DNA from: Terebella lapidaria
Taxonomy: Eukaryota; Annelida; Polychaeta; Terebellida; Terebellidae
Reading direction: 5' to 3'
NCBI GenBank assembly: GCA_949152475.1
Contig: OX424570.1
Coordinates: 62,001-126,000, forward strand
DNA length: 64,000 bases
Below the pieces are notes generated by a model, which did not search any database, was not told the origin of the DNA, and saw only the letters and a program-made list of their open reading frames with translations. Made by a program: the position numbers and the translations under genes. Below, one piece after another: positions 1 to 64,000 of the stretch (position 1 is its first letter; every line of letters starts with the position of its first letter).

Positions 1-250
1 ATAGAAAATGATATACATTGAATATCTTGATGACCTTGAATTTGACCTTTGTCCCTTCATTTTCAAGGCCACAGCACAAAATTGCTAATATCTCGCTGAT
101 TATTGAATTTACAGCTTAGCAATCAACTGTCGACATGATATATGCTTAATGTTATATATGCTGAATATTCTCTTGACCTTGAATTCAACCAGTGACCTGG
201 CTAACATCTAAAATATTAAACATTCTCCGGTAACCTATCTTTGGCCCTTG
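1..250 (+). mobile_element. Family A (Helentron-like) 3' tail, left-truncated
   Basis: The window opens inside the tandem core of a family A element and runs to its 3' inverted copy TCCGGTAACCT at about 227-237, followed by the start of the 3' hairpin (GGCCCTTG). Nearly the same ~250 bases recur at 36430-36683, where the hairpin and terminal CTAA are intact. Here the hairpin stops at 250, just before another family A 5' end. No coding content. Confidence 0.75.
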
Positions 251-253
251 TTT

Positions 254-3223
254 AGGTTACCGGACCTTTGGTCCGATAACCTATTGGCATGGCGTTGCGT
301 CCGTCGTCCGTCCGTCCGTCCGTCCGGCGTTAACATTTTTAGCTTTAAAGTTAACGATCGAATCTTTCTGAAATTTTGCAGAAAAATGCCTAAAAATATT
401 TTGAGAAGGAGGTATTTTTTTATTTTTTGAATTTCGATTTTTTTAGGTTACCGGACCTTTGGTCCGATAACCTATTGGCATGGCGTTGCGTCCGTCGTCC
501 GTCCGTCCGTCCGTCCGGCGTTAACATTTTTATCTTTAAAGTTAACGATCGAATCTTTCTGAAATTTTGCACAAAAATGCCTAAAAATATTTTGAGAAGG
601 AGGTATTTTGAGAAGGAGGCCATTTTTCAAAATGGCGGCCGTTTTTGTCGAAAAACGCTCAATTTTGGACTTTGACGGCCATTTTCTCAAAAACTGTCTG
701 ATCAGTTTTGAGTTTTGGTTTCAAAAGATTCCCCTCATATACCTCTGTGATATGTATAAGTTTGGTTGCCCTAAATCTGCCGATCTCAGTGTGGCGGCCA
801 TTTTGAATTTTTGACGAGTCGGCGAAAAAAATTTTTTTCGACCCAAATAACATTACTATCCATTTTGGGCCATTTCTAGGCAAAAAAAAATTTTCACCCT
901 TTGAAAAAAATTTTGGACTTGGAAAATTTTCGGCACTTTTTTCCTTCATAATGGGAGCTGTCAGGACTGTACTCATAGAACGCTTGAAGATAGAGCTTAG
1001 AAATTGGCACTTTCAAATGGGAAGTCATATATGGCGACTTGTGTGGTGACCTTGAATTTGACCTTGGATGACCTTGAAAGGTCAAAACAGCCATTTTTGG
1101 GTCGAAAAACGCTCAAATTTGCACCTGGTCTGTATTTTCTCAAAAACTCTCTGATCAGTTTTGAGATTTTTGCTTAAAAAGATTCCTCTTATATACCTCT
1201 GTGACGTGTATAAGTTTTGTTGCCCTTGAATCGGCGATCTCAGTGTGGCGGCCATTTTGAATTTTTGACGAGTCGGCGAAAAAAAACTTTTTTCGCCCCA
1301 AATAACATTACTATCCATTTTGGGCCATTTCTAGGCAAAAAAAAATTTTCACCCTTTGAAAAAAATTTTGGAAAATTTTCGGCACTTTTTTCCTTCATAA
1401 TGGGAGCTGTCAGGACTGCACTCATAGAACGCTTGAAGATAGAGCTTAGAAATTGGCACTTTCAAATGGGAAGTCATATATGGCGACTTGTGTGGTGACC
1501 TTGAATTTGACCTTGGATGACCTTGAAAGGTCAAAACAGCCATTTTGGAGTCAAAAAATGCCCAGATTTGCCTTTGTAGATGAAATACTTGCAGATAGAG
1601 CTCATGTTTGCATTATGAACATATAGGAAGACATATATGGCACAACTAATGATGACCTTGAACTTGACGTCAGATGACCTTGAGTGCCAAATGTCTGACT
1701 TGGAATGTGTAAATTGACCTGAGCGGCCTAAACGATTCCTCCCAACATATAGAATATCAAATGCCGCACACATACATGTAATGGTTACATCGAAGTTCAT
1801 ACGGATGACCTTGATTGGTAAATCCCAAGGTCATATGTTTACACTGCGAACCTTGATTGGTAAATCTCAAGGTCTGTTACCTGCCAATGCTGCCATGGCC
1901 AAACCAAAATTGTCCGGTAACCTATCTTAGCCTTTGGGCTAATTTTTTCAAAATGGCGGCCGTTTTTGTCAAAAAATGCTCAATTTTGGACTTTGACGGC
2001 CATTTTTTCAAAAACTGTCTGATCAGTTTTGAGTTTTTGGTTTCAAAAGATTCCCCTCATATACCTCTTTGGTTGCCCTAAATTCGCCGGTTTCCGTGTG
2101 GCGGCCATTTTGAATTTTTGGCGGGTCGGCGAAAAAAAATTTTTTCGCCCCAAATCGCATTACTATCCATTTTGGGCCATTTCTAGGCAAACAAAAATTT
2201 TCACCCTTTGAAAAAAATTTTGGACTTACAAAATTTTCGGCACTTTTTTCCTTCATAATGGGAGCTGTCCGGACTGTACTCATAGAACACTTGAACATAG
2301 AGCTTAGAAATTGGCACTTTCAAATGGGAAGTCATATATGGTGACTTGTGTGGTGACCTTGAATTTGACCTTGGATGACCTTGAAAGGTCAGAACAGCCA
2401 TTTTTGGGTCGAAAAATGCCCAAATTTACACCTGGTCTGTATTTTCTCGGAAACTGTCTGATCAGTTTTGAGATTTTTGTTTAAAAAGATTCCTCTTATA
2501 TACCTCTGTGACGTGTATAAGTTTTGTTGCCCTTGTATTGCCGATCTCCGTGTGGCGGCCATTTTGAATTTTTGACGAGTAGGCAAAAAAAAAATTTTTC
2601 GCCCCAAATCACATTACTATCCATTTTGGGCCATTTCTAGAGAAAAAAAAATTTTCACCCTTTGAAAAAAATTTTGGACTTTTTTCCTTCATAATGGGAG
2701 CTGTCAGGACTGTACTCATAAAACACTTGAAGATAGAGCTTAGAAATTGGCACTTTCAAATGGGAAGTCATATATGGCGACTTGTGTGATGACCTTGAAT
2801 TTGACCTTCAATGATCTTGAAAGGTCAAAACAGCCATTTTGGGGTCAAAAAATGCCCAGATTTGCCTCTATAGATGAAATGCTTGCAGATAGAGCTCATG
2901 TTTGCATTATCATGATTATGAACATATAGGAAAACATATATGGCACAACTAATGATGACCTTGAACTTGACGTCAGATGACCTTGAGTGCCGAATGTCTG
3001 ACTCGGAATGTGTAAATTGACCTGAGTGGCCTAAACTATTCCACCCAGATATATCTTTGTATTATGAACATATAGAATATCAAATGCCGCACACATACAT
3101 GTAATGGTGACATCGAAGTTCAAACGGATGACCTTGATTGGTAAATCTCAAGGTCTGTTACCTGCCAATGCTGCCATGGCCAAACCAAAATTGTCCGGTA
3201 ACCTATCTTAGCCTTTGGGCTAA
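254..3223 (+). mobile_element. Outer family A element, split by an inner copy
   Basis: It starts with the terminal palindrome AGGTTACCGGACC / GGTCCGATAACCT, followed by a GTCC/GTC microsatellite. It ends with TTGTCCGGTAACCT and the hairpin TTAGCC-TTT-GGGCTAA directly before a T-run. The 5' part (254-444) and the 3' part (1943-3223) are separated by a complete inner copy. The outer sequence resumes at the motif TCAAAATGGCGGCC that follows the T-run in other copies. The core holds two diverged ~450-bp units (compare about 2120 and 2570). No transposase or Rep/Helicase sequence is seen, so it is non-autonomous. Confidence 0.75.
445..1942 (+). mobile_element. Inner family A element, complete
   Basis: A whole ~1.5-kb element. 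The 5' palindrome starts at 445, then comes a GTCC microsatellite, then a core of two ~453-bp direct units (motif TTTGACGAGTCGGCG near 811 and 1264), and it ends CCGGTAACCTATCTTAGCC-TTTGGGCTAA at 1942. It sits in the T-run of the outer element with no target duplication beyond T's, as expected for TT-targeting Helentron-type insertion. Short open frames here are shared by all copies and look incidental. Confidence 0.75.
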
Positions 3224-3766
3224 TTTTTTTATATTTTTATCCCACCTTATATCAAAATTTCAAGATATACATTTTTAAGAATAGATATAAAGGCACCCGA
3301 TACAATCTTCAAAGAGAAATATCCTGAACATGTAATTTTTAATAAATTTCTAAAAATGCTCATTTAACATGGTGACAGATACGAATCCTATTATGCAGAA
3401 AACGCTGGACATGCTACCGCCAGTCAAACTGGTCCCGGTCCACAGGTGTATGGCACCAATCGATTAATGCTATCACCTAATATCGCCTATATAATAACAA
3501 GGTCCCAACTCCGATTCAGATGTCAATAAAATTGTTCTGCTTTGTATCACACATAAAAATGATACCTACTTTTATTCCATATACATCTCTCTTCCAAAAT
3601 CTGGTATGCAAACCCTCCTCATCACAATGTATATTCCATAATTACAGTTTGAAACATGATGTCAACTTTTTAGACAACGACGTGAAGACTCACTCTGAGA
3701 CGGGTCGGCGAAAATCAAGTCCCAAATCAAGTCACTATTCGTTTTGAGCCATTTCCAGCAATTTTT
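3224..3766. other. Unassigned AT-rich spacer
   Basis: About 540 bases without a recognisable gene or terminal repeat. Near 3690-3750 there is faint similarity to the family A core (GACGGGTCGGCGAAAA), so part may be a very old remnant. Confidence 0.4.
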
Positions 3767-4035
3767 AGGTTTCCGGACCTATGGTCCGATAACCTATTGC
3801 CATGGCGTTGCGTCCGTCATCCGTCCGTCGGCGGCGGCGGCGTCGTCCACATTTTTATCTTTAAAGTTTACAGTCCAATCTTTCTGAAAATTTGGGAAAA
3901 GATACCTTGAAATAATTTGAGAAGGGGATTTTTTTTATTTTTTTTATTTTTAGGTTACCGGACCTTTGGTCCGATAACCTATTGCCGTGGTGTTGCGTCC
4001 CTCGTCGTCCGTCGTCGTTGTCCGTCTACATTTTT
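3767..4035 (+). mobile_element. Two stacked family A 5' ends
   Basis: Terminal palindromes start at 3767 (AGGTTTCCGGACC, slightly diverged) and 3952 (AGGTTACCGGACC). Each is followed by GTCC/GTC microsatellite, and the second lies in the T-run of the first. Neither has a matching 3' end within the next kilobase, so both are truncated or were broken by later insertions. Confidence 0.65.
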
Positions 4036-4056
4036 AGGAAGAGCAGGGCTCTTCCT
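4036..4056 (+). repeat. Terminal-type palindrome of another family
   Basis: AGGAAGAGC-agg-GCTCTTCCT is a perfect 9-bp stem placed directly after TTTTT inside the microsatellite of the preceding family A end. This is the same position and form as the other 5' ends in the window, so it probably marks the 5' end of a further family whose 3' end I could not find. Confidence 0.45.
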
Positions 4057-5530
4057 CTATGATGTTGTTTTTTTTTGGATTTTTGAATTTTTTCTTTTGT
4101 TTACATTCTTGAAAGTGCCACTTGGAACCACAACAGGCTATTCAACTGTGGCTAATTGGGAGGGCCCGGGGCCCGTTGGGAGGAAAATGACGCCCGTGTA
4201 CCTAATCATGGTTAATGTAATAAGTTATTAGCGATAATAATCCCAGGAGACGTGTGTTCCGACCGTTTTTTTTTTGTATGTCACCGTTTCATACCCATCA
4301 CCACTCCCGTTTTGATCTCCACTGGAACAGTGCTTTCTTGCAATCATATGCACTCAAAGTTTTGGATATACATTCCGCACAATATATAGATACAGTATGG
4401 TATTGCAACAATGAAAGACAAGTTGATACGGCAACATAATAATTATGTGTTAGTGGTGGTATTCCATATTCCAGTGGGCAAATTCAATTCTCGTGTGGCC
4501 CCGATAAGCAGTCACGGCAGTCGGCCCGCCAGCCAGAGAGTCACTGAATTGTCCAATCGGGAAGCTGTCTTGGCGGACACACCCACATGTTTATGAAATA
4601 CACGTGGATATAATGATATGCAAATGATCACGTGAGCGAGTCCCGCCAATTAGCGTACTGCCCCAAAAAATTGCTGCAGGGTCAAGGTCAAAATGCCAGC
4701 CGCCAAGAGATCGTCCAACCATAGAACTCCCAACTGAGTGCGGTATTTGTGGAAATACTTGTTACGACCCAAATAAATGGTCTTTTCTATGACTCTTTCC
4801 TACTTCACTGGTAATACTTCATAAAAATATCACCACCGAAAGCTTGTTTATGGGGGAATTTAATTAAAAATGCCATTGAAGTGAAGCGAGATTTCAACGA
4901 GATTTGACTAAAAGGAACAGTCGGAAACAAACAAACAAAACTTGGCAGATTTGCGGAGCTTTTACACGGGAAAAAACTTAGTTTCCTCCTAAAATAAGCA
5001 GAAACAAATGGATACTAGATCTAGCACTTTTATCATGTTTATGATAGTTTCATATTGCCGACGAGAATTGTCAGTGCTGATTTTGATAGCAGTCACACGA
5101 GCGGCGATTCGGGGTGGGGGGTGTGCCTGGGCTACTTCAGTATTTGGCAGCTGACACTACACACTGCACACTGACACAACATGTACGCTGATCTACAAAC
5201 CAACATTTGGGCAAGGAGAAATATGATCGCATTGATGAAAAAAGCTTTCATACATGTCATGAATTATTGGAAATGCAGACAAGTTACTGAAATGTCTCTG
5301 CAGTACAAATCAAAACACTGAAAAAAAATCCATAAAGAAATTTAAATCTAAGACTAAAGCTCAAAAAACATTGTGCCTCCTAAATCAGAAAAACATAATC
5401 AGAACCTTGAAAATCTTACACATTGGTCCCAAAAATAGTCGGGTGATTTTTAAATGTGTTCAACAAGGTAAAGCTTCTGACTTGTAGAGATTTCATGGCT
5501 GTAACGGAATAAGTAACATTAGTTTTATTA
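4057..5530. other. No gene recognised
   Basis: About 1.5 kb of mixed sequence with only short, non-conserved open frames and no domain. The last part (about 5400-5530) belongs to a dispersed repeat recognised by AGTTTTA(C/T)TA followed by TTAAGTC, also seen near 7500, 8005, 17855 and 20800. The family B element that follows is inserted in this repeat. Confidence 0.4.
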
Positions 5531-5567
5531 AGGCATTTCGGCAGAAATGCCTTTATGGTTTTAGCAG

Positions 5568-5569
<2 letters not shown>

Positions 5570-5602
<33 letters not shown>
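5570..5602 (+). repeat. Poly-T tract
   Basis: An uninterrupted run of 33 T just inside the family B 5' palindrome, in the position where families A and C carry their simple repeats. Confidence 0.95.
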
Positions 5603-6249
5603 CTTCTTCCGCCACTTTTGGTTTCCAGACGATAACTTTAGATTGCCTTGACGGATCCTTGTCAAATTTTCACCACAAGTCAGAAATGATATGTGGAAGA
5701 ACCCTATTCTTTTTGAGCCGGATCCGAGGTCCGTGAGGTCCGTGAGGATGAAATCAAGGCTAATTTTGAGACTTGGTTTCCGGACGATAACTGGAAAAAT
5801 ATTTATGCAATAGTTGCAGAACTCTGCATGGAGGTTCATATGCCACCAGGGAAGAACCCTATTGATTTTGGGATCGATCCGTCAAACGACCTTTGACCTA
5901 GAGGTCAAAATAATTTTTTGCTGATTCATCCTTGAGGCTTCCTGCATATCTCAGAAACCGTGCATCGTAGAGCGAAACGGACGTTATTTTCGGACTCGTC
6001 GCCCTAGACAAACATCTCTAGGGTGTACTTTTTTTTTTGATCTGGCTCCGAGGTTCGTGAGGTCCGTGAGGATGAAATCGAGGAACTTGGTTTCCGGACG
6101 ATAACTCAAAAAATATTCAGGCAAAAGTTGCAGAATTTTGCACGGAGGTTTATATATCACCAGGGAAGAACCCTATTGATTTTGGGATCGATACCTCAAA
6201 CGACCTTTGACCTAGAGGTCGAAATAATTTTTTGCTGAGTCATCCTTGA

Positions 6250-7440
6250 GGCATCCTGCATATCTCGGAAACGGTGCGTCGTAGAGCGAAACGGACGTTA
6301 TTTTCGGACTCGTCGCCCTAGACAAATATGTCTAAGGGGTATTATGGATGAACTTTGACCTTGACCCGAAATTTTTTTGCCGAGTCGGCATTTTTCGTTT
6401 TCGTCGATATCTCGGAAACGGTGCGTCCTAGAGCAAAACGGACTTTATTTTCGGACTCGTCGCACTAGACAAACATGTCTAAGGGGTATTATGGATGAAC
6501 TTTGACCTTGACCCGAAATTTTTTTGCCGAGTCGGCATTTTTCGTTTTCGTCGATATCTCGGAAACGGTGCGTCGTAGAGCGAAACGGACGTTATTTTCG
6601 GACTCGTCGCACTAGACAAACATGTCTTAAGGGGAATTATTGATGAACTTTGAATTTGACCCGAAATTTTTTTGCCGAGTCGGCATTTTTCGTTTTCGTC
6701 GATATCTCGGAAACGGTGCGTCGTAGAGCGAAACGGACGTTATTTTCGGACTCGTCGCACTAGACAAACATGTCTAAGGGGAATTATTGATGAACTTTGA
6801 CCTTGACCCGAAATTTTTTTGCCGAGTCGGCATTTTTCGTTTTCGTCGATATCTCGGAAACGGTGCGTCGTAGAGCGAAACGGACGTTATTTTCGGACTC
6901 GTCGCACTAGACAAACATGTCTAAGGGGTATTATGGATGAACTTTGACCTTGACCCGAAATTTTTTTGCCGAGTCGGCATTTTTCGTTTTCGTCGATATC
7001 TCGGAAACGGTGCGTCGTAGAGCGAAACGGACGTTATTTTCGGACTCGTCGCACTAGACAAACATTGCTAAGGGGTATTATGGATGAACTTTGACCTTGA
7101 CACAAAATTTTTTTGCCGAGTCGGCATTTTTCGTTTTCGTCGATATCTCGGAAACGGTGCGTCGTAGAGCGAAACGCACGTTATATTCGGACTCGTCGCA
7201 CTAGACAAACATGGCTAAGGGGTATTATGGATGAACTTTGACCTTGACCCGAAATTTTTTTGCCGAGTCGGCATTTTTCGTTTTCGTCGATATCTCGGAA
7301 ACGGTGCGTCGTAGAGCGAAACGGATGGTATTTTCGGACTCGTCGCCCTAGACAAACATGTCTAGCGGGTATTATGGATGAACTTTGACCTTGACCCGAA
7401 ATTTGTCGACATTTTTCATTTTCGTCGATATCTAGTATTA
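6250..7440 (+). repeat. ~147-bp tandem array, about 8 units
   Basis: The motif GGAAACGGTGCGTCGTAGAG recurs at a spacing of 147-149 bases (its GTG falls near 6272, 6421, 6568, 6716, 6863, 7010 and so on). Each unit carries ACTTTGACCTTGACCCG and GCCGAGTCGGC. More diverged units precede it from about 5940. This is the core of the family B element. Confidence 0.85.
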
Positions 7441-7495
7441 TAAATTATTCATCACACCGAAATGCCTCCAAGGCATCTTTAGGCCTTGACGTCTA

Positions 7496-8221
7496 GTTGA
7501 TTAAGTCTTATTGGCCACAATAAAAATAATTATTACAAGAAACATTTATTATTGGGTTCAACAATGTAAAGGTTCTGGGGCCCAGACGAGTCGACAGGTA
7601 CCCAAATTCGGGGCGGGTCATACAATTACCTGGATCGGAATTTTGTTACTCGTATTTGAGAACAAATAAAGATATAGTTTTGAATATTTGTGATAAACAC
7701 TAGTAAAATCACAAGAATGACAAGGAAATCATCAGGGAAAAAAACGATAGTTTTATGAGGTCATGACATTGTGATCTTTCTCAAACTTGAAAATACTGGT
7801 AATTACTGACGAAACAAATAATATGTGTCAAAGATCAATGTCTGGCGTTTACGTGTTACAAATTGCTTCAGTGAGTATCATTCAAATTTTGCTATATATT
7901 TGGACGGGTCGGGTCAGACGACACAGGTACCCGGTTCGGAAATTTCCGACTCACTCGGGCCCTAAAAAGTTCTATCCAGTCATGACTAACCGAATAGGTT
8001 ATCATTAGTTTTACTAGTTAAGTCTATTATTGACCACAATAAAAATAGTTACATGACAAGAAAATAGTTACATGACAAATTTATTGGCCCAACAAGGTAT
8101 AGATTCTGCCCAGTAGAGTTACAATATGGCCACAACATATATGTACCAAATCAAATACAATATTCAAGGGTTTTTAAATAGTTCTGTGCAAACATTTTCG
8201 AAGCTCTTCCTTTGAGGCCAG
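7496..8221. other. Dispersed AT-rich repeat, no gene
   Basis: It holds two diverged copies of a dispersed repeat with the motif GTCTTATTGGCCACAATAAA (7505) and GTCTATTATTGACCACAATA (8022). A related copy lies at 17850-17915. The repeat appears to be an old element, and no coding sequence is recognised. Confidence 0.45.
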
Positions 8222-10254
8222 TGGCCCTTGTTATCTTTAAAGTTTACCATCGAATCTTTCTGAAATTTTGCACAAAAATGCCTAAAAATATTTCGAGGGG
8301 GGGGATTTCTTAGTTTTTTTATTTTCGCAATTATTTCAAAATGACGGCCGTTTTCGTCGAAAAATGGCCAATTTTGGACTTTGGCTGTCGTTTTCTCAAA
8401 ATCTGTTCAGTAACTTTTTTTCTTATTCATGCATAACACTCCTCATATGCATCAATACTGTGACATGTATAAATTTCGTTGCCCTTGAATCGCTCGAAGT
8501 GGGCCATTTTGGGCCCAAACTCGGCCCAAATGAGACTTTTCCATGTTAAATTCTCCTATGCTTTATAATGGCACACATTAAGCCTAATATCTCACTTAAT
8601 ATTGAGATTAGAGACTAGGAATCAATTGTGGACATATAGGAAATGATATATGCTGAATATTGTCGTGACCTTGAATTTGACCTCTGACCTCGGTTTTAAG
8701 GTCAGAGCGGCCGTTTTCGTCGGAAAATGGCCAATTTTGGACTTTGCCGGTCGTTTTCTCAAAATCTTATCAGTAACTTTTCTTCTTATTGATGCATAAC
8801 ACTCCTCATATGTACCCCTGTGACATGTATAAATTTCGTTGCTCTTGAATCGCTCGAAGTGGGCCATTTTGGGCCCAAACTCAGCCCAAATGGGACTTTC
8901 CCATGTTAAATTCTCCTATGCTTTATAATGGGACACATTAAGCCTAATATCTCACTTAATAGTGAGATTAGAGACTAGGAATCAATTGTGGACATATAGG
9001 AAATGATATATGCTGAATATTCTCGTGACCTCGAATTTGACCTCTGACATCATTTTATGCCGAATATTCCGATGACCTTGAATTTGACCTTTGACCTCAT
9101 TTTCAAGGTCACAGGACAAAATGGCCAATATATCACTTATTATTGACTTTACAGCTTAGGAATCAATTATGGACATATAGAAAATGATATATGCCGAATA
9201 TTCTGATGACTATAAATTTGACCTTTGACCTCATTTTCAAGGTCACAGAACAAAATGCCTAATATCTCACTTATTATCGATTTTACAGCTTAGGGATCAA
9301 TTGTGGACATAAAGGAAATGATATATGCTGAATATTCTCGTGACCTTGAATTTGACCTCTGACCTCGGTTTCAAGGTCAGAGCACAAAATGGCTAATATC
9401 GCGCTTATTATCGACTTTACAGCTTAGGAATCAATTGTGGACATATAGGAAATGATATATGCCGAATTTTCTGATGACGTTGAATATGCTGCATATTATC
9501 GTGACCTTGAATTTGACCTTTAACCTCAGTTTCAAGGTCAGAGCACAAAATGGCTATTATCTTGCTTATTATTGACTTCACAGCTTAGGAAGCAATTGTG
9601 GACATATAGGAAATGATATATGCAGATTATTGCCATGACATTGAATTTGACCTTGGACCTCATTTTCAGCATCACAGGACAAAATGGCTAATAGCTCGCT
9701 TTTTATCGACTTTACAGCTTAGCAATCAATTTTGAACGTATCGAAAATGATACATTCTGAACATTGTCATGATTTTGAACTTGACCTTTGACCTCATTTT
9801 CAAGGTTGCAGGACAAAATAGCTAATATCTCGCTTATTTTCGACTTTACAGCCTAGGAATCGATAATGAACATATAGGAAATGATATATGCTGAATATTG
9901 CTATGACCTTGAATTTGACCTTTGACCTTATTTTCAAGTTCAGAGAACGAAATGGCTAATATCTTGCTTTTTATCGACTTTACAGCTTATCAATCAATTG
10001 TGGACATATAGAAAATGATATATTCTGAACATTGTCATGACCTTGAATTCGACCTTTGACCTCATTTTCAAGGTCACAGGACATAATGGCTAATATCTTG
10101 CTTATTATTGACTCTACAGCTCAGGAATCAATTGTGGACATACTAAAAATGACGTATGCCAAATATTATCGTGTTTTTGAATTGACCAATGACCTTTTTT
10201 CCAAGGTCACGGGACAAAATACTAATATCTAAAATATATATTGTCCGGTAACCT
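8222..10254 (+). mobile_element. Family A remnant with ~134-bp array
   Basis: The 5' palindrome is missing; sequence begins at the conserved TATCTTTAAAGTTTAC after the microsatellite. Two ~480-bp body copies come first, then an array of diverged units from about 9030 to 10230, then the 3' inverted copy GTCCGGTAACCT at 10243-10254. The 3' hairpin is lost at the junction with a family B remnant. Confidence 0.7.
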
Positions 10255-10255
10255 T

Positions 10256-11128
10256 TCTTTTTTTTGTTTTCGGCGATATCTCGGAAACGGTGAGTCGTAG
10301 AGCGAAACGGACGTCATTTTCGGACTCATCGACCTAGACAAACATGTCTTGAGGGGTATATATATGGATGAACTTTGACCTTGACCCGAATTTTTTTTGC
10401 CGAGTCGGCATTTTTTGTTTTCGTCGATATCTCAGAAACAGTGCATTGTAGAGAGAAACGGACGTCATTTTCGGACTGGTCGCCCTATACAAACATGTCT
10501 AAGGGTATTATGGATGAATTTTGACCTTGACCCAAAATTTTTTTGTCGAGTCGGCATTTTTCGTTTTCGTCGATATCTAGGAAACGGTGCTTCGTAGAGC
10601 GAAACAGACTTTATTTTTGGACTCGTCACCCTAGACAAACTTATCTTAAGGATATTATGGATGAACTTTGACCTTGACCCGAAATTTTTTTGTCGAGTCG
10701 GCATTTTTCGTTTTCGTCGATATCTAGGAAACGGTGCTTCGTAGAGTGAAACAGACTTTATTTTTGGACTCGTCACCCTAGACAAACTTAACTTAAGGGT
10801 ATTATGGATGAACTTTGACCTTGACAAAAAAATTTTTTTGACAAGTCGGCATTTTTCGTTTTCGTCGATATCTCGGAAACGGTGCATTGTAGAGCGAAAC
10901 AGACGTTGTATTTTCGGACTCGTGGCTCTATACAAACATGTCTAAGGGGTATTACAGATGAACTTTGATCTTGACCTGAAATGTTTTTTTGCTGAGTCGA
11001 CATTTTTCATTTTCATCCATATCTAGGAAACGATGTGTTGTAGAACCCATGGCAAACATGTTTTAAATATTACGAATTATTCCTAACACCGAAATGCCTC
11101 CAAGGCATCTTTAGGCCTTGACGTCTAG
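10256..11128 (+). mobile_element. Family B remnant, 5'-truncated
   Basis: Four to five diverged ~147-bp units, the same unit as in the element at 5531, then the family B 3' end: CCGAAATGCCT, hairpin AAGGC...GCCTT, and GACGTCTAG ending at 11128. The 5' end is fused to a family A tail. Confidence 0.75.
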
Positions 11129-11416
11129 TTTGGCGGAGATTTAATGTGATGGTTTGAAAACCAATTATATTTCTTAACATATATCTAGATAATTTTGCGG
11201 ACGATTTGATTTGGCGGTTTTTCCCCTACCGCCAAATCCGCCAAATAAATCATCCATCAAAATTAGTTGTTTTGCAGTATTTCATATTTTTGAAGTGATT
11301 TGGATCTACCCTACTCAGAGAATAGGTAAAAATACATGCCAAATTCAGATACAACTCTTAGTTATATTAGTTGTACAGTCATGTTACTGATGTTAAATTA
11401 TTACTGTGATTACTTT
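11129..11416. other. Unassigned spacer
   Basis: Nothing recognised. It contains a small local repeat of the words GGCGG/CCGCCAAAT near 11132-11250. Confidence 0.3.
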
Positions 11417-12009
11417 GTGGCGACCAAGCGGTTGGTTGGCGGATTTTTTCTGGTGTGTGTGTGGAAATTTACTCCGTCGCCAAGATGAAGAAAACTTGCA
11501 AATACTAAAATACAGTTTATTAAAAACACCAGAAATCAACTCTATTTATTGACAAAATGATATGTATATAATGTGATATTTGACTTCGAACTTGTAAACC
11601 CCTGTAAATCTGCTAATATGTATCCAGTCTTCACTGCCTCAATAATATATGTATTATAATGATACTTCAATAACCTCAAAGTCTTATCAATATCTAAATA
11701 TCTGAGGAACAAATCACACTAAGTATGAGATGGCTAATGTATATAACCAATATAACCGAACTAAATACTATGAAATAATTCTCCACAAGACAAATCTTTC
11801 AGATATCACTAACACTTCATGTCACGAATAATCAACAGCTACTAAATTGTCAGGAGGCTAAACAATAACTTCTCAAAATAGCATATAAATCCGAGTGGAC
11901 CTATCTTCGATAAAATATAATAAATCCAGGCAAATAACAAAACCGTAAAAATACACAATATCTCTGAGATATAATCAAACAGTCAAATGACGCGATAAAA
12001 TACACAAAG

Positions 12010-12949
12010 CAGGGATGAGATTTTTCCGTTTTTGGCGGATTTCCGACTTTTTGGGGGCCCTCAGGGTCATTTTCCCAATTCGTGGAAATCCGGGCAGAAT
12101 ATATCGGAGGGGGGGGGGGGGGGGGTTAAGTCTCCATCAAGAACGATGAGCGAACATTGCGGCACGAAAATGAATATCGATTGTCCACCGTATTGATAAC
12201 CACGTGGCGGATGTTTACAATTGAAGTCTTGTATTGTTTCGAGGCGAGTGATTGGCTGATTGACATTACCTCAGCCTTGCCCTCAGCCATTGAGCGATTG
12301 CGTTTCATATGACTTTGGCAATATCATGCCGGTCTTTGCGCGTGCTGGCCTTGTATTTTGACTGGAATGTGAATCGAATACCTGATATTTATTAATATTC
12401 ACGACGGATCGGACGGAATTAGGCCCTAGTCACAATGCTCTCCGACTTTCAGTTGTCAAGTCTTCGGACGTCATTGAAATGCAAAAGCCGTTAGAGAGGG
12501 AAGTGGGGGGCGTGCGATTGGAACATTATTGAAGAAAACGAAAGACACTGGGAAGGCGTTTTGCACATATTTTGATATTGTGCATGCGAGATCGACTACA
12601 ACCTTGCCCGAAACTGAGTTGTTCCTTGAATAAACTGATTTTGAGAATTTTGTGCTTTTTTACACTGCGAACCTTGATTGGTAAATCTCAAGGTCTGTAA
12701 CCTGCCAATGCTGCCATGGCCAAACCAAAATTGTCCGGTAACCTATCTTAGCCTTTGGGCTAATTTTTATGAAAAAATGGTACAGAATTGTTATGAAACT
12801 GATGCTATGAAAAAGAAAAATTGGTGCCCCAGATTGCTCAGATAGGCTTAGAAAACACTCTAGACCCTCCAGCGGGCCCCAGAACCCCGGCCGTTTGGGT
12901 TCGTCCGCGTAACCTTCAAACTTTTTTTTCTTATCAAATCTCATCTCTG
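12010..12949. mobile_element. hAT-like TIR transposon, non-autonomous
   Basis: The termini CAGGGATGAGATTT and AAATCTCATCTCTG form 14-bp inverted repeats with one mismatch, flanked by the duplication ACAAAG (12004-12009 and 12950-12955). The inverted paralogue at 51997-52002 has a single copy of this hexamer and no insert, so it is an empty site. The CAG start suggests hAT; a 6-bp duplication is shorter than the usual 8. No transposase is recognised. A family A tail fragment lies inside it. Confidence 0.7.
12661..12763 (+). mobile_element. Family A 3' tail fragment
   Basis: A ~103-bp piece identical in type to 1837-1942: ACCTTGATTGGTAAATCTC, then TTGTCCGGTAACCT and the hairpin ending GGGCTAA. 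It has no 5' end and sits inside the hAT-like element. Confidence 0.75.
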
Positions 12950-14085
12950 ACAAAGTAAAATTGAATAAAACAGTCACACTCACTCCAATATACTGTATGT
13001 AAAGTATATATTCGACTCCGAAACTCCTGTCAAATACTAGATCTCATTCCGAATATTGTGAATAAACCTAAAATCACCAAATACTAAACTCCACCAAATA
13101 TACTGATTAAAAACAACAAATAATCTTCCATCAAAATATAAGGTCCAAACAATATATTGGAATGGAATAAACAATGCTGCTCACCTCCACCTGGACCTCC
13201 AAAATCAGATAATACACTGCAGACACTAAAATACAACTAGCATGGCAATCTCCTAACTTCTGCCAAACTCCTAAAGTTCTCCAATCTCCACGTGGTTTTC
13301 TGAGTGCTTCTCCTATGCAGCGTCACGGTTCTTTCTTGTGGGTCGAAGTCCAGGTGAAAGTGAGAGCCCGATGCCAGTATGGCACCTGTATTTATGGAAT
13401 CCGGCGAAACTTGTCCTCAGAAAAAGGTTAATTGCGCCAGAGACACACCGATTGGCTAAAATCAGCTCAAGCTGGCACAGAAAACGGCGGTCGATAAAAA
13501 TATTACCCAGAATGCAATGCGATAACACGTTTTGCACCCTGGGCAGATTATGGCAAATAGTGCCAGAAATAATAAATATTGCTTTCGAGATATGATGTAA
13601 ACTTGTAAATAAGACCCTGCGGAATCAATAGACAGCAAGAATAAAGCAGATTAACTCTTCCTCGCTGTGTAAAGATCCCACAAAGATCAGCCAAAAATGT
13701 AAACAGAGGTCGTAAAAAACCCATTAAGACGACTGTGTCGCCCCCTAGGATGATCGACAGGGCCTCTGCCAGCAAATGCCGAACGTAAATAAAAAATGGC
13801 AGCCGTACGAAAATAGTACGATGAAATCTTGCACAGAGATAACATGACACATAAAATCGGGGCAATAAAATGATGAAAAGGGCCATAATAAACACATTCC
13901 CCAAATATAGTGTACTTCCCCTCCCCCGATAAAAAGTATTTGGCAATAGTCGCCGCTACCTGAGTGACAAAATCTGTCAGCACAGTAAAATACACAAAAA
14001 CGTGACGGCACCAAACAAGAAAGGTATCTTGCAAAGGCTAGCGGCCCGACAAGACTTGCTAAATCTTCACAACTTGATTAAGTTC

Positions 14086-14290
14086 TGCAAAATAAACATG
14101 TTTTTTCTCTCTACCACCTTCCCCCCCCCCCCCCCCCTCATCCCCGCTCCTGTCCAAACCATACATACAGCCCAGCCTGTATGTAGCCCCTAACACCCCT
14201 CCGTTGCCCGAATCAGACAGTCAGCTCTCAGAATGGGCTTGGAATCGCAAGGTTTCTGGACAAGGAGAAGACCTTCCGTAGCTGCACAAT
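14086..14290. other. Spacer with poly-C run
   Basis: A 17-base C run at 14121-14137 and a small hairpin ACATACAG...CTGTATGT near 14160-14182. No gene is recognised. Confidence 0.4.
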
Positions 14291-16262
14291 CACAATGTCC
14301 AGCTTGTTCCACCTATCTCATTGTATTGCTCGCGGTGCTTCAGCTATCTACTTGTCAGGGTGAGTACACAGAGTCACAATGTCCAGCTTGTTCCACCTAT
14401 CTCATTGTATTGCTCGCGGTGTGCTTCAGCTATCTACTTGTCAGGGTGAGTACACACAGTCACAATGTCCAGCTTGTTCCACCTATCTCATTGTATTGCT
14501 CGCGGTGCTTCAGCTATCTACTTGTCAGGGTGAGTACACACAGTCACAATGTCCAGCTTGTTCCACTTGTCTCATTGTATTGCTCGCGGTGCTTCAGCTA
14601 TCTACTTGTCAGGGTGAGTACACACAGTCACAATGTCCGGCTTGTTCCACCTATCTCATTGTATTGCTCGCGGTGCTTCAGCTATCTACTTGTCAGGGTG
14701 AGTACACACAGTCACAATGTCCAGCTTGTTCCACCTATCTCATTGTATTGCTCGCGGTGCTTCAGCTATCTACTTGTCAGGGTGAGTACACACAGTCACA
14801 ATGTCCAGCTTGTTCCACTTGTCTCATTGTATTGCTCGCGGTGCTTCAGCTATCTACTTGTCAGGGTGAGTACACACAGTCACAATGTCCAGCTTGTTCC
14901 ACCTATCTCATCTTTGAATTGCTCGCGGTGCTTCAGCTATCTACTTGTCAGGGTGAGTACACACAGTCACAATGTCCAGCTTGTTCCACTTGTCTCATTG
15001 TATTGCTCGCGGTGCTTCAGCTATCTACTTGTCAGGGTGAGTACACACAGTCACAATGTCCGGCTTGTTCCACCTATCTCATTGTATTGCTCGCGGTGCT
15101 TCAGCTATCTACTTGTCAGGGTGAGTACACACAGTCACAATGTCCGGCTTGTTCCACCTATCTCATTGTATTGCTCGCGGTGCTTCAGCTATCTACTTGT
15201 CAGGGTGAGTACACACAGTTACAATGTCCAGCTTGTTCCACCTATCTCATTGTATTGCTCGCGGTGCTTCAGCTATCTACTTGTCAGGGTGAGTACACAC
15301 AGTCACAATGTCCAGCTTGTTCCACCTATCTCATCTTTGAATTGCTCGCGGTGCTTCAGCTATCTACTTGTCAGGGTGAGTACACACAGTCACAATGTCC
15401 GGCTTGTTCCACCTATCTCATTGTATTGCTCGCGGTGCTTCAGCTATCTACTTGTCAGGGTGAATACACACAGTTACAATGTCAAGCTTGTTCCACCTAT
15501 CTCATTGTATTGCTCGCGGTGCTTCAGCTATCTACTTGTCAGGGTGAGTACACACAGTTACAATGTCCAGCTTGTTCCACCTATCTCATTGTATTGCTCG
15601 CGGTGCTTCAGCTATCTACTTGTCAGGGTGAGTACACACAGTCACAATGTCCGGCTTGTTCCACCTATCTCATTGTATTGCTCGCGGTGCTTCAGCTATC
15701 TACTTGTCAGGGTGAGTACACACAGTTACAATGTCCAGCTTGTTCCACCTATCTCATTGTATTGCTCGCGGTGCTTCAGCTATCTACTTGTCAGGGTGAG
15801 TACACACAGTCACAATGTCCGGCTTGTTCCACCTATCTCATTGTATTGCTCGCGGTGCTTCAGCTATCTACTTGTCAGGGTGAGTACACACAGTTACAAT
15901 GTCCGGCTTGTTCCACCTATCTCATTGTATTGCTCGCGGTGCTTCAGCTATCTACTTGTCAGGGTGAGTACACACAGTCACAATGTCCAGCTTGTTCCAC
16001 CTATCTCATTGTATTGCTCGCGGTGCTTCAGCTATCTACTTGTCAGGGTGAGTACACACAGTCACAATGTCCAGCTTGTTCCACCTATCTCATTGTATTG
16101 CTCGCGGTGCTTCAGCTATCTACTTGTCAGGGTGAGTACACACAGTCACAATGTCCAGCTTGTTCCACCTATCTCATTGTATTGCTCGCGGTGCTTCAGC
16201 TATCTACTTGTCAGGGTGAGTACACACAGTCACAATGTCCAGCTTGGCCCACTTGTCTCATT
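14291..16262 (+). repeat. 84-bp minisatellite, about 23 units
   Basis: The unit contains CACAATGTCCAGCTTGTTCC, ATTGTATTGCTCGCGGTGC and TCAGGGTGAGTACACACAGT, and copies are nearly identical. Because 84 is divisible by three and the unit lacks stops in two forward frames, it creates two open frames of roughly 650-690 codons with a 28-residue period. A 2-base difference in an early unit (about 14421) shifts the frames relative to each other. The reading frames look like a by-product of the repeat, not a gene. High copy similarity suggests recent expansion. Confidence 0.9.
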
Positions 16263-16330
16263 GTATTTCTCGCCAAAATGGATGTCATTCCTGACAAGCA
16301 TATTATAAATGTTATAGGTTAATTAGTATT

Positions 16331-16374
16331 TACACCAAAAAGCCTCTAAGGCATCTTTAGGCCTTGACGTCTAA
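16331..16374 (+). mobile_element. Family B-like 3' end
   Basis: ACCAAAAAGCCTCTAAGGC, hairpin loop, GGCCTTGACGTCTAA: the family B 3' hairpin and terminus with CTAA in place of CTAG. It lies just after the 84-bp minisatellite, which may therefore be the core of a family B member. No 5' palindrome was found. Confidence 0.55.
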
Positions 16375-16393
16375 CAAAGTTCGGCGGATACTA

Positions 16394-17336
16394 CCGTATT
16401 CGCGCGCATACAGTCGCATGTGCGTATAGTCGAAGGTGTGCGTATATTTCGAATATACGCACATGTGCTTGTGGTTGAAAAAAAAATCAAAATCAAGAAT
16501 GACAGTAAAAAATTTTTGATCGCAAGATCATCGGTTCCATGTCATGTGCTTGACTGATTTCATGCAATCGTGACTTCATCAGTTCGTGTCAATCCATGCA
16601 ATCGCGGCTGTGTCCGCGGTCAATGGATTGCAAACTGTCAAATAAGTTGTGATATTGAAAACCTATATACGGTTGAGTGTAATTGACACTTGTGATTTCG
16701 TTTGACATCTTATGATCGGGATGTGTCATTTCTGTTCATGAGTGTGGAATAAACATCTTGAAAAGCCCTTGTTTCGTTCGTGTTTGTGATGTTTGCTGCC
16801 CAGCAGGAAGTTGCCATTTTTCTAGCAAGTAGTCATTAATATTCATGAGCTGATTCACATTCCAACCAATCAAAAGTTACCTTTCAAAACGAATCAGCCA
16901 ATGGTGAAAGGCCAGATATGACATCATAAAAATCCCACCAATCAGGCTGTTTGTTTCACTTTCTTCTTCCAAGTGACATGTGGATTTGTTTTGAAATAGC
17001 AACGAACCAAACAACAAATTATATTTGTTTCCCGAAGTCCCAACAGCTTCACACAACAATAGATTATACATCATACACCAACACAAGTACCGATGTCTGA
17101 ATTCATTGTGCACCAAACCATGTAATTGCAATTGACGAGTCGGGTGGTTTTGACAATCGTGTCGGCCTCGTATAACTGTCAAACTATATGAGCCTGATCA
17201 GAGGGATATGCAGTCAACCCCTTATCGAAAACGATCGCACATGTGTGTATGTACGAAATATTTTCCAAATTATAAGTGGCCTAAAACAAGTAAATTTCGG
17301 ATAAACGCACATGCGACTGTATGCGCGCGAATACGG
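16394..17336. mobile_element. TA-target TIR element with perfect 32-bp TIRs
   Basis: The ends start CCGTATTCGCGCGCATACAG and match perfectly over 32 bases in inverted orientation, with TA on each side (16392-16393 and 17337-17338). This fits Tc1/mariner/pogo-type targeting. The 943-bp interior has no recognisable transposase, so it is a MITE-like, non-autonomous copy. Perfect TIRs suggest a recent insertion. Confidence 0.8.
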
Positions 17337-18108
17337 TATGGATTTATCTCCATTTGACTATGGATTTGCCGCGCCCGTGTCCGTGTCCGCTGCCGCCGTA
17401 GAGATTTTCTTGTGAACGCTCTACAGGTTGCAAATTATCTGAACCGATTAAGATAATTCTTTAGGGGGACATGTCATATGGTAAGATCGCGACACCAATC
17501 GATTTTGGTTGCCATAGCAACCAAATTGGCCAATTGGCGAAACATTTTGTGCTCAATTTGGCCTGCTCAACACACATGGTTTGGGAACGCTCTACAGGTG
17601 GGAGTTTTCGATGAATGATGATGACATCGCCCAGGCTGGATTGGAAAGACAGTCACACGAAACCTATTGTTTCTCAGAATGGTGAAATAAATATTAAATA
17701 TTAAATCGTTAACAAGCTAACTTATTACTACCATTAAAATACCATCTCTGATCACTCCAATAACCTGTACTGTGAAAGCAAATGACACTGGATTCTTGTT
17801 CAGAACTGATGTTTTGGGTGAAAACAGAATAATATTACCAAATAAGTTAACATTGGTTTTACTAGTTAAGTTTCTTATTGACCACAAAAAAATAGTTAAG
17901 ACAAGGAACATTGATTTCATGCCCAAGCAAAAAAGTCTTACCCCGGTTACCAGTGTTACATGACTGCTACAATAAAAAATAAGTCCCAAGTTGCCAAGTA
18001 GAAAATTACAGACTAAGCAAGTACGATGCCACAGTTACAGTGTCCAGTGACAGGGTGTCAATGGCAGTCCCAGGATCTGGATGTCACTTTCGCAGCAGCC
18101 TTAATAAG
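17337..18108. other. Spacer with dispersed-repeat piece
   Basis: No gene is recognised. 17850-17915 is a copy of the TTTTACTAGTTAAG repeat seen at 8005. 17395-17600 carries GAACGCTCTACAGGT twice, about 170 bases apart. Confidence 0.4.
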
Positions 18109-18523
18109 GTAGTCCGCTCCAAACAGTGAGGGGAGGGGGTCAAAGAGTTTTTTAAAATAAATAACTGTGTCAACATTATCTAGAGCTTCAAAATGATATA
18201 TGTTATAGAGTAACTGTTCAGCATCCTAAAACTGAAAAGAAAATAGCGGGTTACCGTATCCGTTCTCATGGAAAACACGATGCAAGATGTGAATATGGAC
18301 GAAAAAATGTGCAAAAATGCCAGAATTTATTTCATTTTAGGTAAATATGTGTGATTTTGATCGAATATGTAGAAGAAACGAGCACGGTGACCCCCTATTT
18401 TCTTTTCAGTATTAGGATGCTGATCATTTACTCTATAAAATAATGTCATTTTGAAGAGATAATATTCAAGAAATGACTTTTAAATTTTGACTCTCCGTTA
18501 CCTCCATGTTTGTAGCGGACTAC
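18109..18523. mobile_element. Fold-back element, ~415 bp
   Basis: The ends GTAGTCCGCTCCAAACA and TGTTTGTAGCGGACTAC are inverted repeats. Further in, AGCATCCTAAAACTGAAAAG pairs with CTTTTCAGTATTAGGATGCT, and GAAAATAGCGGG with CCCCCTATTTTC. Almost the whole element could fold into one long imperfect hairpin. A clear target duplication was not found. Confidence 0.6.
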
Positions 18524-18542
18524 GTTAACTGCAGCCCTCCAG

Positions 18543-20620
18543 ATGCATGACCGCACTGCCCATCCAACCCCTGCTCAACCCACGCCACAGAAGCTCAAAT
18601 TGGATCCCCCAACAGTCGCGTCAGGCTGTGATCCGGAGCAGTGGTCAGCTTTCAAGAGACAATGGAACATGTACGAAGTCGGCATGGGTATCAATAATAC
18701 CATGCTCCCAACTGCCCTGTTTTACTGCTGCGACGCAGATCTTCGTACAGATGTCATGAGAGACATCCGTGGAGATGTCGCTAACATGACTGAGGCTAAG
18801 CTCCTTGGTGCCATCAAAAGGCTGGCTGTAAAAGATGGAAGCACCCTTGTCCATCGCATGAAACTGAATAGAATGACCCAGTCACCTGGAACAAGCATTC
18901 ACACTTTCCTGGTCAGTCTTCGAGGTCAGGCTTCCCTTTGTCAATGTAAAGTTATTGACTATCGTCCGCTCTTCGGGATCCTCGAGGATAGTCCTCTCAC
19001 CGCGAGTCCTTGCGGACGCGCATCCGCTATTCCGGATCCTTGCGGCGGCGCCGCTCACCGGAGGTCACTGCGGACACGGTAACCACTCTAGCATTTACGG
19101 TAACCAGGTAACAGCCCACCCGACACGCCCAGGCCTACGGACACCGTTCAGAAACTGGTTCATCACCACGGTGTTAGCTGGAGGGGCCTGGCGAGCCGCG
19201 GTCTGCCTCGGGGACGGAACCCCGTACAGTCCGACGAACTGGCCAGAGCCTATGTCACACCGTCCCGGGAAGGGAGAGAACTGGCGATCCACAGGGCTTG
19301 TGCCCCCGAGTCAGCAACTTGTCTCTCCCAGCCCGGGCCCCCCTATGGAAATCGTCCCCAGGGCTCTAAGAGCCTACTACTCGTGACTAGGGAACTCAAA
19401 GCTCATGGCGAGCTTCGAGTGCAGCCTATCACCCGACCATGGACAATCTCCTCGACCGAGTCGCTCCCAGTGTATATATAATACACCAGAAACTAGAGGC
19501 TGCACGCGAAGCGTAATCAAACCATTGTTATAGTTTACTGGATAACGTAAATTACAATGCGTCGCCGTAGCAACGCCCGCTCGAACGGAGCATGTCAAAA
19601 CAAGGCCAAGACAGAAAAGGCCACACAAATGGCATGTAGTTTTACAATCACCTGCCGCGATCTTAGGGCAAAATCGCCACATCAATATGTACAAAAAGTG
19701 TCAGGAACCAGGGTGCACACATGAGTTTGACTTCAGTAATGAATGAGATAATCAAGGACAACTTGGTGAGAGGAATCGCTGATCCAGAGATCTTTTCCGA
19801 CTTGTTGGGTGATCCCAAAAGTGATCGGACACTGGAGGAGATTGTCTCCTTCATCGCCCAGAAGGAACAGGGCAAGATGACACAAGGTGCCGTCGGAATC
19901 TCTGCTAGTGCCACAAGTAATGCTTCACAACCAGCGCCTTCCTCTGGAGCAAAGTGCTGGGCATGTGGTGGCCCGTCTCATGGGCAGAGAAATGACCGGA
20001 GGGCACGATCCAAGCACTGCGAGGCCTGGACATTCAAGTGTGCTAAATGTGCTGTTAGAGGTCATTTCACCACATCATGCAGCAAGTGTGGTGCTTGCGG
20101 TAAATGGGGTCATCGTGACAAGACCTCCCGTGTGTGCACCCAGAACAGCTCTCACAAGAACACTGCAAAGTCAAACGCCTCGGTGAGTGCAACCCAAGAA
20201 GCCCCATCAGTCCAGAACAGTGTCGTCTTTGATCAGTTGTGCACATCTGCAGAGGACAGATCCAACAAGTCAACAGGCATTGAGCACCATATTTTTGATG
20301 GAGAATGGGTAGCAAGGCCCTCTGAACCACACCCTGTCGTCACAGTCACCATGACACTGCAACCACATGATCATGCCTCATTCGGCCATCCCATAGAGAA
20401 CACCAGCCAGCTAGCATCAGTCACGCTGCCGATGGTGGCAGACACAGGGTGCCAAAGCTCCATCATACCGTTGAAATCTGCTTGCATGATGGGGATCAGG
20501 AAACAGGACCTAATCCCAGTGAAACTGGTCATGCACGGAGCAATCAGGGAGAACCTTGGAGTCATTGGCGGTGTCGCTGCCAATGTGACATTGAAGTTCA
20601 CACAAATGATCTTGCTTGGT
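18543..20620 (+). mobile_element. LTR-retrotransposon fossil: gag and protease part
   Basis: The left part resembles a retrotransposon gag/capsid region. The right part has zinc-knuckle-like Cys/His clusters (CWACGGPSH near 19960, then CAKCAVRGHF and CSKCGACGKWGH) and an aspartic-protease-like motif ADTGCQSSIIP near 20440-20472. This order fits a Ty3/Gypsy-like or BEL-like element; the family is not resolved. Reverse transcriptase, RNase H, integrase and LTRs are absent. It is broken and carries at least one large insertion. Its right end merges into a family A tail. Moderately old. Confidence 0.7.
18957..19688. other. GC-rich insert in the retrotransposon fossil
   Basis: About 730 bases clearly richer in G+C than their surroundings, starting near CTATCGTCCGCTCTTCGGG and containing a TATA-like AGTGTATATATAATAC at about 19469-19484. 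It interrupts the gag-like region. It could be a solo LTR or another mobile element; no matching copy exists in the window and no target duplication is clear. Confidence 0.45.
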
Positions 20621-20790
20621 AAATCTCAAGGTCATATGACCTAATCGCTTGAACCCAGATATATCTTTGTATTATGAACATATAGAAAATCAAAATCAAA
20701 CGTACATATAATAGTGACATTGAAGTTCACACAGATGATGCCATGGCCGAACCAAAATTGTCTGGTAACCTATCTTGGCCTTTGGGCTAA
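20621..20790 (+). mobile_element. Family A 3' tail
   Basis: It contains GTAAATCTCAAGGTCATATG, ATATATCTTTGTATTATGAA and the 3' end TTGTCTGGTAACCT plus a hairpin ending GGGCTAA at 20790. It is continuous with the right edge of the retrotransposon fossil, which suggests the fossil was inserted into, or replaced part of, this element. Confidence 0.65.
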
Positions 20791-20819
20791 TTTTTACTAG
20801 TTGAGTCTATTAATAGTTT

Positions 20820-20887
20820 GAGGGCGACAGGGAAGATAGGGCTGCTGGGGATACACCTCAGCGGTCTTAGGCGACTGGAGAGCCTTT
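20820..20887 (+). mobile_element. Family D 3' tail
   Basis: GGATACACCTCAGCGGTC, hairpin CGGTC-ttag-GCGACTG and the end GCCTTTAG before TTTTT. Better copies with terminus GTCTAG are at 38996 and 42418. A 3' hairpin a few bases before CTAG/TTAG is Helitron-like. The 5' end of this family is unknown. Confidence 0.5.
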
Positions 20888-20894
20888 AGTTTTT

Positions 20895-21176
20895 AGGTTA
20901 CCAGACCTATGGTCCGATAACCTATTGCTGTGGCGTTGCGTCTGGCGTCCGTCCGTCCGTCCAGCCGGCCGTCCGGCCGTCCGTCCATCCGTCGTCGTCG
21001 TCCGTCCGTCCACATTTTAGGTTACCGGATCTATGGTCCGATAACCTATTGCCATGGCGTTGCGTCCGTCGTCCGTCCGTCGTGCGTAAACAATTTTATC
21101 TTTAAAGTTTACAATCGGATTTTTCTGAAATTTTGCACAAAAATGCCTAAAAATATTTCGAGAGGGAGGTATTTTT
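20895..21176 (+). mobile_element. Two stacked family A 5' ends, outer layers of the nest
   Basis: Palindromes start at 20895 (AGGTTACCAGACC) and 21019 (AGGTTACCGGATC), each followed by GTCC/GTC microsatellite. The second was interrupted at its AGGTATTTTT by the element starting at 21177. Its body probably resumes at 40446 and ends near 42323. The first may end at 42886. Confidence 0.55.
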
Positions 21177-22410
21177 AGCTTACCGGACCTATGGTCCGAT
21201 AACCTATTGGCATGGCGTTGCGTCCGTCGTCCGTCGTCGTCGTCTACATTTTTATCTTTTTTGTTTACGGGCGAATTTTTCTGAAATTTTGCAGAAAAAT
21301 ACTTAAAAATAATTCAAGAAGGAGGTATTTTTAGGTTACCGGACCTATGGTCCGATAACCTATAGGCATGGCGTTGCGTCCGTCGTCCGTCCGTCGTCCG
21401 TCCGTTCACATTTTTATCTTTAAAGTATATGGTCCGATCTTTCTGAAATTTTGCACAAAAATACCTAAAAATATTTCCAGGAAAGGTTTTTTTTAGTTTT
21501 CTGATTTCCGTATTTTTTTCAAAATGGAGGCCATTTTCGACGAAAAATGCCTGATTGGCGGCCATTCTCTCAAAATCTGTTCAGTAACTTTTTAGGTTAC
21601 CGGACCTATGGTCCGTAACCTATTGGCATGGCGATGCGTCCGTCGTCGTCCGTCGTCGTCCGTCGTCGTCCGTCAACAATTTTATCTTCAAAGTTTACGA
21701 TCGAATTTTTCTGAAATTTTGCACAAAAATGCCTAAAAATATTTCGAGAGGGAGGTATTTTTTAGTTTTTTGATTTTCGCATTTTTTTCAAAATGGCTGC
21801 CGTTTTCGATGAAAAATGCCTGATTTTGGACTTTGGCGGCCATTTTCTCGAAATCTGTTCAGTAACTTTTTTTTTTATTGATGCATAACACTCCTCATAT
21901 GTGCCCCTGTGACATGTATAAATTTCGTTGCGCTTGAATCGCTCGAAGTGGGCCATTTTGGGCCCAAACTCGGCCCAAATGGGACTTTCCCATGTTAAAT
22001 TATCCTATGCTTTATAATGGGACACATTAAAGCCTAATATCTCACTTAATATTGAGATTAGAGACTAGGAATCAATTGTGGACATATAGGAAATGATATA
22101 TGCTGAATATTGTCGTGACCTTGAATTTGACCTCTGACCTTGGTTTCAAGGTCAGAGCGGCCGTTTTCGTCGAAAAATGGCCAATTTTGGACTTCGACGG
22201 TCGTTTTCTCAAAATCTGTTCAGTAACTTTTTTTTCTTATTGATGAAAAACACTCCTCATATGTACCCCTGTGACATGTATAAATTTCGTTGCGTTTGAA
22301 TCGCTTGAAGTGGGCCATTTTGGGCCCAAACTCGGCCCAAATGTGACTTTCCCATGTTAAATTTTCCTATGCTTTATAATGGCACACATTAAGCCTAATA
22401 TCTCACTTAA

Positions 22411-24723
22411 GGTTGTTCGATACACCGAACGCGTCATCAATGTGGCCCGTCTATGGTTGACCAAACGTATCATAAACAGCGAATGCAACGGCGGGGTGAA
22501 ATAGGGATCGGCGGGGTATGAATGTTGCCGTGTAATGGGAGTACTGGAAAATCCAGCGGTCTGTAATCAGTACGGCGGAGTCTCGACTTGAACACACAAA
22601 GTACTGGAAGCATCACAGCATATGTCTAGTATCTTTCAGTGGGCCAGCCTCGGTTAAGAAGATAATAATACTAGAACATCCATTCGTTACATAGTTTTAA
22701 TATGTATATGAGTAAACGTTTGCACAACAAAACTAGTAGACCTAACAATTTCCAAATCTTCTGATTAACATAATCAAACAGATCGTAAAATTATTCAAAA
22801 CACTGTTAAATAAATTGACAACACTTCTGTGGATCATGACATAATTTTCAATACAACTGAAGCTTAGCGATAATAATATTTTGAAAGACTATTCATGGTA
22901 TTGTAGATCTCGTAGGGCTAATAAGCATGAATGTACTAGTATGGCATAACACATGGAATTTGTTGCTACTTGACTTGAGTGGACCAAGGACAAAAGATAC
23001 AACGAATGCAAGAGCAAATTTGAGGGGTGGGGGGGGGGGGGTGGGAGTTGCTGGCGCAAGTGGCGCTCATTACTTTGTATATGATATCTGTGTAAGACCA
23101 ATAAAACAAGTGTGAGGGTTTCTTCCGTTTCTTACCACATCCTCCCATCCGCCGAATCCTGTATTTTGTGCCCCTGTGGAGTGTTTTCTTCACAATTCCA
23201 ATCTCTTAGAACTTCAAAGTTCACCACAAAATATCCAAAGGTCGTCACACACTCTTTTATAATAGTTTGTCCTATGCGCCCCTAAGTTTGTCCAAACACG
23301 CATATGCATTTCCAGTTCCACTAAGCAACATTCCATTGACATACATCAATTCCTCTATAGCCTGTCCATTATATAGCCTGAATATACCAAATGTTCACTC
23401 TTTAAGAGGAATACATCATAAGAAGAGCTCAGCTTCATTGGGCCGCAACATTTACAGCCCACCAGGCTTGATTTCGCGGGGCTCCGTTTTCGTTACAGTT
23501 GTCATTTTTGACACGTTTCGTCTACCATACCCGTTCCGCTATGTAAGCCGAATGGAGCTAACTTTTTTGTTTCCGCAGCTTATCTGCCCAGAAATTTACA
23601 CTATATTAGGCGATTTTCTGCCAAAATTCATCGAGATGCATGAAATAGACCTATAGACGAAATAATCTTCAAAATTCACCGCGCACAGATCAGCGCTACC
23701 CTCTCAGTCAAATCCGTTATCAGCCATTTATATATAATAAGCTATATCCTCACGTTGTCCGTATGTATAGGCCTACAAGTTATAGCAAAATCCTGTGCCA
23801 AATGTGGCGGTCATCTTGCTCAAGCTAATTGGGTGAAATTTATTCCTAAAGTTCTACTGACTTGTCAAATTTGATGGGGATATTTTAACTATTAGGCCTA
23901 CTGAGTTGGCGACCGGAGAGAATCTCATCTGAGCCAATTGACCAGTCAACATCTAGTGGTTCATTCTAGCAGCCATACCGTTCTTGCTAATGATCACATC
24001 TACCATGCCAGCCTTTTATACATTTCTGAGTCAAGTCAGAACATACAATATATGAAATATATGATTTTTTTTTCAATTCATACTCACAAAAACTTGAATA
24101 ATTTGACATAGTATGCACTCCAAATTCATGAAATTATTGATTTTTTGTTTCCATAAAATGACACTTTTCATGTTTTAACGCTTATATCGCGAAAAGTAAC
24201 CTGGATAGGTATATTTTTTACATTATTTTTACAAACCCAAAATATCATTGAAGAAATATGTGTAAAAAAATTAGAAAAAAATACTGTATTACTGACCGAC
24301 CAGTGATACGCAACGTTGTATGGATTATCAGAAGTTACTCTTTTTCTGTAAAATTTCAGTGCTGAAATATATACACAAGTTCTTACTCTTGCCACGAAAC
24401 ATATCAAACTCAGTGCTAGCGAATTTTGTTTCATCAGTTTAATGAACCGTTGCATATACAACAGTTCTGTACTGAAAAATCCTATAAATATATAGTTTTA
24501 GGCAAAAATATGCAGTTAGATTGCATGTCATGATGTAATGGATTGTGGCTATTGCTGAGGTACTTTCAAGACTGATAGGAGGTCAACAAAATGCATCATA
24601 GCAAAAAATATCATACGGTGACCTACTATTTTTTTCTGCGTTTTGTAACCATCACATATCTAGCTATCAAGAAATATAACTTTTTACTCAATAAAAACAC
24701 CTTTCCGGGTGTTTCGAACAACC
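22411..24723. mobile_element. TTAA-target TIR transposon, 2.3 kb
   Basis: The ends GGTTGTTCGATACACC and GGTGTTTCGAACAACC are 16-bp inverted repeats with one mismatch, flanked by TTAA at 22407-22410 and 24724-24727. The host reads CTCACTTAATATTGA when the insert is removed, as in neighbouring copies. TTAA duplications are used by Kolobok and piggyBac; the GG start favours Kolobok. The longest open frame (about 129 codons near 23267) is not recognised, so the copy is probably non-autonomous. A G-rich run lies at 23029-23041. Confidence 0.75.
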
Positions 24724-24727
24724 TTAA

Positions 24728-26200
24728 TATTGAAATTAGAGACTAGGAATGAATTGTGGACATATAGGAAATGATATATGCTGAATATTCTCGTGACCTT
24801 GAATTTGACTTTTGACCTCATTTTCAAGGTCACAGGACAAAATGGCGAATATCTCGCTTATTATCAACTTTACAGCTTAGGAATCAGTTGTGAACATATA
24901 GGAAATGATATATGCTGAATATTCTTGTGACCTTGAATTTGACCTTTGACCTCATTTTCAAGGTCACATGACAAAATGGCTAATATCTCGCTTATTATCG
25001 ACTTTACAGTTTAGGAATCAATTGTGAACATATAGGAAATGATATATGCTGAATATTTTCGTGACCTTGAATTTGACCTTTGACCTCATTTCCAAGGGTC
25101 GTAGGACAAAATTGCTAATATGTCGGTTATTATCGACTTTACAGCTTAGGAATCAATTGTGAACATATAGGAAATGATATATGCTGAATATTCTCGTGGC
25201 CTTGAATTTGAGCTACGACCTCATTTTCAAGGTCACAGGACAAAATGGCCAATATCTTGCTTATTAGCGACTTTACAGCTTAGGAATCGATTGTGAACAT
25301 ATAGGAAATGATATATGCTGAAGATTCTCGTGACCTTGAATTTGACCTTTGACCTCATTTTCAAGGTCACAGGACAAAACGGGCAATATCTTGCTTATTA
25401 GCGACTTTACAGCTTAGGAATCAATTGTGAACATATAGGAAATGATATATGCTGAAAATTCTCATGACCTTGAATTTGACCTTTGACCTCATTTTCAAGG
25501 TCACATGACAAAATGGCTAATATCTCGCTTATTATCGACTTTACAGCTTATTAATCAATTGTGAACATATAATAAATGATATATGCTGAATATTCTCATG
25601 ACCCTAAATTTTACCTTTGACCTCATTTCCAAGGTCACAGGACAAAATTGCTAATATCTCGCTTATTATCGACTTTACAGCTTAGGAATCAATTGTGAAC
25701 ATATAGGAAATGATATATGCCGAATATTCTCATGACCTTGAATTTGACCTTTGACCTCATTTTCAAAGTCACAGGACAAAATGGCCAATATCTTGCTTAT
25801 TAGCGCCTTTACAGCTTAGAAATCAATTATAAACATATAGGAAATGATATATGCTGAATATTCTAGTGACCTTGAATTTGACTTTTGACCTCATTTTCAA
25901 GGTCAACAGGACAAAATGGCTAATATCTCGCTTATTATCGACTTTACAGCTTAGGAATCAATTGTGAACATATAGGAAATGATATATTCTGAATATTTTA
26001 TTGATATTGAATTTGACCTTTGACCTAAATTTCAAGGTCAGTCATTTTATTTTCAAAGTCAGATTACAAAATGACTTATATCTCGCTTATTATCAAATTT
26101 ACAGCTTAGGGGTCCATAGTGAACATATAGGAAATGATGTATGCTGAATAGTTTGGTGATCTAGAATTTAACCCTTGATCCCATTTTCAAGGTTAGAGAT
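24728..26200 (+). repeat. ~134-bp tandem array in element Z
   Basis: The unit is marked by CTTTACAGCTTAGGAATCAA, GTGAACATATAGGAAATGAT, and TGACCTTGAATTTGACC then TTTGACCTCATTTTCAAGGTCA; GAATCA falls near 24881, 25015 and 25150. About 10 units. Each carries TGACCTTTGACCT and an inverted AGGTCA. Confidence 0.85.
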
Positions 26201-26849
26201 ATGGCGATTTCAGTGGTCACCTTGAATTTGACCTTCAACTTTCTCGGCTTAACTCTGTATATTTCTCCGGTAACCTTTCTAGCCCATTGGGCTAATTTTT
26301 TCTTTTTGATACATAACACTCCTCATATGTACTTCTATGATGTCTATAAATTTCGTTGCGCTTGAATCGCTCGAAGTGGGCCATTTTGGCCCAAACTCGT
26401 CCCAAATGGGACTTTCCCATGTTAAATTCTCCTATGCTTTATAATGGGACACATTATGCCTAATATCTCACTTGATATTGAGATTAGAGACTAGGAATCA
26501 ATTGTGGACATATAGGAAATGATATATGCTGAATATTCTCGTGACCTTGAATTTGACCTCTGACCTTGGTTTCAAAGTTAGAGCGGCCGTTTTCGTCGAA
26601 AAATGGCCAATTTTGGACTTTGACGGTCGTTTTCTCAAAATCTGTTCAGTAACTTTTTTTTTCATTGATGAAAAACACTCCTCATATGTACCCCTGTGAC
26701 ATGTATAAATTTCGTTTCCCTTGAATCGCTCGAAGTGGGCCATTTTGGGCCCAAACTCGGCCCAAATGTGACTTTCCCATGTTAAATTTTCCTATGCTTT
26801 ATAATGGGACATTAAGCCTAAGATCTCACTTGATATTGAAATTAGAGAC

Positions 26850-28300
26850 TAGGAATGAATTGTGGACATATAGGAAATGATATATGCTGAATATTCTCGT
26901 GACCTTGAATTTGACTTTTGACCTCATTTTCAAGGTCACAGGACAAAATGGCTAATATCTCGCTTATTATCGACTTTACAGCTTAGGAATCAATTGTGAA
27001 CATATAGGAAATGATATATGCTGAATATTCTCGTGACCTTGACTTTGACCTTTGACCTCATTTTCAAGTTCACATGACAAAATGGCTAATATCTCGCTTA
27101 TTATCGACTTTACAGTTTAGGAATCAATTGTGAACATATAGGAAATGATATATGCTGAATATTTTCATGACCTTGAATTTGACCCTGACCTCATTTCCAA
27201 GGTCACAGGACAAAATTGCTAATATCTTGCTTATTATCGACTTTACAGCTTAGGAATCAATTGTGAACATATAGGAAATGATATATGCTGAATATTCTAG
27301 TGACCTTGAATTTGACCTTTGACCTCATTTTCAAGGTCACAGGACAAAATGGCCAATATCTTGCTTATCAGCGACTTAACAGCTTAGAAATCAATTGTGA
27401 ACATATAGGAAATGATATATGGTGAAAATTCTCATGACCTTGAATTTGACCTTTGACCTCATTTTGAAGGTCACATGACAAAATGGCAAAGATCTCGCTT
27501 ATTATCGACTTTACAGCTTAGGAATCAATTGTGAACATATAGGAATTGATATACGCAGAATATTCTCATGACCTTCAATTTGACCTTTGACCTCATTTTC
27601 AAGGTCACAGGACAAAATTCTTGATATCTCGCTTATTATCGACTTTACAGCTTAGGAATCAATTGTGAACATATGATAAATGATATATGCTGAATATTCT
27701 CGTGACCTTGAATTTGACCTTTGACCTCATTTTCAAGGTCACAGGACAAAATGGCCAATATCTTGCTTATTAGCGACTTTACAGCTTAGGAATCAATTGT
27801 GAACATATAGGAAAGGATATATGCTGAAAATGCTCGTGACCTTGAATTTGACCTTTGACCTATTTTCAAGGTCACAGGACAAAATGGCCAATATCTTGCT
27901 TATTAGCGACTTTACAGCTTAGGAATCAATTGTGAACATATAGGAAATGATATATGCTGAAAATGCTCGTGACCTTGAATTTGACCTTTGACCTATTTTC
28001 AAGGTCACAGGACAAAATGGCCAATATCTTGCTTATTAGCGACTTTACAGCTTAGGAATTAATTGTGAACATATAGGAAATGATATATGCTGAAAATTCT
28101 CATGACCTTGAATTTGACCTTTGACCTCATTTTCAAGGTCAACAGGACAAAATGGCTAATATCTTGCTTATTATCGACTTTACAGCTTAGGAATCAATTG
28201 TGAACATATAGGAAATGATATATTCTGAATATTTTAATGATATTGAATTTGACCTTTGACCTAAATTTCAAGGTCAGTCATTTTATTTTCCAAGTCACAT
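26850..28300 (+). repeat. ~134-bp tandem array in element Y
   Basis: The same unit as in element Z, about 10 copies. Two adjacent units near 27790-28060 share private variants (GAAAATGCTCGTGACC), showing local duplication. Confidence 0.85.
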
Positions 28301-28833
28301 TACAAAATGGCTTATATCTCGCTTATTATCAAATTTACAGCTTAGGGGTCCATAGTGAACATATAGGAAATGATGTATGCTGAATAGTTTGGTGATCTAG
28401 AATTTAACCTTTGATCCCATTTTCACGGTTAGAGATATGGCGATTTCAGTGGTCACCTTGAATTTGACTTTCAACTTTCTCGGCTTAACTCTGTATATTT
28501 CTCCGGTAACCTTACTAGCCCATTGGGCTAATTTTTAGTTTTTTGATTTTCGCATTTTTAGGTTACCGGACCTATGGTCCGATAACCTATTGCCATGGCG
28601 TTGCGTCCGTCGTCCGTCGTCCGTCGTCCGTCCGTAAACAATTTTATCTTTAAAGTTTACGATCCGATTTTTCTGAAATTTTGCACAAAAATGCCTAAAT
28701 ATATTTCGAGAGGGAGGTATTTTTTAGTTTTTTGATTTTCGCATTTTTTTCAAAATGGCGGCCGTTTTCGTCGAAAAATGCCTGATTTTGGACTTTGGCG
28801 GCCATTTTCTCAAAAACTGTTCAGTAACTTTTT

Positions 28834-29972
28834 AGGTTACCGGACCTTTGGTCCGATAACCTATTGCCGTGGCGTTGCTTCCGTCGTCGTCATCCGTCTA
28901 CATTTTTATCTTTAAAGTTTATGATCGAATCTTTCTGAAATTTTGCACAAAAATGCCTAAAAATATTTCGAGAGGGAGGTATTTTTTAGTTTCTTGATTT
29001 TCTCAATTATTTCAAAATGGCGGCCGTTTTCGTCGAAAAATGGTCAATTTTGGACTTTGGCTGTCGTTTTCTCAAAATCTGTTCAGTAACTTTTTTTCTT
29101 ATTCATGCATAACACTCCTCATATGTACCTCTGTGACATGTATAAATTTCGTTGCCCTTGAATCGCTCGAAGTGGGCCATTTTGGGCCCAAACTCGGCCC
29201 AAATGGGACTTTCCCATGTTAAAATCTCCTATGCTTTATAATGGGACACATTAAGCCTAATATCTCACTTAATATTGAGATTAGAGACTAGGAATCAATT
29301 GTGGACATATAGGAAATGATATATGCTGAATATTCTAGTGACCTCGAATTTGACTTTTGACCTCATTTTCAAGGTCAACAGGACAAAATGGCTAATATCT
29401 TGCTTATTATCAACTTTACAGCTTAGGAATCAATTGTGAACATATAGGAAATGATATATTCTGAATATTCTCATGACTTTGAATTTGACCTTTGACCTAA
29501 ATTTCAAGGCCAGTCATTTTATTTTCAAGGTCAGAATACAAAATGGTTTATATCTCTCTTATTATCAAATTCACAGCTTAGGGGTCCATAGTGAACATAT
29601 AGGAAATGATGTATGCTGAATATTTTGGTGATCTAGAATTTGACCTTTGATCCAATTTTCAAGGTCAGAGAACAAAATGGCTAATATGTTGCTTATTATC
29701 ATCTTTACAGCTTAGGAATCAATTGAGAATACAGAGGAATGATATATACTGAATCTTTTTATGAACTTGAACTTTGACCTCATTTTCTAGGTCACATCAC
29801 CGATCACAGAATGGCTAATATCTCACTTATTATCGACTTTACAGCTTAGGAATTTATTGTGGACATACTAGATGTGATGTATTTGTTGAAAAATTATTTT
29901 CAAGGTCACTGGACAAAAGGCTAATATCTAAAATGTATATTGTCCGGTAACCTTTCTTAGCCCTTGGGCTAA
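28834..29972 (+). mobile_element. Family A element V inside W, complete
   Basis: 5' palindrome AGGTTACCGGACC at 28834, GTC microsatellite, one body unit, about four array units, and 3' TTGTCCGGTAACCT plus hairpin TTAGCCCTTGGGCTAA at 29972. W resumes at 29973 with TTTTTTCTTTTTGATAC. Confidence 0.8.
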
Positions 29973-31037
29973 TTTTTTTCTTTTTGATACACAACACTCC
30001 TCATATATACTCCTGTGATGTGTATAAGTTTCGTTGCGCTTGAATCGCTCGAAGTGGGCCATTTTGGGCCAAACTCGGCCCAAATGGGACTTTTCCATGT
30101 TAAATTCTCCTATGCTTTATAATGGGACACATTATGTCTTATATCTCACTTAATATTGAGATTAGAGACTAGGAATCAATTGTGGACATATAGGAAATGA
30201 TATATGCTGAATATTCTCGTGACCTTGAATTTGACCTCTGACCTCGGTTTCAAGGTCAGAGCGGCCGTTTTCGTCGAAAAATGGCCAATTTTGGACTTTG
30301 ACGGTCGTTTTCTCAAAATCTGTTCAGTAACTTTTTTTTGTATTGATGCATAACACTCCTCATATGTACCCCTGTGACATGTATAAATTTCGTTGCCCTT
30401 GAATCGCTCGAAGTGGGCCATTTTGGGCCCAAACTCGGCCCAAATGGGACTTTCCCATGTTAAATTCTCCTATGCTTTATAATGGGACACATTAAGCCAT
30501 AATATCTCACTTAATATTGAGATTAGAGACTAGGAATCAATTGTGGACATATAGGAAATGATATATGCCGAACATTGTCGTGACCTTGAATTTGACCTTT
30601 GACCTCGGGTTCAAGGTCAGAGCACAAAATGGCTAATATCTCGCTTATTATCGACTTTACAGCTTAGAAATCAATTGTGAACATATAGGAAATGATATAT
30701 GCTGAATATTCTCGTGACCTTGAATTTGACCTTTGACCTTATTTTCAAGGTCACATGACAAAATGGCTAATATCTCGCTTATTATCGACTTTACAGCTTA
30801 GGAATCAATTGTGAACATATAGGAAATGATTTATGCTGAATATTCTCGTAACCTTGAATTTGACCTCTGACCTCGGTTTCAAGGTCAGAGCTGCCGTTTT
30901 CATCGAAAAATGGCCAATTTTGGACTTTGACGGTCGTTTTCTCGAAATCTGTTCAGTAACTTTTTTTCTTATTGATGTGTTAACTGTACATATTTTGCAT
31001 ATTACTGAATATATGTTCTCTTTCCAGTTCTGATTGC

Positions 31038-31565
31038 GTTATACCTGACATTGCACATTCTTTCACATATACAATCCTTACCATTCGAAGTTAAGCCTGA
31101 GGCGAAGTGTTTGGGGTTCACTTCTTAATACGTCCCCCGAATGGTTTTGATTGCTATATGTCTATGTGTGTGTAGGTGTCTTTATGTTTCATTTAAGAAA
31201 ACTTGTATTTCCCCTATTTAACTTCGTTAATTTCGGTATTAATATGACAGAAAGCCGCGAGCCTGTGTATCTGTGAAAGATGCACACACAATCCCTTTAG
31301 CAGGTGGCACGCATCCACGCGACCACAACAAACCGCAGATTGCTTTATGGCCCCATGGCGACAAAGTTAACGAGTTTAAATGCCCTCAAAAGCATGCCTC
31401 AGGAGCATGAGCAGACGGTTTGGTGATCACTGATCAAGGTTATAAAAGACAGTTAACCGGTGTTTGACGGTTAACCGGTTAATCGTTTGGAGATTTAACA
31501 GCCGGTTATTCGCGGTTATTAAAAAAATGCTAGCCGTCGGCGGTTAACCCATTGATCATGCAGGC
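31038..31565. other. Unassigned sequence inside element W
   Basis: About 530 bases unlike the family A core. It contains repeated GGTTAACCGGTTAA-type words (31450-31560). Possibly a separate short element; no ends resolved, no gene recognised. Confidence 0.35.
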
Positions 31566-31706
31566 CCTATTTATTATTGACTTTACAGCTTAGGAATCAG
31601 TTGTGCACCTATGGGGAATGATGTGTACATGCCAAATATTTTGATGACCATTAATTCGACCTTCGACCTTATTTTCAAGGTCATGGAACAAAAATGCTAT
31701 TTTGTT

Positions 31707-33321
31707 AGTTTACCGGACCTATGGTCCGATAACCTATTGGCATGGCGTTGCGTCCGTCGTCCGTCGTCCGTCGTCGTCGTCGTCCACATTTTTATCTTTT
31801 TTGTTTACTGGCGAATTTTTCTGAAATTTTGCAGAAAAATACTATAAAATAATTCAAGAAGGAGGTATTTTTTAGTTTTTTGATTTTCGCATTTTTTTCA
31901 AAATGGCGGCCGTTTTCGACGAAAAATGCCTGATTTTGGACTTTGGCGGCCATTTTCTCAAAATCTGTTCAGTAACTTTTTTTCTTTTTGATACATAAGA
32001 CTCCTCATATGTACTTCTATGATGTCTATAAATTTCGTTGCGCTTGAATCGCTCGAAGTGGGCCATTTTGGCCCAAACTCGGCCCAAATGGGACTTTCCC
32101 ATGTTAAATTCTCCTATGCTTTATAATGGGACACATTATGCCTAATATCTCACTTGATATTGAGATTAGAGACTAGGAATCAATTGTGAACATATAGGAA
32201 ATGATATATGCTGAATATTCTCGTGACCTTGAATTTGACCTCTGACCTCAGTTTCAAGGTCAGAGCACAAAATGGCTTATATCTCGCTTATTATCGACTC
32301 TACAGCTTAGGAATCAATTGTGGACATATAGGAAATAATATATGCTGAATATTCCCGTGACCTTGAATTTGACCTTTGACCTCAGTTTCAAGGTCAGAGC
32401 ACAAAATGGCTTATATATCGCTTATTATCGACTCTACAGCTTAGGAATCAATTGTGGACATATAGGAAATGATATATACTGAATATTCTGATGACCTTGA
32501 ATTTGATCTTCGAACTCATTTTCAAGGTCACAGGACAAAATGGCTAATATCTCGCTTGTTATCGACTTTACAGTTTAGGAATCAATTGTGAACATATAGG
32601 AAATGATATATGCTGAATATTGTCGTGACCTTGAATTTGACCTTTGACCTCATTTTCAAGGTCACATAACAAAATGGCTAATATCTCGCTTATTATCGAC
32701 TTTACAGTTTAGGAATCAATTGTGAACATATACGAAAGGATATATGCTGAATATTTTCGTGACCTTGAATTTGACCTTTGACCTCATTTCCAAGGTCACA
32801 GGACAAAATTGCTAATATCTCGCTTATTATCGACTTTACAGCTTAGGAATCTATTGTGAACATATAGGAAATGATATATGCTGAATATTCTCGTGACCTT
32901 GAATTTGACCTTTGACCTCATTTTCAAGGTCACAGGACAAAATGGCCAATATCTTGCTTCTTAGCGACTTTACAGCTTAGGAATCAATTGTGAACATATA
33001 GGAAATGAGATATTCTGAATATTTTAATGATATTGAGTTTGACCTTTGACCTAAATTTCAAGGTCAGTCATTTTATTTTCAAAGTCAGATTACAAAATGG
33101 CTTATATCTCGCTTATTATCAAATTTACAGCTTAGGGGTCCATAGTGAACATATAGGAAATGATGTATGCTGAATAGTTTGGTGATCTAGAATTTAACCT
33201 TTGATCACATTTTCAAGGTTAGAGATATGGCGATTTCAGTGGTCACCTTGAATTTGACTTTCAACTTTCTCGGCTTAACTCTGTATATTTCTCCGGTAAC
33301 CTTTCTAGCCCATTGGGCTAA
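31707..33321 (+). mobile_element. Family A element U inside W, complete
   Basis: 5' palindrome AGTTTACCGGACC/GGTCCGATAACCT at 31707, GTC microsatellite (31750-31787), one body unit, about eight array units, and 3' CTCCGGTAACCT plus hairpin TAGCCCATTGGGCTAA at 33321. Confidence 0.75.
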
Positions 33322-33371
33322 TTTTTTACTTGTTATTGAATTTACAGCTTAGCAAACAATGGACATATCGG

Positions 33372-34180
33372 GATTCCAAAATGTTCTATTTTACGTTTGT
33401 TTTTGGCATCATCAAAATCTGACTATTGGTGGTAATAAATTGATACTTAGTTTCATATCACTGAGTCAGTGTCACTGCTGGCGGACGTTGAATCTGTCCC
33501 CGAGGATACCATCAACTCAGTAGCCTTCTGGCTTGTGATTAGGTACTTATGTACTCGTCATATATCTATTCCATGGGGTTTGTTTCAGATTTCTAAATTA
33601 TTTTCATAGGTTGTTGGGCAGTTGTATACTAATTCCATCAGGTGTACAGTAGAAACAACTACATTTAACACAATGTCTGCCCCTGATGACGCCAGTGTGT
33701 CTTTGGATAAACTATTTGGTCGGGCTTGTTTCTATTCCAAAATGTTCTATTTTACGTTTGTTTTTGGCATCATCAAAATCTGACTATTGGTGGTAATAGA
33801 TTGATACTTACATTCATATTACTGAGTCGGTGTCACTGTTGGCGGACGTTGAATCTGTCCCCGAGGATACCATCAATTCAGTAGTTTTCTGGCTTGTGAT
33901 TAGGTACTTATGTACTCGTCATATATCTATTCCATGGGGTTTGTTTCAGATTTCTAAATTATTTTCATAGGTTGTTGGGCAGTTGTATACTAATTCCATC
34001 AGGTGTACAGTAGAAACAACTACATTTAACACACTGTCTGCCCCTGATGACACCAGTGTGTCTTTGGATAATCTATTTGGTCGGGCTTTGTTTCTATTCC
34101 AAAATGTTCTATTTTACGTTTGTTTTTGGCATCATCAAAATCTGACTATTGGTTGTAATAGATTGATACTTACATACATG
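33372..34180 (+). repeat. ~362-bp tandem repeat, 2.2 copies
   Basis: TTCCAAAATGTTCTATTTTA recurs near 33374, 33735 and 34097; the units are nearly identical and contain GGCGGACGTTGAATCTGTCC. It sits near the 3' end of element W. No coding assignment. Confidence 0.85.
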
Positions 34181-34621
34181 TTCGCTGGATATTCTCATGA
34201 CTTTGCATTTTGACCAGTGATCTTATTTTCAAGGTCACAGGAATATAAAACATATTTTGTCCGGTAACCTGTCTTAGCCCTTGGGCTAATTTTTTCAAAA
34301 TGGCGGCCGTTTTCGTCGAAAAATGGCCAATTTTAAACTTGCCCAAACTCGGCCCAAACTCGGCCCAAATGGGACTTTCCCATGTTAAATTCTCCTATGC
34401 TTTATAATGGGACACATTAAGCCTAATATCTCATTTAATATTGAGATTAGAGACTAGGATTCAATTGTGGACATATAGGAAATGATATATGCTGAATATT
34501 CTCGTGACCTTCAATTTGACCTCTGACTTCGATTTCAAGGTCAGAGCGGCCATTTTAGTCGAAAAATGGCCAATTTTGGAGTTTGACGGTCGTTTACTCA
34601 AAATCTGTTCAGTAATTTTTT

Positions 34622-36683
34622 AGGTTACCGGACCTATGGTCCGATAACCTATTGGCATGGCGTTGCGTCCGTCGTCGTCCGTCGTCGTCCACATTTTTAT
34701 CTTTTTCGTTTACTGGCGAATTCTTCTGAAATTTTGCACAAAACTACTTAAAAATAATTCAAGAAGGAGGTATTTTTTAGTTTTTTGATTTTCGCATTTT
34801 TTTCAAAATGGCGGCCGTTTTCGACGAAAAATGTCTGATTTTGGACTTTGGTGGCCATTTTCTCAAAATCTGTTGAGTAACTTTTTTTCTTTTTGATACA
34901 TAACACTCCTGATATGTACTCCTATGATGACTATAAATTTCGTTGCGCTTGAATCGCTCGAAGTGGACCATTTTGGCCCAAACTCGGCCCAAATGGGACT
35001 TTCCCATGTTATATTCTCCTATGCTTTATAATGGGACACATTATGCCTAATATCTCACTTAATATTGAGATTAGAGACTAGGAATCAATTGTGGACATAT
35101 AGGAAATGATATATGCTGAATATTCTCGTGACCTTGAATTTGACCTCTGACCTCAATTTCAAGGTCAGAGCCCAAAATGGCTGATATCTCGCTTATTATC
35201 GACTCTACAGCTTAGGAATCAATTGTGGACATAGGAAATGATATATGCTGAATATTCTGATGACCTTGAATTTGACCTTTGACCCCATTTTCAAGGTCAT
35301 AGGACAAAATGACTAATATCTCGCTTGTTATCGACTATACAGCTTAGGAATCAGTTATCAACATATAGGAAATGATATATGCAGATTATTGTCATGACCT
35401 TTGACCTCATTTTCAAGGTCACAGGACAAAATGGCTAATATCTCACTTATTATCGACTCTACAGCTTAGGAATCAATTGTGGACATATAGGAAATGATAT
35501 ATGCTGAATATTCTGATGACCTTGAATTTGACCTTTGACCCCATTTTCAAGGCCATAGGACAAAATGACTAATACCTCGCTTGTTATCGACTTTACAGCT
35601 TAGGAATCAGTTATCAACATATAGGAAATGATATATGCAGATTATTGTCATGACCTTGAATTTGACCTTTGACCTCATTTTCAAGGTCACAGGACAAAAT
35701 GGCTAATATCTCACTTATTATCGACTCTACAGCTTAGGAATCAATTGTGGACATATATGAAATGATATATGCTGAATATTCTGATGACCTTGAATTTGAC
35801 CTTTGACCCCATTTTCAAGGTCATAGGACAAAATGACTAATACCTCGCTTGTTATCGACTTTACAGCTTAGGAATCAGTTATCAACATATAGGAAATGAT
35901 ATATGCAGATTATTGTCATGACCTTAAATTTGACCTTTGACCTCATTTTCAAGGTCACAGGACAAAATGGCTAATATCTCACTTATTATCGACTCTACAG
36001 CTTAGGAATCAATTGTGGACATATAGGAAATGATATATGCTGAATATTCTGATGAACTTGAATTTGACCTTTGACGGCATTTTCAAGGTCATAGGACAAA
36101 ATGGCTAATATCTCGCTTGTTATCGACTTCACAGCTTAGGAATCAGTTATGAACATATAGGAAATGATATATGCAGATTATTGTCATGACCTTGAATTTG
36201 ACCTTTCACCTCATTTTCAAGGTCACAGGACAAAATGGCTAATATCTCACGTATTATCGATTTTACAGCTTAGGAATCAATTGTGGACATGTAGGAAATG
36301 ATATATGCTGAATATTCTCGGACCTTGAATTTGACCTCTGTCCTCATTCTCAAGGTCCAAGGACAAACTGGCTCATATCTTGCTCCTCTATTGACTGTAT
36401 GGCTTGGGAATCAATTGTGGACATGATATAGAAAATGATATACACTGAATATTTTGATGACCTTGAATTTGACCTTTGCCCCTTCATTTTCAAGGCCACA
36501 GCACAAAATTGCTAATATCTCGCTGATTATTGAATTTACAGCTTAGCAATCAACTGTCGACATGATATATGCTTAATGTTATATATGCTGAATATTCTCT
36601 TGACCTTGAATTCAACCAGTGACCTGGCTAACATCTAAAATATTAAACATTGTCCGGTAACCTATCTTTGGCCCTTGGCCTAA
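34622..36683 (+). mobile_element. Family A element T inside X, complete
   Basis: 5' palindrome at 34622, GTC microsatellite, one body unit, an array with a two-unit higher-order period (alternating TTCTGATGACC and TTGTCATGACC units, 35220-36300), and 3' end GTCCGGTAACCTATCTTTGG with hairpin GGCCCTTGGCC and CTAA at 36683. Its last 250 bases are nearly the same as 1-250. Confidence 0.75.
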
Positions 36684-37579
36684 TTTTTTTCTTATTGATG
36701 CATCACACTCCTCATATGTACCCCTGTGACATGCATAAATTTCGTTGCCCTTGAATCGTTCAATGTGGGCCATTTTGGGCCCAAACCCGGTCCAAATGGG
36801 ACTTTCCCATGTTAAATTCTTCTATGCTTTATAATGGGACAGATTAAGCCTATTATCTCACTTAATATTGAGATTAGAGACCAGGAATCAATTGTGGACA
36901 TATAGGAAATGATATATGCCGAATATTTTTGTGACCTTGAGGTTGACCTCTGACTTCGGTTTCAAGGCCAGAGCACAAAATGGCTAATATCTCGCTTATT
37001 ATCGATTTTACAGCTTAGGAATCAATTGTGGACATATAGGAAATGTTATATGCCGAATATTCCGATGACCTTGAATTTAACCTTTGACCTCATTTTGAAG
37101 GTCACAGAACAAAATGGCTAATATCTCACTTATTATCGATTTTACAGCTTAGAGCTCAATTGTGGACATAAAAGAAATGATATATGCTGATTATTCTCGT
37201 GACCTTGAATTTGACCTCTGACCTCGGGTTCAAAGTCAGAGCACAAAATGTCTAATATCTCGCTTATTATCGACTTCACACCTTGAGAATCAATTGTGGA
37301 CATATAGGAAATGATATATGCCGAATATTCTGATGACCTTGAATTTGACCTTTGACCTCATTTCCAAGGTCACAGGACAAAATGGCTAATACCTCACTTA
37401 TTATCGACTTTACAGCTTGAGAATCAATTGTGGACATATATGAAATGATATATGCCGAATATTCTGATGACCTTGAATTTGACCTTTGACCTTATTTTCA
37501 AGGTCACAGAACAAAATGGCTAATATCTCACTTATTATCGATTTTACAGCTTAGGGATCAATTGTGGACATAAAGGAAT

Positions 37580-37581
<2 letters not shown>

Positions 37582-37635
<54 letters not shown>
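37582..37635. repeat. (TA)n microsatellite
   Basis: About 27 TA dinucleotides, grown out of the ATATAT that precedes TGCTGAAT in the array unit of element X. Confidence 0.95.
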
Positions 37636-37637
<2 letters not shown>

Positions 37638-38194
37638 GCTGAATATCTCGTGACCTTGAATTCGACCTCTGACCTCGGTTTCAAGGTCAGAGTACAAACT
37701 GTCTAATATCGTGCTTATTATCGACTTTACAGCTTAGGAATCAATTGTGAACATATAGGAAATGATATATGCTGAATATTCTCATGGCCTTGAATTTGAG
37801 CTTTGACCTCATTTTCAAGGTCACAGGACAAAATGGCCAATATCTTGCTTATTAGCGACTTTACAGCTTACGAATCGATTGTGAACATATAGGAAATGAT
37901 ATACACTCCCCCCTCCAATGGACGGCCCCCCAGATGAACGGCCAAACTGTTATGTACGGACAATTGTTCATTCACGAACCCACTTCAATGATAAACAACC
38001 TCAGATGGACGGACACCCGCAGAACGCGGACAACGGACAATAACTACTGTGGAAACCGGCCGTAATGAGCGACCAAAACGGCCATAATCTTAATCACGTT
38101 GATGTCTCGCCACGAAATCTCGCCAGTGTTTACATCGTTAGTCGCCAGGTGTCAGAGATCGCAATTGCGATTGGCTATCATTATCAACAAAGCA

Positions 38195-38996
38195 TAAAAT
38201 ATAACTTATGACGAAAAGTTCTATCTGGCTCCAATTTCGTCATCTTGAAATGCAGTTTTGGTTAACTTTTACATTGAATTTCAACTTAATACCAAGTTTG
38301 ACACATATTATGAGTTGAAATATAACTCATGGCGAAAAGTTTGATCGGGCTCCAATTTCATCATCTTGAAATGCAGATTTGGTTAACTTTTAGTTTGAAT
38401 TTCAACTTGAAATCAAGTTGGGCAGGTATTATGAGTTAAAATATAACTCATGACGAAAAGTTTGATCTGGCTCCAATTTTGTCATCTTGAAATGCAGTTT
38501 TGATTAACTTTTACTTTGAATTTCAACTTGAAACCATGTTTGGCACATACATGTATTATGAGTTGAAATATAACTTATGGTGAGAAGTTCAATCTGGCTC
38601 CAATTTCGTCATCCTGAAATGCATTTTTGGTCAAATTTTACTTTGAATTACAACTTGGAACCAAGTTTGTAAAATATTCTGAGTTGAAATATAAATAGGT
38701 GAAAAGATTGATCTATCTGTATTTTCGTTATTTTATCAAACATGTCGAATGGAAATTCATAAAAAGAGATTTCAGTGGTGATTTTGAATTCGACCTTCAA
38801 TAACCTCGGAAAATCAGTGCAGCAATTTTGGTGGGGAAAAGAAAACAGTTGTGACTTGAGATTTAACGTTTCTCTGGTAATCTTTTTTAGCCCTTGCTCT
38901 AGTTTTTCACATTGACAGTGATATATTTGGGGCAACAGAGATGATAGGGCTACGGGGGATACACCCAAGCGGTCGTAGGTGACCGGAAGCGTCTAG
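38195..38996 (+). mobile_element. 121-bp array with family D tail, inside the pogo relic
   Basis: About four ~121-bp units (TCATCTTGAAATGCAGTTTT), then a degenerate family A-like end (CTCTGGTAATC, TTAGCCCTTGCTCTAG near 38903), then the family D tail with hairpin CGGTCGTAGGTGACCG and GTCTAG ending at 38996. The last ~300 bases closely match 42120-42418, so both copies come from one composite element. Confidence 0.6.
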
Positions 38997-39044
38997 TTTT
39001 TGCTTGTCTCAGACTTACAAATCACGAAATCACAATTCAGTACA

Positions 39045-39140
39045 ATGAGCGGAAAATGCAAAACTCTCACACTTGAACAACGTGTAAACGTAATCAAGGA
39101 GCTCGACAGTGGAAAGTCTTGTCAACCGTTGCTCAGTTAA
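39045..39140 (+). pseudogene. Remnant of pogo/Tigger transposase N-terminus
   Basis: A 31-codon frame, MSGKCKTLTLEQRVNVIKEL and onward, resembles the start of the CENP-B-type DNA-binding helix-turn-helix used by Tigger, jerky and pogo transposases (pattern K-x-LTLEQ-x-V-x-VIK-x-L-x-x-GKS). The similarity stops after about 25 residues, and neither the rest of the DNA-binding domain nor the DDE catalytic domain is present. It lies inside the TA-flanked relic, which supports the assignment. Non-functional. Confidence 0.6.
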
Positions 39141-40445
39141 TTTGTTTCTGTCAAACATTGTGACAAAATGACTGAAAGCTCCACATGTTTTTATAATCTT
39201 GACATTAGAATTATCAAAAAAATGAATAAATATACTGGGTCATACTGGTATATATTTGATAAAGAAATCAATACTTGATATTTAAATATATAAATAAGTA
39301 AATGAATGAAAATATACTGAAGCAACAGTGAATACATTGTATTCAATACTGTTTTGAAACGGTGGTGAACACATAACGGCACACCTTTAATGAAAGGACA
39401 CCTCCAATGTAAGGACACTTTTGCTTGGATATGTGGGTGTCCTTACATTGCAGGTTTTACTGTATGCTGAAAATTCTCGTGACCTTGAATTTGACCTTTG
39501 ACCTCATTTTCAAGGTCACAGGACAAAACGGCCAATATCTTGATTATTAACGACTTTACAGCTTAGGAATCAATTGTGAACATATAGGAAATGATATATG
39601 CTGAAAATTTTCATATCCTTGAATTTGACCTTTGACCTCATTTTCAAGGTCACATGACAAAATGGCTAATATCTCGCTTATTATCGACTTTACAGCTTAG
39701 GAATTAATTGTGAACATATAGGAAATGATATATGCTGAATATTCTCATGACCTTGAATTTGACCTTTGACCTCATTTCCAAGGTCACAGGACAAAATTGC
39801 TGATATCTCGCTGATTATCGACTTTACAGCTTAGGAATCAATTGTGAACATATAGGAAATGATATATGCTGAATATTCTCATGACCTTGAATTTGACCTT
39901 TGACCTCATTTTCAAGGTCACAGGACAAAATGGCCAATATCTTGCTTATTAGCGCCTTTTACAGCTTAGAAATCAATTGTGAACATATAGGAAATGATAT
40001 ATGCTGAATATTCTAGTGACCTTGAATTTGACTTTTGACCTCATTTTCAAGGTCAACAGGACAAAATGGCTAATATCTCGCTTATTATCGACTTTACAGC
40101 TTAGGAATCAATTGTGAACATATAGGAAATGATATATTCTGAATATTTTAATGATATTGAATTTGACCTTTGACCTAAATTTCAAGGTCAGTCATTTTAT
40201 TTTCAAAGTCAGATTACAAAATGGCTTATATCTCGCTTATTATCAAATTTACAGCTTAGGGGTCCATAATGAACATATAGGAAATGATGTATGCTGAATA
40301 GTTTGGTGATCTAGAATTTAACCTTTGATTTCATTTTCAAGGTTAGAGATATGGCGATTTCAGCGGTCACCTTGAATTTGACCTTCAACTTTCTCGGCTT
40401 AACTCTGTATATTTCTCCGGTAACCTTTCTAGCCCATTGGGCTAA

Positions 40446-42323
40446 TTTTTGTCATCTTGAAATGCAGTTTTGGTCAACTTTTACTTTGAATTTCAACTTG
40501 AAAGCATGTTTGGCACATATTATAAGTCGAAATATAACTTATGGTGAAAAGTTCAATCTGGCTTCATTTTCGTCATCTTGAAATGCAGTTTTGGTCAATT
40601 TTTAGTTTGAATTTCAACTTGAAACCAAGTTTGGCACATATTATGAGTTAAAATATAACTTATGATGAAAAGTTCGATCTGGCTCCAAATTCTTCATCTT
40701 GAAATGCAGTTTTGGTAAACTTTTAGCTTGAATTTCAACTTGAAACCAAGTTTGGCACATATTATGAGTTAAAATATAACTTATGACGAAGAGTTCTATC
40801 TGGCTCCAATTTCGTCATCTTGAAATGCAGTTTTGGTCAACTTTTACATTGAATTTCAACTTAATACCAAGTTTGGCACATAATATGAGTTGAAATATAA
40901 CTCACGACGAAAAGCTTGATCTGGCCACAATTTTGTCATCTTGAAATGCAGTTTTGATTAACTTTTAATTTGAATTTCAACTTGAAAGCATGTTTGGCAC
41001 ATATTATAAGTCGAAATATAACTTATGGTGAAAAGTTCAATCTGGCTTCATTTTCGTCATCTTGAAATGCAGTTCTGGTCAATTTTTAGTTTGAATTTCA
41101 ACTTGAAACCAAGTTTGGCACATATTATGAGTTAAAATATAACTTATGATGAAAAGTTCGATCTGGCTCCAATTTCTTCATCTTGAAATGCAGTTTTGGT
41201 AAACTTTTAGCTTGAATTTCAACTTGAAACCAAGTTTGGCACATATTATGAGTTAAAATATAACTTATGACGAAAAGTTCTATCTGGCTCCAATTTCGTC
41301 ATCTTGAAATGCAGTTTTGGTCAACTTTTACATTGAATTTCAACTTAATACCAAGTTCGGCACATATTATGAGTTGAAATATAACTCATGACGAAAAGCT
41401 TGATCTGGCTCCAATTTTGTCATCTTGAAATGCAGTTTTGATTAACTTTTATTTGAATTTCAACTTGAAAGCATGTTTGGCACATATTATAAGTCGAAAT
41501 ATAACTTATGGTGAAAAGTTCAATCTGGCTTCATTTTCGTCATCTTGAAATGCAGTTTTGGTCAATTTTTAGTTTGAATTTCAACTTGAAACCAAGTTTG
41601 GCACATATTATGAGTTAAAATATAACTTATGATGAAAAGTTCGATCTGGCTCCAATTTCTTCATCTTGAAATGCAGTTTTGGTAAACTTTTAGCTTGAAT
41701 TTCAACTTGAAACCAAGTTTGGCACATATTATGAGTTAAAATATAACTTATGACGAAAAGTTCTATCTGACTCCAATTTCGTCATCTTGAAATGCAGTTT
41801 TGGTCAACTTTTACATTGAATTTCAACTTAATACCAAGTTGGGCAGGTATTATGAGTTAAAATATAACTCATGACGAAAAGCTTGATCTGGCTCCAATTT
41901 TGTCATCTTGAAATGCAATTTTGATTAACTTTTACTTTGAATTTCAACTTGAAACCATGTTTGGCACATACATGTATTATGAGTCGAAATATAACTTATG
42001 GTGAGAAGTTCAATCTGGCTCCAATTTCGTCATCTTGAAATGCATTTTTGGTCAAATTTTACTTTGAATTTCAACTTAGAACCAAGTTTGTAAAATATTC
42101 TGAGTTGAAATGTAAACAGGTGAAAAGATTGATCTATCTGTATTTTCGTTATTTTATCAAACATGTCGAATGGAAATTCATATAAAGAGATTTCAGTGGT
42201 GATTTTGAATTCGACCTTCAATAACCTCGGAAAATCAGTGCAGCAATTTTGTTGGGGAAAAGAAAACAGTTGTGACTTGAGATTTAACATTTCTCTGGTA
42301 ATCTTTTTTAGCCCTTGCTCTAG
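40446..42323 (+). repeat. ~121-bp array with four-unit higher-order repeat
   Basis: About 14 units of ~121 bp (TCATCTTGAAATGCAGTTTT near 40452, 40573 and 40694). A variant unit with GAAAGCATGTTTGGCACA and ATAAGTCG returns at 40501, 40985 and 41468, so groups of four units repeat every ~483 bases. It ends with a degenerate family A-like terminus (CTCTGGTAATC...GCTCTAG). It is probably the body of the element whose 5' end is at 21019, with element X inserted at its start. Confidence 0.75.
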
Positions 42324-42418
42324 TTTTTCACACTTGACAGTGATATATTTGGGGCAACAGAGATGATAGGGCTACGGGGGATACACCCAAGCGGTCGTAG
42401 GCGACCGGAAGCGTCTAG
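42324..42418 (+). mobile_element. Family D 3' tail
   Basis: GGGGCAACAGAGATGATAGG, GGGGATACACCCAAGC, hairpin CGGTCG-tagg-CGACCG, then GAAGCGTCTAG before TT. Same tail as 38996 and, more diverged, 20887 and 52690. Confidence 0.6.
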
Positions 42419-42886
42419 TTGACTTTTTGGGCCATTTCTAGGCAAAAAAAAATGTTTCACTCTTTTCGCCATTTTTTTCCTCCATAATGGGAGCTGCCCG
42501 GACTGTACTCATAGAACGCTTGAAGATAGAGCTTAGATATTGGCACTCTTGAAAGTGGCCTATAAAGCTTAAACTTTTGCACATACAGGTTAGGATTGTG
42601 TATAAGCCTATAAAAAGTCAAGTATAAATGGCACATCTTTTGGTGACCTTGAACTTGACCTTGAAGGGCAAATCTCAAAATCTTAAATTGACCTCTACAA
42701 ACGAAATACTTGTTGATAAAGCTTATATGTTTGTATTATGAACATATATGAAGTCATATGCAGCATGCCTAATGGAGACATTGAAATTCACAAAGATGAC
42801 CTTGACTGGTAAATCTCAAAATCATATGTCACCTGCAATGCTTAAAACCAAAATTGTCCGGTAACCTATCTTAGGCCTTGGGCTAA
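42419..42886 (+). mobile_element. Family A 3' portion
   Basis: Core words shared with 850-1060 (GGGCCATTTCTAGGCAAAAA, ATAATGGGAGCTG, CATAGAACGCTTGAAGATAG) and the 3' end TTGTCCGGTAACCT with hairpin ending GGGCTAA at 42886. Possibly the 3' half of the element whose 5' end is at 20895. Confidence 0.65.
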
Positions 42887-43122
42887 TTTTTATGCTAAGC
42901 GATACTTACCTCTGCCTGTGGGGTTATGTAATTGGCGAGCCCTCATTCGCTAACCACACATGAAATATGGGTGAGAAGCTAAAACGAAGTTAGTCGGTCC
43001 GTTAGGACACTGTGCTGGTAATGGTAGTTACCTGAGCAGTTCACCCTTCGTGTGGTAGCATGATCATGATGGTCTACTGCCTCTCAGCTCAACTTTGGTT
43101 TTTGCGAGCTCTTGTCAACACG
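42887..43122. other. Unassigned spacer
   Basis: No gene or repeat ends recognised. Confidence 0.3.
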
Positions 43123-43124
43123 TA

Positions 43125-43863
43125 CCGTAAAGTACCAAATAGAAGCACATTACCTAATAGAAAGGCACCCCCCTTTTTGAAGATCGGGTGAGTGCACGCG
43201 AAAAATCTATACCTAGAAGCACGCGTAAGAATCGAAGAATGGGATGAAACTTCATTCTTTTACCCATGTACACACATTAGTAAACCAAGTTTTGGAGGTA
43301 GGTGGCGGGGGGGGGGGGGGGGGGGGGGCGGGATGAGGTGCATGAATTTGAGACTAATGTCATGCTGGACAGGCTGGCTCCCAATGACAGACCGCGATTA
43401 GTTGATGTCAGATCACTGTTGCAATAATCTGCCCACCCCTCTCCAAAAAGAAGTGAGACACCCGACTGTTTTCCCTGGGAATGTGTCCCACTACGGACTG
43501 GTTTTCACGATAGCAACGGCAAACCGATCGTGTTTGTTGTCCACTTCCACTTCACAAACAAGTTTCTCGCCTATTTCAGGAGACAAGTTATTTTCATACA
43601 CATGGAAGACACGAATGAATAAATTTGTGTTTGTATTTCACCCCAGTGTCAGGAGACGCCATTGCCGGAAGCCTCAAATGCGCATGCACACACTGGCCAA
43701 GGAAACTTCCTTGTAAACAAAGCTGTGTGGTGTGTGCTACCGTAAATTCGTGAATTTAGCATTTCTCAAGAGAAGCGCCTCAATTTATGATATTTCGTGA
43801 GTTATTAGACGCGCACCCCAGCCCTCCCACTCGCGCACTGCGCGTCTATTAGGTACTTTACGG
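43125..43863. mobile_element. TA-target MITE-like element
   Basis: The ends CCGTAAAGTACCAAATAGA and TCTATTAGGTACTTTACGG are inverted repeats with one mismatch, flanked by TA (43123-43124 and 43864-43865). The interior has a 23-base G-rich run (43307-43329). The right half with the same TA junction recurs at 46133-46658 as part of a larger duplication. No transposase. Confidence 0.65.
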
Positions 43864-44016
43864 TACCTGCCGTTGCTCCCGATTGCTTTGAAGTTGAAGT
43901 TTTTGTAGTTGGTTTTTTCAACGGTGGAGAACATTTCCACTAGAAGATGTGCCAGGTGTGGCTTTTACTTGTTAGGCATCCCGATTGAAAATCGGGAGGC
44001 CTTATGTTTTTGTCTG

Positions 44017-44020
44017 TTTT

Positions 44021-44069
<49 letters not shown>
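44017..44069 (+). repeat. Poly-T tract
   Basis: Over 50 T's with a single C, just inside the family B2 5' palindrome. Confidence 0.9.
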
Positions 44070-44399
44070 CTTCCGCCGTTTGGTTTCCGGATCATAACTC
44101 TTGAACGCCTTGATCTATCTTTCCGAAATTTTCACAGCTCATCCGAAATACTTTGCTCCTAACCCCTATTGTTTTTCGTCGAGATCTGAAATCCAAGATG
44201 GCCGCCAGCAGCCATTTTGGAAAAAAAAATCGGGCGATTCCTGTCAATGTCATAATTTGATTCAGGCAATTTCCAGGGGGAAAAAATTTTTTGGGTGTAT
44301 TTTTTTTTGGACTTAGAATTTTTTCCTCGCCTGCCCCCATGCAGATGTAATACTGTGACTGAGCCATGCTACTGTATTCACTGACTGCAGCCTGCATGT

Positions 44400-44612
44400 C
44401 CAGCATGAGGCTGGGCTCTGCCCTCTCAGCCAGTGCAGTATATGAGAGCTCAGTAATGCCTTACAAGATCAGCCACTCTGTCCAGCACAGCGATAGGCTC
44501 CGCCCCTTTCAGCCAGCCCTGCTCTGTCATGCCTTACAAGATCAGCCAGTCTGTCCAGCACAGCAATAGGCTCCGCCCTCTCAGCCAGCCCTGCTCAGTC
44601 ATGCCTGACAAG
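44400..44612 (+). repeat. ~72-bp direct repeat, about 2.5 copies
   Basis: ATGCCTTACAAGATCAGCCA at 44457 and 44529 and a diverged third near 44601, each with GTCCAGCACAGCRATAGGCT. Core of the family B2 element. Confidence 0.8.
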
Positions 44613-45826
44613 TGATACAGCTAGCATGTCCAACTTGACCCCAGGCTCATATCCATGCATAATCCCTCACTCCCCCCTCCAAAGCCTGGTTTACTAGTGT
44701 GTGTACATGGTAAAAGAATGAAGTTCCACCCCACAGGATACAATAGTTGGTTAATAAGCCAACACACATGACACAACATGCTTGGGGGATGATTTGCCCT
44801 GTCTGCATTTATATTGTACAAACATGTATTGTTTGAATGTTTTGTTATTCAACTCTATTTCACATGCAATGACCAAATCATCATTGTTTTAGTTAGCTGG
44901 GAAATGTTTGGCTTTGGTTATAATGTGAATGCGAATATTCCACTGTTTGTACCAGTTTTGGAATCACAAAATTGGCCAAGATGACACAGCATTCTTTTAG
45001 TCACGTATCATTTTACATTTGACAGGAGCACCTGAAAAATATCACGAACATCCTGATTAAATATACTAGTACTCTGAATATTGGCTGGGTAGTTGTCCAT
45101 TCATTTTGGGTGGCAAATGTCTGGTGGGCCAAGTTGTCAAGATGATAGAAAGCAGTTCTGGTAAGAAACTGTCTGATGAGCTCTCACTCTTACCCACATA
45201 CAATGGCCTATGTATCCTTTTTTCTCAGTCCAGTATGACCATTTGAAATGATAAGAACAAATTGGGGGATGCCACAAAGCCTATAGGCTTTTATGTCTAG
45301 TTCCTTTAGATGTCGACCCGCACGATCGCTGTCCATCTAGCAGACTGTTTGTCTGTTCGATGTCTCAGTGCTGCAAGATTTGTGAGTCTTGGTCTGATGA
45401 GAAGTTTGTGTCGTTAGATCAACGTCGGCTCGATAGGGAGAAGAAATGAGTCCGTTCTGCTGATCGTCGTGTGGCGACCAAGCGGTTGGTTGGTGGATTT
45501 TTCTGGTGTGTGTGTGTGCAGAATTTTACACAGTCGAAAAGATGAAGAAAACTTGCAAATACTAAATTACAGTTTACTAAAAACACCAGGGATCAAAATA
45601 TTTATTGACAAAATGAAATATTTGTAAATAAGGAAATGCAATCTCCAATTCTGATAAACTCCTGATAGTTAAATATGCCAGTATCTACTGTATCAATAAT
45701 ATAATAATTCTCCAATTATTTCCTGATAAACAAAATATGCAAGTGTCTGATGGCTGACACAACAGAATAACCAATATGACTGAATGGAATAACCAGTGCG
45801 ACCGAATAAAATACTATGAAATAATT

Positions 45827-45927
45827 AGGGCATTTCGGCACGAAATGTCCTTATGGTTTTGTCAGAATTTTTTTTTTTTTTTTTTCATTTTTCGGTTTTC
45901 GGACGATAACTCAAGAACGCCTTCTCG
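45827..45927 (+). mobile_element. Family B 5' fragment
   Basis: GGGCATTTCGGCACGAAATG palindrome, an 18-base T run (45868-45885), then CGGTTTTCGGACGATAACTC as in other family B elements; truncated after about 100 bases. It interrupts the terminal-repeat sequence, which continues at about 45935. Confidence 0.65.
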
Positions 45928-46766
45928 AAACGGAATAAAAACTGAATAAAATAGTCCAACTCACTCCAATATACTGTATGCCAAATACAAATCCGACTCT
46001 GGAACTCCTGTCAAATCCTCACACCCAATATTGGGAATAAATGATCCAAAATCACAAAATACTAAACTCCACCAAATATACTGGCTCAAAATAACAAACA
46101 ATCTATCAGCAAAATATAAACTCCAAACATGAGGTGCATGAATTTGAGCCTAATGTCATACTGGACAGGCTGGCTTCCAATGACAAACCGCGATTAGTTG
46201 ATGTCAGATCACTGTTGCAATAATCTGCCCACCCCTCTCCAAAAGAAGTGAGACACCCGACTGTTTTCCCTGGGAATGTGTCCCACTACGGACTGGTTTT
46301 CACGATGGCAACGGCAAACCGATCGTGTTTGTTGTCCACTTCCACTTCACAAACAAGTTTCTCGCCTATTTCAGGAGACAAGTTATTTTCATACACATGG
46401 AAGACACGAATGAATAAATTTGTGTTTGTATTTCACCCCAGTGTCAGGAGACGCCATTGCCGGAAGCCTCAAATGCGCATGCGCACACTGGCCAAGGAAA
46501 CTTCCTTGTAAACAAAGCTGTGTGGTGCGTGCTACCGTAAATTCGTGAATTTAGCATTTCTCAAGAGAAGCGCCTCAATTTATGATATTTCGTGAGTTAT
46601 TAGACGTGCACCCCAGCCCTCCCACTCGCGCACTGCGCGTCTATTAGGTACTTTACGGTACCTGCCGTTGCTCCCGATTGCTTTGAAGTTGAAGTTTTTG
46701 TAGTTGGTTTTTTCAACGATGGAGAACATTTCCACTAGAAGATGTGCCAGGTGTGGCTTTTTCTTG

Positions 46767-46768
46767 TT
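46767..46768. other. Paralogous empty site for the family B2 element
   Basis: The flanks GTGGCTTTTTCTTGTT and CCTTTAGATGTCGACC are joined here. In the other copy they are separated by the 1327-bp element at 43974-45300. The target is TT, with at most TT duplicated. Confidence 0.85.
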
Positions 46769-47292
46769 CCTTTAGATGTCGACCCGCACGATCGCTGTCC
46801 ATCTAGCAGACTGTTTGTCTGTTCGATGTCTCAGTGCTGCAAGATTTGTGAGTCTTGGTCTGATGAGAAGTTTGTGTCGTTAGATCAACGTCGGCTCGAT
46901 AGGGAGAAGAAATGAGTCCGTTCTGCTGATCGTCGTGTGGCGACCAAGCGGTTGGTTGGTGGATTTTTCTGGTGTGTGTATGTGCAGAATTTTACACAGT
47001 CGAAAAGATGAAGAAAACTTGCAAATACTAAATTACAGTTTACTAAAAACACCAGGGATCAAAATATTTATTGACAAAATGAAATATTTGTAAATAAGGA
47101 AATGCAATCTCCAATTCTGATAAACTCCTGATAGTTAAATATGCCAGTATCTACTGTATCAATAATATAATAATTCTCCAATTATTTCCTGATAAACAAA
47201 ATATGCAAGTGTCTGATGGCTGACACAACAGAATAACCAATATGACTGAATGGAATAACCAGTGCGATCGAATAAAATACTATGAAATAATT

Positions 47293-47310
47293 TGGGCATT
47301 TCGGCACGAA
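47293..47310 (+). mobile_element. Family B 5' terminal scrap
   Basis: GGGCATTTCGGCACGAAA at the same site in the terminal repeat as the fragment at 45827, but joined directly to the 47-bp minisatellite. It marks a breakpoint. Confidence 0.5.
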
Positions 47311-49318
47311 AAAGGGGTATCTTCACGTGGGCGCACAGCAGGGGTATCTCACCGGTATCTCAACGTCTCGGCGTGGGCGCACCGCAGAGGTATCTCACCC
47401 GGTATCTGGATGTCTCGGCATGGGCGCACCGCAGGGGTATCTCACCTGGTATCTCGACGACTCGGCGTGGGCACACTGCAGGGGTATCTCGCCCGGTATC
47501 TCACCCGGTATCTCACCTGGTATCTCGACGTTTCGGCGTGGGCGCACTGCAGGATCTCACCCGGTATCTCGACGTCTCGGTGTGGGCGCACCGCAGGGGT
47601 ATCTCACCCGGTATCTCGACGTCTCGGCGTGGGCGCACCGCAGGGGTATCTCACCCGGTATCTCGATGTCTCGGCGTGGGCGCACCGCAGGGGTATCTCA
47701 CCCGGTATCTCGATGTCTCGGTGTGGGCGCACAGCAGGGGTATCTCACCCGGTATCTCACCCTGTATCTCACCTGGTATCTCACCTGGTATATCGACGTT
47801 TCGGCATGGGCGCACCACAGGGGTATCTCGCCCGGTATCTCGACGTCACGGTATGGGCGCACCGCAGGGGTATCTCACCCGGTATTTCACCCGGTATCTC
47901 ACCTGGTATCTCGACGTCTCGGCGTGGGCGCACCAAAGGGGTATCTCACCCGGTATCTGGACGCCTCGGCGTGGGCGCACCAAAGGGGTATCTCACCCGG
48001 TATCTGGACGTCTCGGCGTGGGCACACCGCAGGAGAATCTCACCCGGTATCTTGACGTCTCGGCGTGGGCGCACCACAGGGGTATCTCACCCGGTATCTC
48101 AACGTGGGTGCACCGCACGTGTATCTCACCTGGTATCTCGACGACTCGGCGTGGGCGCACCGCAGGGGTATCTCACCCGGTATCTCGACGTCTCTGCATG
48201 GGCTCACCGCAGGGGTATCTCACCCAGTATCTCGATGACTCGGCATGGGCGCACCGCAGGGGTGTCTCACCCGGTATCTCGACGACTCGGCGTGGGTGCA
48301 CCGCAGGAGTATCTCACCCGGTATCTCGACGTCTCGGCGTGGGCGCAGGGCAGGGGTATCTCACCCGGTATCTCGACGTCTCGGCATGGGCCACCCCAGG
48401 GGTATCTCACCCGGTATCTCGACGTCTCGGCATGAGCGCACAGCAGGGGTATCTCACCCGGTATTTGACGTCTCGGCGTGGGCCACCGCAGGGGTATCTC
48501 ACCCGGTATCTCAACGTGGGCGCACAGCAGGGGTATCTCGACCGGTATCTCGACGTCTCGGCGTGGGCACACCGCAGGAGAATCTCACCCGGTATCTTGA
48601 CGTCTCGGCGTGGGCGCACCACAGGGGTATCTCACCCGGTATCTCGACGTGGGTGCACCGCACGTGTATCTCACCTGGTATCTCGACGACTCGGCGTGGG
48701 CGCACCGCAGGGGTATCTCACCCGGTATCTCGACGTCTCTGCATGGGCTCACCGCAGGGGTATCTCACCCAGTATCTCGACGACTCGGCATGGGCGCACC
48801 GCAGGGGTGTCTCACCCGGTATCTCGACGACTCGGCGTGGGTGCACCGCAGGAGTATCTCACCCGGTATCTCGACGTCTCGGCGTGGGCGCAGGGCAGGG
48901 GTATCTCACCCGGTATCTCGACGTATCGGCGTGGGCACACCGCAGGGGTATCTCACCCGGTATCTCAACGTGGGCGCACAGCAGGGGTATCTCACCCGGT
49001 ATCTCGACGTCTCGGTGTGAGCGCACCGCAGGGGTATCTGACCCGGTATCTCGACGTCTCGGCGTGGGCGCACCGCAGGGGTATCTCAACCGGTATCTCA
49101 ACATCATGGCGTGAGCGCACCGCAGGGGTATCTCACCCGGTATCTCGACGACTCGGCGTGGGCGCACCGCAGGGGTGTCTCACCCGGTATCTCGACGTCT
49201 CGGCGTGGGCGCATCACAGGGGTATCTCACCCGGTATCTCGACCACTCGGCGTGGGCGCACCGCAGGGGTATCTCACCCGGTATCTCGACGTCTCGGCGT
49301 GGGCGCACCGCAGGGGTA
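47311..49318 (+). repeat. 47-bp minisatellite, roughly 43 units
   Basis: The unit contains GTCTCGGCGTGGGCGCACCG and CAGGGGTATCTCACCCGGTA, then TCTCGAC; the word GTCTCGG repeats at 47-base spacing (47621, 47668). Unit length is not divisible by three and the unit lacks stops, so long open frames exist in several frames, including a 709-codon one. These are by-products. Blocks of several units repeat (48045-48370 resembles 48590-48915), a higher-order duplication. The last unit runs into the reverse-transcriptase fossil. Confidence 0.9.
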
Positions 49319-50350
49319 TCACGACGACTGGCTGATAATGGCAGCGGATCAGCACACGGTGGCTTCCCACACAGATCTGATTGTCCATCTCTGTCAGCGT
49401 ATAGGATCAATTTCAATCTGACCTACTTCGGCCCAGCGAGTCACCTATCTTGGGATGTACATTGACACGCAGTTCTTCCTGACATGACCGACGGAAGACC
49501 ATATTCATCAGTTACGCGGAGTGCTATAGTCTTTTTCCGTCAGTGTCCCTGTCGCGGTGATGACCTTCCTGCGACTCCTGGGTCACATGAATTCGCTGGA
49601 GAAGATTGTCTCGGGTGCTTGGTTACGAATGCGGACGATTCAGTTTCACCTCAAGGACCACTGGGACGCGGATCAAGACCTAGCGATCCGATTCATGAAT
49701 TAGAGCTGGGGAGAGTCAAGCCTCCGGTCTCTGGGACGGCCAGCGACCTGCTTCACTACGTCAACTGGCTGGAACTCAGGCTGTCTGTCTGGGTCTGCGA
49801 CACCTACAGCAGACAATACCCGGTTCCACAATCCTTGTCATGTTTGGCAACACAATGGTCGTCGGGTATATCAAGAACCAGTGGGGAGGACACGGTCAAG
49901 GGAGCTCAGCACCTTGACACACAAGACTTCTGGCTCGACATATTCCAGGTTCCCTGAAACACCATCGCTGACGCTCTGACTTGGAAGGGGTCGGTGTCAT
50001 CGAATTGGTTTCTGAATCCTCGAGTATGCAGTCGCCTCTGGCGCCTTTGGGGTCAGCCTCTCCTGGACCTGTTTACCACGATCCAGAACAATCGGCTACA
50101 GCTCTACGTCTCCCCGTTCCCGGACCTTCATGCCCGGGCGGTTAACACGCTCGCTCTGGACTGGTCCGGCCTCTGGGCGTACATTATTCCACCGTTCTCA
50201 CTGATTTCCATGGTTCTGCAGAGAACTCGGTCGAATCCTGCCCAGATCATTCTGATTGCTCCCAACTGGCCGGCCAAGCCATGGTTTCCGGAGCTCCTAG
50301 ACCTCACAGGGTGTAATCAGTCAGCCGGTACTGTGGGGAGAACCAGCTGA
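49319..50350 (+). mobile_element. DIRS-like retrotransposon fossil: RT end and RNase H region
   Basis: The left edge has a YxDD-type box (YHDDWLI, near 49316-49336) typical of reverse transcriptase. The rest carries blocks like those of DIRS/Ngaro polymerases: a WLxxFxVP-like stretch, a DLFTTIQNNRLQLYVSP motif near 50068-50120 and the IAPNWPAKPWFPELLDL motif near 50253-50302. Tyrosine recombinase and most of the reverse transcriptase are absent. The fossil is broken with several breaks, moderately old, and lies between inverted terminal-repeat sequences. Confidence 0.7.
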
Positions 50351-50849
50351 TTCCCGCCATTCTTTGTGATTCAACGCTGGTTCTGTGTGGTTACAGGCGT
50401 GATGGCCGACATGTAAGATAGTCTCCGCTTGAAATTAAGTTGTGTTCTGGCGATGATAAGTAATGAACCTAACAATCATGTCTATTAGTTGCATTAAAAA
50501 ATACTTTTAAGAAAAAAGTTGATCCGAAGTGAGAAACCTGCAACATATTAGTACAATTGTGTTCACAGTTCGGCTGGTGTGTTTGTTTTTGGCAGAATGT
50601 TACGGAATAGTTTATGAAACAAATGAAATTTGATTAAACAAAAGATGTTCATGATGAAATTAGCTGATAGAGCAAAAGATATGTGAGATATGCAAAAGGT
50701 AATGACAATTGAATCTGTTAAGTGTTGGCATAACAAATGTGTACAGGGTGCTCACAGGCTCGGGCTGCAAATGAACCATGTCAGGCTGAAAATAATCTGA
50801 GCTGGGCCGTAAATAATCACTACGTCCTTCAAAAACATATCATTGTTAT
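50351..50849. other. Unassigned spacer
   Basis: About 500 AT-rich bases between the polymerase fossil and the terminal repeat; no gene recognised. It may be untranslated sequence of the same fossil. Confidence 0.35.
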
Positions 50850-52598
50850 TGTGAAGATTTAGTATGTCGTGTCTGGCCGCGGGCCTTTTCTAGATAGTTT
50901 TCTTGTTTGGTGACATCACATTTTTGTGTATTTTACCGTGCTGACAGATTCTGTCAGTCAGGTAGCGGCGACTATTGCCAAATACTTTTTATCGCGGGAA
51001 GGGAAGTACACTATATTTGGGGAATGTGTTTATTATGGCCCTTTTCATCATTTTATTGTCTCGATTTTATTTGTTATGTTATTTCTGTGCAGTTTGAGGC
51101 GATTTTATCATACTATTTTCATACGGCTGCCATTTTTATTTACGTTCGGCATTTGCCGGCAGAGGCCCTGTCGATCGTCCTAGGGGGCGATACAATCGTC
51201 TTAATGGGTTTTTTACGACCTTTTTTTTTACATTTTTGGCCGATCTTTGTGGGATCTTTATGCAGCAAGGAAGAGTCAATTTGCTTTATTCTTGCTGTCT
51301 ATTGATTCCACAGGGTCTTATTTACAAGTTTGCATCATGTCTCGGAAGCGATATTTATTATTTCTGGCACTATTTGCCATAATCTGCCCAGGGTGCAAAA
51401 CGTGTTTTCGCGTTACATTCTGGGTAATATTTTTACCGACCGCCGTTTTCTGTGCCAGCTTGACCTGATTTTGGCCAATCGGTGTGTCTCTGGCGCAATT
51501 CACCTTTTTCTGAGGACAAGTTTCGCCAGATTCCATAAATACAGGTGCCTTACTGGGATCGGCCTCTCACTTTCACCTGGACTTCGACCCATAAGGAGGA
51601 ACCATGATGCTGCATAGGAGAAGCACACAGAAAACCACGTGGAGTTAGGAGTTTGGCAGAAGTTTGGAGATTGCCAATGCTAGTTAGTTTTATTTTTGTG
51701 TCTGCAGTAGCCTATATTATCTGATTTTGGAGGTCCAGGTGGATGTGAGCAGCATTGTTTATTCCATTCCAATATATTGCTTGGAGATTATATTTTGATG
51801 GAAGATTGTTTGTTATTTTGAGTCAGTATACCAGTATTTGGTCAGTATATTGTGTCAGCATATGGAGTTTAGTATTTTGTGATTTTAGATCTTTTATTCA
51901 CAATATTGGGAGTTAGGATCTGGCAGGAATTTCGGAGTTGAATTTGTATTGGCATACAGTATATTGGAGTGAGTTTGACTATTTTATTCAGTTTTACTTT
52001 GTGTATTTTATCGCGTCATTTGACCGTTTGATTATATCTCAGAGATATAGTGTATTTTTACGGTTTTGTTATTTGTCTGGATTTATTATATTTTATCGAA
52101 GATAGGTCCGCTCGGATTTACATGCTATTTTGAGAAGTTATTGTTCAGCCTCCTGACAATTCTGGTAGCTGTTGAGTATTCGTGACGTGAAGTGTTAGTG
52201 ATATCTGACAGATTTGTTTGGTGGAGAATTATTTCATAGTATGTTGTTCGGTTATATTGGTTATATCCATTAGCCATCTGATACTTAGTGTGATTTGTTC
52301 ATCAGATAATTAGATATTGATAAGACTTTGAGCTTATTGAAGTATCATTATAATACATATATTATTGAGGCAGTGAAGACTGAATACATATTAGCAGATT
52401 TACAGGGGTTTACAAGTTTGATGTCAAATATCCCATTTTATACATATATTTCATTTTGTTAATAAATAGAGTTGATTCCTGGTGTTTTTATTAAACTGTA
52501 TTTTAGTATTTGCAAGTTTTTTTCATCTTGTCGACTGAGTAAATTTCCGCACACACACACACCAGAAAAATCCGCCCAACCAACCGCTTGGTTGCACA
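50850..52598 (-). mobile_element. Inverted terminal repeat of the DIRS-like fossil
   Basis: It matches 11417-14085 in inverted orientation over most of its length (for example GTAGCGGCGACTATTGCCAA near 50962, GGTTTTTTACGACC near 51206, CCAACCGCTTGGTTGC at the right end). It ends at about 52598 with the inverse of the TGTGGCGACC-type start seen at 46936. It lacks the hAT-like insertion found in the other copy. Non-coding, broken. Confidence 0.6.
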
Positions 52599-52624
52599 TT
52601 ATATTGTGTGAATTGAAATATTGA

Positions 52625-52700
52625 ATCCAGCACGGATGATAGGGCATCAGGGGGATACACCCACATGGTCATAGGCGACTGGAGAGCATCTATATATGTA
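52625..52700 (+). mobile_element. Family D-like 3' tail
   Basis: CAGCACGGATGATAGGGCAT, GGGGGATACACCCACATGG, then TCATAGGCGACTGGAGAGC: a diverged copy of the tail at 42324-42418, with a weaker hairpin and no clear CTAG. Confidence 0.5.
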
Positions 52701-52869
52701 GTTTAAATTCATATGTTGAAGCAATTCTGAAATACCTGATGATATATGCAATTTCCTAGAAACAACATACATATGTAATGTCCTGGGAATGTTTCCCAGT
52801 CTGTGAAACCTGATAAAATTTGAAACTATATATTTGCTTTTTGACTTTTGACCTCATCTCTATTTGCAG

Positions 52870-53031
52870 GCCAGTTTGTGCGACCTTTGCCAGTTCAGCC
52901 ATCTTGGCAGTGTCCCCCAGACATGTACCAGTGTAAACATGCGGTGTTCGTACCTGAATGTATCCCCTATGACCTCGTGTGTAACGGGAATACCGATTGT
53001 TCTGACGGGTCGGATGAGGGGCCCTCTTGTC
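52870..53031 (+). CDS. LDL-receptor class A (LDLa) module exon
   Basis: A 162-nt open exon between an acceptor (TCTCTATTTGCAG, ending 52869) and a donor (C then GTAAGT at 53032). Both junctions fall after the first base of a codon (phase 1-1), the usual form of shuffled LDLa exons. It encodes a linker, then one full LDLa module with six cysteines (QC, QC, EC, VC, DC, SC) and the acidic calcium-binding box DCSDGSDE. Such modules bind ligands in extracellular receptors and matrix proteins. Other exons of a host gene are not seen in this window. The exon stands alone among repeats and is followed by an array made from its own 3' half. It may be a true exon of a large gene or a captured, non-functional copy; I cannot tell which. 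Confidence 0.65.
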
Positions 53032-54840
53032 GTAAGTATATTGTTGGCATGTTAAGGTCGTACCTTCTCCCAGGACCTCGTGTGCAACGGGAATCCCGAT
53101 TGTTTTGACGATCGGATGAGGGCCCTCTTGTCGTAAGTATATTGTTGGCATGTTAAGGTCGTACCTTCTCCCAGGACCTCGTGTGTAACGGGAATCCTGA
53201 TTGTTCTGACGGGTCGGATGAGGGGCCCTCTTGTCGTAAGTATATTGTTGGCATGTGGCGGTCGTACCTCCTCCCAGGACCTCGTGTGTAACGGGAATCC
53301 CAATTGGTCTGACGGGTCGGATGAGGGGCCCTCTTGTTGTAAGTATATTGTTGGCATGTTAAGGTCGTACCTCCTCCCAGGACCTCGTGTGTAACGGAAA
53401 TCTCGATTGTTCTGACGGGTCGGATGAGGGGCCCTCTTGTTGTAAGTATATTGTTGGCATGTGACGGTCGTACCTCTTCCCAGGACCTCGTGTGTAACGG
53501 GAATCCCGATTGTTCTGACGGGTCGGATGAGGGCCCTCTTGTCGTAAGTATATTGTTGGCATATGAAGGTCGTACCTCCTCCCAGGACCTCGTGTGTAAC
53601 GGGAATCCCGATTGTTCTGACGGGTCGGATGAGGGGTCCTCTTGTTGTAAGTATATTGTTGGCATGTGACGGTCGTACCTCCTCCCAGGACCTCGTGTGT
53701 AACGGAAATCTCGATTGTTCTGACGGGTCAGATGAGGAGTTTTCTTGTTGTAAGTATATTGTTGGCATGTGACGGTCGTACCTCTTTCGTGGACCTAGTG
53801 TGTAACGGGAATCCCGATTGTTCTGACGGGTCGGATGAGGGGCCCTCTTGTCGTAAGTATATTGTTGGCATGTGACGGTCGTACCTCCTCCCAGGACCTT
53901 GTGTGTAACGGGAATCCCGATTGTTCTGACGGATCGGATGAGGGGTCCTCTTGTTGTAAGTATATTGTTGGCATGTGACGGTCATACCTTCTCCCAGGAC
54001 CTCGTGTGTAACGGAAATCTCGATTGTTCTGACGGGTCGGATGAGGGGTCCTCTTGTTGTAAGTATATTGTTGGCATGTGACGGTTGTACCTCCTCTCAG
54101 GACCTCGTGTGTAACGGGAATCTCAATTGTTCTGACGGGTCGGATGAGGGGCCCTCTTGTTGTAAGTATATTGTTGGCATGTGACGGTCGTACCTTCTCC
54201 CAGGACCTCGTGTGTAACAGGAATACCTATTATACTGACGGGTCGGATGAGGGGTCCTCTTGTTGTAAGTATATTGTTGGCATGTGACGGTCGTACCTTC
54301 TCCCAGGACCTCGTGTGTAACGGGAATACCTATTATACTGACGGGTCGGATGAGGGGCCCTCTTGTTGTAGGTATATTGTTGGCATGTTAAGGTCGTACC
54401 TTCTCCCAGGACCTCGTGTGTAACGGGAATCCCGATTGTTCTGACGGGTCAGATGAGGGGTCCTCTTGTCGTAAGTATATTGTTGGCATGTGTAGGTCGT
54501 ACCTCCTTCCAGGACCTCGTGTGTAACGGGAATCCCAATTGTTCTGACGGGTCGGATGAGGGGCCCTCTTGTCGTAAGTATATTGTTGGCATATGAAGGT
54601 CGTACCTCCTTCCAGGACCTCGTGTGTAACGGGAATCCCGATTGTTCTGATGGGTCAGATGAGGGTCCCTTTTGTCGTAAGTATATTGTTGGCATGTGAC
54701 GGTCGTACCTCCTCTCAGGACCTCGTGTGTAACGGGAATACCGATTGTTCTGAGTGGTCGGATAAGGGGCCCTCTTATCGTAAGTATATTGTTGGCATGT
54801 GACGGTCGTACCTCCTCCCAGGACCTCGTGTGTAACGGGA
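53032..54840 (+). repeat. 103-bp array of partial LDLa exon plus donor and acceptor
   Basis: About 17 units. Each has a 61-nt piece (GACCTCGTGTGTAACGGG ... CCCTCTTGTC) equal to the 3' end of the exon at 52870, then 42 bases starting GTAAGTATATTGTTGGCATG and ending CTCCCAG. Each unit thus looks like a mini-exon between splice-site-like words. The 42-nt spacer is short for an animal intron. If one unit were spliced after the phase-1 donor, the frame would read CGA CCT CGT GTG TAA, an early stop. Variation among units is modest. No evidence of expression. Confidence 0.85.
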
Positions 54841-55070
54841 GAAAGATATTGAATTCGTTTTTTTGGCGGTTGCAGAATATACAGATGTTTTGATTGCAGA
54901 GAATAATGCATAGATTGTTTGGTGTTTATTGAAAGATAAAAATAAATCTAATCCGATTTGTAGTTATAATCATTGGACTAAAAAATCGACTACATGCACA
55001 CTTGGACACATTGTGAAAAATAAACTGCAAGTTTCAGATGGGTTATTTGAAGTGAAGATGTCTAGTTTTT
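54841..55070 (+). other. Flank ending in GTCTAG-TT
   Basis: The array stops inside a unit at AACGGGA and joins unrelated AT-rich sequence. This ends GAAGATGTCTAG (55065) before TTTTT and the next family A 5' end. GTCTAG-TT is the 3' terminus of families B and D, but no clear 3' hairpin precedes it here. Confidence 0.4.
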
Positions 55071-55293
55071 AGGTTACCGGACCTTTGGTCCGATAACCTA
55101 TTGGCATGGTGTTGCGTCCGTCGTCCGTCCATCCGTCCGTCCGGCGTTGTAAGTATATTGTTGGCATGTTATATTGTTGGCACGTCCGTCCGTCCGTCCG
55201 GCGTTAACATTTTTATCTTTAAAGTTAACGATCGAATCTTTCTGAAATTTTGCAGAAAAATGCCTAAAAATATTTTGAGAAGGAGGTATTTTT
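55071..55293 (+). mobile_element. Family A 5' portion with foreign piece in its microsatellite
   Basis: 5' palindrome at 55071, GTCC microsatellite interrupted by 37 bases from the LDLa array (55146-55182), then the usual GTTAACATTTTTATC to the AGGTATTTTT, where the element at 55294 is inserted. Confidence 0.75.
55146..55182 (+). repeat. LDLa-array fragment inside a transposon microsatellite
   Basis: GTTGTAAGTATATTGTTGGC and onward matches the donor side of the 103-bp unit, followed by a partial second copy (TATATTGTTGGCA). GTCC repeats and GGCGTT lie on both sides. The source array ends only ~300 bases upstream. Confidence 0.85.
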
Positions 55294-57200
55294 AGGTTAC
55301 CGGACCTATGGTCCGATAACCTATTGGCATGGCGTTGCGTCCGTCGTCCGTCGTCCGTCGTCGTCGTCCGTCGTCGTCCGTCGTCGTCGTCGTCCACATT
55401 TTTATCTTTTTTGTTTACGATCGAATTCTTCTGAAATTTTACACAAAAATAGTTAAAAATAATTCAAGAAGGAGGTATTTTTTAGTTTTTTGATTTTCGC
55501 ATTTTTTTCAAAATGGCGGCCGTTTTCGACGAAAAATGCCTGATTTTGGACTTTGGTAGCCATTTTCTCAAAATCTGTTCAGTAACTTTTTTTCTTTTTC
55601 ATACATAACACTCCTCATATGTACTCCTATGATGTCTATAAATTTCATTGCGCTTGAATCGCTCGAAGTGGGCCATTTTGGCCCAAACTCGGCCCAAATG
55701 GGACTTTCCCATGTTAAATTCTCCTATGCTTTATAATGGGACACATTATGCCTAATATCTCGCTTAATATTGAGATTAGAGACTAGGGATCAATTGTGGA
55801 CATATAGGAAATGATATATGCTGAATATTCTCGTGACCTTGAATTTGACCTCTGACCTCAATTTCAAGGTCAGAGCTTAAAATGGCTGATATCTCGCTTA
55901 TTATCGACTCTACAGCTTAGGAATCAATTGTGGACATATAGGAAATGATATATGCTGAATATTCTGATGACCTTGAATTTGACCTTTGACCTCATTTTCA
56001 AGGTCACAGGACAAAATGGCTAATATCTCATTTATTATCGACTCTACAGCTTAGGAATCAATTGTGGACATATAGGAAATGATATATGCTGAATATTCTG
56101 ATGACCTTGAATTTGAACTTTGACCTCATTTTCAAGGTCACATGACAAAATGGCTAATATCTCGCTTATTATCCACTTTACAGCTTAGGAATCAGTTGTG
56201 AACATATAGGAAATGATATATGCTGAATATTCTTGTGACCTTGAATTTGAACTTTGACCTCATTTTCAAGGTCACATGACAAAATGGCTAATATCTCGCT
56301 TATTATCCACTTTACAGTTTAGGAATCAATTGTGAACATATAGGAAATGATATATGCTGAATATTTTCGTGACCTTGAATTTGACCTTTGACCTCATTTC
56401 CAAGGTCACAGGACAAAATTGCTAATATCTCGCTTATTATCGACTTTACAGCCTAGGAATCAATTGTGAACATATAGGAAATGATATATGCTGAATATTC
56501 TCATGACCTTGAATTTGACCTTTGACCTCATTTCCAAGGTCACAGGACAAAATTGCTAATATCTCGCTTATTATCGACTTTACAGCTTAGGAATCAATTG
56601 TGAACATATAGGAAATGATATATGCTGAATATTCTCATGACCTTGAATTTGACCTTTGACCTCATTTTCAAGGTCACAGGACAAAATGGCCAATATCTTG
56701 CTTATTAGCGCCTTTACAGCTTAAAAATCAATTGTGAACATATAGGAAATGATATATGCTGAATATTCTAGTGACCTTGAATTTGACTTTTGACCTCATT
56801 TTCAAGGTCAACAGGACAAAATGGCTAATATCTCGCTTATGATCGACTTTACAGCTTAGGAATCAATTGTGAACATATAGGAAATGATATATTCTGAATA
56901 TTTTAATGATATTGAATTTGACCTTTGACCTAAATTTCAAGGTCAGTCATTTTATTTTCAAAGTCAGATTACAAAATGGCTTATATCTCGTTTATTATCA
57001 AATTTACAGCTTAGGGGTCCATAGTGAACATATTGGAAATGATGTATGCTGAATAGTTTGGTGATCTAGAATTTAACCTTTGATCCCATTTTCAAGGTTA
57101 GAGATATGGCGATTTCAGTGGTCACCTTGAATTTGACCTTCAACTTTCTCGGCTTAACTCTGTATATTTCTCCGGTAACCTTTCTAGCCCATTGGGCTAA
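55294..57200 (+). mobile_element. Family A element, complete
   Basis: 5' palindrome AGGTTACCGGACC/GGTCCGATAACCT, long GTC microsatellite (to 55393), one body unit (CAAAATGGCGGCCGTTTTCG at 55510), about nine ~134-bp array units, and 3' CTCCGGTAACCTTTC with hairpin TAGCCCATTGGGCTAA at 57200. Each array unit carries TGACCTTTGACCT-type motifs. Confidence 0.8.
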
Positions 57201-57205
57201 TTTTT

Positions 57206-57482
57206 AGGTTACCGGACCTATGGTCCGTAACCTATTGGCATGGCGATGCGTCCGGCGTCGTCATCATCGTCCGTCGTCGTCCGTCAACAATTTTATCTCT
57301 AAAGTTTAAGATCGAATTTTTCTGAAATTTTGCACAAAAATGCCTAAAAATATTTCGAGAGGGAGGTATTTCTTAGTTTTTTGATTTTCGCATTTTTTTC
57401 AAAATGGCGGCCGTTTTCGTCGAAAAATGGCCAATTTTGGACTTTGGCGGTCGTTTTCTCAAAATCTGTTCAGTAACTTTTT
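57206..57482 (+). mobile_element. Family A 5' portion
   Basis: It starts five T's after the previous 3' end (AGGTTACCGGACC/GGTCCGTAACC). The body runs to TTCAGTAACTTTT, where a family C element is inserted. Its 3' part is not in the window. Confidence 0.7.
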
Positions 57483-57557
57483 ACTTGACGAAATCAAAGA
57501 TTTTGTCAAGTATGTTGATTGGTTCCGTTTGTTTGTTTGTATGTATGTTTGTTTGTT
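57483..57557 (+). mobile_element. Family C 5' end (C1), split in its GTTT repeat
   Basis: Palindrome ACTTGACGAAATC-aaa-GATTTTGTCAAGT, then TATGTTGATTGG and a GTTT/GTAT repeat. Another family C element begins inside this repeat at 57558. The same subfamily end recurs at 61130. Confidence 0.7.
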
Positions 57558-59791
57558 ACTTGGCGAAATCTTCGATTTTCGCCAAGTATGTTGGTCACTC
57601 GCGGATGTTTGTCTGTTTGTTTGTTTGTTACCTCTCTAGCCGCCACAGTTTTGAAGCTAACCTTTCGAAATTTTTTCGATGGATAGGTATTCGCCCAAGT
57701 ACGAAGCCGCACGTTTTTGAAAAAAATCAGTTCATTGATGACGTCACCAAAAATTCTTGAAAATTCGCCAATGATGGGAGATAGGGATTTTGTGTTTGTT
57801 TTTGCCTCTCTAACGGCCACAGTTTTCATGCTAACATCCCGAAATTTTTTTGGTGGATAGGTATTTGGCCAAGGACGGGACCGCGCGTTTTTGAAAAAAA
57901 ATCGGCATATTGATGACGTCACCAAAAATTCTTAAAAACTCGAAAAATCCCTATCTCTCATCATTGGCGAATTTTAAAAAAATCGCAGAGCAGTCAAATT
58001 TGAACTGATAGTTCTGACATTTGGTACACTGATATGCGTTAGTATTATCCATCATACCTTGAAGTTTTACATGGATCGGTTGAAGGACGATGACGTCATG
58101 ACGTAAAACGTCAATTTTTTAAAATGGGGCTATATCTCGGAAAATATTCGTCGTACAGAGAAGCGGATTGCACCACTGGAAAGCTCGTTGAATTCTGGTT
58201 TAGGTGGGTACTGTCCGATACTTTTCCGCCATGATAGATTTTCCGCTATGACGTCATAAACGTAAGGCCTGTCATACCAGTTTTTCGATTTTTCAGCGAA
58301 ATTTCAAACATCCACAGTTCACTCAAGTTTGAAGGTACTGGACTGTAATTATGAGAACGTATGTGAAACTTTATTACCCAGCCATATTCTGAGTTTCAAC
58401 ACGCTACGTGCAACGTCAATGACGTCATGACGTAAAACGTCAAATTTCAAAATGGAGCTATATATCGAAAAGTATTCGTCGTAAAGAAAAGCGGATTGCA
58501 CCATTGGAAAGCTCGTTGAATTCTGGTTTAGGAGGGTACTGTTCGATACTTTTCCGCCATGATAGATTTTCCGCTATGACGTTATAAACGTAAGGCCTGT
58601 CATACAAATTTTTCGACTTTTCAGCAAACTTTCAAACAACCACAGTGCACTTAATTTTGAAGGTAATAAATGGTAATTATGAGAACGTATGTGGAACTTT
58701 ATTACCCAGCCATGCACCGAGTTTCAACACGCTACGTGCAACGTCAATGACGTCATTACGTAAAACGTTAAATTTTAAAATGGAGCTATAAATCGGGAGG
58801 TATTTGTCATACAGAAAAGCGGATTGCACCATTGGAAAGCTCGTTGAATTCTGGTTTAGGAGGGTACTGTCCGATACTTTTCCGCCATGATAGATTTTCC
58901 GCTATGACGTCATAAACGTAAGGCCTGTCATACAAATTTTTCGACTTTTCAGCAAACTTTCAAACAACCACAGTGCACTCAATTTTGAAGGTAATAAACT
59001 GTAATCATGAGAACGTATGTGAAACTTTATTACACAGCCATATACCGAGTTTCAACACGCTACGTCTAACGTCAATGACGTCATGACGTAAAACGTCAAT
59101 TTTCAAAATGGAGCTATATGTCGAGAGGTATTTGTCATACAAAGAAGCGGATTATACCACTGGAAAGCTCGTTGAATTCTGGTTTAGGTGGGTACTGTCC
59201 GATACTTTTCCGCCATGATAGATTCTCCGCTACGACGTCATAAACGTAAGGCCTGTCATACTAGTTTTTCGATTTTTCAGCGAAATTTCAAACATTCACA
59301 GTGCACTCAAATTTGAAGGTACTGGACTGTAATTATGAGAACGTATGTGAAACTTTATTATCCAGCTATATACCGAGTTTCAACACGCTACGTGCAACGT
59401 CAATGACGTCATGATGTAAAACGTCAAATTTCAAAATGGAGCTATATATCGGGAGGTATTTGTCGCACAGAGAAGCGGATTGCACCAATCGAAAGCTCGT
59501 TGAATTCTGGTTTAGGAGGGTACTGTCCGATACGTTTCTGCCCTGATAGATTTTCCGCTATGACGTCATAAACGTAAGGCCTGTCATAAATGTTTTTTTC
59601 GACTTTTCAGCAAACTTTCAAATATCCACAGTGCACTCAAATTTAAAGGTATTGAACTGTAATTATGAGAACCTATATGAAATATTAATATACAGCGATA
59701 TATCAAGATTCATTCAATTATGCTTAAAGTAGGCCACGTCTGTAGAAAAAGATTTCGACAAGTTTGGCCTTTAGGCCAATGGTATCTCGTT
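57558..59791 (+). mobile_element. Family C element (C2), complete
   Basis: 5' palindrome ACTTGGCGAAATC-ttc-GATTTTCGCCAAGT, GTTT/GTCT repeat, two ~150-bp units (CCTCTCTARCSGCCACAG at 57630 and 57806), the 328-bp array, then the 3' inverted copy GATTTCGACAAGT, hairpin TTGGCC-ttta-GGCCAA and end ATGGTATCTCGTT. The next element starts at once. Non-coding. Confidence 0.7.
58080..59710 (+). repeat. ~328-bp tandem array, 5 units
   Basis: CGTAAGGCCTGTCATA recurs at 58260, 58588, 58918, 59245 and 59573. Each unit has TGACGTCATGACGTAAAACG (58091, 58420 and on) and a second GACGTCATAAACG, plus GGAAAGCTCGTTGAATTCTG. Confidence 0.9.
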
Positions 59792-61125
59792 ACTTGCCGG
59801 AATCTAAAGATTTCGGCAAGTATGTTGGTTCGTTCGTGCATTTGTGGATGTGTTTGTTTGTTTGTTTACAAAAAAACGTCCACATTTCTTATTTGATTTC
59901 GCTCAAACTTGGTGTGCATAGTCCCTAGTATACCGGGCAGAAAACGTCCTATTTTGGTGTGTCTAGGTCAAAGGTCAAGGTCAAGGTCAAGCAAAACGTC
60001 GAAAACACATAAGTGGCCATAACTTCGGTTCTAATAGTCCTAGAGACTTCAAATCAAGTTTATATTGTAGATAAACTCGAGTTCTATCTTTCTTGACCTT
60101 GACCTTGACATTTGACCTTGACCTTGAGAAGTTCGCCTGAGGTCGAATATTTGACCTTGGAGGTCACCTCCTCCGATTTTCGATCTGATGCTTGGAAACG
60201 ATGTGGGACCGGTCCCTCATGCTCAATGTCAATTTTTAGCCCGATCGGCCAATTCGTTATGACGTAATTGACGTTTCTATGGCAACGAAATCGGCCCCAT
60301 TATAAGCGAAATTGCATGTTTCAAGCTGTCGATGCTGATGAAAGCGTCAATAATGTGCGCAAAAATCTGATAATACACCAGTTTATAGCCAAGGATAAGT
60401 TCTTTCGTTCCAGAAACTTTCAATGTCAAAGGTCGAAAGTCAAGGTCAATATTGACCTGCAAGTGAAAACCATGTGGTTCACTATATCTCAGGAACTAAG
60501 CAAGATAGAGACACGAAAGTAAACCCACAGTATTGCACTCACTTAGCCTAACAACTTTTGCATTTACACCTAAGGCGTCTGACCGATAGCCTTTGCAAGC
60601 GCCTGAGGTCGAAGCTGACCTCAAAAATGACCTTGACTTTGACCATTTGCAAAAATATCGAGTAGTAGCTCGTTTGAAAGGTCTTCGAGAGTATTTTCCA
60701 AATATGTTGTCATTTTTGGAATCGGACGTCAATTGACGTCATAATGACGTCAAATGTGATTTCAGACTGACTTTTAGGCCCTTTGAATGTCAGAGGTGCG
60801 AAGTTATAACATTTACTGCATATCTAGCATATGTAAACGATGTGGAGTCGTCCTGTGATGGTCTCTATCAACTTTTAGCACAATCGATATATCCGTTTTG
60901 ACGTAATTGACGTTTTTGTGGCAACAAATCGGTACAATTTCAGAGGAAACTCATCAATTGAAGATACTATGATCTTGTCCGTTATAATATAACATATATG
61001 AACACGATTTTTTCATGCATATTTAAAAATTCCATTCACAGTAAGTTTGCAGTAAATAATTGACGACAAATGACGTCATAATTGCGTACTCATTCCGGCA
61101 AGTGTGTGGCCTATGGCCTCTCGTT
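59792..61125 (+). mobile_element. Family C element (C3), complete
   Basis: 5' palindrome ACTTGCCGGAATC-taaa-GATTTCGGCAAGT, GTTT repeat, and a core with AGGTCAAAGGTCAAGGTC (59965) and its inverse near 60098. 3' inverted copy ATTCCGGCAAGT (61093-61104), hairpin GTGGCC-tat-GGCCTC and CTCGTT. The core is shared with C5 and with 62567-63300. Confidence 0.7.
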
Positions 61126-61129
61126 TGTT

Positions 61130-61180
61130 ACTTGACGAAATCAAAGATTTTGTCAAGTATGTTGATCGGTTCCGTTTGTT
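61130..61180 (+). mobile_element. Family C 5' end (C4)
   Basis: Palindrome ACTTGACGAAATC-aaa-GATTTTGTCAAGT and TATGTTGATCGGTTCCGTTT, split at TTTGTT by C5. It probably resumes at 62567 (TGTATGTTTGTTTG). Confidence 0.65.
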
Positions 61181-62566
61181 ACTTGCCGGAATTTAAATTC
61201 CGGCAAGTATGTTGGTCGGTTGGTTTGTGGATTTGTGTGTGTGTTTGTTTGTTTGTTTGTGCGCGCTCTAGCGTCCACAATTCTTCAAAAATTCGTGTGC
61301 ATATTCTCTAGGATAATGGCCAAAAAACGTCCTATTTTGGAGTGTCTAGGTCAAAGGTCAAGGTCAAGGTCAAGCAAAACGTCGAAAACACATAAGTGGC
61401 CATAACTTCGGTTCTAATGGTCCTAGAGACTTCAAATTAAGTTCATATTGTAGATAAGCTCGAGTTCTGTCTTCTGTGACCTTGACCTTGACATTTGACC
61501 TTGACCTTGATAAGTTCGCCATGAGGTGAATGTCAAGGTCAAGTACGAAGGTCAGCGAATCATATCGAGTAGTATATCGTTGGAAAGGTCTTGGCCCCCT
61601 GATTGCAGTGATACCTTATTTTCGGCGCTGCGACGTACACTGACGTCACAATGACGTCATAAACGTCAAATTTCCGAAATTTCAAAAGGCCATAACATCG
61701 TCAATACTTTATGGAATCTCTTAAAACTTGATGTGCATATTGACAGTAATGACCTCTAGTAACTAAAGTACAAAGGTCAAAGGTCAAGGTCAAGGTCATC
61801 GAAATCCCAGAAAAACACGTTTCCGGTAATAACATCCATATGAATTGTTGTAGGTTCATGAAATTCGAACCATATCATTCAGAAGAGACATAGCAATCGA
61901 GCGTATATGTCAATTTCATGATTGACCTCGAACTTGGTCAGGAAAATAAGGTCATATGAGGAAAACTTCAAGGTCAAATTTCAAAACTAACTGAAACCTA
62001 TCAAGTAGTATATCAAATGAAAGGTCTTGACTTCCTGGTACATACTTTCTCATCAGTTTGGAGATGTGACGTTTATTGACGTCACAATGACGTCATAAAC
62101 GTAATTTTTTTGAACTTTCAAATGGTCATAGTGTCCACAAACCTTGTTCGATTCTGATGGAATTATACAAGTAAATATATGTTTTCATACACAGACAATG
62201 CACAATTTTCGTGACTCAAGGTCAAAGGTCGAGGTCAAGGTCAAGAGAAAGGTCAAAATCACTTAAATGGCCATAACTTCGGAACTAATCGTCGCAGAGA
62301 GTTCAAACTAAGGCCATATTGTGGCATATCAAAAGGCCTTTCATGAGTGACCTTGAATGTGACCTTTGACCTTGACCTTGAGAGGTTCGCCACAAGTCAA
62401 TATCAAGGTCGAGTACAAAGTTCAGTGCACCATATTGAATAGGATACAGTTGGAAACATCAGTGCACCATATTGAATAGGATACAGTTGGAAATTTCAAA
62501 TTCATTGAAACCTGTCAAATATCATGAGTATGCGCTCCGGCAAGTGGGTGCCCTAGGGGCTCTCGT
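61181..62566 (+). mobile_element. Family C element (C5), complete, inside C4
   Basis: The 5' end ACTTGCCGGAATTT/AAATTCCGGCAAGT is a perfect 28-base palindrome. It is followed by a GTTT repeat, a core with AGGTCA-rich blocks (61349, 61478) and CRE-like TGACGTCACAATGACGTCAT (61641), and the 3' inverted copy CTCCGGCAAGT (62535), hairpin GTGCCCTAGGGGC and CTCGTT. Confidence 0.7.
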
Positions 62567-63829
62567 TTGTATGTTTGTTTGTTTGTTTGTTTGTGTGCCC
62601 TCTACAGGCCACAGTTCTCATTGGAAATTCATGAAATTTAGTAGAAATTTTCTAGGCTGAAAAAGGAAGGTCCCTAGTTCTTTGTTAAGCTCAAGGTCAA
62701 ATAACAAGGTCAAGGTCACGCAAAACGTTGAAAACACATAAGTGCTCATTATTCCAGTTCTAATCATCGTAGAGACTTCAAATCAAGTTCATATTGTAGA
62801 TATACTCGAGTTCTATCTTCTGTGACCATGACCTTGACATTTGACCTTGACCTTGAGAAGTTTGCCATGAGGTGAATGTCAAGGTCAAGTACGAAGGTCA
62901 GCGCACTATATCGAGTAGTACATTGTTGGAAAGGTCTTGAGTCCCTGATTCCAGTGATATCTCATTTTTGGCGCTGCGACGTAAACTGACGTCATAATAA
63001 CGTCATAAACGTCAAAAATCCGAAATTTCAAAGGGCCATAACACCGTCAATAGTGAATGGAATCCTTTGAAATTTGATATGCACTTTGACAGCATTGACT
63101 TCTACGAATTTAAGTGCAAAGGTCAAAGGTCAAGGTCAAGGTCATCGAAATCCCAGAAAAACACGTTTCCGGTAATAACATCTGTTTGAATCATTGTGGG
63201 CTCATGAAATTTGAACCATGTCATTCAGAAGAGGTATATCAATCAGACAAATATGTCAAATCCATGATTGACCTCGAATTTTGTCTATAATCTGACAAAG
63301 CTTAGTCAGAATCTTATGAGGATTCTGGATTTTACAGATATTTTTAATGTTTTCATGGCTCCAATTTTCACAAATTTACTGAACATTCAATTCTGAAGCA
63401 TTTCATACAGTCAGGTGCAGTGTTATTTCTAGTTTATAATGCACTTTTCACATTTGGAATAAATTGAAAACTCGCCGAGATATCAAAGTAGAAAGAGCAG
63501 TGGGGTGAATCTGATTCTCAATCCGTTCACACAACAATAAGCTGCAGAAACGATTACCCCCTTTGGACATGTCCCCTTCTAAATATACACACTCGGTTGA
63601 GCAGTAGTACAGTATATCATATATGTATCCAAGTGCACATCTCAAACAACAAAACAATTCCTTTGTTTTCAGACTCAGAGGTGTCCAACTGATATAATAA
63701 AGCCTAAAACTCATGTCTAAATACAGTCTGGGTCAAGCCACAGGCCACTTTATATCAGAACTATTGGGGATGACGAACCGGCGGATGTATCAGTCCCATT
63801 CCCGGTTTTTAGCGGTAATTTGTCTCAGG
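62567..63829 (+). mobile_element. Family C body, probably the rest of C4
   Basis: A GTTT repeat, then the same core as C3 and C5 (AAGGTCAAGGTCACGCAAAA at 62707, GACCTTGACATTTGACCTTG at 62831, GACGTCATAATAACGTCATA at 62989). From about 63300 the sequence is not recognised; no 3' end seen. Confidence 0.55.
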
Positions 63830-64000
63830 ACCAAAGGTCCTGTGCATGCACCAGATATCCGTTTGTTACTTGTTTGTTTGTCACCTCTCTGGCGGCCACA
63901 GTTTTTGTGCTAGCATCTCAAAACTTTTTTGATGGAAAGGTATTCGCCCAAGGACGGAACAGCACGTTTTTGAAATAATTCGGTTCATTGATGACGTCAC
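63830..64000 (+). mobile_element. Family C2-like body, runs off the window
   Basis: TTTGTTTGTCACCTCTCTGG, GCCACAGTTTTT and GATGACGTCAC match 57620-57745 of C2. The 5' palindrome is incomplete (TTACTTG only at 63856). Confidence 0.6.

Follow-up and report, generated by a model that had tools for sequence, protein, structure and literature searches.

Hairpins at the 5′ end are a stated feature of the Helitron2 group. As described by Bao and Jurka (2013), the 5′ ATIR pairs with downstream bases to give a 5′ hairpin, and between Helitron-1N1_CQu and Helitron-1N2_CQu compensatory mutations preserve both ATIRs and the hairpin (PMC3627910). Palindromic subTIRs have been recorded in elements of a mite and of Culex (PMC4067079). 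In the published passages on Cg_HINE of Crassostrea gigas, a 5′ subTIR of 11–12 bp is followed after 1–12 bp by a complementary IR; the elements also contain a mostly 4-nt microsatellite, central satellite-like repeats, a 3′ subTIR and a 3′ palindrome, and they prefer T-rich or TT targets without TSD (PMC7492417).

The five elements of family C considered here, C1 to C5, lie in a window of 64,000 nucleotides from the annelid Terebella lapidaria. They share with the Helitron2 group the 5′ hairpin and compensatory mutations between related elements, but the species and sequences are others, and the RepHel-encoding members which that group includes have no counterpart among the open frames scanned here (PMC3627910). 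The likeness to Cg_HINE, by description and not by letters, extends to the features given above, less clearly for the 3′ palindrome and for the lack of TSD (PMC7492417). With DINE-1 of Drosophila they have in common subTIRs (13 bp in DINE-1), an IR beside the 5′ subTIR, a microsatellite and central repeats. In the accounts drawn on here, the stem of the DINE-1 3′ stem-loop varies among species, which is interpreted there as compensatory; DINE-1 differs in its conserved core of about 90 bp and its partial IR, whereas the IR is nearly complete in family C (PMC2374699, PMC4067079). FoHeli1 and FoHeli2 of Fusarium oxysporum likewise have hairpins at both ends, with stems unlike between the two, and their copies with multiple 5′ ends, ascribed to self-insertion, resemble C1/C2 and C4/C5. 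They differ in being fungal, in having autonomous copies and in their target, TNAT with an A after it (a T according to the figure legend), and the passages cited mention no microsatellite or satellite core (PMC5148889). A 5′ hairpin with matched changes has thus already been described in relatives, and family C is a good example of it but no new phenomenon; the preliminary description, which thought a co-varying 5′ hairpin unusual, is answered by the Helitron2 account (PMC3627910).

Each 5′ end of family C consists of the subTIR ACTTGNCGRAAT and its near-perfect reverse complement, and a hairpin can form. The five hairpins first described were all recovered in place with their ends as given, including the perfect palindrome of C5 (Table 1); heads and tails were drawn from the matches listed in a single-arm search and from other pattern searches of the window. 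The outer seven bases of the two arms agree in all five heads, and each hairpin folds better than every one of 200 shuffles (z −5.7 to −7.7, C1 and C4 having the same letters). When the whole window was scanned for arms of 13 bases, one mismatch being tolerated and overlapping registers counted separately, 37 matches came up: 11 at C heads, 18 at heads of a second family, A, and 8 elsewhere. The same scan of eight Markov-simulated sequences, which served as controls instead of shuffles, gave 0 to 4. G·T pairs occur at pair 8 of C1 and C4 and at pair 9 of C3. TT directly precedes all five heads, and a T run blurs the exact 5′ boundary. A fixed 28-base pattern matched C5 alone among the heads; it also matched position 10819, with one mismatch.

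Table 1. Features of family C, with examples from family A, by position in the window
Feature	Position	Strand	Remark
C1 5′ hairpin (subTIR and complementary arm)	57483..57511	+	ACTTGAC type; sits inside T run
C2 5′ hairpin	57558..57587	+	ACTTGGC type; inner stem slipped by one base
C3 5′ hairpin	59792..59821	+	ACTTGCC type; one G·T pair
C4 5′ hairpin	61130..61158	+	same letters as C1
C5 5′ hairpin	61181..61208	+	perfect 28-base palindrome; nested in C4 microsatellite
C1 GTTT microsatellite, C2 head behind	57527..57538	+
C2 GTTT microsatellite	57615..57626	+
C3 GTTT microsatellite	59852..59867	+
C5 GTTT microsatellite	61243..61258	+
C2 central tandem repeats	58090..59682	+	328-bp, 4.8 copies
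3′ subTIR behind C2	59750..59763	+	13/14 match to 5′ arm; position 6 fails
C2 3′ palindrome TTGGCC-TTTA-GGCCAA	59764..59779	+	2/200 shuffles fold equally well
C3 3′ subTIR	61092..61103	+	first 12 bases of 5′ arm matched
C3 3′ palindrome GGCC-TAT-GGCC	61108..61118	+	weak: 32/200 shuffles fold equally well
C5 3′ subTIR	62535..62545	+	first 10 bases of 5′ arm matched
C5 3′ palindrome GCCC-TAG-GGGC	62550..62560	+	113/200 shuffles fold equally well
C4 continuation beyond C5	62566..63285	+	82.3% identity to C5 body, 725 aligned columns
Family A head, one of 16 (AGGTTACCGGACC..)	57206..57234	+	one base missing in right arm
Family A 3′ subTIR, one of several (CCGGTAACC)	57172..57180	+

A third, inverted copy of the subTIR stands just before a short 3′ palindrome in C2, C3 and C5; no tails were seen for C1 and C4. 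The palindromes are visible by eye in all three tails, and folding beats most shuffles in one of them. As had been reported, the inverted copies of C3 and C5 follow the change in the arm, and both end in CCGGCAAGT. In C2, the complementary strand of the 3′ copy reads ACTTGTCGAAATCT and departs at position 6 from ACTTGGCGAAATCT of the head, which breaks the three-way match. At pair 9 of C3, the 3′ copy, more than 1 kb away, agrees with the 5′ arm while the hairpin partner disagrees. The 5′ arm of C5 is matched over 14 bases by its hairpin partner and over 10 by the 3′ copy. Relative to pairing of the hairpin arms, the predicted duplex energy of 5′–3′ pairing is stronger in C3, about equal in C2 and weaker in C5; these mixed values leave the readings discussed below undecided in family C and carry no weight as support.

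There are five GTTT arrays, one per C element. C2 has central tandem repeats; the internal repeats of C3 and C5 are diverged. C5 splits C4, for C4-like sequence restarts at 62566, right after the C5 3′ end. This is the sole insertion visible from both sides, and with regard to target-site duplication the GTTT array leaves a few bases ambiguous. C5 was inserted in a GTTT array and C1 in a TTTT site. The C1 target, TCAGTAACTTTT, has 15 copies on the plus strand with at most one substitution, of which 11 are headless, three carry a family A head and one carries C1.

Five heads and three tails, together with GTTT arrays, central repeats and a T-rich target, make it very probable that the C hairpins are 5′ termini of non-autonomous Helitron2/Helentron elements (HINE, DINE-1-like), as the earlier assignment to HINE/Helentron-like elements also had it. 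The marks of Helitron2/Helentron-HINE elements are present: a subTIR 0–4 nt from the 5′ end, a 5′ hairpin, an inverted 3′ subTIR and a T-rich or TT target, together with the left-module microsatellite and central tandem repeats of HINEs. Canonical Helitron1 elements have 5′ TC and 3′ CTRR, insert between A and T and lack a 5′ hairpin. That class is rejected here, since the ends are ACTTG after TT and CTCGTT, the target is T-rich and a 5′ hairpin is present. The autonomous partner of a Helentron encodes Rep, helicase and endonuclease and has the same ends. The window has 36 open frames of 110 aa or more; 10 of them were scanned against Pfam, none gave a match at 0.001, and so no Rep or helicase was found among them. 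In a collection of viral contigs (viral_contigs), neither the C nor the A head pattern found a match. A lone match to the C head pattern in genome_contigs, in a contig titled Desulfosporosinus, was discarded as chance; its free position 6 is unpaired.

Judged by the alignable sequence of their bodies, C3 and C5 appear to be the closest pair; with three such bodies, no test of branching order is allowed. Identities in a 187-site core are 172 for C3–C5, 165 for C5–C4 and 159 for C3–C4, and in hand-chosen stretches of about 280–300 bases 229/269, 221/282 and 198/279 sites are identical, respectively. BLAST pieces, which cover different parts, give another order (C3–C4, 87.2% over 188; C3–C5, 83.9% over 330; C5–C4, 82.3% over 725). 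Beyond its microsatellite region the C2 body has no match to the bodies of C3, C4 and C5. It does match a piece at 63861–64000, which may be another copy.

The preliminary description held that the hairpin arms change together in independent copies. Joint change is borne out at two of the 12 pairs, which are altered on both sides; independence is not, as C1 and C4 are identical in the hairpin (1 of 51 bases differs when flank is included) and the distinct C hairpins number four. Shuffling produced as many doubly changed pairs in 163 of 500 trials and matched the covariation score in 17 of 500. Between C5 and C3, several symmetric differences occur together. No pair state was found to arise twice among the four distinct hairpins. 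Within this window the variants thus reflect a few subfamilies without repeated compensation, an outcome that the preliminary description had itself named as contrary to its claim.

Family A follows the same plan with a different sequence. Sixteen plus-strand heads were counted, minus-strand matches (mostly the same hairpins read backwards, together with tails) being left aside. In 14 of these heads the stem is interrupted by a C·A mismatch, and in the other two by a deletion at the same place. The left arm is changed in five, and in none of them does the right arm show the matching change. A search that favours matching tails gave 23 plus-strand matches, of which 13 were used for match counts and energies; the omitted ones are right arms of heads (3786, 21038, 21352, 28579, 28853), diverged tails (38874, 42295) and others (12694, 19097, 40363), and six minus-strand matches were likewise unused. 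A search anchored on the palindrome, an anchor taken from known tails that other tails can escape, gave 29 matches (registers counted apart) at 16 places, namely the 13 already used, both diverged tails and 60238. The last was rejected as a sixteenth tail and taken for a chance place. Of 15 3′ subTIRs, 12 complement the commonest 5′ arm exactly; a single mismatch occurs in one and two mismatches in each of two others. Predicted duplex energy favours 5′–3′ pairing over pairing of the hairpin arms for 13 of 13 tails, all set against one head.

It is possible to outline a mechanism, which we put forward tentatively, of nicking, displacement and end recognition through repeats. An autonomous partner elsewhere would make an enzyme that nicks TT beside the 5′ subTIR; the enzyme would then displace one strand and halt at the 3′ subTIR and palindrome. 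Pairing of the 5′ and 3′ subTIRs may undo the 5′ hairpin and mark the end, as Bao and Jurka proposed (PMC3627910). The subTIR would drift between subfamilies, and the hairpin arms would seem to co-vary because the subTIR copies are kept alike as end signals. Taken whole, identity together with mechanism, this is probably the best explanation of the locus. Weighing against it are the departure of the C2 3′ copy from its head, the tails not seen for C1 and C4, the longer match of the hairpin partner in C5, the absence of a Rep or helicase among the frames scanned, the undecided duplex energies and the many shuffles that fold as well as the C3 and C5 palindromes.

The first reading of these ends was that the folded hairpin itself, and not the primary sequence, is needed, such that only copies able to pair would move and compensations would be selected. 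Pair 6 agrees with it, being A–T, G–C or C–G and matched in all five heads. A partner slid out of register leaves at most 51% of cells paired, against 97–98% in register, although a structure derived from these very sequences would exceed slid versions anyway. The compensatory mutations of the two CQu elements, which retain ATIRs and hairpin, point the same way (PMC3627910). But the distinct hairpins are few and their doubly changed pairs are equalled by the shuffles counted above; the distant 3′ copy changes as well in two of the three tailed elements; and family A has uncompensated left-arm changes and a defective stem in every head. The claim that folding and not sequence is needed goes unsupported, and we regard a requirement for the hairpin as rather unlikely.

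Arms could also come to match by mutation alone, if template switching or foldback copying rewrote one arm from the other in a single event without selection for folding. Template switching has been argued to create multi-base compensations in stems (PMC8794818), and rolling-circle replication, if it operates here, would expose single strands; the perfect palindrome of C5, which differs from C3 by several symmetric changes at once, is consistent with such an event. However, C3 and C5 have the same letters in their distant 3′ copies, which this process leaves unexplained; it also accords poorly with the G·T pairs in three of five C heads and the mismatch prevalent in family A. We consider it unlikely.

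It is conceivable, though improbable, that the sixth base of the subTIR, which is A, G or C in the heads and T in a single 3′ copy, confers identity: subfamilies would diverge at this site, and a separate transposase would recognise the hairpin and 3′ copy belonging to each. If so, mutually exclusive element lineages would coexist in the genome and use the same microsatellite hot spot. The palindromes might also be under no constraint, if a handful of source elements had recently given rise to them and their differences were due to chance. This would suit the near-identity of C1 and C4, the few variants and the weak statistics, but is most improbable, for family A repeats the plan with another sequence, and published families show it as well.

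By itself, the window adds little: one more genome in which matched 5′ hairpins occur at Helitron2/HINE ends. Its use lies in a contrast within one window, between the nearly matched arms of family C and the stems of family A, defective throughout while most tails remain exact. The combination of defective stems with exact 5′–3′ repeats in family A suggests that folding may be less important than repeat identity. According to the 2013 proposal, replication ends when the 3′ repeat displaces the 5′ hairpin, an idea that the same contrast, followed over many copies, could put to the test.

The five 5' ends of family C (the heads C1 to C5) each consist of a left arm, or subTIR, and a complementary right arm, and all five hairpins lie where the preliminary description had placed them, that of C5 being perfectly palindromic. 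When folded as single-strand DNA, each surpasses all 200 shuffles. A scan of the whole window for 13-base arms with at most one mismatch, in which overlapping registers count as separate rows, yielded 37 rows: 11 from the five C heads, 18 from nine heads of family A, a second element family of the same plan whose heads carry AGGTTACCGGACC, and 8 from elsewhere. The same scan of eight Markov-simulated windows produced 0 to 4 rows apiece. This excess, together with the folding, excludes a chance origin of the hairpins.

Positions of family C hairpins and 3' ends in the window
Feature	Position
C1 5' hairpin	57483-57511
C2 5' hairpin	57558-57587
C3 5' hairpin	59792-59821
C4 5' hairpin	61130-61158
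C5 5' hairpin	61181-61208
C2 3' end (inverted copy to CTCGTT)	59750-59791
C3 3' end (inverted copy to CTCGTT)	61092-61125
C5 3' end (inverted copy to CTCGTT)	62535-62567

Among the 12 stem pairs of the four distinct C hairpins, 8 are invariant. Both sides change at two, pair 6 (C-G, A-T, G-C) and pair 9 (A-T, G-C, G-T wobble); one (pair 8) varies on one side, and at one the departure is an unpaired cell. Of 500 trials in which the 3' letters were shuffled, 163 yielded two doubly changed pairs and 17 attained the covariation score; with C1 and C4 kept separate by their flanks, the figures were 127 and 9 of 500. Sequences that are related can surpass such shuffles without any structure. The reported co-variation of the arms is thus borne out at two pairs, without the repeated compensation in independent copies: pair 6 requires at least two changes, and no change is seen twice.

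The hairpins of C1 and C4 are identical, and 1 of 51 bases differs once the flank is included. Of the three alignable bodies, those of C3 and C5 are most alike, with 172 identities over a 187-site core (C5-C4, 165; C3-C4, 159) and 229/269 over longer stretches (221/282 and 198/279, respectively); the C2 body differs from all three. The C3-C5 grouping is modest, because C3-C4 comes out on top (87.2% over 188) in BLAST pieces that differ in extent. Since the two ACTTGAC heads are near-identical, the two ACTTGCC heads sit on the closest bodies and pair 6 shows no recurrence, the variants in this small sample reflect a few subfamilies, a result that the preliminary description had itself set as a refutation of its reading. 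A stretch at 63861-64000, 83.7% identical to the left module of C2 (57607-57747), has ACTTG running straight into TTTG repeats and is perhaps a sixth C copy that has lost its hairpin.

Each left arm can be set against both its hairpin partner and the distant inverted 3' copy. The C5 partner has no mismatch in 14 bases, against 10 matching bases for the 3' copy, a difference that favors the hairpin. The 3' copy of C3 is identical to the left arm over 12 bases; these include pair 9, at which the partner differs (the G-T pair). The 3' copies of C3 and C5 therefore do follow the head variant, as had been noted, and the family C change is common to a copy outside the hairpin. In C2 the stem slips after 11 bases of match with the partner; the 3' copy agrees at 13 of 14, and the mismatch, at the co-varying position 6, counts against any strict rule that all three copies agree. 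For family C, the predicted duplex energies give a mixed picture. An alternative worth keeping is that one arm was rewritten from the other in a single event by template switching during replication, which can act in this way (PMC8794818); it would suit the several symmetric changes that set the palindromic C5 apart from C3 but leaves the 3' copies unexplained.

In family A the hairpin partner places an A opposite a C in 14 of 16 heads and lacks that base in 2. Twelve of its 15 palindrome-anchored 3' copies complement the most frequent left arm exactly, one has one mismatch and two have two; a 16th such place was rejected as a tail. Left-arm changes in 5 of the 16 heads are accompanied by a matching right-arm change in none, and no pair is changed on both sides among 11 distinct rows. 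These unmatched changes may represent post-insertion decay. The stem defects indicate that pairing is not strictly kept in family A and, with the C change shared by the 3' copy, make it too strong to conclude that the hairpin itself, rather than primary sequence, is required. The family A 3' subTIR at 20762 and a nearby A head at 20895 carry the same variant, GGTTACCAG, with the hairpin partner unaltered, which could be common descent or two CpG decays.

Every C head is preceded by TT and followed by TATGTTG and a GTTT array. C2 contains 328-bp tandem repeats, and the 3' ends of C2, C3 and C5 comprise the inverted left-arm copy, a short palindrome and CTCGTT. This anatomy agrees with that of non-autonomous Helitron2/Helentron elements (HINE); the 10 of 36 open frames scanned revealed no partner protein. 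C1 sits in the T-run site TCAGTAACTTTT, present on the plus strand at 15 places with at most one substitution (11 headless, 3 bearing an A head and 1 bearing C1); the T run is a local insertion hot spot. Head-bearing runs lie at 57470, 21581, 28821 and 34609 (three A heads, one C head). C5 interrupts the GTTT array of C4; beyond it, C4 sequence picks up again at 62566 with an 82.3% match to the C5 body. The C4-C5 double head thus reflects insertion into the element's own microsatellite, and the C1-C2 double head probably arose likewise. The multiple 5' ends of FoHeli have similarly been put down to self-insertion (PMC5148889). At 43974-44002, after GTT, lies a further hairpin of the same plan, with one mismatch; TATGTTTTTGTCTG and a stretch rich in T come next, and the hairpin may be a head from a third HINE-like family.

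The kinds of repeats present suggest an animal genome. Open frames at 18516-20644 resemble a retroelement gag with zinc knuckles; four of these had no Pfam match at 0.001. The 84-bp tandem repeat at 14285-16273 (23.6 copies, 96% matches) contains stop-to-stop open frames (652 and 704 aa), because its unit is divisible by three. An open frame of 711 aa accompanies the 47-bp minisatellite at 47326-49320 (42.5 copies). The 103-bp unit repeated 18.2 times at 52971-54840 contains CNGNPDCSDGSDEG and, judged by eye, presumably resembles a portion of an LDL-receptor class A repeat.

Two of the sources on such ends are Bao and Jurka 2013 (PMC3627910) and Thomas and Pritham 2014 (PMC4067079). The former describes a 5' hairpin in Helitron2 ends together with compensatory mutations between related elements. 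Pairing of the 5' and 3' ATIRs, as subTIRs are called in the Helitron2 group, has been proposed to undo the 5' hairpin, whereupon replication ends (PMC3627910). Palindromic subTIRs occur in mite and Culex elements (PMC4067079), and oyster elements combine a subTIR, its complementary inverted repeat, a microsatellite, central repeats, a 3' subTIR and a palindrome (Vojvoda Zeljko et al. 2020; PMC7492417). Compensatory mutations were inferred in the 3' stem of DINE-1 in a 2008 paper (PMC2374699). The 5' co-varying hairpin, which the preliminary description had thought unusual, is already in print. The original observation was mostly right and its interpretation too strong; in light of these precedents, the family C ends are a good instance of a known pattern.
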